From: a virus
IMG/VR virus record: IMGVR_UViG_3300005909_000078
Coordinates: 1-32,220 of that record
Length of the DNA: 32,220 nt
Direction: 5' to 3' (one strand)
The first letter of the stretch is position 1. Each line of letters begins with the position of its first letter. The notes beneath the pieces are model-generated. The model did not search any database and was not told the DNA's origin. It was given only the letters and a program-made list of their open reading frames with translations. The position numbers and the translations under genes are program-made. Positions 1 through 32,220 of this stretch are shown one piece after another.

Positions 1-60
1 CCCATTCTGTACTAGGATTATTTACATCTTCCCAGTCTGTACTAGGATTATTTACATCTT
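1..60. repeat. Two tandem 30-bp direct repeats
   Basis: Positions 1-30 and 31-60 are identical apart from one base (cccattctg versus cccagtctg). They code in the minus-strand gene for two successive 10-residue units. The array may continue to the left of the window. Confidence 0.9.
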
Positions 61-586
61 CCCATATATCACATATTCAATTTATAGCCATATTATTAAC
101 GTCTATCATATTTATTTTATCCTCTAATACTATCAATAATTCTTGTGTTATACTTGATTCATCAAACATCAACAAACTATCCTCTAGTGCTATTTCTACA
201 ACAAAGATGCCTCCTCAAACGTCAAATAATCATAGGTTTTCAGATAGATTTAATGATATTCAAAGACCTATATTATAATTATCAGATATTCATAAATTTT
301 CAGATATTCATAAGTTTACGTCATATAATAAATTATAACCATCAGATATTCATAAATTTTCAGATAGATTTAAAATAATTTCAGTTCAAGCTATTCAATA
401 ATCATTAATTGAAAGAATTTCCTCTAATTCTAAAATTATATCAGATATTAATTCTGTAGTATTGTCATATAATAAAATATTTTCAAGATAAATATCTTCT
501 GAAAACAATTTATCATAAGCTACAGAATTTCAGTTAAATTCTTCATCATCATAAGATAATCAAGGCTCATCATATTTCCAACTCAT
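1..586 (-). CDS. Repeat-containing phage structural (tail-fibre-like) protein, 3' end outside window
   Basis: Starts ATG at 586 and stays open, with UGA = Gly, for 195 codons to the window edge, so the C-terminus is missing. The sequence is acidic and built from short degenerate repeats: units resembling LSENLGISD recur around residues 75-120, and the last visible part has two copies of a 10-residue WEDVNNPSTD-type unit. No catalytic motif or signal peptide is visible. The start overlaps the stop of the upstream gene by one base (TAATG), so the two are translationally coupled. Repetitive beta-type sequence next to a tail-type gene suggests a fibre or surface-attachment protein, but the family is not recognised. 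Eight or more UGA codons are in frame. Confidence 0.6.
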
Positions 587-1053
587 TATGCTAATATTAT
601 TTTATAAGTTATTTTCATAGTATCTCCCGAAGAGAAACTTTTAGTTACTGGTAGAACTAACCTAGATAGTAGAACCCCTGTAGTAACTGCGTTTAAAATT
701 CAAATCTCATTTACTGTAATAGTTCCAGTAGCTGTAAATGTATTTTCTAGCTGTAAGGTGTCATTTGCTACAGTAGTAGTAATTCTTGTAGGTGTTACTT
801 GTGTTCTCTCAAATCAATTAATAGTGTTTTCACTAATTAGTGCCGTTTGAGTTGCCCCAGCTACGGTAGAATCACTCCCATTAGCTAAATAATCAAAAGG
901 ACTATCTACATTTATTCATCCTAACAAATTAGCCACAGACGATAATCAAGTATTAACGATAATGTTTTCATACGTTTCGTTAAAAAGCTCATTACCATCA
1001 CTATCTCTTCATTCAATAGTAACCACTCACTTCAATTTTAATCAATTTTTCAT
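586..1053 (-). CDS. Phage tail/baseplate-type structural protein, 155 aa
   Basis: A complete gene from ATG at 1053 to TAA at 586-588. Residues about 28-70 read ENIIVNTGLSSVANLLGG, then YLANGSDSTVAGATQTAL. This pattern (a loop after an N-terminal beta strand, then a run of small residues, then a beta-rich C-terminal half) is common in short tail or baseplate proteins of tailed phages. That resemblance is from memory; the exact family is not named. The C-terminus ends in a beta-type segment (GDTMKITYKII). It sits directly downstream of a good promoter and is one-base coupled to the fibre-like gene that follows, forming a two-gene late operon separate from the main virion operon. Confidence 0.7.
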
Positions 1054-1087
1054 AATTATAAGCTAATAATATAAAGGTACTACCTCT

Positions 1088-1115
1088 TATATAACTTTTT
1101 TATATGAAAAATCAA
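1088..1115 (-). promoter_or_regulatory. Sigma70-type promoter for the tail gene pair
   Basis: On the minus strand there is TTGATT (1110-1115), a 16-base spacer and TATATA (1088-1093). A second register gives a 17-base spacer to ATATAA. The start codon at 1053 lies about 35 bases downstream. Confidence 0.55.
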
Positions 1116-1170
1116 TAAGTAATTTATTTTATTAATATAGTAGTTCTTAATTAACCTTTCTTTTGAAGAG

Positions 1171-1199
1171 TGGAAAAAAGTCTACTTTTCTATTGTAAT
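1171..1199 (+). promoter_or_regulatory. Promoter with palindromic operator-like spacer, twin of 24607-24635
   Basis: TGGAAA (1171-1176), a 17-base spacer and TGTAAT (1194-1199) precede the plus-strand gene pair. From 1173 to 1199 the sequence is identical over 27 bases to the promoter at 24607-24635. The spacer contains the perfect inverted repeat AAAAGT-CT-ACTTTT, a candidate repressor or activator site. Confidence 0.65.
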
Positions 1200-1263
1200 T
1201 TAAATATTTTTAACTATAATATAATTACTCAATAAAGCACTTTATAAATAAAGTATACAAATT

Positions 1264-1593
1264 ATGACTACACCAATAATAACTAAAAAAACTATGGAAA
1301 GAATATACACAGATACAGATAAGAAAGTAGAAGATAAAATAAATGAATTATGAAAATATTGTGATTTATTTGTTATTACGTCCACATTAAATTGAGAAAT
1401 AATAATACAAATACGACACATAAAACCAAGAGTAAAAATTAGATACGACCAAGTCCTAGAAATGTATCAAGAATTATCTAAAAACAATATTCAAGCTAGT
1501 TTAGTATTGACTGGATGGCAAGCAACATATTGACTTGAAAACGACAGAAAGAATATAATTAAAAACTTAAAACTTTATCATTATGAAAATTAA
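1264..1593 (+). CDS. Hypothetical protein, 109 aa, first gene of plus-strand pair
   Basis: The family is not recognised. From ATG at 1264 the frame is open to TAA at 1591-1593 with three UGA codons read as Gly. The product is a small mixed alpha/beta protein with a charged N-terminal helix (residues 10-28), then beta-type segments around LFVITSTLNGEIIIQIRH and a helix around QVLEMYQELSKN. There is no signal peptide or membrane segment. It overlaps the next gene by 11 bases. It is one of only two plus-strand genes in the window and lies 65 bases downstream of a promoter shared in sequence with a small-gene operon 23 kb away, so it may be an early or regulatory gene. Confidence 0.7.
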
Positions 1594-1831
1594 AGAATAC
1601 TTAAAACAGTCAGAAAAACTCAACCCCTGAGATGTTATATTGTATGATTCAGACGTAAATGTATGTAAATTCTGAGATATATTGCGGGTAAATATTATTG
1701 AATTAGATTTAAATTATATAACAGACGAAGATAAAGAATGAATACTATTTACTTTAGATAAAGACGGAAATCCTAAGAATCCTACAGTATTCAAATTAGA
1801 AAAAGATTTATTACAAAAAAAAGCCCAGTAA
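1583..1831 (+). CDS. Hypothetical protein, 82 aa, second gene of plus-strand pair
   Basis: The family is not recognised. ATG at 1583 lies inside the end of the preceding gene, and the TAA stop (1829-1831) falls within the loop of the following terminator. The protein begins MKIKEYLKQSEKLNPGDVIL and then looks beta-rich, ending in a Lys-rich segment. The GDVILYDSD and FGDILRV stretches could be part of a small beta barrel, but that is a guess. Three UGA codons are read as Gly. Expression is presumably shared with the gene upstream. Confidence 0.65.
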
Positions 1832-1842
1832 AGGGCTTTTTT
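1816..1842. terminator. Bidirectional rho-independent terminator
   Basis: AAAAAAGCCC (1817-1826) pairs with GGGCTTTTTT (1833-1842) around a 6-base loop. U tracts form in both orientations, so it can end the plus-strand pair and the long minus-strand virion operon whose last gene stops at 1849. Confidence 0.85.
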
Positions 1843-1848
1843 CTTTTA

Positions 1849-4470
1849 CTATTTAGATTCTAACGAACCTCAAACTCCTCATAACATAACTAATACTAAT
1901 GCAGACTGTAGGAATTGATTATATTCAATATCCGTAAGTCTTCAAGCCTTATGTTGTTTATCTAATTCAGAATAAACATTTTTAAATTTTTCTTTTCATT
2001 CAACTGTCTTTAAATCAGGTATTTCGTTTTTTGGATTACTAGCATATTCTTTTAATTTCTTCATAGTAATTTCTCAAAAATCTTTTTCTTTTCCTGAATT
2101 ATCAAAAACTCTAATACTAACCCCATCAGGAAACTTTCATAACTCCTCCAATATAGTTTCTCTAGCTCATTTATGGGCTTTAGAACCATAAGAAAAAGGT
2201 AAAACTCTCCTTTCTTTATTTTTTATAGTTCTACCTATAGCTCTTTTCATAGCTTCAATAAAATCTGTATGAGTATATGCTACAGTTATGTCTTCAAATC
2301 ATCTAGCATTAATATTATTGATTCTATTTATTCATTTACTAAGAGAAGTATCTATAATTATAGGATTATCATAGGATTCTTTCATAACTTTTTGTGTTCA
2401 ACTTTTTCCACTTCCTGCTCCACCTCATAAAACAACAACCTTTTTTCATTTATTTTCAGGCTTATTAAATATATAATCCTCATAATCTCTAGCTAAACTA
2501 GAAGAACTTTTTTGATTATCGCTAGCACTTACTCCATCTTTTTCTCAAAAATATCTTCTAAAATCATCTGTATTAATTACATTTCATAAATCCTTTTCGT
2601 GTTGTTTCATTATATTCGCTACTTCTTCCTTAGTTTTAGGTTTTATGTATTTAGCTATTTCTTCCTTTCATAATACATTAGTAGGAACATTTTTGAAAGC
2701 ATCTTTATTGTATATAACTGTATGAAAGTTTTCTCATCTTTCTATATTTACTCAGTCTATTCCTAGGTCGTCTACAAATTTCATAAATCCATCTACATCT
2801 CTCCTTTGAAAAACATCTCCCCATAAATTCATAATCTGCTCGTGTACTGTTTTTCCTCATACAAATGAATCTATAGCGTCGGATAATCATTTAGTGTAAT
2901 TTTCATCCCAGTTTTCGGCTATATCTTTTTTAGCTTGTTCATCAAAATTATTTACCGCTCTCTGTATTTGTCTTTTAGTTAGGAGTGTCGTATTTTCATC
3001 AACTATATTAGCTCCGACAGATTTCTCTAGCTTCATTATATCTTCTCAATACCCTAGAGCGTCAGATTTATTGGAAGTTGTATATATTCAAGGTCATTCC
3101 TGTGCTACTCTACCTATTTCTACTTCTTTTCATACTAATCAGCTCTTAAATTTAAATCAAGCGTCTAGATTCTGAAAGCTCTTAAAATCTCATCAATGAT
3201 ATACTGGTTTTTCATATTTAATTACCTTAGGTTCTAATTCTCATAAAGTTTCTTTTAAAGAATCTATATCATCAATAGTGTATGGAGTGTCATCAGCACT
3301 ATATATAGTATCGTTAGGGTATTCCTCTAGTTGTTCTATAATGTCTTTCGTATCTTCATGTTGATACTTATCGTTTCTACTTTTACTATCCATTTTTTTA
3401 CTACCCATTCCCTCAATTTTATCAACAAACCTTTTTCTATTTGAATCTAAATCTCTAATTTTTTTTAATAATTCTTGTTGTTTATCTTGTAATCATCCCC
3501 ATTTTTTTTCTCTATTTTTAAAATTTGTTTCAGGGTCTTCGTTTCTTTTTATAAAAGAATCAGCATTATCTTTGTTAAAATCTTTTAACTCTTGTTTTAA
3601 TCTTTTCTTTTCCATCTCCATTTCATACATTGTTGTAGGGTCTTCATCTTTATATGATAATTGCTCTCACTTCTTAACATCTTCAGTTTTACTTAAGGGC
3701 GTATTTTTTCTTTCTTCTTTAGTCATATCTTTTCTTGCTTCTACATTTCTACTTTCAACTTCTCATTTAAGACTATTATATAATTCATAGTCTGATTCTC
3801 TTGCAAATTTTATTTGATTTTCTATTGTTTCTTTAGATATATCAGAAAGTTTTTTAATGTTTTTATTTGATTTTAATATATTTTCAGCTTTTACTAAATC
3901 TTTATTTGTAGGATTAGGCTTATCTATTAAAAATTCCCATTCCCAAAAATCACGCCTATCTTTTATATCTGTCAATTTATCCCATTCTTTCCTATAATCC
4001 TTATTTAAATTACTTATTTTTTCTTTCATTATTTTAGTCATACTATTAGGACTTCATCAAGTAGAAAAAAACTCTTTTACCTGTATCAAATGCTGTATTT
4101 CGTGTAACAATGTTTTATTGAAATCATTTGTATTAGGGTTTATCTTTATGATAGGTAATCATTCTTTAGATATTATCAATTCTCAACCTCAAAACATTCT
4201 TTCATCTAATTGAATATCTACATCCCTCATTTCAGGGTAGTTCTCAAATAATTCATCGTGTTTTATGACTTTTCATAAAGGTAGATTATTTGTTCTTTGC
4301 CAATCTGCTATATTTTTCATCTTACTATCGTCTAGCTCAAACTTCCAGTCCCCATCCTGTTTAGTCCATCAACTTTCTTTCCATACTGCTTTTTCTACCC
4401 ATTCAGGAACTTTTCAGCCTTTCTCATATTTTTCATATTCTTTTTTAGCGTACTCTAGGGTATTATCATC
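1849..4470 (-). CDS. Giant polyvalent virion protein, C-terminal part (HExxH, ADP-ribosyltransferase and zeta-like kinase modules)
   Basis: 874 codons to TAG at 1849, in the frame that follows an A11 tract. No good start exists at its 5' end (first in-frame ATG at 4320), so it is most likely the continuation of the gene at 4463-7138. Modules in order: an HEIQH metallopeptidase-like motif (4090-4104) in NKTLLHEIQHLIQ; a long Lys/Glu-rich helical stretch; an ADP-ribosyltransferase-like domain from YHGG (about 3206) through GPGIYTTSNK (about 3080) to HTVIYN (about 2720); and a P-loop domain GGAGSGKSGT (about 2402-2430) followed by IIIDTSLSKG, resembling zeta-toxin kinases. This architecture matches the known phage polyvalent proteins, which are packaged in virions and delivered into the host. 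UGA encodes Gly in each motif. Whether each enzyme is active cannot be told from sequence. Confidence 0.8.
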
Positions 4471-7138
4471 TTTTTTTTTTTGCCTTAACTCAACCTATAG
4501 ACGCTTTCTTATTTCCTGAAGTGTTAAATACTTTTTTAGTTTCAAAAAAATCTTTAATCCCCATCTTTATTTTTTCCGCCTTACTTATACCTAGCCCACT
4601 ATCCCAAATCTCATTCAATAACTCGTCAGGAGTCATATCGTTAGGTCTTCACTCATTCATAGCCGTTATATACTGCTCTGCTTCATTTATAAAATATTCT
4701 TCACTTTTATTTCTAGTGTCGCCAGAACCCAAATCGTACGCTCAACTCTTTCTTCTATTTCTTATTCCCCTAAGATTACTAGCTTCTTTTAATAAGGAAG
4801 CAGGATAACCAGTACCTATAGAATCATATTCTTTCTTAGCCCCTTTCATAGCCTGCTCTCTGTAAATAGCTTCCTCAGGTGTAATGTCTCCAGTATCTAC
4901 GTCGCTAGAACCCGAATCATCCTTATTTATTTTACCCGATTTTTTAGCTTCTAGATATTCTGTATAAGTAGTTATTTCTCATAGCTCCTTACCTGAATCC
5001 AGTTCTTTTCATATAAATTTCTGATAATCCTGCATTTCTACCTCCTTATCTATTTTAGCTTTTTCTGATTTTCTAGCGTCTATTATAGCCTCTAAATCCT
5101 GAATAGTTTCGGCTTGTTCTATTTCCTTGTCTATAATTTTTCCATCATCTATAGCTTTATTTTTAGATTTTTTAAAATCATTTACTACTTCAACTTCTTC
5201 AAAGTTTTTAGCTATCTTATCTATTCCATCTTCTATAAATTGCTTAACCTTACCTATAGGAGTTCAGTTTTCTAGCTTCTTATTTAGTTTTTCAAACTGC
5301 TTTATCATTGTAGATAAGTTTTGCTGTAAGGTTATAGAGTTGTATGTTTTATTTCATACGTTACTCTTAACCAACATATTAACGAATCATCTTCAAGCTC
5401 AGAAAGTAACACTATCAACAATTCATCAAACTAGTCTTCATAATCTTTCTCATAATTTCCTTTTTCATACTCTTTTGATTAAATCAAAAGCTAAGTTTTC
5501 TAATCTTTCAGAGCTATCTTTTAATTTGTAAACATTGCTCATTTCTAAGTCTAATCCCTTAGCGATGTCATCAGGTAACTTACTTCTAGTGGTTTCTTTT
5601 ATTCAGCTTCTTATATTCTCATACATTTTAGCGTTTACGCTAGTTAAAGCGTCCCCTTTTTTATTAAAAGCTTTGCTTTTAAATTCTATTCAATAAATTC
5701 TAGAAAGCTTATTCATTTCCGATAAAGTAAGCCCATCTCAATTAAACTTATCCTTTATTTGTTTTATTTTATTCATACCATCAATATCAGCAGTTTTTCT
5801 ATAAACTTCCTCTAAATTACCTATAGCGGTTTCAACAAAATTTATCTTAACGCTACCTTTAGTAGTATGCGTAGATTCTTTATTATATAATATATCAGGG
5901 TTAAAGTTATCTGTTTTAGTTTCTAATATTTCATCTACTTTTTGTCATAAAATTTGGATTCTTTCGCTTGTTCTATTTGTCAAGTCTTCATAAGTTTCCA
6001 CTCAGTCTAAATCTGTGCTTTCAAGTCATTTTTTTAGCTTTTCAATGTCTTGTTTTTTTCCTTGTGTCGCTTCCGCTATAACATTATTTAATTTTTCTCT
6101 AACGGCTTTTCATCACATACTATTCCAAGCCTTAGCCCCAAATTTTATAACTCATTCTCCTGCGACTTCTCACGCTATTCATATTTCCCATTTAGGGACT
6201 TTATACCCAAGTATGTCTACATCTTCTCCCCAAATAGTGCTTCATTCTGATACTGCCTCAAATACTTCTTCTCACAATATTCACGATAACGCTATTCTTG
6301 CGGTTTTATATAATTTAGGAAAATTTGTAGCAATTTTCCTCATTCTTTCTATTTTAGTTATCTTGCTAATTTGTGCTCAGGGAATAAAAAAAGTAGCTAG
6401 CTCTTCTATCATTTCGCTTCATTTAGTTCTCCAGTCATCAGAATCAATTCAGAAAACTTCTTGTAATTCTGACTTCATTTCCTCCCCTCATTCCTTTACT
6501 TTCATAGAGATTTCATTTGCAAGCTCATTTGATTTAGAAGAATTAGCGAACTCCTCTCAATAAATAGCTTTATTTATTTGATATTGCGTATCCATCATAG
6601 CTTTAGCTAGCGGATTATCATTGAAAGTATAGTTTAAGATATTTCAACCAATAGCGGGAATATTTGCCGTCATCGCCCCTGCTGTATATTTTATATTTTC
6701 TTTCGCCTCAGTTCATAATTCTGATATAAATTCTGATACTACGTTTTTCTTCTTCTTTCAAAACATACTATTATGTATAAATTCATTTTTAGTTGCAAAT
6801 CTATCCATTATTAATTGTTGTTTTCCTCCTACGGGAGTAGCCTTTAATTGTTCCATAAATCTCTCACTCTCAAAATCATTAATATTCTCGGGTCTAACTT
6901 CAACATTATTTCAAACAACATTAGAAACCTGATAAGGTTCTCCAGTCTTTTGCTGTATTCAAGAATTATAGTCTTTACTTATAATTTCTTTAGCCTGAGG
7001 TTTATATTTATCTAATCCCTCAATTTTATAACCTCTTTTCGTAGCTTCATTCATAATTTCCTGATAGCTACTTCAAGGTTTTTTAGCTACCATTCATTGT
7101 AGTTGCTCCCTAGTTAGTACTTTTTCAAATTCTGCCAT
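4463..7138 (-). CDS. Giant polyvalent virion protein, N-terminal part (891 aa before frame change)
   Basis: ATG at 7138 opens an uninterrupted table-25 frame of 891 codons that ends in a TAA just past an 11-A tract. The N-terminal third has patches rich in Ala and Gly (residues 140-260) that could be membrane-active, as in ejection proteins. The middle is helical and charged. The last 130 residues (KKASIGGVK just before the tract) continue naturally into the sequence of the other frame (DDNTLEYAKKEYEKYEK, then a W-rich DGDWKFELDD stretch), as expected for a single polyvalent protein of about 1,760 residues. It is the last gene of the virion operon, 11 bases after the M23-like gene. Role inferred: internal virion protein carrying effector domains. 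Confidence 0.75.
4471..4481 (-). other. A11 slippery tract joining two halves of the giant gene
   Basis: The coding strand reads GGC, then eleven A, then GATGAT. The upstream frame ends at TAA seven bases past the tract. A net loss of one A, or gain of two, in the transcript (or a +1 ribosomal shift) opens the 874-codon downstream frame. A-tracts of this length are known sites of RNA polymerase slippage. A miscounted homopolymer in the assembly would look the same. Confidence 0.6.
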
Positions 7139-7149
7139 TGTTTAAATTA

Positions 7150-10104
7150 TTATTCAAATAAATCATCCATATCTGCGTTTTTTTTAGAATCTAACCAGTA
7201 TAGAGCGTTAGCGTATTCATTCATAGCTTCTTCTTCCGATACTTTTTCTCATTCATCTATACTATAATCGTCTTTAGCTCTAAACCAATTTCAATTCTTA
7301 TCTTTATATAAGTAGTTTCATATATGAGGGTCTGAATTTACTATCATACTTCCATCTTCATAAGATTTTATAGTAGGAGTTTCAGTATCAAATCATCATA
7401 AAGTATATGATGGATTTATTCATCTTTCTAAAGAGTTTTTTCTATAAAAATCTATTGTTTTATTAAGATTCTGTTTTCTATTTATTTCTACTCTTTTTAT
7501 AACATCTCTAAATTTTTGTGCGTCCTCATCCTTAAATAAATCCCCTTTCAGTTCTCAGCTTCATAATTTTGACATCCAAGTAGTCCAAGTAGAACCGAAT
7601 CATAGAGAATTAGCCGCCGCCGCGTACTCGCTTTCTCTTACTACTGAGGTAGGGTCTAATCACTTCATAAATAAGAATATAGTAGCCAAATCTCATGCTC
7701 CTCATAAAGTATCGTCTATAGTAGCTTCTAAATCTTTTGATAGGGCTTTTGTTGCGTTATATTTTACGTATTGTTCAGTAGCTTTAAATGACTTTCCTAA
7801 TCTGTCTGTTTCAGCTCTTTTTTCCTCAGGACTGCTATATCTTTGCATATAAGGTATATCTTTTTCTATTCTTTGTCTTTCTTGTTCTATTATTTTTATT
7901 TGTTCATCAGTATATTGTAAATTATCTAAATCAGCAACTTTTCTATTACCTTTCGCTATATCATCAGCAATTTGTGTTAGATTTTCAGGAATCGCTGGTA
8001 AATTATCAGTTCATATTGAGTTTACATATTCAGCTGTTTCTCTAGCGGTCATAAGTTTACCTGTTTTTCAATTTCTCATTGTCAAATCTAGATGAGTTCA
8101 CTTTCCGGCTGTCAATTCTTCGTCCGTAGGCTTTCTCCATACTCATCAAACTTTAGTAAGAACTTTTCAAGTATTTCCCATAGTTCAAACAGACTGTCAA
8201 GGGTATATATGTTGTCATACATACGCCGTAGTTTCATCTAAATGAGAAAAGGTCATAAGGTTACCATCCTTATCTTTAATTGTTGCCCAATTACCTCCCT
8301 TATCAGGATTATATCAAGTATTTACTACATCTCCCTCTATAGGAGCTGTTATAGGACTTCATTTAGTTCCTGATATATCTAATCAAGGCGACCATTCCGA
8401 ACTACCATATCTCAATACTCATCCTCAAACCGTATCAGTCCATTTTTTAGATAGCGATTCTATTTCTCCATCTATATTTTGTACACTCCGATTTCAAGTA
8501 ACTGGATTAAAAGAATACGCCTTACCCTCCTCAGAGTCAATATGTCATTGATATTTCGTGGTTTCTCCAGCCGTTAAAGTTTTTATATAAGCCTTATATT
8601 CAGGCTTATCTCTAACATTGTTTGAAATATTTGTAGTGATAGCTTCTCATAAACTAGCTCCACCGTCTACTAGCTTTGTTATATCTTCTTTTATCTGCTC
8701 TTTACTCCTTTGCATTGGTATACCCATTGCTTCCCATCTAGCCATCTCTTCATCTACGGCACTGTCTATAGCTTTCTTTCTTGTCGTCTTGTCTGAGCTA
8801 TTTATATCCCCGTATTGACTAGTGTATTGGTAGTCTATCTGAGATTTATAGGTTTCAAAGGCTCTTTTTTCTGCTTCTAACCCTCTTTCGTAGTCTTGCT
8901 CATTAGCATAAATTCAATATCAAAATTTTAAGTATCCAAATTGTTCATACCTATCGGCTCTATCCATTTCAGCTTGTTGCACCGATATATTATATTTCTG
9001 CCCCGCACTTGCTTGCATACTATTATAATTATCTAAAGATAATTGATAGTCTGTTTGGAGCTCATTATAGTCAGTAACCAAATCATTTTTCCTATTTTGT
9101 GCTATAGCTCTTACGTAACTGTCTGTAACATCAGAACCTTTAAGTTCTCTTTCTACATCTTTATCTATAGCGTCCATATCATCCTTTACTTTGTAGAAAT
9201 CCTCCTTTGCCTTATTCATTCTTTCTGTAGCTTCTTTCATTTCAGGAGTATTCATAACTATATCGTATTCAGCTTTTAAGTCTACCTTATCAGATTCAGG
9301 ATTTATAATGCCTGCGTCTGTCATATCTTTCATAATATCCTCAAACACATTTCAGTCTGTAGGGGTATCATCTACCGTTACTTCTCAATAAATTGCGTCC
9401 CCATTACTTCTTATTCTTTCTAAGTCTGTCTTATTTTTACTGTATAATAAATAACTATCATATAAATCAGGATTATAATTCTTTATATCGTCTAATTGTT
9501 CATTAGTTACTTTTTGTGTAGTCATACCACCATATAATCATTCAGCACTAGTATACTCTCTAAGATGAGAATATCTATTATTCTGTGCTGTTATATAGTC
9601 ATTTAGGTTTGAAAATCAAGCATTTTCTACTAATTTTCTCCTCAATGACGCTAATCCCTCAACCTGCTTTTCATCATCAAAATTAATTTTACCTCATCCA
9701 GCTTCCTGAACACTTCTCAATAATTCAGCCTCACTAAAATTACTTCACGCTCTAAGTTTTTCATCTATAACTCATTGTACGCTCCCAACTATTTCAGAAT
9801 TTCTTTTAGATATTCTTTCGGCTTCAAGCTTCTTTTCTTCCATAATCTTATCTTGTTCATCTCTAGCCTTATCTACAAGGTCTACAGTAGGTCAAACCTT
9901 TACCTTTGGAGGTTCTATAGTCTTTTTTTCTACTACTGGGGTATCAGCTACCTTACTTTGTTGTTGTGTAGGCACAACTTCTTGTTTTATTGGTGCTGTA
10001 TCCACAGTTTTTTTAGATTTCAATACTTGTCATTCTTGCCCTGTCAATTGTCAGTCTACTGGAGTAGCTGGAGTTACTCCCGCTTCTTCTGTTATTTCTA
10101 CCAT
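7150..10104 (-). CDS. 984-aa virion protein with degenerate M23 (LytM-type) peptidase domain
   Basis: ATG at 10104 to TAA at 7150-7152. The N-terminal 80 residues are Pro/Thr/Lys-rich and unstructured. Residues 90-500 are mostly charged helix. Residues about 560-690 form an M23 fold: GLDISGTKGSPITAPIEG, TFSHLDETT, VGQHIYPGQSVGTMGNTGKV, then GTHLDLTM. In active M23 enzymes the zinc site is HxxxD plus HxH. Here the first His is Ser (SPGLD) and HxH is HLD, so two of the three ligands are changed, although the Asp of HLD could still bind metal. The rest is helical, with an Ala-rich segment near residue 810. It lies between a tail-type gene and the giant polyvalent gene and is probably a virion-associated wall-binding or wall-degrading protein. 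Confidence 0.75.
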
Positions 10105-10126
10105 TTTCTTATGGTTAATAATTAAA

Positions 10127-11476
10127 TTAATTTAGTTTAGTACTTATTCATCAAGTTCTCCAGTACAAATCTCAGGATACGTCTGAATATAATTCTCATC
10201 CTCCCCCAATATCTCATCAATACCATTTTATTCTACATACGGAATCCTCCATATACATATCTGAACTATTTTTAAAAGATAGTCAATTAGTATCTAAAAC
10301 CCAATCATTAGATAGAGAGTAAATTTTAGAAGAACTTGAAACGGCTATATTTTCAGCCACGTAAAGACTATCAGACATAGCGACTAAATCGAATAAATTT
10401 ATAGTAAATACTTTCATAGTATTTCATAGAATTGTAGTAGTATTTCAATATATTTCTCCTGTAAAACTCCCATCATCCCAAAATCTTATCTTTGGAAGTC
10501 ATCCATCTATTTCAATTTTAATTGTTTCAGCCGTTCCACTTTCAGGATTATTCTTTTCATTAGTCAACATAAACATTAAATCTCCAGCGTCCAATAATAG
10601 CTGGTCATCCCCTAGGACTGCCTGTAAAAATCAGTCAGTAGTGAAAGAACTAGCTCATACTTCTCCCCTAAAGTAGGCATTTCATTCTGCCCCGTCTATT
10701 TCAAACGTTTTGACGTTAGTAGCATTATATCCCCTAAGTCAATTTTGGTCTATAACTACTCTTTGCCCACTTCAAGAACTTTCAGCAACACCAATATCGT
10801 TTGTGCTAAGCCAATTTATATATCTACTTCAAGAATTTAAAGCACTCAAAGACCTTACCGCTCCATCATCTCTTACAGATACCCAAGCAGTCCCATTATA
10901 TCTATATGTTTTATTTCCGTCGTCTATATCTATCCACAAATCTCAGGTCGTTACTCCTATAGTGGGTGCGGAATTTTGATAAGAACTTATAACGTCTTTA
11001 ACTGCCAAAGCTCCAGCGTCTGATATAGCTGTTATGGTAAAAGTTCATAAAACTGTAGTATCTCAGTCTAGTACTATGTTTTTTCACTCTATAGTAACCG
11101 TTCATCAGTTTATAGCACTAACTACAACACTAGCTTTTTCTCCGTCAGTATCGGAAACTCTTAACGCTATTTCTCCAGCTGTCAACGTTATAGCCGAAGA
11201 ATTGTCAGAAATATCTATAACATTTAAAGCTATTTGTTCAGCTGTCAACGTTATAGCCGAAGAATTGTCAGAAATATCTGTAACATTTAAAGCTATTTGT
11301 TCAGCACTAACTACAATACTTGCCGTATTTCAATTTATATCAGAAACTACCTTATTCCATCACAAAAAACTAGTACCTCAATTCATCATCTCTTCATTGA
11401 TTCAAGGTATATTATTTATATCTTCCTCTTTCGGGTCTACGTTCAAATAGTCTACAACTTTAATTTCATTTTTCAT
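10127..11476 (-). CDS. Tail-tip/fibre-like structural protein, 449 aa
   Basis: ATG at 11476, inside the last codons of the previous gene (17-base overlap), to TAA at 10127. Residues about 50-110 hold three copies of a 21-residue unit (TAEQIALNVTDISDNSSAIT type), the pattern seen in central tail and host-specificity proteins of many phages. A segment near residue 170 reads GVTTGDLWIDIDDGNKTYRY, another motif frequent in such proteins. The remainder looks beta-rich and ends in a Gly/Trp-rich tail with many UGA codons. Together these suggest a tail-tip or fibre component that contacts the cell surface. The exact fold is not assigned. Confidence 0.7.
11176..11301. repeat. Two near-identical tandem 63-bp direct repeats
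   Basis: Copies at 11176-11238 and 11239-11301 differ at one base, which changes Thr to Ile in the encoded 21-residue unit. A third, diverged unit follows in the protein. Near-identity of two copies beside a diverged one implies a recent duplication. Confidence 0.9.
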
Positions 11477-12878
11477 TGTAAAGCATCTCACAAGATAAAA
11501 GCTCAGGACTAGTCGTTTCTTCTGTTGTAATGATTTCTATCTTAATTTCAACATAATTAAACTCTTCTAGATACTTTTTTATTGATAAGTTGTTTTTTTT
11601 GTTGTCGTAAAAGGTCGTAGAAGTTATTGTATCTATAATCGTCCAAGTTGCACCGAAATCTTGTTTAGTATAAATTTTTATACTTTGGTCTGCTGTAAGC
11701 TGCTTAATTAAAGTTGCTATTTCTATCCCTGTTTTTATCTTTCTTTCACTCTTTCAAATAAATACTCTAGTTTCTAATACTCCATCTAATTGATATAAAG
11801 ACGTATCTATTTTATAAATAAACTTACTTCAATTATTTATACTAAAATATAAAACATCTCAAAGCGTTATCATACAACCAATATATTTTATATCATCTTT
11901 AAAATATGCTTTAGATAATACCTCGTTATATTTATCATTTTTATTACCATAAATACTTATTCCATCCACTCATCAAATTGCTATTTTTCCATCGTATATA
12001 GTCATAACTTTAGGGTTTAAACTATACTCAACCTCAATTAAGTCAATATCTTTATATCAATTAGTTTTGTATAAACTTCATTTACTTAAAAAATATTCTT
12101 CTCATCACTTTATAATAAAAGAATTTATAATCTTTCAGTTTTTATCTATTATTTCATTAGGATAGCCTGCTATAGTATCCCAGTAAAATATAGAGCTACT
12201 ATTTATCTCAAAAGATTCTATAGTAACTATTCTCATAACTGCCCCATGCATAACCATTTCCCTTATTTTGTTTTCTATAGATATAGATAAAACTGGGTCT
12301 AAACTTCAAGCGTTCCAAGTGTCAGCAGTATCTATAGAATTAACCTCGTAACCGTCTCAAATATATAAAGTCTTACCATATACTACCATAGGATGAATAG
12401 CGTCGTCTTCTCATATATCAAAGGTCTTATAAGCCACTATTCATCCAGTTATATCTGAATTAGCATCTAAAGTAGATAAGCCAGCTCTATATAATTTAGT
12501 TCTTGTACTCCACCGTATATAATCATTAAAAACCACACAACTTCAAATTTCACTACCTAATTCAGCTCCCGTATAAATCTTATACCATATTCCGTCATCC
12601 TCATTTAGTTTCCGTATCTCTTCCGTCTTTGTGAAAAAATACAAGTCATTTCTTTCCCTGTAAGTTGTACCATCCCAATATCAAGGAACTATACAAGCAC
12701 AAGCCCCTATTCATCCAGTTGCTACCTCTTCCACCATTTTATGAGATAATTTTACAGATTTAGAACTAGAAAAAATATCTAAATTCTTAATAACCTGAAA
12801 AGATTTTGGTAGACCTGTAAATTCATCGTCTGATATTCATCCAGTCGCTCCTGAAAATATTGGATTTATACTAGTCAT
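11460..12878 (-). CDS. Phage structural (tail) protein, 472 aa
   Basis: ATG at 12878, sharing its A with the stop of the upstream adaptor gene (TAATG), to TAA at 11460. No named family is recognised. The protein is dominated by short beta segments ending in aromatic or Gly residues (for example VYGKTLYIGDGYEVNSI and DVLYFSINNGSKFIYKI). This looks like a beta-propeller or beta-helix repeat, as in tail or nozzle proteins of short-tailed phages. There is no signal peptide or membrane segment. Its position between the head-tail adaptor and a tail-tip-like protein supports a tail or nozzle role. UGA codons sit at repeated Gly positions of these beta turns. Confidence 0.65.
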
Positions 12879-13795
12879 TATTCAAGATAAGTTACGTCAG
12901 GTAAAACTTCAACCCCCTCTTCTATTACCCTATTTGTAAGCATAGATAGAGCCTCATCTCTAAGACTTTCGTAGTCAGCTTTAGCTATATTCGCCTCGTT
13001 AAACATTTTTCTTCTTTTAAAAATTCTCCGTTGTAGACCCATCTCTATAACGTCTAGATATTGCCAAGGAATACCTATATCGGACTGTAGTGTAGTTAAT
13101 GCGACATCAGGCAAATCAGCTATGTATTCAATTCTTAACCCGTTTGTTACATATTCTTCTTCCGCCAAAACTGGATACACAAAAATACCATTACCAGCTA
13201 CCCTAAACTTTGGATAAGCCTGTAGTTCGTTTTCCCTCATATATCTTTCTCCTTGTCAGTTCTGTGCTATGATAGTTTCTCTCATTGGTATATATTCCCC
13301 TAATACGTCTTTTGTTAACAATAGGTTTCAATTCGTCAATGAATCAAGCCCAGTTACTAGTGTAAATACTAATCATTCTACAGTGATAGTTGCTACTTCA
13401 TCTTCTAACAATAATTTTCCCTGCATATCATAAAATTTTACAGTAGTTCATACAACTAAATCACTCCAAGAATTTGATAGAGTTATAGTCTTAGTTCCTG
13501 ATACGTACGATTCTATTTTTATTGAATCATTTTCATACTTCGCACTAATCACATTTATTTTTTTTAATCATCATATCGCAGAAGTTGACAAAGGTAGAAT
13601 ATATTGTACTTGCGATATTTTTAAATCAGTATAGGAAACTCTATGGAAAAAGTCTTCATCCACAAAGGAAACTATCATATTCTCAAAATTATGTATAATC
13701 TTGTTTAAATCTTTCAAAGCCACGGCATTAGTATAAGCGTTTTCACTTATTATATCAGCCCTTGCATCATCTATTAAGTCTTCTACTGTTGCCAT
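12878..13795 (-). CDS. Head-tail adaptor-like protein, 305 aa
   Basis: ATG at 13795 to TAA at 12878-12880. The N-terminal segment (VEDLIDDARADIISENAY, then a helix around KDLNKIIHNFENMIVSF, then a beta segment VQYILP near residue 70) follows the pattern of phage head-tail connector or adaptor proteins: helix, Leu/Asn-rich helix, aromatic loop, YxLP. The centre is beta-rich. The C-terminal 110 residues are helical and acidic. It comes two genes after the major capsid protein and just before tail-type proteins, the usual place for an adaptor. The family assignment rests on pattern and gene order, not on a diagnostic motif. It has no upstream Shine-Dalgarno sequence. Confidence 0.6.
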
Positions 13796-13825
13796 ATTTT
13801 AATATTAAGATATAAACTCTTTAGT

Positions 13826-13853
13826 TAGATGGACGAAGTAAGTCGTCCATCTA
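13826..13853. other. Perfect 11-bp inverted repeat (hairpin)
   Basis: TAGATGGACGA (13826-13836) and its exact complement (13843-13853) flank a 6-base loop, in the gap between the 153-aa gene and the adaptor gene. No U tract follows on either strand, so it is not a standard terminator. It could be a processing or stability hairpin, or a protein-binding site. Confidence 0.8.
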
Positions 13854-13862
13854 GTCAAGAAT

Positions 13863-14324
13863 TTAAGCTTGTACCATATTTGGATATACCACACCATTCA
13901 TATTTACGTATACTGCTACTGGAACTACTGTAGCATCATCTAAGGCAGTCGTACCTCAAACAAAACTTCCAGTCCCTGTAGGACTTATAAGCGTAAAACC
14001 AATTACTACATAATTAGTGCTAATTTCAGGAAAAACCATAGCTCCTAGAGTAGCCCCTGCGGTTCACATAGTAGTACCTAAAGTCCCTGTAGCTTTATCA
14101 AAATAATGCACAAATACATTGAAAGTATCTGTTAGTATTGTTCCCGATAGAACTGCAACATCTCCAGCAGATTCTACAGATAAAACTCCGCCTTTTGCGT
14201 AATACATAGCATTAGTAGTTTTTGGAACTGTTCCACCTCCTGCTTTTATTACTAATCCTCAACTATTAAGAATTCATTCTTCAACTCCTAGCAGTCCTGC
14301 TAAGTCTTCGTGTTCTTTAATCAT
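13863..14324 (-). CDS. Small capsid-associated protein, 153 aa (possible head decoration)
   Basis: ATG at 14324 to TAA at 13863. The family is not recognised. After a short acidic N-terminus (EHEDLAGLLGVEE) the protein is Ala/Gly/Thr/Val-rich and probably all beta, with few charged residues, as in head decoration or fibre-shaft proteins. It lies immediately after the major capsid gene and its terminator, and before a hairpin. Its gene order (capsid, this gene, adaptor) suits a decoration or stabilising protein, but that is an inference. Only four UGA codons are used against many GGN, similar to the capsid gene, hinting at high expression. Confidence 0.6.
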
Positions 14325-14344
14325 TTTATAATAATATTTACATT

Positions 14345-14375
14345 AATAAAGAAAGAGGGGCTATAACTCCCCTCT
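14345..14375 (-). terminator. Rho-independent terminator after major capsid gene
   Basis: On the minus strand AGAGGGG pairs with CCCCTCT around an 8-base loop, followed by TTCTTTATTA. It begins about 15 bases after the tandem stops of the capsid gene. It may be partial, setting capsid mRNA above the downstream tail genes. Confidence 0.75.
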
Positions 14376-14389
14376 AATTAACTTGCCTA

Positions 14390-15355
14390 CTACTGAGGAG
14401 CAGGGTTAAAGTCAGATACATAGTTCACACTAGCCGATGTTTCTATAATCAATAGAGAATCGTTGTTAAGTATTACAGTTCAGAAAGCCACTTTTGAACC
14501 AACCTTAACTCTTTGAGCCAATGGGTCTGAATCACTAGAAACTCTAGGAGTTATGTAGTTCTTCAAACTTTGGAACTCTGATACTCAGAAAGAACCTGCA
14601 CCGAAGAAGAAGTTAGGATATACAGTAACTGTACTAGCTAACGGTCTTACAAACGGATTTTGCATTACTCTGATACCATTTAACGCTCCGATTTCTCCTT
14701 TGAAAATCTTCTCAGGAGTAACGTATTTGTTAGCCTCTAACCAACCTTTAGCATCTGTATCTATTCTCAAATCATAGATAACATTTTGACTAAATACACC
14801 TAAATAATATCCGTCAATTCTAGGACTTGCTTTAGCTGTCAAGAAAGTATCAGCCTTTACTAGGTCTAATCCAGTCAAAACATCTGTAGCGTCTATAGTA
14901 GCCCTGCTTGTAGCGTCCCCACCATAAAGAGTATTTATATTTCCTGATAATAGATTATCTTGAATTATAGTATCTATAATTCTACCCATATTCTTACCGA
15001 TTTCAGAACCAGCTCAAAGGATAAAATTGATAGGCTGTTTGTCTACTAACATATCTGCTAACGTTACGTACATCCCGTATTGTGTAGCTGTCATAGTAAT
15101 AGTACTAGCGTCAAAAGATATATTAGACGGAGTAACTCACTCAGTCAATATACTTTGTGCTGGAGTTTGTAGTAATCTACCAAATCTAGCCCACATCATA
15201 GTATTAGTTTTGTCAGACCACATAGGCTTTTCTCAAAGTCCGTAGAAGTACATAGACGGCTCAAAGTTTTGTAGAACCTTTTCGTTTAGTGTAGTTTGCA
15301 ATAGTGTACCACTTCCTCACGACTGGGCATTTGCCCTTGTAATTGTTTCACTCAT
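14390..15355 (-). CDS. Major capsid protein, N4-gp56-like, 321 aa
   Basis: ATG at 15355; the gene ends in two consecutive TAG stops (14390-14392 and 14387-14389). It forms the icosahedral shell. Features typical of the N4-gp56-type HK97-fold capsid group: an N-terminal segment leading to FARFGR-like MMWARFGRLL, TPAQSILTEGVTPS, then TATQYGMYVTLADM near residue 100, GSEIGKNMGRIIDTIIQDNL near 125, and a C-terminal EIGALNGIRVMQNPFV segment. Length is normal for the family. Neighbours are the Asp-rich scaffold upstream and a terminator downstream. By hand count only 6 of 27 Gly codons are UGA, far fewer than in other genes here, consistent with high expression. The first bases before ATG are AT-only with no Shine-Dalgarno. 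Confidence 0.85.
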
Positions 15356-15385
15356 TTTTTAATAAAGTATAGAATATAAAATCTC

Positions 15386-16171
15386 CTATATCTTTAGCTC
15401 TCCAGTTTTATGTTGTCTATTCAATTCATCTATCTTTTCCTTATGCGTCATCTTACTATAGTCAACTCATACTTTAGCTTTCCTAGGCATTCAATTTTTT
15501 CATAGTCTTTTCATCTTAACCTGTTTAGACTTCGCCGAATCTTTCTCGCTATCATCATTTCAAACTCATAATAACTTTCCAGCTTGTTCTAAATCTAGAG
15601 TAGGATGGGCTTTCAGTAATTTATCAACCTCTTTCATATCTACATCAGGATTCTTTTCTGTAAAAGAATTTCTTTCAGATTCTTCCATTAGTTTCATTTT
15701 CTCTTTAGCCATACCTTGTTCTACTCTTTTGTCAACTAATTCTTGTACCTTTTTCGGGTCGTTAGTTTCTTTCATTTCTTCAATTTCATTCGCTAACTTG
15801 TCAGCTCTAGCTTTCTCTTTGTAGAATGCTCTTCTGTCTTTCTTAGATGTTTTTTTATCGCTGGTGTCATTACTTCCATCGCCATCATCCGAATCGTCGT
15901 CTGAGTTATCATCGTCGCCGTCATCACTGTCATCCCCCTTATCTTTATCGTCTTTGTCATCCTCGTCTTTGTTGTCATCATCTTCGTCATCTGAATCGTC
16001 GCCGTCGCTACTATCAGAATCGTCGTCAGAATCATCGTCTGAATCTACTAGCTTTTCCTCATCAGGGTTTTCTATTCCTAATAAATCATTTGCTTCTTGA
16101 CTCATTTGTTCAATTTGTTCTTCTGAGAATCATTCAGTTACTCACTGAGTTCAATTCATATTCATTTTCAT
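15386..16171 (-). CDS. Capsid scaffolding protein with Asp-rich domain, 261 aa
   Basis: ATG at 16171 (two more ATG follow within five codons: MKMNMN), TAG at 15386-15388. After about 40 residues comes a stretch of roughly 65 residues that is almost only Asp, Ser, Glu and Lys (residues 48-115). Then comes a charged helix (KKDRRAFYKEKARADKLANE to about residue 190), an EKNPDVDMKEVDKLLKAHP segment and a basic C-terminus. A long helix with a basic C-terminal tail, directly upstream of the capsid gene, is the normal pattern for scaffolding proteins. The Asp-rich block is unusually long. The opposite strand shows long open Ser-rich frames here only because of this low complexity. Confidence 0.75.
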
Positions 16172-16244
16172 TTTAATAATCAATTAAGTGTTAAAACAGT
16201 TTCACTTTCTGCAAGGTATTTTTTTCAAGAGGTACATACTCCTC

Positions 16245-16598
16245 CTAACTTATATCAAATTGCATTCATAATATTTTACCATCTTCATCATAATATTCCT
16301 CCAAATCCTTAGGAATATCCTGAACCCTCTTAGACATCATAACAAATACTTTCAGTACGTCATCTATAGTAAGATTCATGGCTTTTGGACTAATTTCCAA
16401 CAACTTGCTCTGGTATTCCTGTTCAGTCTGTTTCAATATCTCCATCACTATTGCCCATCCTTGATTCTGCTCTAGGCTCTGAATTGCCATTCTCCTCTGT
16501 TGCATTATCTGTGCTGTCATTACTTCATCGTCTAGCAAGTGGTCAAGTTGTTCATCCTCCAACAAGTCCAACTCAGTCAATTCCTCATTGTTCCCCAT
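16245..16598 (-). CDS. Hypothetical helical protein, 117 aa, overlapping the gene upstream
   Basis: ATG at 16598 (TTG at 16604 is possible, preceded by an in-frame TAG) to TAG at 16245. The family is not recognised. The sequence is acidic and helical: ELTELDLLEDEQLDHLLDD, then MTAQIMQQRRMAIQSLEQNQ, then a segment around NLTIDDVLKVFVMMSK. No membrane segment. Its first 209 bases overlap the 3' end of the preceding gene in another frame. Within the overlap Leu is mostly TTG and Glu often GAG, unlike the TTA/GAA of the rest of the window, which suggests constraint from the second frame. It sits between portal and scaffold genes and is probably a minor head-assembly protein. Confidence 0.6.
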
Positions 16599-17277
16599 CT
16601 CCAATAGTGTTAGCTTCTAAATCTTCTTTTTCCTCCATTATTTTACCTATAGATTCCGCTCTATGTTCCCATGATGGAATATCATTACCTATACTATTAG
16701 ATGAATCAATTTTAGCTTGATTTTCTATTGTTGCTGTAGTATCAACAGTGCTATCTCATTCCTCATCCTTGTGTAATTCTAGAACTGCCTTAGCGTTAGC
16801 TATTTCTTTTTCCTTAGCTCTTTGTCTGTTAGCTTTTTCCATAATATCCATAGCTTTAACCGACTTTGAATCAATACCTTTAGTCATTGCTAAATATTGT
16901 TTGTGTTCTGCGATTATTCTAACTGAATTGTCAAGCATAGGCTGTCATAATTTTTCGTGTACCTGTACTATGAAATTACTATGAGCTGGACTTAATCACT
17001 TCACAACGTGCCGACCTAAGTCATTCAATTGTCTTTCTTGTAGTCCATACATTTCCATAATTTTACTTATAGCCACTATGTAAGGAACTTTCTTCGCAAA
17101 AGCTCTTTTTGATTCGTCAGCCAATACGTAACCTTTCATATCAGTTTCTTTTGGGTCTAATCATACCTCTATCATTGCTACATTGATTCCAGCCTTTTTA
17201 AGTTTCTCTGTGTCATAGATAGATGTTGCCTTTCATTGATTCAAACTATCTAGAGCGTCCCTAGTTACTATTGTCAT
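16390..17277 (-). CDS. Hypothetical protein, 295 aa, of the head-assembly cluster
   Basis: ATG at 17277, overlapping the previous gene by 10 bases, to TAG at 16390-16392. The family is not recognised. Residues 1-150 look globular and helical (VPYIVAISKIMEMYGLQERQ, then RIIAEHKQYLAMTKGIDSK), and a coiled coil follows (EKANRQRAKEKEIANAKAV). From about residue 225 the protein becomes Gly/Ser/Asn/Glu-rich and disordered, and this tail is the part that overlaps the next gene. It could alternatively end in the other frame by a frameshift, giving a longer fusion; nothing at the overlap looks like a classical slippery site. Position between portal and scaffold suggests a role in head assembly. Confidence 0.6.
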
Positions 17278-17618
17278 TGAGATATGCTAGCTTTAAGAAA
17301 TAAAATTTGATTCTCGTAATACTCAATATCTTCTTTTGCGTCCCTCATATTACCTTTTACATTCATCACATTCACTTTCAATGATTTCCATTGATTCTCA
17401 TTTTGTACATTGTACTCAGCTAATTCCGTTCATTGTAGTTTAACCTTACCTAGTTCTATGCTAGCTATAGCTTTGTGATTCCTTTCTAATACTAAAGGAT
17501 TTCATCTAGCACTTACCACAGTATCAAGTAGTTTTACTTGTAGTTCAGTGATTTTAGTCTTCACTAACTCTACATCCATACACTCCATATTAAGAGTTAC
17601 TCCTTTGTCTAATTCCAT
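17268..17618 (-). CDS. Hypothetical protein, 116 aa, downstream of portal
   Basis: ATG at 17618, 30 bases after the portal stop, to TAG at 17268-17270. The family is not recognised. It appears as two long amphipathic helices (residues 15-60 and 75-112) separated by a short polar link, with almost no aromatic residues before the C-terminal YYENQILFLKASI. It has no signal peptide or membrane segment. It overlaps the next gene by 10 bases and shares an operon with the portal and scaffold genes, so a small head-assembly or portal-associated role is plausible. Three UGA codons, the last two codons before the stop being UGA and CAA. Confidence 0.65.
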
Positions 17619-17647
17619 TGTTTATTTAATAATATAATAAAACTTAT

Positions 17648-19663
17648 TTAAGTTCCCACATCTTGAAGACTTACTCAACTATTTTCTTTAGCATTATTTT
17701 GTATAACTCCATTCCCCATCTGCTGTTGCATTTGATTTAATCATCATCCACTTCATCACATCGCTTGTTGTTGCATTGCCTGAGCCTGTTGTTTCTCTCT
17801 CTGTCAGGATAATATATAGGCTTGCGTTCTTTCCTCTATTGCATTTTCCTTAGCTTTGTTATCTTTTGCTGTCTGATATATAACTAAATACGTTTGATGG
17901 TCTTCGTTAATATCTGTTATCTTACTTAATCTTTCGTTATTGTCAAGTAAAGATAGATTTAATTTCGCCTTTAGTTCCTCGGCTGTAGGTGGAACGTAGG
18001 TTAGAATAGTTCTTCTGTCTATTCAACTATATTGTAAAGATTTTCTTTTCAACATCCTTTTACTCACTACTGGAGTTTCAGGGTCTTGCATTAATACAGG
18101 ATATAATGCCATAAATTCCATTTTCTGTTGTTCTTCCTGTTGCTCCTTTTCTGATTTACTCATTACTTCTATAAATGGGTCTGTATTTCCTATAAATTCA
18201 TCCCTCTTAAGAGTATCAGCCTTTATTCAGAATCCTGTATTTAATCTTATAAATTTCTTTTGTGATTTAGGTAAGAAAGCTACATAAGAATTATACCACA
18301 AAGTCCAAAATGCTTTTTCTCCCCAGTTATTTATCTTATGTCATAGAACTAAGTTCATATTAGCGTTATGTTGTCAAGTCGTAACCTCTCTTGCTGTCAT
18401 TCCCGTTCCTCTTTGTCATCTATTTAGGGCGTCAATTGCTGTACTTGATTCTATTTGTTGCTGTATCATATTTTGCATTAATCCCGTATCAGGATTTATT
18501 CTATCTTGCTGGTCTACGTTATGAACAACGTTTCATAAAGACGCTCCTTGTAAGTACTTAGTATTAACCCCTATTCGTTTAGTTCATACGGTAGGATTAG
18601 TTAATGCCGACCTATTTCTTATTGCCCTGCTATCATATAGCCTAAGACCTCCTAAAGCTTCCTTAGTAGCTTTTATGATATTCAAATTAAACAATTTACT
18701 TAATGCTCTTTGTTTATCTTCTACAGTATCTCCTACACATAATCCAAATGGATTTCCTCTCTGAGGACTAAGATAATTTAGAATTACTGGAAAAGTAACT
18801 AGTTCGGCGTGTTCTTCTTGTTTCTTAGTGAATGCCATACATTTTTCCATCTTAACAATATTTCATCATTCATTAGTAAGAACCACTAAACACTTAACAC
18901 CGTTAAATATAGTAAATTGCTCTACGGCGTCAAAGTTTGTTATACCGTCATCTATGTTTTTAGCTACTCATATTCCTGCACTCTCAGACTGAGCTTGCTT
19001 GTTAGCTTCTATTTCAGGATTACCGTCTTTACTAGAAATTTTATCCACATTGAAATAACCTTGTTCAGGATATAATCTATCTTTATCTACCGTAATTTCA
19101 AATCACATATATCTAAATTTACTAGAATCTAGCCATCCCTTAGGGTCAGGCAACCAACTCATAGGTTCTCTATCGTCAAATATAGGTTGATTATTTATTT
19201 CTTCCCATCCTATTAATTGCCTGATTCCTAGCCCGTAAAAAAGCCTATCCCATTGGATTATATAATTCATTATTGCAAGATTCATAGCTGTTTGGTCAAA
19301 TTCTGCCACGTTCTGCACATTCTCACTTCTTTCATCATAAACTATATAGTCAAATCTACTGGAAAAACTCACAGTCATTTCATCAGAATAATACAAAGCT
19401 ATCATTACCGCCATTGTTATATATAGACTATTTATATCTACCTTATCAGGCTTCTTCATCTGATTATTATATAGTTTCAGTCTTCTTCTAAAAATATCTC
19501 TTCTAACGTTTACTACAGCTATAGACTGCGACACTTCGTTAGATATTTGAGCCTTTACATAATCCTCTGTTACTCCTAATTCTTTTAGCAATTCCTTATA
19601 TTCTTTCTTATTTTCTCTCTCCATAATGTTATCCTGTTCGTACCTTTGATTATCTAATTCCAT
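17648..19663 (-). CDS. Portal protein, 671 aa
   Basis: ATG at 19663 to TAA at 17648. It forms the dodecameric ring at the vertex through which DNA is packaged and ejected. The evidence is position (after large terminase, before scaffold and capsid), length and composition: an N-terminal charged helix, a mixed alpha/beta body with NYIIQWDRLFYGLGIR and PMSWLPDPKGWLD segments, a long segment with SSTAIDALNRGQRGTGMTAREV typical of the portal wing/stem of short-tailed phages (residues 420-445), and a Gln/Met-rich C-terminus (QAMQQQAMGGSGGGLNQMQQ). The N-terminal start is supported by the AT-rich leader. A terminator separates it from the terminase genes, so it may be transcribed from its own weak promoter in 19664-19714; a TTGATT at 19710-19715 is the only candidate -35 seen. 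Confidence 0.75.
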
Positions 19664-19714
19664 TGGGATTTAACAAGATATAAAAATTATTATTTAACTT
19701 ATATTTATTTGAAT

Positions 19715-19742
19715 CAAAAAAGCAAGAGAAAATATCTCTTGC
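19715..19742 (-). terminator. Rho-independent terminator after terminase genes
   Basis: On the minus strand GCAAGAGA pairs with TCTCTTGC around a 5-base loop, followed by a run of six T. It separates the terminase genes from the portal-to-tail genes. The 19664-19802 gap holds only this element and an AT-rich stretch. Confidence 0.85.
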
Positions 19743-19802
19743 TCTTCCGAACTCATTTCAATTCATATATACTACAAATATATTACTACAAAGACAGTAT
19801 AA

Positions 19803-19937
19803 CTATTTATTAAAATATTCCTCAAATATATTTAGTAGGTTATCATAATAATTATTGTCTATCTCTTTCTTGACTTCGTTCTTCCATTGTTTTTTATGAT
19901 ACCTATCCTCCTATCTCTTTATTGAACTTTTAGCCAT
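19803..19937 (-). pseudogene. Small gene interrupted by an in-frame TAG
   Basis: From ATG at 19937 the frame reads MAKSSIKR, then TAG (19911-19913), then EDRYHKKQWKNEVKKEID and about 17 more residues to TAG at 19803. The part after the first TAG has normal protein composition and no alternative in-frame start. It begins 15 bases after the large terminase stop and is followed by a terminator. A single substitution (for example TAT or TAC to TAG, restoring Tyr) would give a 44-residue basic protein. It may be a recent nonsense mutation, a sequencing error or a read-through gene. Function unknown. Confidence 0.45.
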
Positions 19938-19951
19938 AATAATAATTGTTA

Positions 19952-21586
19952 TTATAATAAATCTGAATAGTCTTCTATATCTACTGGATTACCTTGAATA
20001 ATATTCTCTCAAAGCCAAGGGTCTTTATATGGAGAAGTAGAACCATCAGCCATAGAATCAATAGCACTTTCATACTCAGGCTCGTCTACTGGATTACTAT
20101 CTATATCATCTGTAGTTCTCCGTATCGCAAATGCTCCAAATCAGTCCGCCCCGTGGTCATTACCGTCCTTTGCAGGAGTATTGATATACATAGCGTGAGA
20201 TTTATCCCACTTCTTCCTGTAGTTTCTAAGACGTTTTAGCCCTACATCACACTTAACTCTATCAAAGTAACAATTAGGTAGAGTATTCTTTACTTCATCT
20301 ATCCTATCACTTATTGAACCGATGGGAACTACATATACATCATATCATAATTCTATCATAGTTTCTTTCCTTGTTTTTCCAGTTGATTGACTATGAACGT
20401 TAGCGTCGTGGGGTAGAATCATTGTTCCATAATTATTTTTGTACTCTCTCTTTTGTAATATATCTGTATGAACCTGAATCATGGAATATCCAACTCATTC
20501 CCAATACTCCAATACTCTAACCTCTAATCCAAATATTTGATAGAACCGAACCACCATATCATCTCATCCTCCAGCTCCTCATATATCCCAAGATGTTTCT
20601 ACTGGAAGTCTAGGGTCATAAGGTACTTTACAGATTCTTTTAGCTTCTGCTACTTCTATCATAGCTTCGCCGTAATAACTTCACAATATAGGATGTTCAA
20701 ACGCTTCTTTCAATACAGATGGATTCTCTTGTTTCATTTTATCTTTCAGTAGTTTACTTTGTAAATAGTACCGATTTCTTTGCTCCTTGTCTAGGAGGAT
20801 TCCGTAAGTCTTCTCTAACGATACAAAGTATTCCAACATCTTAGTAGGTATAGGAAACTCTCACGGCTCTCTATATCATTCCTCTTTCCGCCAAGGATAG
20901 AAGAATAGTTTAAATTCTAATCTAGATAATTTAGCTCCGCTATTCTGTAGGTCTAGAGCGTCCATAACAAAATCATAGAAATCTCAAAATTGTCATTCTG
21001 CTGTAGATTCTATAGTAACTATTCCATTCTTTGGAACTGCTGGAAGTGTTCAGGTTCTTAACTCCTCAGCTTTTTCAGGATGTTTAGCACATATTTTTCC
21101 GTGTTCTGATACGTGTAGTCTCTGCAATGTTGCCGACCTAAATCAAGTAGCCGATACTTCTATAGAACTACCTGTATTCTCAAATGAAAACATATTAGCG
21201 TTATTTCTATCTACTACATAATAAGCTTTCAGAAACTCAGGAAGATGTTTCCGAGCTACCTTTATTTTATCTCTAAATATTTTCTGTACAGCTGTTTTTC
21301 CTTGTGCTTGTACTCAAACATTTAGATTTCTGTTAAATAATGCGTCATCAAAGAAGTCTATCTGAATCGCCGTAGAAAATCAAATCTGTCTAGCTTTAGG
21401 TAATATATTTCTATACCACTTTCTTTTGAAGTAATCTAATTGTGATGGATTAGGAATAAATGGAATTATGTTACCGTCCTTATCCTTAATCTTATAAATC
21501 TTTCAGCTTGTAACTCTTCGCCACTTACAGGATAGTTTCTTCTTGATTTCTATTATCTCCTCCTCCGTTAGTTTTCTCTCTTCCAT
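19952..21586 (-). CDS. terL: Terminase large subunit, 544 aa
   Basis: ATG at 21586 to TAA at 19952. This is the packaging motor ATPase and genome-cutting nuclease. A Walker-A-like KARQIGFST is at about residues 64-72. The segment RLHVSEHGKICAKHPEKAEE and the ESTAEGQFGDFYD motif near residue 195 follow, as in the terminase-6 family. The RNase H-like nuclease begins at WDIGGAGGDDMVV (about residue 333), has HDANVHSQSTGKT near 394 and ends with NDHGADGFGAFAIRR near 480. Length is normal. The small subunit lies upstream across a 102-base gap with no gene. UGA encodes Gly at positions such as RQIG and ESTAEG. No Shine-Dalgarno sequence precedes the start. Confidence 0.9.
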
Positions 21587-21688
21587 AATATTACTATATG
21601 TCAAGACTATAAAATTGATTTCATTTTATTCCTACCGCTGGGATAGTTTTCACTAATACAGCTTTACAACTACTTGCTTGACATTGCT

Positions 21689-22219
21689 CTACTTTATGAT
21701 AGTATCTAGGATACTTTCTATATCTGATATTTCCACTTTCTTGTTCTCAATGATTCTTCATTTGATTCTGTTTAGCTCTCTAACCGCATTTATCTTATCT
21801 CACTTTTTACTGAATTTATCTCTAGCTATTTCTGAAAGTATTCCATCAAGTTCGTCGTCCTCTATTTTCCTTGTCATAAAATCTTCTATGTATAGTTGAA
21901 TCTTAGCTAAGCTAATTAGCCTGCTACCTCACACACAACAGACGTTATAAGCTCACTTCTTTGGGTCGTCAGGATGTTTCCACACTTCTTTCAGGCTTCC
22001 ATCTTCTTGCTTTTCTCGTATCATCATTCCAGCTTCACTAATTTCATCTAATCAATATCATTCTATTCCGTTCTCTTCGTCTTCTTCAATTACATATCAG
22101 TAAGCTATAGCGTAACATTTCCGTAGTACATTATGGTATTCTCTGCTTGTAACATATAACACACAGAACTCTATCTGATTTCTTGACATCTTAGCCACTC
22201 TTTCCTCTTTTTCTCCCAT
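21689..22219 (-). CDS. terS: Terminase small subunit, 176 aa
   Basis: ATG at 22219 to TAG at 21689-21691. It recognises the packaging site and loads the large subunit. The N-terminus (SRNQIEFCVLYVTSREYHNVLRKCYAIAYG, cited in parts) matches the usual small-subunit pattern: a helix with a QxxF core, then an AY motif. VGGSRLISLAKIQLYIEDFM near residue 100 matches the GSRLL...V..YI helix. The C-terminal part is a coiled coil (ELNRIKGRIIENKKVEI). An insert of about 45 acidic residues between the two helix motifs is longer than usual. It is the first gene of the packaging operon, 34 bases downstream of a promoter. Confidence 0.75.
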
Positions 22220-22252
22220 ATTGTTTTACTGTTAAGTTGTAAATATGACTTT

Positions 22253-22280
22253 TTTATACTTATTTTTACAAAAAAAACAA
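22253..22280 (-). promoter_or_regulatory. Promoter for terminase operon
   Basis: TTGTTT (22275-22280), a 16-base spacer and TATAAA (22253-22258) on the minus strand. The spacer contains TTTGTAAAAA, as in the promoter at 30301-30328. The -35 box lies inside the T tract of the upstream terminator. Confidence 0.45.
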
Positions 22281-22298
22281 GCCATATTCTAGCCTGTT
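22268..22298 (-). terminator. Rho-independent terminator after small-gene operon
   Basis: On the minus strand AACAGGCT (RNA from 22298) pairs with GGCTTGTT, including two G-U pairs, around a 7-base loop, followed by eight or more T. It ends the operon from 24530 to 22325. Confidence 0.75.
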
Positions 22299-22324
22299 CT
22301 CGTTTCTATAAATCTATATTAAAG

Positions 22325-22477
22325 TTACCTTGCTTTCTTCTTCTGTCTTTTTCTTCTTTTTTTTATAGCTTCTAATTGTAGAAACTTAGTATTATTATTA
22401 CTAAAACTTTCGGGGTAGACTCTAATACATTTAGGACAACATCACATATTTCACACTGTTTTTCCTGTAGATTTCAT
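22325..22477 (-). CDS. Small basic zinc-ribbon-like protein, 50 aa
   Basis: ATG at 22477, preceded by TTAAAAAGGT (one of the few possible ribosome binding sites in the window) and by an in-frame TAA, to TAA at 22325. It has a CCPKC motif near residue 13 but only one such Cys group, so a full zinc site would need a partner or dimer. The C-terminal 17 residues are almost all Lys, Arg and Gln (KKRRKRQKKKAR), suggesting nucleic-acid binding. It is the last gene of its operon, directly before the terminator. Family not recognised. Confidence 0.55.
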
Positions 22478-22533
22478 ACCTTTTTAAGTACATCTTCTTC
22501 TGTAGCTATACCTAATCATATAAAATATACAGT

Positions 22534-22635
22534 TTATTTATATCTAGTGATTCAAATAGCTACTATCATTCAAATCATACTCCTTATTTTATGAGAATCT
22601 TTCATTTCTACTATATCTCCTATTTTATACTTCAT
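22534..22635 (-). CDS. Short protein, 33 aa, possibly truncated by a TAA
   Basis: ATG at 22635, overlapping the previous gene by 11 bases, to TAA at 22534-22536. It begins MKYKIGDIVEMKDSHKI and continues IGMIVAIGITRYK, which looks like the start of a small beta-barrel (SH3-like) domain: KxGDIV followed by GMIVAIG. After the TAA the same frame continues TVYFIGLGIATEEDVLKKV, which completes such a domain well. This suggests a longer protein cut by a nonsense change, or read-through. The read-through frame would run to TAG at 22372, overlapping the next gene. Function unknown. Confidence 0.5.
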
Positions 22636-23011
22636 CTATATTAAATTCAGAGATTAAAAATTCTTTTAACTTCTTATAAAATTCTTCATCTTGTTCCATA
22701 AAAGGTTTTTTGTTATCTAAAACTAATATTATATCACTATCATTAAAAAACACTATTTCTCCTGTATCATATATTTTCATAAATTCTCATCATACAATGT
22801 TTTTTTGTTTATTTTCTATAAACCACATTAAATGCCTAAGTTCTATTTGTCATATTATTTTATCTACTTGAACACAATACTCCCAGTCTTCTTCTTCTAT
22901 TCATTCATAATAATCCGTGTCATATAAAAAACCTTTTCATTTTTCATCCTCAACTATACTATATATAGTTTTATTTACTTTTCAAAAACATTCCTCTCTA
23001 AAATATCTCAT
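22625..23011 (-). CDS. Hypothetical acidic protein, 128 aa
   Basis: ATG at 23011 to TAA at 22625-22627. The family is not recognised. The protein is rich in Asp, Glu, Tyr and Phe, with beta segments around EIVFFNDSDIILVLDNKK near residue 90 and helices at both ends (LRHLMWFIENKQ and EEFYKKLKEFLISEFN). It has five UGA codons. There is no membrane segment. The start overlaps the end of a frame-broken upstream gene. Without a frameshift upstream, this frame is also open back to ATG 23188, so a 187-residue reading exists, but its linker is an implausible Gly/Cys-rich run. Confidence 0.6.
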
Positions 23012-23188
23012 ATACCTATAAATATTTTCTCATCAACATCATCCTCATCAATTACCTCAATTACAGTTATATCAAATATCCTGCATATATCATAAAACAA
23101 TACATCAAAATCTAAGCTCTTCTATATCCTTCTTTATTTCCTCATCTGTCTTGATGAGTTCCATAGTTTCTAATAGGTATTTATTCAT
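22975..23188 (-). pseudogene. Small gene with apparent one-base frameshift near 23111-23117
   Basis: ATG at 23188 gives MNKYLLETMELIKTDEEIKKDIEEL. From there the same frame turns into Gly/Cys-rich sequence. The frame offset by one base reads DFDVLFYDICRIFDITVIEVIDEDDVDE and on to TAA at 22975, which has normal protein character. Removing one base in CTTAGATTTT would join the two into about 70 residues. It lies 5 bases after the DUF2786-like gene and overlaps the start of the next. Function unknown. A sequencing or assembly error is a real alternative to decay. Confidence 0.45.
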
Positions 23189-23193
23189 TTAGT

Positions 23194-23736
23194 TTAGTTC
23201 TTATATCATAAATTTTTATTGTGTTCACTCCTTTCTATCATATTAGATAATCAAGCTATTTTAATAATATCTTCTCGCGGTGTTTCATTGTCTTTAGATG
23301 GATTATTCTCTCCAGTAAAATATATATTATTTTTATGTATAAATGCAGATAAAAATAATTCATTGTTTTCTTTTAATTGTGCCTTAAATCTCATATAATA
23401 AAAATCGACATTTGATTTTATTTCTATATATTCACTGTCTGATAAGTTAATTATTCTATAGTTTTTTCTTCAATTAACATATCATCTTAATTTACGACCA
23501 TTAAGCTTATCTCACAATATTTTACCCAGTATATTCATATATAATTGACTTCAATATTTACTAAAACAATTAAACTCCCTATCCTCTAAGTCATCAAAAT
23601 TAATATCTATTCCCTTTTCCTCATATTTGTTTAGGATATTTCTAGCTATTTCCTTTTCATTATCACTACTTCCGCTACCATCTAATAGAACCGCTCTCAG
23701 CGATTCTATTTTTTTCCTGTATTTATTCTCTCACAT
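23194..23736 (-). CDS. DUF2786-like protein, 180 aa
   Basis: ATG at 23736 to TAA at 23194-23196. The N-terminal 50 residues (YRKKIESLRAVLLDGSGSS, then NEKEIARNILNKYEEKGID) follow the DUF2786 pattern: a short helix, a loop, then a helix ending in LxKYxxxxID. A second domain of about 100 residues with an SDSEYIEIKSNVDFYYMRFK segment follows, as in related phage proteins. The family has no established activity; it is frequent in phages and often near recombination or regulatory genes. The start is 10 bases after the previous stop. The assignment is by pattern and is moderately sure. Confidence 0.55.
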
Positions 23737-23745
23737 AAGTCAATA

Positions 23746-24204
23746 TTATAATATAATAAAATCAATAACCGCTTCTAACAACTTTATATCTTTAGCTGTT
23801 ATATTTACCCCTATAGCTTTCATTAGCTTCAAATCCATTTCTATCTTTTCTACTTCAAATTCCATAATTAATAGACTAGCTATATTTTCTTCTAACTTAC
23901 TATATCTTTCCGCGTCTTCTTTTTTTAGTTCTTGTATATCATCATCATTTACTAATTCTCCCTCTCATTTTTTACAAGCTATTGTAATTAAATTTCATCT
24001 AACCTTATTAAAATCATTACTTTTAGATTCTAATTTATTTGATAGTTGCAATAATTCCATTGCACTTATTGGGTCTGATACTTGATTTAATAACTTATGA
24101 AACGCTCCAGCAAAATTAGGACTAAATAATTCATTATTTAGTGTTACTACTGACGATTCTCTTTTATCCATAGTTTCTTTCATTTCTTCTTGTAATTCTT
24201 TCAT
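23746..24204 (-). CDS. Hypothetical helical protein, 152 aa
   Basis: ATG at 24204 to TAA at 23746-23748. The family is not recognised. It is helical, Lys/Glu/Asn-rich and has no Trp, with a Leu-rich middle (AMELLQLSNKLESKSNDFNK) and a hydrophobic C-terminus (IKLLEAVIDFIIL) that could bind a partner. An in-frame ATG pair at 24249 and 24246 would add a hydrophobic leader, but it overlaps the -10 region of the promoter at 24230-24258, so 24204 is preferred. It is the first gene after that promoter, 20-30 bases from the expected transcription start. Confidence 0.65.
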
Positions 24205-24229
24205 AATAATATATTTAATAATAAAAATA

Positions 24230-24258
24230 AATATAATCCAGCCCATCATAATTGATAA
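24230..24258 (-). promoter_or_regulatory. Promoter with sequence repeated at 29737-29765
   Basis: TTATCA (24253-24258), a 17-base spacer and TATATT (24230-24235) on the minus strand. A 21-base sequence at 24247-24267 covering the -35 region (cataattgataagctaaata plus one base) is identical to 29753-29773, where the same -35, spacer length and -10 occur. Confidence 0.6.
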
Positions 24259-24284
24259 GCTAAATATGTTTATTTTTTATTTCA

Positions 24285-24530
24285 TTATATACTACCCCTT
24301 ATAGCATTATATATGCTTTTTCAATTTAATATATTATCAATAGCGATAAATTTTATTCTAACATAAGAGTGTGAAAAATCTTTTATTAAATCTTCATTAA
24401 GATTATTATACAGCTTTTCAAATAAATATTTTTTGAAAGTTTTTACATCTCTTTCAAGTGCTACTCAATATCTTACAACACAAATAATTTCCTTATCTAG
24501 TAAATTTCTATTAATCTCCGTTTCTAACAT
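24285..24530 (-). CDS. Hypothetical protein, 81 aa
   Basis: ATG at 24530 to TAA at 24285-24287. The family is not recognised. The sequence is mostly helical (LLDKEIICVVRYGVALERDVKTFK), with a C-terminal segment resembling a short helix-turn-helix (IDNILNGKSIYNAIRGSI), but without a clear DNA-binding signature. It is first after the promoter at 24607-24635, with an untranslated leader of about 70 bases. That leader holds a 15-codon open frame (24540-24587, MKLYLRKDCINYFII), low-confidence, which may be a leader peptide. It stops about 27 bases before the next promoter's -35. Confidence 0.6.
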
Positions 24531-24606
24531 TTAGAATAATTATATTATAAAATAATTTATACAGTCTTTCCTTAGGTATAATTTCATTATAACTATATTT
24601 AGTGTT

Positions 24607-24635
24607 ATTACAATAGAAAAGTAGACTTTTTTCAA
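24607..24635 (-). promoter_or_regulatory. Promoter with palindromic operator-like spacer, twin of 1171-1199
   Basis: TTGAAA (24630-24635), a 17-base spacer and TGTAAT (24607-24612) on the minus strand. The spacer holds AAAAGT-CT-ACTTTT. Twenty-seven bases are identical to the plus-strand promoter at 1173-1199. It lies just after the stop of the 55-aa membrane-protein gene. Confidence 0.75.
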
Positions 24636-24653
24636 CCCTCTCTTGAACTACCC

Positions 24654-24821
24654 TTATCTTACCGTTACTTTCACGTTTCAAATTGTATTGTTTGTGTCCT
24701 GTCTTCCGTTCTGATAACCCTTATCATATAAATATATTATAATTCATATAATGCTTATAAAACAACACAATATAGTTATCATAAATAATTCAGGATTTAC
24801 TATTGCTATTCACATCTCCAT
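24654..24821 (-). CDS. Small single-pass membrane protein, 55 aa
   Basis: ATG at 24821 (a second ATG at codon 3) to TAA at 24654-24656. Residues about 13-34 (LFMITILCCFISIIGIIIYLY, cited in part) form one transmembrane helix. It is followed by a basic, Asn/Gly-rich cytoplasmic or outer tail (DKGYQNGRQDTNN). It lies immediately downstream of the cell-wall hydrolase gene. A small membrane protein next to a lysin could be a holin or spanin-like helper, but one helix and no other signature leave this open. Confidence 0.55.
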
Positions 24822-24846
24822 ATAATAAGCTAATAAAATTTAGCTT

Positions 24847-25752
24847 TTATTTTTGTTTTCTGAATATGTATCATTCGTCTATAGGTTTATTATGTAACAT
24901 TGACATACAATTTTTTACATTCATATTCCAATTCTCTTGACTAGTAGCGTAACAATATTCCCCGCTTCAACATAGTCTAGCACCAACTTTTTTTCTTCAT
25001 CCATTACTTAGATAACCTATACTCCATATATTTCCTAGATACTGATTATTCATAGTCCTATAGATAGCTTCAATTCACTTTTCTAAGTTATCATAAAACA
25101 CAACACTTCAACTATCTGTATTCCCTACATTACCTATATTATAAGCCGTTTTAAGTTGCTTTCCTAATCAACTGTCAGCCCGTGCTATACATATAGGTAA
25201 AATATAATCTATTTCATACTTTTCTCCTAACTCCATCCATAATTCTCTAGTTTCTCCTAAGTCATATTCCTGTAAAAATTCTAATACTCTATCTGATTTA
25301 TTGAATCAATATAGCTCTAGGTATTGCTTACTTTTTCCGTCCATATTAAAAGCCCACTCTAACTTCTTCATTTTGTCAGTATAATCTTTTTTAGTTCCAT
25401 TAGCTGTTATGTATTGCTTAGAATCTTTTTCTATCGTTTCAACTACTTTAGTTCCAATAAGAACCTCAATATCGTAGAGTTTTTCATCTATACTGAACTC
25501 CAGTTCTGTCTTTTTTAGTTCTAGCTCAAATATTTGTAGATTAACTCCTGATAATTGATATTGATAGTCTTTCATATCATCATAGGCTTTTTGAATCTCG
25601 CTATCTATTTCGTTAGAATCATCAGGAACTATAACATAAATAGTAATCGGCAATATAATCATTACCACAACATAGATACAGATAGCCATCACTACCCTAG
25701 GCTCACTAAGAGCTTTTTTCCAGTTCTTTTTAATAATTTCTAAGTTTTTCAT
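24847..25752 (-). CDS. Membrane-anchored lysozyme/transglycosylase-like cell-wall hydrolase, 301 aa
   Basis: ATG at 25752 to TAA at 24847-24849. Cuts or binds peptidoglycan. A cytoplasmic N-terminus of about 20 residues is followed by one transmembrane helix (residues about 20-41, YVVVMIILPITIYVIV), a coiled coil (50-110) and a C-terminal lysozyme-like domain: CIARADSGLGKQLKTAYNIG, NVGNTDSGSVVFYDNLEKG and GIEAIYRTMNNQYLGNIWSI, with two Cys near CGSGEYCYATSQENWNMNV. From memory, this domain layout is common in candidate-phyla-radiation genomes. An upstream in-frame ATG at 25794 would add 14 residues. Together with the one-helix protein that follows, it may serve lysis, or it may be acquired from the host. 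Confidence 0.7.
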
Positions 25753-25771
25753 TTTTATATATAATTTAATA

Positions 25772-26038
25772 TTAAAGCATTTTTTTAATTTCACTTCATC
25801 TTACTGTCTTTCTTGACCGTTTTTCCGCATATCAATTAAACTTTATTTTTCCACTATCTATTCTAGTCCTAACAGTTTCAGTGCCCACTCAAAGCAAGTA
25901 GGCAACCTCTATAGGTAAATAGTTTTTATTATCTTCTATGATTCACAAATCTAACTTATTCAACCACTCTTCAGGATTCTCCATATATTTCCTGCTTTTT
26001 AATATGTTTTTTCTTATATCTTCTTTTTTTAAAGTCAT
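25772..26038 (-). CDS. Helix-turn-helix DNA-binding protein, 88 aa
   Basis: ATG at 26038 to TAA at 25772-25774. Residues about 42-75 (YLPIEVAYLLGVGTETVRTR, then IDSGKIKFNGYAEKRSRKTV) form an excisionase/MerR-type helix-turn-helix: LPIxEVAxLLGV, a turn, then a recognition helix and a basic wing ending RGSEI. It is preceded by a 40-residue charged helix with WLNKLDL. The two UGA codons inside the motif encode Gly in LLGV and the wing turn. It probably regulates promoters of this element, possibly those carrying the palindrome near 1171 and 24607; that link is an inference. Confidence 0.65.
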
Positions 26039-26046
26039 CTTTATTA

Positions 26047-26577
26047 TTATGATTTATAAAACTTCAACCCTTTATTTACTATAACTTTTTCAATACCTCT
26101 AAGTATTCGCAAAGCCGAATACCTTTTTTGTCCCTTAAATTCTTTTTTTACTAATCTTATTATTCCACTCATCATTAACATCTCCATAGTTTCCTTTTTG
26201 TTTTTTTTATTAGGTTTTAGTTTAAATTCTTCTAATTTTATTGCTTTCTTTAAGTCATTATCAGAGAAACTAATATATTTACAAGGAATCTTTATCTCTA
26301 ATTTCAACCAATATAATTTTCCCTGTTTAGTTTTAGAAAAATTAATAACATTAATAAATTCAAAGAAAGTTGTATTTATTTTTATTATTTCTAAAAGCTC
26401 TTCTTCTCATATTTGCTTGATAACTTCATTCACAAAATTTTCCCTATCATTCTTTAGGTCTTCTATTGTATCTTCTAATATCCATATTTTTTGACGTTGC
26501 CTATCATATCTATTTGACATAATAAGCCCATAAGTCATGGTAATAACTAATCCAACACTTAGCAAGTATATATCCAT
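26047..26577 (-). CDS. Membrane-anchored protein of unknown function, 176 aa
   Basis: ATG at 26577 to TAA at 26047-26049. The N-terminus (residues 3-21, YLLSVGLVITMTYGLIM) is one transmembrane helix, followed by a coiled coil (DRQRQKIWILEDTIEDLKND) and a C-terminal basic domain with many Lys (FKLKPNKKNKKETMEMLMM, then RLVKKEFKGQKRYSALRIL). Topology is probably N-out/C-in or a short N-terminal anchor. It has one UGA codon. It lies 9 bases upstream of the helix-turn-helix gene. Family not recognised. Confidence 0.65.
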
Positions 26578-26604
26578 TTTTATAATAATGTAATTTAATA
26601 AAGC

Positions 26605-27729
26605 TTATTTATATTCTCATATCTTTTTCCATAAAATTCTAGTATCTCCATCTCTTGTAATATTATAATCTGATTTAGTTTTTCTATTACATCATTTTTC
26701 CTTTAACCAGTTTATATATTTTTCCTGCTTATCTTCTTTTTTCTCCTTAGCAATTCTAGTTTTTTCTTTTTCCTCTCTTTCTGCTTCCTCTTCTTCTAGT
26801 ATTCTTTGCTCCTCTTCTGCTTCGAGTCTAGCTTTTTCTAATTTTCTGTCAGCTTTTTCTTCTGATTCACGCTTCTCTCTTTTAAGTTCCTCTACCTCTA
26901 ATCTATGGACTTCATCCTGAGCTTCCTTTTCTTTCTTAGCTTTATCTTCCCTTTCTTTTTCCATCTTTTCTTGTGCTTCCTTTTCTTCCTTAGCTTTTTT
27001 CTCTCTAGCTTCATCTTTCTTTTTAGCTTCCATTTCAGCGTCTTCTTTAGCTTTTTTTTCCGATTCTTTCCTCACTCTATCTAATTCTTTTTCTTTTTCT
27101 ACCTCCGCTTTTTTTTCAGCTTCTAGCTTCCTAACTTTTTCTTCTTCCTTAGTTTTTTTCTCTCTAGCTTCCTCTTCCTGTTTAGCTTTAATTTCAGCCT
27201 GTTTAGATATAAACTCTTCCATATTTACCGAATAGATTTCAGTAAATTGAACACTATCTAATGCACACAACTCCTCGTCCGTCATCTCCATCCCGATTTT
27301 ATCCATCTTTTCCCTCCTTTCAGGAATTAGCTCCATTCTTTTCTCTTTCAGCTTTAAGTCATTTATAAATTCTTTTTGTTCTTTCAAGTATTTTTCAACT
27401 GGAGATATAATACTAGTAAGCTCTTTCTCTTTAGTCAATACTTCTTTAGCAAATGCTCTAGCTCCCTGTCTAATTCTTAATCAAAATTTTTCAATTTCTC
27501 TTCTTTTAGACCCTAATTTCATTTGACCCTTATGGACTAACTCATAATTTACTTTGTCTTTTACTCATAAAATACTGTACTCCGAAAATTGTTTAGCTAA
27601 TTCAGTTAGTTCTAACTTAAATGCTTCAAATTTCTTTAAATCCCTTTTTGCTTCATCAGGATTAAAAGGCTTTAGTTCCATTACTACTTCTGCCTCGCTT
27701 TCTACTTCTTCTAATTTTTCATCTACCAT
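26605..27729 (-). CDS. Long Lys/Glu-rich coiled-coil protein next to recombination genes, 374 aa
   Basis: ATG at 27729, 8 bases after the exonuclease stop, to TAA at 26605-26607. Residues 1-140 resemble phage proteins found with RecT and exonuclease: PFNPDEAKRDLKKFEAFK, LVHKGQMKLGSKRREIEKFG, ISPVEKYLKEQKEFINDLK. Residues 170-345 are a near-continuous Lys/Glu/Ala coiled coil. The end (KYINWLKEKGCNRKTKSDYN and so on) is a short globular unit. The likeness to DUF1351-type recombination-associated proteins is a guess. It has very few UGA codons because Gly is almost absent. Confidence 0.6.
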
Positions 27730-27737
27730 TGTTTATA

Positions 27738-28673
27738 TTATGTAATATTAATTAAAGACTTTTGTATTGTGCTATGCATAAGAGGGTATAAATCGTTTGT
27801 AAAATCTAACACTCTCGCTTCTTCTTCTTGACATTCCTGATTATAATTTCAAGTTTTTTCGCTTTCTACTATTTTATCCAATATATCAATTATTGTTTGT
27901 ATATCCTTTTCTAAGGTGTCAGTAGTATATAAGAATCATTGATAGGGATAAGGAGAATTATTTCCAACTGCGTCTATAATAACATCACAAGATTTTCAGT
28001 ACTTCATTTTTACCAGCAAGTAATAGAAAACCATTTGAAAACGGTATTGAAACGGGTCTGTCATAGTTTCTAAATTCCAATGGAATTGAGTAGTATTTTG
28101 ACTTATTAGCCTTGAAAATTCCGCTGTACTCTTATAATCTCTTATAAGATTTTTAGATAAACTAAGTCTATCTAGAGTTCATTTTAGTTTTAGCCCCTTA
28201 TATCATACCTCTATAACTTGCTGGTGTACATATTCTCATTTTATATCTGCTAATGGTTGTCTATGGAGTTCCTTTATCATTCAGGAAATTATAGCCCATT
28301 CTCACTTACTAATCTTTATTTTTTCTGACACATCTCATATAATAACCTCTCTTACATCATTTAAAGTAGGTAAATATTTCTTAATCTCTTTTTTGTCCAT
28401 TCATTTGTATTTATCTAAATTCTCTAGTTCGGGCATTACATCATCCCAAGTAGAACCAACATCTATCCAATACTTCTTGTAGAATCCATTGACCCCTAAC
28501 GATAAATAATCATCTAATGCGGTTCATAATTTAAAGGATTTTTTAGGATTTCATTCTAATTTTATCTCATCTAAGTATCTCAATTTGTATCATTCAGGGT
28601 TTTTATTATACTCCTTACATTTACTAGAGGTTACATATCCTCTATTTTTTTCAATATAGTCATCTTTAGCCAT
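27738..28673 (-). CDS. PD-(D/E)XK exonuclease (RecT partner), 311 aa
   Basis: ATG at 28673 to TAA at 27738-27740. Digests dsDNA ends to give single strands for annealing. The fold is shown by GTALDDYL near residue 50, then GYKGLKLKGTLDRL (the motif-II Asp), IRDYKSTAEFS with the (D/E)xK pair (about residues 178-188), and a QYRFQMVFYYLL helix as in RecB/YqaJ-type nucleases. It follows the RecT gene with only a 30-residue gene between, matching phage exonuclease-annealase pairs. By hand count 13 of 19 Gly codons are UGA, including the one in GTLD. Activity is likely but untested. Confidence 0.75.
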
Positions 28674-28758
28674 TTTTTTTAATATTACTAATTAAAAATT
28701 CATAAACAATTTTTTGAAACAATATACTTTCTAAATCAATATCTCAAATATGCTTCAT
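28666..28758 (-). CDS. Small protein, 30 aa, between RecT and exonuclease
   Basis: ATG at 28758 to TAA at 28666-28668; the stop overlaps the ATG of the exonuclease gene by several bases. It reads MKHIGDIDLESILFQKIVYE and ends in a Lys/Asn tail. The frame fills an otherwise empty 100-base gap and starts 17 bases after RecT. Family and function unknown. It is short enough that it could be chance, but its overlap position fits a real coupled gene. Confidence 0.45.
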
Positions 28759-28774
28759 ATCAATAATTATTCAA

Positions 28775-29584
28775 TTATTTTCCATACAATTCTTTATTTA
28801 ATGAATAAATTTTATCATACCATTCCTTAAATTCTATATCTCATTCTTTTCATACATACTTATTATATATCCAGTCTAACTCTTCTGATTCTCAATATTT
28901 TATAGATTCTGCCTTAAAATCATCCTCCCATCATTTATTTGGTAGCCTAACTTTTTCTAAGTCATATTGTTTATTGTCTTCTTCTTCAATATTGTTATAT
29001 ATATCTTTAGAGTGTTTTTTACAGGCTTTCTTCACAATTGTTTTTAAACACATTTCCTGAAACCAGTCCCTCCAAATAAAGTCAGTTTTAGCCACTTTTC
29101 TATGTTTGTCAATATCTTGTCTAGTAAGAGTCGTTAAGCTTTCTCCACGTTTATTCTTTATAACTGCATAAGCTCAAATTACTTTAGAATCATTCTGATT
29201 AAATGGGTCTAATGTATGAGAATAAATTACCTTTCAATTAACCTTAGAAAATTCTATAACATCTCATTCAAATACTAGATTAGAATCAAATAGAGTTTCA
29301 GGGTATGCTATAATCATCTTATTTTTATAAGACTGATACCCGTAACTTATACCCGTATTTTGTAAGGTTATATCAACCCCATCAAATACAAGACCCTCAC
29401 AATGAACTCTCTTAAATAAGGTAGCCATTTCGGGCTCTTTTTTCTTCTGTATCCACTCGTTTTTAGGTACTCCATCTTTTTTATGTAGATATAATCTCAT
29501 AATATAACTAGCGTATTTTTCCACATCTACCTTATTGTATTCTCCTAATAATTCTATGATTTTATTTTTCTCCATTTTCTCCAT
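28775..29584 (-). CDS. recT: RecT-family single-strand annealing protein, 269 aa
   Basis: ATG at 29584 (a second at 29575) to TAA at 28775-28777. It pairs complementary single strands during phage recombination and replication. RecT signature regions visible: GVDITLQNTGISYGYQSYKN near residue 70, IIAYPETLFDSNLVFEGD, VIGAYAVIKNKRGESLTT, and TDFIWRDWFQEMCLKTIVKKACK near residue 190, the WxxxxxxM..K helix typical of the family. Length is normal. It overlaps the small membrane-protein gene by 23 bases and is followed by the exonuclease. UGA codons encode Gly in GD and GAY. No other recombinase is seen in the window. Confidence 0.85.
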
Positions 29585-29717
29585 TTTTATAAGTTAAAGT
29601 TTTTTCCTCCTCAAATAATTTTCTCATCTCCTTATCTTCTATAAGCCTTAAAGCTATAAAACATAAAACCACAAATGAAAATCATCCTACAAAAATCACT
29701 ACTCCAATTACCTCCAT
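29562..29717 (-). CDS. Small single-pass membrane protein, 51 aa
   Basis: ATG at 29717 to TAA at 29562-29564. Residues about 4-24 (IGVVIFVGGFSFVVLCFIALR) are a transmembrane helix, followed by an acidic and basic tail (DKEMRKLFEEEK). The last 23 bases overlap the start of RecT. First gene after the promoter at 29737-29765. Such tiny membrane proteins are common next to early phage genes, but no family is recognised. Confidence 0.55.
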
Positions 29718-29736
29718 AATATCTTTATTAGTTATA

Positions 29737-29765
29737 AATATAGTCTAGCCTACCATAATTGATAA
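29737..29765 (-). promoter_or_regulatory. Promoter before the RecT/exonuclease genes
   Basis: TTATCA (29760-29765), a 17-base spacer and TATATT (29737-29742) on the minus strand, followed by the ATG at 29717 within about 20 bases. The 21-base block 29753-29773 is identical to 24247-24267. Confidence 0.6.
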
Positions 29766-29794
29766 GCTAAATATATTTATAAACTCCCGTCAGG

Positions 29795-29965
29795 CTATTC
29801 AAACTGTAAACCACACATAACATCATTTATTTCTTTCTGAGTTTTACACTTTATTTCTTCCCATTCCTGAACACAGTCCCCTAAATTGTCTAGTTCCTGA
29901 GTTTTTATCTTAATAGTCGTTACTCCTCCATGAATCGTACATCCTTTATATATTTTTCTAGTCAT
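29795..29965 (-). CDS. Small Cys-containing protein, 56 aa
   Basis: ATG at 29965, overlapping the previous gene by 8 bases, to TAG at 29795-29797. It holds four Cys (residues about 9, 31, 39 and 51) and reads MTRKIYKGCTIHGGVTTIKI, then a helix around DCVQEWEEIKCKTQKEIND. The Cys spacing does not match a standard zinc ribbon. Function unknown. It has no UGA codons. Confidence 0.5.
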   Translation of the reverse strand: MTRKIYKGCTIHGGVTTIKIKTQELDNLGDCVQEWEEIKCKTQKEINDVMCGLQFE

Positions 29966-30206
29966 CTATATTTAAGTTATTAGAATAAACTTTATTTTGC
30001 ATTTCCATAACTCTTAATTTTCTATTAATTTCTATTCTTTGTGTTTCAAGTTTTTCAATTTCTTCATTTCTCTTTTGTTCAGTTTCTTTAATTTCTCTAT
30101 TAATCCCTAACATTAATCCTTTAACATTTAAGCTAACTCCCTCGCGTTTGATTCTTTTATAAATTGCTTGTTCAATAGCTGTGCATTGTAATTTTGATAA
30201 TTTCAT
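29958..30206 (-). CDS. Coiled-coil protein, 82 aa
   Basis: ATG at 30206 to TAG at 29958-29960. Residues about 1-28 are a compact helical unit (KLSKLQCTAIEQAIYKRIKR), followed by a long coiled coil (REIKETEQKRNEEIEKLETQ). It has no UGA codons in frame. It lies about 95 bases downstream of the promoter at 30301-30328. Family not recognised; perhaps a small structural or DNA-associated helper. Confidence 0.6.
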   Translation of the reverse strand: MKLSKLQCTAIEQAIYKRIKREGVSLNVKGLMLGINREIKETEQKRNEEIEKLETQRIEINRKLRVMEMQNKVYSNNLNIDD

Positions 30207-30300
30207 AGTGTTAATAAGTAAGTGATAAATAAGTTAAGTCCTTTTAGATGTTGTTGTTTCAGCTTAGCTGTTATCTCTCCATCCTTTTGGGAACAACCTA
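30207..30300 (-). promoter_or_regulatory. Structured 5' leader before 30206 gene
   Basis: About 90 bases between the promoter and ATG. GGTTGTT near 30299 can pair with AACAAC near 30250, enclosing a CAGC-TAA-GCTG mini-hairpin (30260-30270). This could be a regulatory leader; no known riboswitch class is recognised. Confidence 0.35.
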
Positions 30301-30328
30301 TTTATAACTTTTTTTTTACAAATTTCAA
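30301..30328 (-). promoter_or_regulatory. Promoter for the 82-aa/56-aa genes
   Basis: TTGAAA (30323-30328), a 16-base A-rich spacer and TATAAA (30301-30306) on the minus strand. Just upstream, 30338-30350 reads GGTTGAAAAAAGT, the same as the -35 flank at 24630. Confidence 0.65.
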
Positions 30329-30363
30329 GTCTTTTTTGTACTTTTTTCAACCCTAGCTTCATC

Positions 30364-30738
30364 TTAAAGCTTCTCTAGTGATGTTTGAGATTCTAAAATG
30401 TTGTAATAACTCTTGACAAAATCTAGAAAACTACCGACTATCATCCATCTACCCCCCGCACCAACTATCATAACGGCTTGTATAAACTGGTTTTCACTTC
30501 TTTCGTCTTTCTGTTCCCACCATTTTAACACCTCTTTTTTCCCATCCTTTACTTCTATTCCTACATACATTCAATTTATACAAGCTGTTATATCGGGAGT
30601 TCCCTTAGTATGTAATTTTATAACTCATCTTCAAAACACTACCTTTCCAGCCTGATTTGATTCAGCGTGCCGTCATTTACTTCTCAAAAATTCTATAATC
30701 TCATTTTCTATAGCTTTTTCATTGTCTTTTTTTCACAT
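30364..30738 (-). CDS. VRR-NUC domain nuclease, 124 aa
   Basis: ATG at 30738 to TAA at 30364-30366. A Holliday-junction-resolvase-like nuclease of the PD-(D/E)XK superfamily. The core is GTPDITACINGMYVGIEVKD near residues 46-65, with the conserved Gly-x-Pro-Asp and E-V-K, then QFIQAVMIVGAGGRWMIVGS near 85, the usual C-terminal half. Phage VRR-NUC proteins are typically this short. It lies between the adenine methyltransferase and the recombination block, consistent with a DNA processing role. UGA encodes Gly at several points. Confidence 0.75.
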
Positions 30739-30766
30739 TATTTATAATTTAATTAAGTAAATTTTC

Positions 30767-31534
30767 TTACTTTCCTAATCTTTCATTAATTATATCTATA
30801 TATCATAAACTATTTCCATCCTTATCTTCATCTAATTCTATTAATATACACTCTCTATCTAGGTTTTTACAAGCTACTCCTGTAGTTCAACTTCCTGCTG
30901 TAAAATCTAATACTAGTTCTCATTTATTTGTGTATGTTTTTATGAGATATTCAATCAAATCAACTGGCTTTTGGGTTGGGTGGAATCCCTTATCTCATTT
31001 ATAATTCAATACTGTTCTAGGATAGTTTTTATATTCTGTTAAAAACTCATCTTTATGTGATGGTCTTTTTCAAGTAATATTTCACCATTTATTTTTTGTA
31101 GTTTTATTTATTTTATTAATTTTTATAAGTCATTGAGGATAATATTTCATTCTCTTATCTCATAAGAGAATTTTATGTCCCATTCATCAATTAGAAAACA
31201 CAGATATATTCTCATTATTTTTAAGAGGCATATTTTTAGCGTGTTGGAATCAAGTAGTAGTATTTTTATTCCAAATCCAATCATATTTATACCTATTTAT
31301 ATTACTCATTCTAAGAGCAGAACTAAATGGTTCTGAACCAAATAATACTATTGCTCCATTTGGTTTGATTAATTTATTTAACCTTTCCCACATAGGTTCA
31401 AAGAGTATTACTGTATCCCATTTACAAGCAGTAGTTCAATAAGGAGGGTCTGTAATAATAGCATCTACTTTTATTCATTGTTCTATAAGTTTATCCATCT
31501 CTTCTAAGCATTCTCATTTTATTACTTCTATCAT
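30767..31534 (-). CDS. DNA adenine-N6 or cytosine-N4 methyltransferase, beta-class order, 255 aa
   Basis: ATG at 31534 to TAA at 30767-30769. Transfers methyl from S-adenosylmethionine to DNA bases. The catalytic motif IV is TDPPYG at about residue 28, and the SAM-binding motif DFTAGSGTTGVA lies near residue 213, so motif IV precedes motif I as in beta-class enzymes. Between them lie GHKILLGDKRMKYYPQG and the HPTQKPVDLIEYLI motif-X segment. UGA encodes Gly in DPPYG and GSGTTG, two of the best anchors for the recoding. No cognate restriction gene is beside it. Likely protects the phage DNA from host restriction or marks its packaging or replication sites. Confidence 0.85.
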
Positions 31535-31572
31535 AAATTATTTAATTAAATATTTAAAATTGTTGTTATTCT

Positions 31573-31992
31573 TTAAAGAATCCAGTCTATAGTCGGTTCT
31601 CATTTCTTTATCTTAGCTTCTACAATTCTTTTTCATATCTTATTTATTCTCTTATCAAGATAGTGATGACACTCCATAGTACAAACTAATCAAATATTAT
31701 TTTTTAGTAGTCTATATTCAGGATACAACCCTTTCGCTAGAATATGAGCGAATACATAAGAACTAGGCTCTAAGATAGGATGAAAACAAATACAACACTT
31801 ATGCTCCCTTTCCGCCCAAATCTCTGCAAACATCACTTTTTCGCTTCATCCTGACGCTATTCTTTTGCTCTTTTTTCTTCCTATAGCTTTAGGAGTTTTA
31901 GTTTTCTTTTTAATAAATTTTTTTTTATCTATAACCCATTTATTTCTCTCAGGTTTTTTAGAGTTTATTCATTTAGCTGGATTCCGTTTCAT
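31573..31992 (-). CDS. HNH-type zinc-binding endonuclease, 139 aa
   Basis: ATG at 31992 to TAA at 31573-31575. The N-terminal 55 residues are strongly basic (KKKFIKKKTKTPKAIGRKKS). The core has CCIC near residue 67, then FAHILAKGLYPEYRL (the first His) and NNIGLVCTMECHHYLDKR near residue 105 (the second Cys pair, then HH). This HxxxxK...N...C..CHH layout is that of HNH nucleases such as phage NinG-like proteins. It is one-base coupled with the cytosine methyltransferase upstream (TAATG), suggesting a joint modification or restriction role. A nicking or resolvase function is equally possible. Confidence 0.65.
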
Positions 31993-32220
31993 TATTTTAA
32001 TTTATTAATAAATAAAGATTTAAATATAGCTTCAACTACTGGTATACTCACTGCATTTCACATTTGTTTATATGCTTGTGAGTTTGAAACATAATCAGTC
32101 GACCAATTATCTGGAAATCATTGTAATCTTGCATATTCAGTTGGTGTTAGTTTTCTTATTTTATGTTTTCACTCTATAACTTGATATCATTGTTTATTAG
32201 TAAATCAAGCATAACATCAT
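31992..32220 (-). CDS. C5-cytosine DNA methyltransferase, C-terminal fragment (5' end beyond window)
   Basis: The visible 75 residues hold the two C-terminal motifs of the family: RKLTPTEYARLQGFPDNW (motif IX region) and SNSQAYKQMGNAVSIPVVEA (motif X). UGA encodes the invariant Gly in LQGFP and in MGNAV, which is strong evidence that UGA is Gly and not Trp. TAA at 31992-31994 overlaps the ATG of the HNH gene. The catalytic PC motif and the recognition domain are outside the window. Confidence 0.8.

Follow-up and report, generated by a model that had tools for sequence, protein, structure and literature searches.

The window analyzed here, by which we mean the whole stretch of 32,220 nucleotides in the IMG/VR record IMGVR_UViG_3300005909_000078, is classed as linear and has genes cut at both ends, and hence represents a genome fragment. 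With UGA open and read as glycine, it holds approximately 33 genes at a coding density of 92 per cent, and almost all of these lie on the minus strand; under the standard code, the genes are shattered and only 15 open reading frames of at least 100 amino acids are found. Genes of DNA metabolism (two methyltransferases, an HNH protein, a VRR-type endonuclease, RecT, and a PD-(D/E)XK exonuclease) are followed by genes of unknown function, then by the large terminase (TerL), portal, and HK97-type capsid genes, and lastly by three very large genes (Table 1). With TerL, portal, and HK97-type capsid proteins all present, the window comes from a tailed phage of the Caudoviricetes. From the layout, we read the three very large genes (984, 891, and 823 amino acids) as encoding virion proteins that are internal or ejected. 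The polyvalent-type protein of 823 amino acids, which is probably carried in the virion, contains a zeta-toxin-like P-loop kinase domain.

Table 1. Features of the window, from high to low coordinates, with TGA, CGG, and CGA counts referring to in-frame codons.
Feature	Coordinates	Strand	Evidence and remarks
C-terminal part of C5-cytosine methyltransferase, truncated at contig end	31992..32219	-	PF00145 7e-18; 6 TGA, including LQGFP and GNAV glycines
HNH/endonuclease VII-like protein	31573..31992	-	phrog_2914 and phrog_5956, weak; 5 TGA, 1 CGG
N6/N4 adenine DNA methyltransferase, 255 aa	30767..31534	-	PF01555 1.9e-28; phrog_67 2e-64; 14 TGA, on glycine columns with TGA masked
Endonuclease, VRR-NUC/Holliday-junction resolvase-like	30364..30738	-	phrog_93; 5 TGA, 1 CGG
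RecT-like single-strand annealing protein	28775..29584	-	PF03837 3e-13; phrog_148
PD-(D/E)XK exonuclease	27738..28673	-	PF12684 5e-14
N-terminal membrane segment and lysozyme/SLT-like C-terminal half (by eye)	24847..25794	-	sequence only, without family match; 7 TGA, 1 CGG
Large terminase subunit (TerL)	19952..21604	-	phrog_2; 36-38% identity to phage TerLs; 16 TGA, 5 CGG, 1 CGA
Portal protein	17648..19663	-	phrog_332, weak; follows TerL; homologous in L090, G360, G363, G364; 17 TGA, 1 CGA
HK97-type major capsid protein	14390..15355	-	phrog_1357 7e-45; PF25209; 6 TGA
Head-completion/adaptor-like gene, conserved in phage group	12878..13795	-	homologs in L090, G360, G363, G364; no PHROG match
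Virion protein of 984 aa, M23 peptidase domain	7150..10104	-	PF01551 2e-14; homolog in G360; 41 TGA
891-aa probable internal/ejected virion protein	4463..7138	-	size and place; Phage_T7_Capsid match sub-threshold only; 42 TGA
Polyvalent-type protein of 823 aa, zeta-toxin-like P-loop domain	1849..4320	-	PF06414 5e-7; partial homolog in G361; 37 TGA

Over all genes, approximately 353–360 in-frame TGA codons account for 49 per cent of glycine codons, which makes UGA the commonest glycine codon of the window (360 of 731), and in-frame TAA and TAG do not occur. Genes end in TAA (25 genes) or TAG (8 genes), never in TGA. Shifted frames contain 733–861 TAA and TAG codons each, against none in frame 1; for the other two frames the counts are 861 and 858, with 196 and 471 TGA codons. 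In every gene class, UGA makes up 35–59 per cent of glycine codons, and it is as dense in the recombination and methylation genes (59 per cent) as in the virion genes. We aligned the proteins blindly, with TGA masked as X, to standard-code phage relatives (12 for TerL, 10 for the methyltransferase, and 4 for the capsid protein), and glycine accounts for 151 of the 295 residues aligned at TGA positions. Among structure-solved and phage homologs of the methyltransferases, glycine stands at the masked codon of DPPY-TGA in 10 of 10 and of GS-TGA-TTG in 9 of 10, and also at those of LQ-TGA-FP and M-TGA-NAV. A column score that recovers 43 of 46 standard codons assigns glycine +48.0 bits over 29 UGA columns, compared with −17 bits for the next residue and −78 bits for tryptophan. 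These data strongly support the prediction that UGA decodes glycine in the window phage.

A preliminary description of this DNA had likewise read UGA as glycine, had placed it in frame in most genes and on near-invariant glycines of two methyltransferases (DPPYG, GSGTTG, LQGFP, and MGNAV), and had named TAA and TAG as the gene ends, all of which our counts and alignments bear out; the tabulation of residues at UGA columns that it proposed returned glycine and not tryptophan. The region from 30767 to 32220, on which it focused, indeed resolves into three minus-strand genes under UGA = glycine, with 14, 5, and 6 TGA codons. The one-base coupling of gene ends to the next start exists, but ‘often’ was an overstatement, as an overlap of exactly one base is found in three gene pairs (at 586, 12878, and 31992).

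CGA and CGG have been predicted to encode tryptophan in Absconditabacteria, and CGG to do so in some Gracilibacteria (Shulgina and Eddy 2021, PMC8629427), and following this prediction we masked CGG and CGA (jointly CGR) as well. The codons are scarce in the window (16 CGG and 7 CGA). At CGG, the column score is +14.9 bits for tryptophan and −11.9 bits for arginine; at CGA, the corresponding values are +5.9 and −3.1 bits. Compared to the 12 TerL relatives, three CGG and one CGA of the TerL gene fall on columns that are mostly tryptophan, one CGG on a tyrosine column, and one CGG on a variable column; all four well-conserved CGR sites are tryptophan in the relatives. Put differently, four of the six CGR codons coincide with the 9 tryptophan-consensus columns among 500 (hypergeometric P-value = 7e-7). 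True arginine columns of TerL are mostly encoded by AGA or AGG. Translating CGR as tryptophan raises the PHROG HMM scores of TerL by 2 to 16 bits (including gains of 9.4 and 15.6 bits), and with a single CGG read as tryptophan instead of arginine, the match of the VRR-NUC gene to phrog_93 rises from 27.8 to 32.2 bits (+4.4 bits). A reading of CGG as tryptophan in the window phage is thus well supported by the alignments. For CGA, the portal column has mixed residues, and the TerL column at codon 29 is tryptophan in 9 of 12 relatives and TGG in the related phage sequences L090, G359, and G360. This one strongly conserved site supports the prediction that CGA is also tryptophan, which draws on a single strong column because the window has only seven CGA codons.

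Because CGG and CGA sit on tryptophan columns, the code is not simply NCBI table 25, which the preliminary description had named: UGA is glycine and UAA and UAG are stops, as in that table, but its arginine at CGG and CGA, which had been overlooked, is not what we find in the window. All three assignments of NCBI table 37, which we take to be the code of Absconditabacteria (UGA = glycine and CGA/CGG = tryptophan), are seen, although CGA less strongly than CGG, given its few codons. The window therefore appears to use UGA as glycine and CGG and CGA as tryptophan, the Absconditabacteria code of Shulgina and Eddy (2021).

To place this code among bacteria, we collected genomes with UGA = glycine by scanning DNA for the GHVDHGKT motif spelled with TGA as glycine, which led to a class of 353 genomes, and aligned ValRS sequences blindly to 28 standard-code relatives. 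CGA or CGG stands at conserved tryptophan columns in every one of the 25 members tested from a single GTDB family, that of the MAG G041. In five UGA = glycine genomes outside this family, CGR is mostly not at tryptophan, the exception being one CGG in G097; in another of the five, G068, CGA is at arginine. The combination of UGA = glycine and CGG/CGA = tryptophan is seen also in IleRS of G041, G044, and G045. The last of these, a member of the family and a candidate host relative, has tRNA(UCG) and tRNA(CCG) with A1:U72 and G73 and, by our own reading, no A20, which are the tryptophan identity marks used by Shulgina and Eddy (PMC8629427). In three ValRS genes, CGR outnumbers TGG as the tryptophan codon by 18 to 1 (L274 of G034), 17 to 3 (L267 of G035), and 19 to 1 (L275 of G037), and this near-replacement of TGG is a later stage of reassignment than that in the literature. 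Here, ‘Absconditabacteria’ denotes the CGR = tryptophan clade of Shulgina and Eddy (PMC8629427), with the phylum name inferred from the code; several MAGs of the family bear the NCBI label ‘Gracilibacteria’.

The host of the window phage is deduced from the code alone, because neither a CRISPR spacer nor a phage tRNA was found. The spacer search that the preliminary description had suggested gave no convincing match in the 353 genomes: DNA searches of these and of 49 genomes of the family returned only low-GC noise, which reaches E-values of 1e-6 and below and hides short matches. A 29-base match of 97 per cent in G026 was rejected as a spacer, as it lies outside any repeat array. Searches for an integration site or a co-binned host of the window phage found none. 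Neither tRNA genes (ARAGORN and Rfam) nor a release factor were found in the window, which is an incomplete fragment. The code nevertheless narrows the earlier choice of a host in either Gracilibacteria or Absconditabacteria, since both CGR codons as tryptophan are reported for the latter and CGG alone for some of the former (PMC8629427).

Within the 353-genome class, the best TerL match is on L090, an 8.4-kb contig binned in G041 (G041:C7), with 43–44 per cent identity, 15 in-frame TGA codons, and the same TerL-portal-capsid order as the window. At the four TerL sites where the window has CGR on tryptophan columns, this UGA = glycine sister has TGG at three and tyrosine (TAC) at one, and the CGA codons that it does have are on arginine/lysine-type columns. 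The MAG in which this CGA = arginine phage contig is binned reads CGA as tryptophan in its own ValRS and IleRS (L277 and L151); either L090 is misbinned, or phage and host differ in the meaning of a sense codon. Another syntenic sister, G364, shares with the window the methyltransferase (54 per cent), TerL, portal, and capsid genes, and its CGA and CGG are mainly on arginine/lysine columns. Phage G360 shares the methyltransferase, portal, TerL, and M23 protein genes, and its CGA codons fall on tryptophan columns of the portal protein. Because CGA is at arginine/lysine in G364 and L090 and at tryptophan in the window and G360, a single phage group appears to have members of both codes. We give roughly even odds to the proposal that these related phages infect hosts on both sides of the sense-codon change, either following the change of their hosts or jumping between hosts.

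Prophage-like pairs of methyltransferase and TerL genes occur in CGR = tryptophan chromosomes of G064 (L082, on a 1.18-Mb contig), G041:C37 (L087), and G010 (L080), with TerLs that are 39–41 per cent identical to that of G360 and approximately 30 per cent to that of the window. In a TerL tree, which included two short wrong-frame open reading frames (L076 and L077), the place of the window is unsettled, with L090 and G359 nearest. A scan of IMG/VR for the DPPY-TGA-T motif returned 10 contigs, seven of which, G360 and G364 among them, are UGA = glycine-like; those reading UGA as glycine include L286, L288, L290, L292, L293, and L295. The UGA = glycine contigs G360:C1 and G363:C1 carry a single ordinary tRNA gene each, for tyrosine (L302, 1230-1314) and glutamine (L310, 8635-8708), neither of which decodes UGA. 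Among viral contigs, the TerL search found five relatives, all with the standard code, and searches with the major capsid, portal, M23, and RecT proteins gave one distant capsid protein or nothing. A search with a TGA-bearing TerL motif had no match, and positions 1–24000 of the window have no nucleotide relatives among phage records.

We consider it likely, with a probability of approximately 0.8, that the window phage shares the code of its Absconditabacteria-type (SR1) host. It would be a tailed phage whose whole genome uses UGA for glycine, CGG and CGA for tryptophan, and UAA and UAG as stops, and its translation would depend on a host tRNA-Gly(UCA) and on tryptophan-charged tRNA(UCG) and tRNA(CCG). 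If a cell with the standard code were to translate it, synthesis of most of its proteins would end at the first UGA, and four conserved tryptophan sites of its terminase would be arginine.

A Gracilibacteria host that reads CGG, but not CGA, as tryptophan would agree with the report of such bacteria (PMC8629427), with the CGG at a tryptophan column in G097 outside the CGR = tryptophan family, and with the excess of CGG over CGA in the window; we regard it as unlikely in view of the CGA at TerL codon 29. That UGA is glycine in both host groups, and that the syntenic sisters L090 and G364 point to table 25 members within the lineage, would suit a phage that uses plain table 25, CGG and CGA still being arginine, in a Gracilibacteria (BD1-5) host, but this is very improbable for the window itself, where arginine scores negatively at both codons and HMM scores fall when CGR is translated as arginine. 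Still less probable is recoding imposed by the phage on a standard-code host through a suppressor tRNA that times late genes. Phages of codes 4 and 15 are known to recode in this way, as discussed by Liu et al. (2023, PMC10746230), but here a sense-codon change would have to be imposed too. Because the fragment yielded no tRNA or release factor and UGA is frequent in all gene classes, recombination and methylation genes included, the phage looks adapted to a cell already recoded rather than like one imposing late recoding. Table 4, in which UGA is tryptophan and which Mycoplasma phages and some phages of the gut use, is assigned to many Patescibacteria viruses by gene callers such as geNomad (PMC12807717), but is refuted here by the column scores and by code-4 translations, which score lower against PHROG HMMs for almost all of the proteins and families compared.

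In the Absconditabacteria code as described for bacteria (PMC8629427), all three reassignments and the restriction of stops to UAA and UAG are those of the window. UGA = glycine phages have already been published. Approximately 44 predicted Absconditabacteria phages with code 25 were listed by Liu et al. (2023, PMC10746230); like the window, these are tailed with dense in-frame UGA as glycine, and most phages predicted for Absconditabacteria belong to this type. Together with the seven code-25-like IMG/VR contigs found here, they make the earlier remark that phages of this code are few only partly true. Only codes 11 and 25 were compared in that study, its text does not mention CGG or CGA, and its hosts were assigned by spacers, whereas ours is deduced from the code. 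RSA-ATP1, a 39-kb tailed phage of Absconditicoccaceae with lambda Exo/Bet homologs (mBio 2026, PMC13059738), resembles the window in its UGA = glycine and its recombination genes. It was called with code 25, without mention of CGG or tryptophan, and differs in having four tRNAs, including a UGA-decoding tRNA-Gly(UCA), of which none were found in our incomplete fragment. A sense-codon precedent exists in two assemblies of AGG = methionine phages of recoded Bacilli (PMC8629427), which, like the window, are adapted to a host sense-codon reassignment without a tRNA of their own for it, but in which codon and amino acid are different and the host is unrelated. No phage with CGG or CGA as tryptophan was found in the papers searched (most subscription journals lay outside the search), and CGR as tryptophan in a phage is therefore an unreported feature within those papers.

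Reassigned sense codons were predicted for bacteria in 2021, and their phage counterparts are few. A phage reading CGR as tryptophan would be an independent line of genomic evidence that the Absconditabacteria code exists, and its codons would give a signal of the host in cases where spacers fail. When such viruses are called with code 4, 11, or 25, wrong proteins result; in VIRE, geNomad labels 7.5 per cent of Patescibacteria viruses as code 4 (PMC12807717), and these are possibly of the same kind and miscalled. With phages from either side of the change, one could test how viruses follow or cross a code change and whether recoding shields the host from them. If our reading is true, a phage group with two codes, whose hosts’ proteomes disagree on arginine versus tryptophan, would record how a sense codon changes its meaning.
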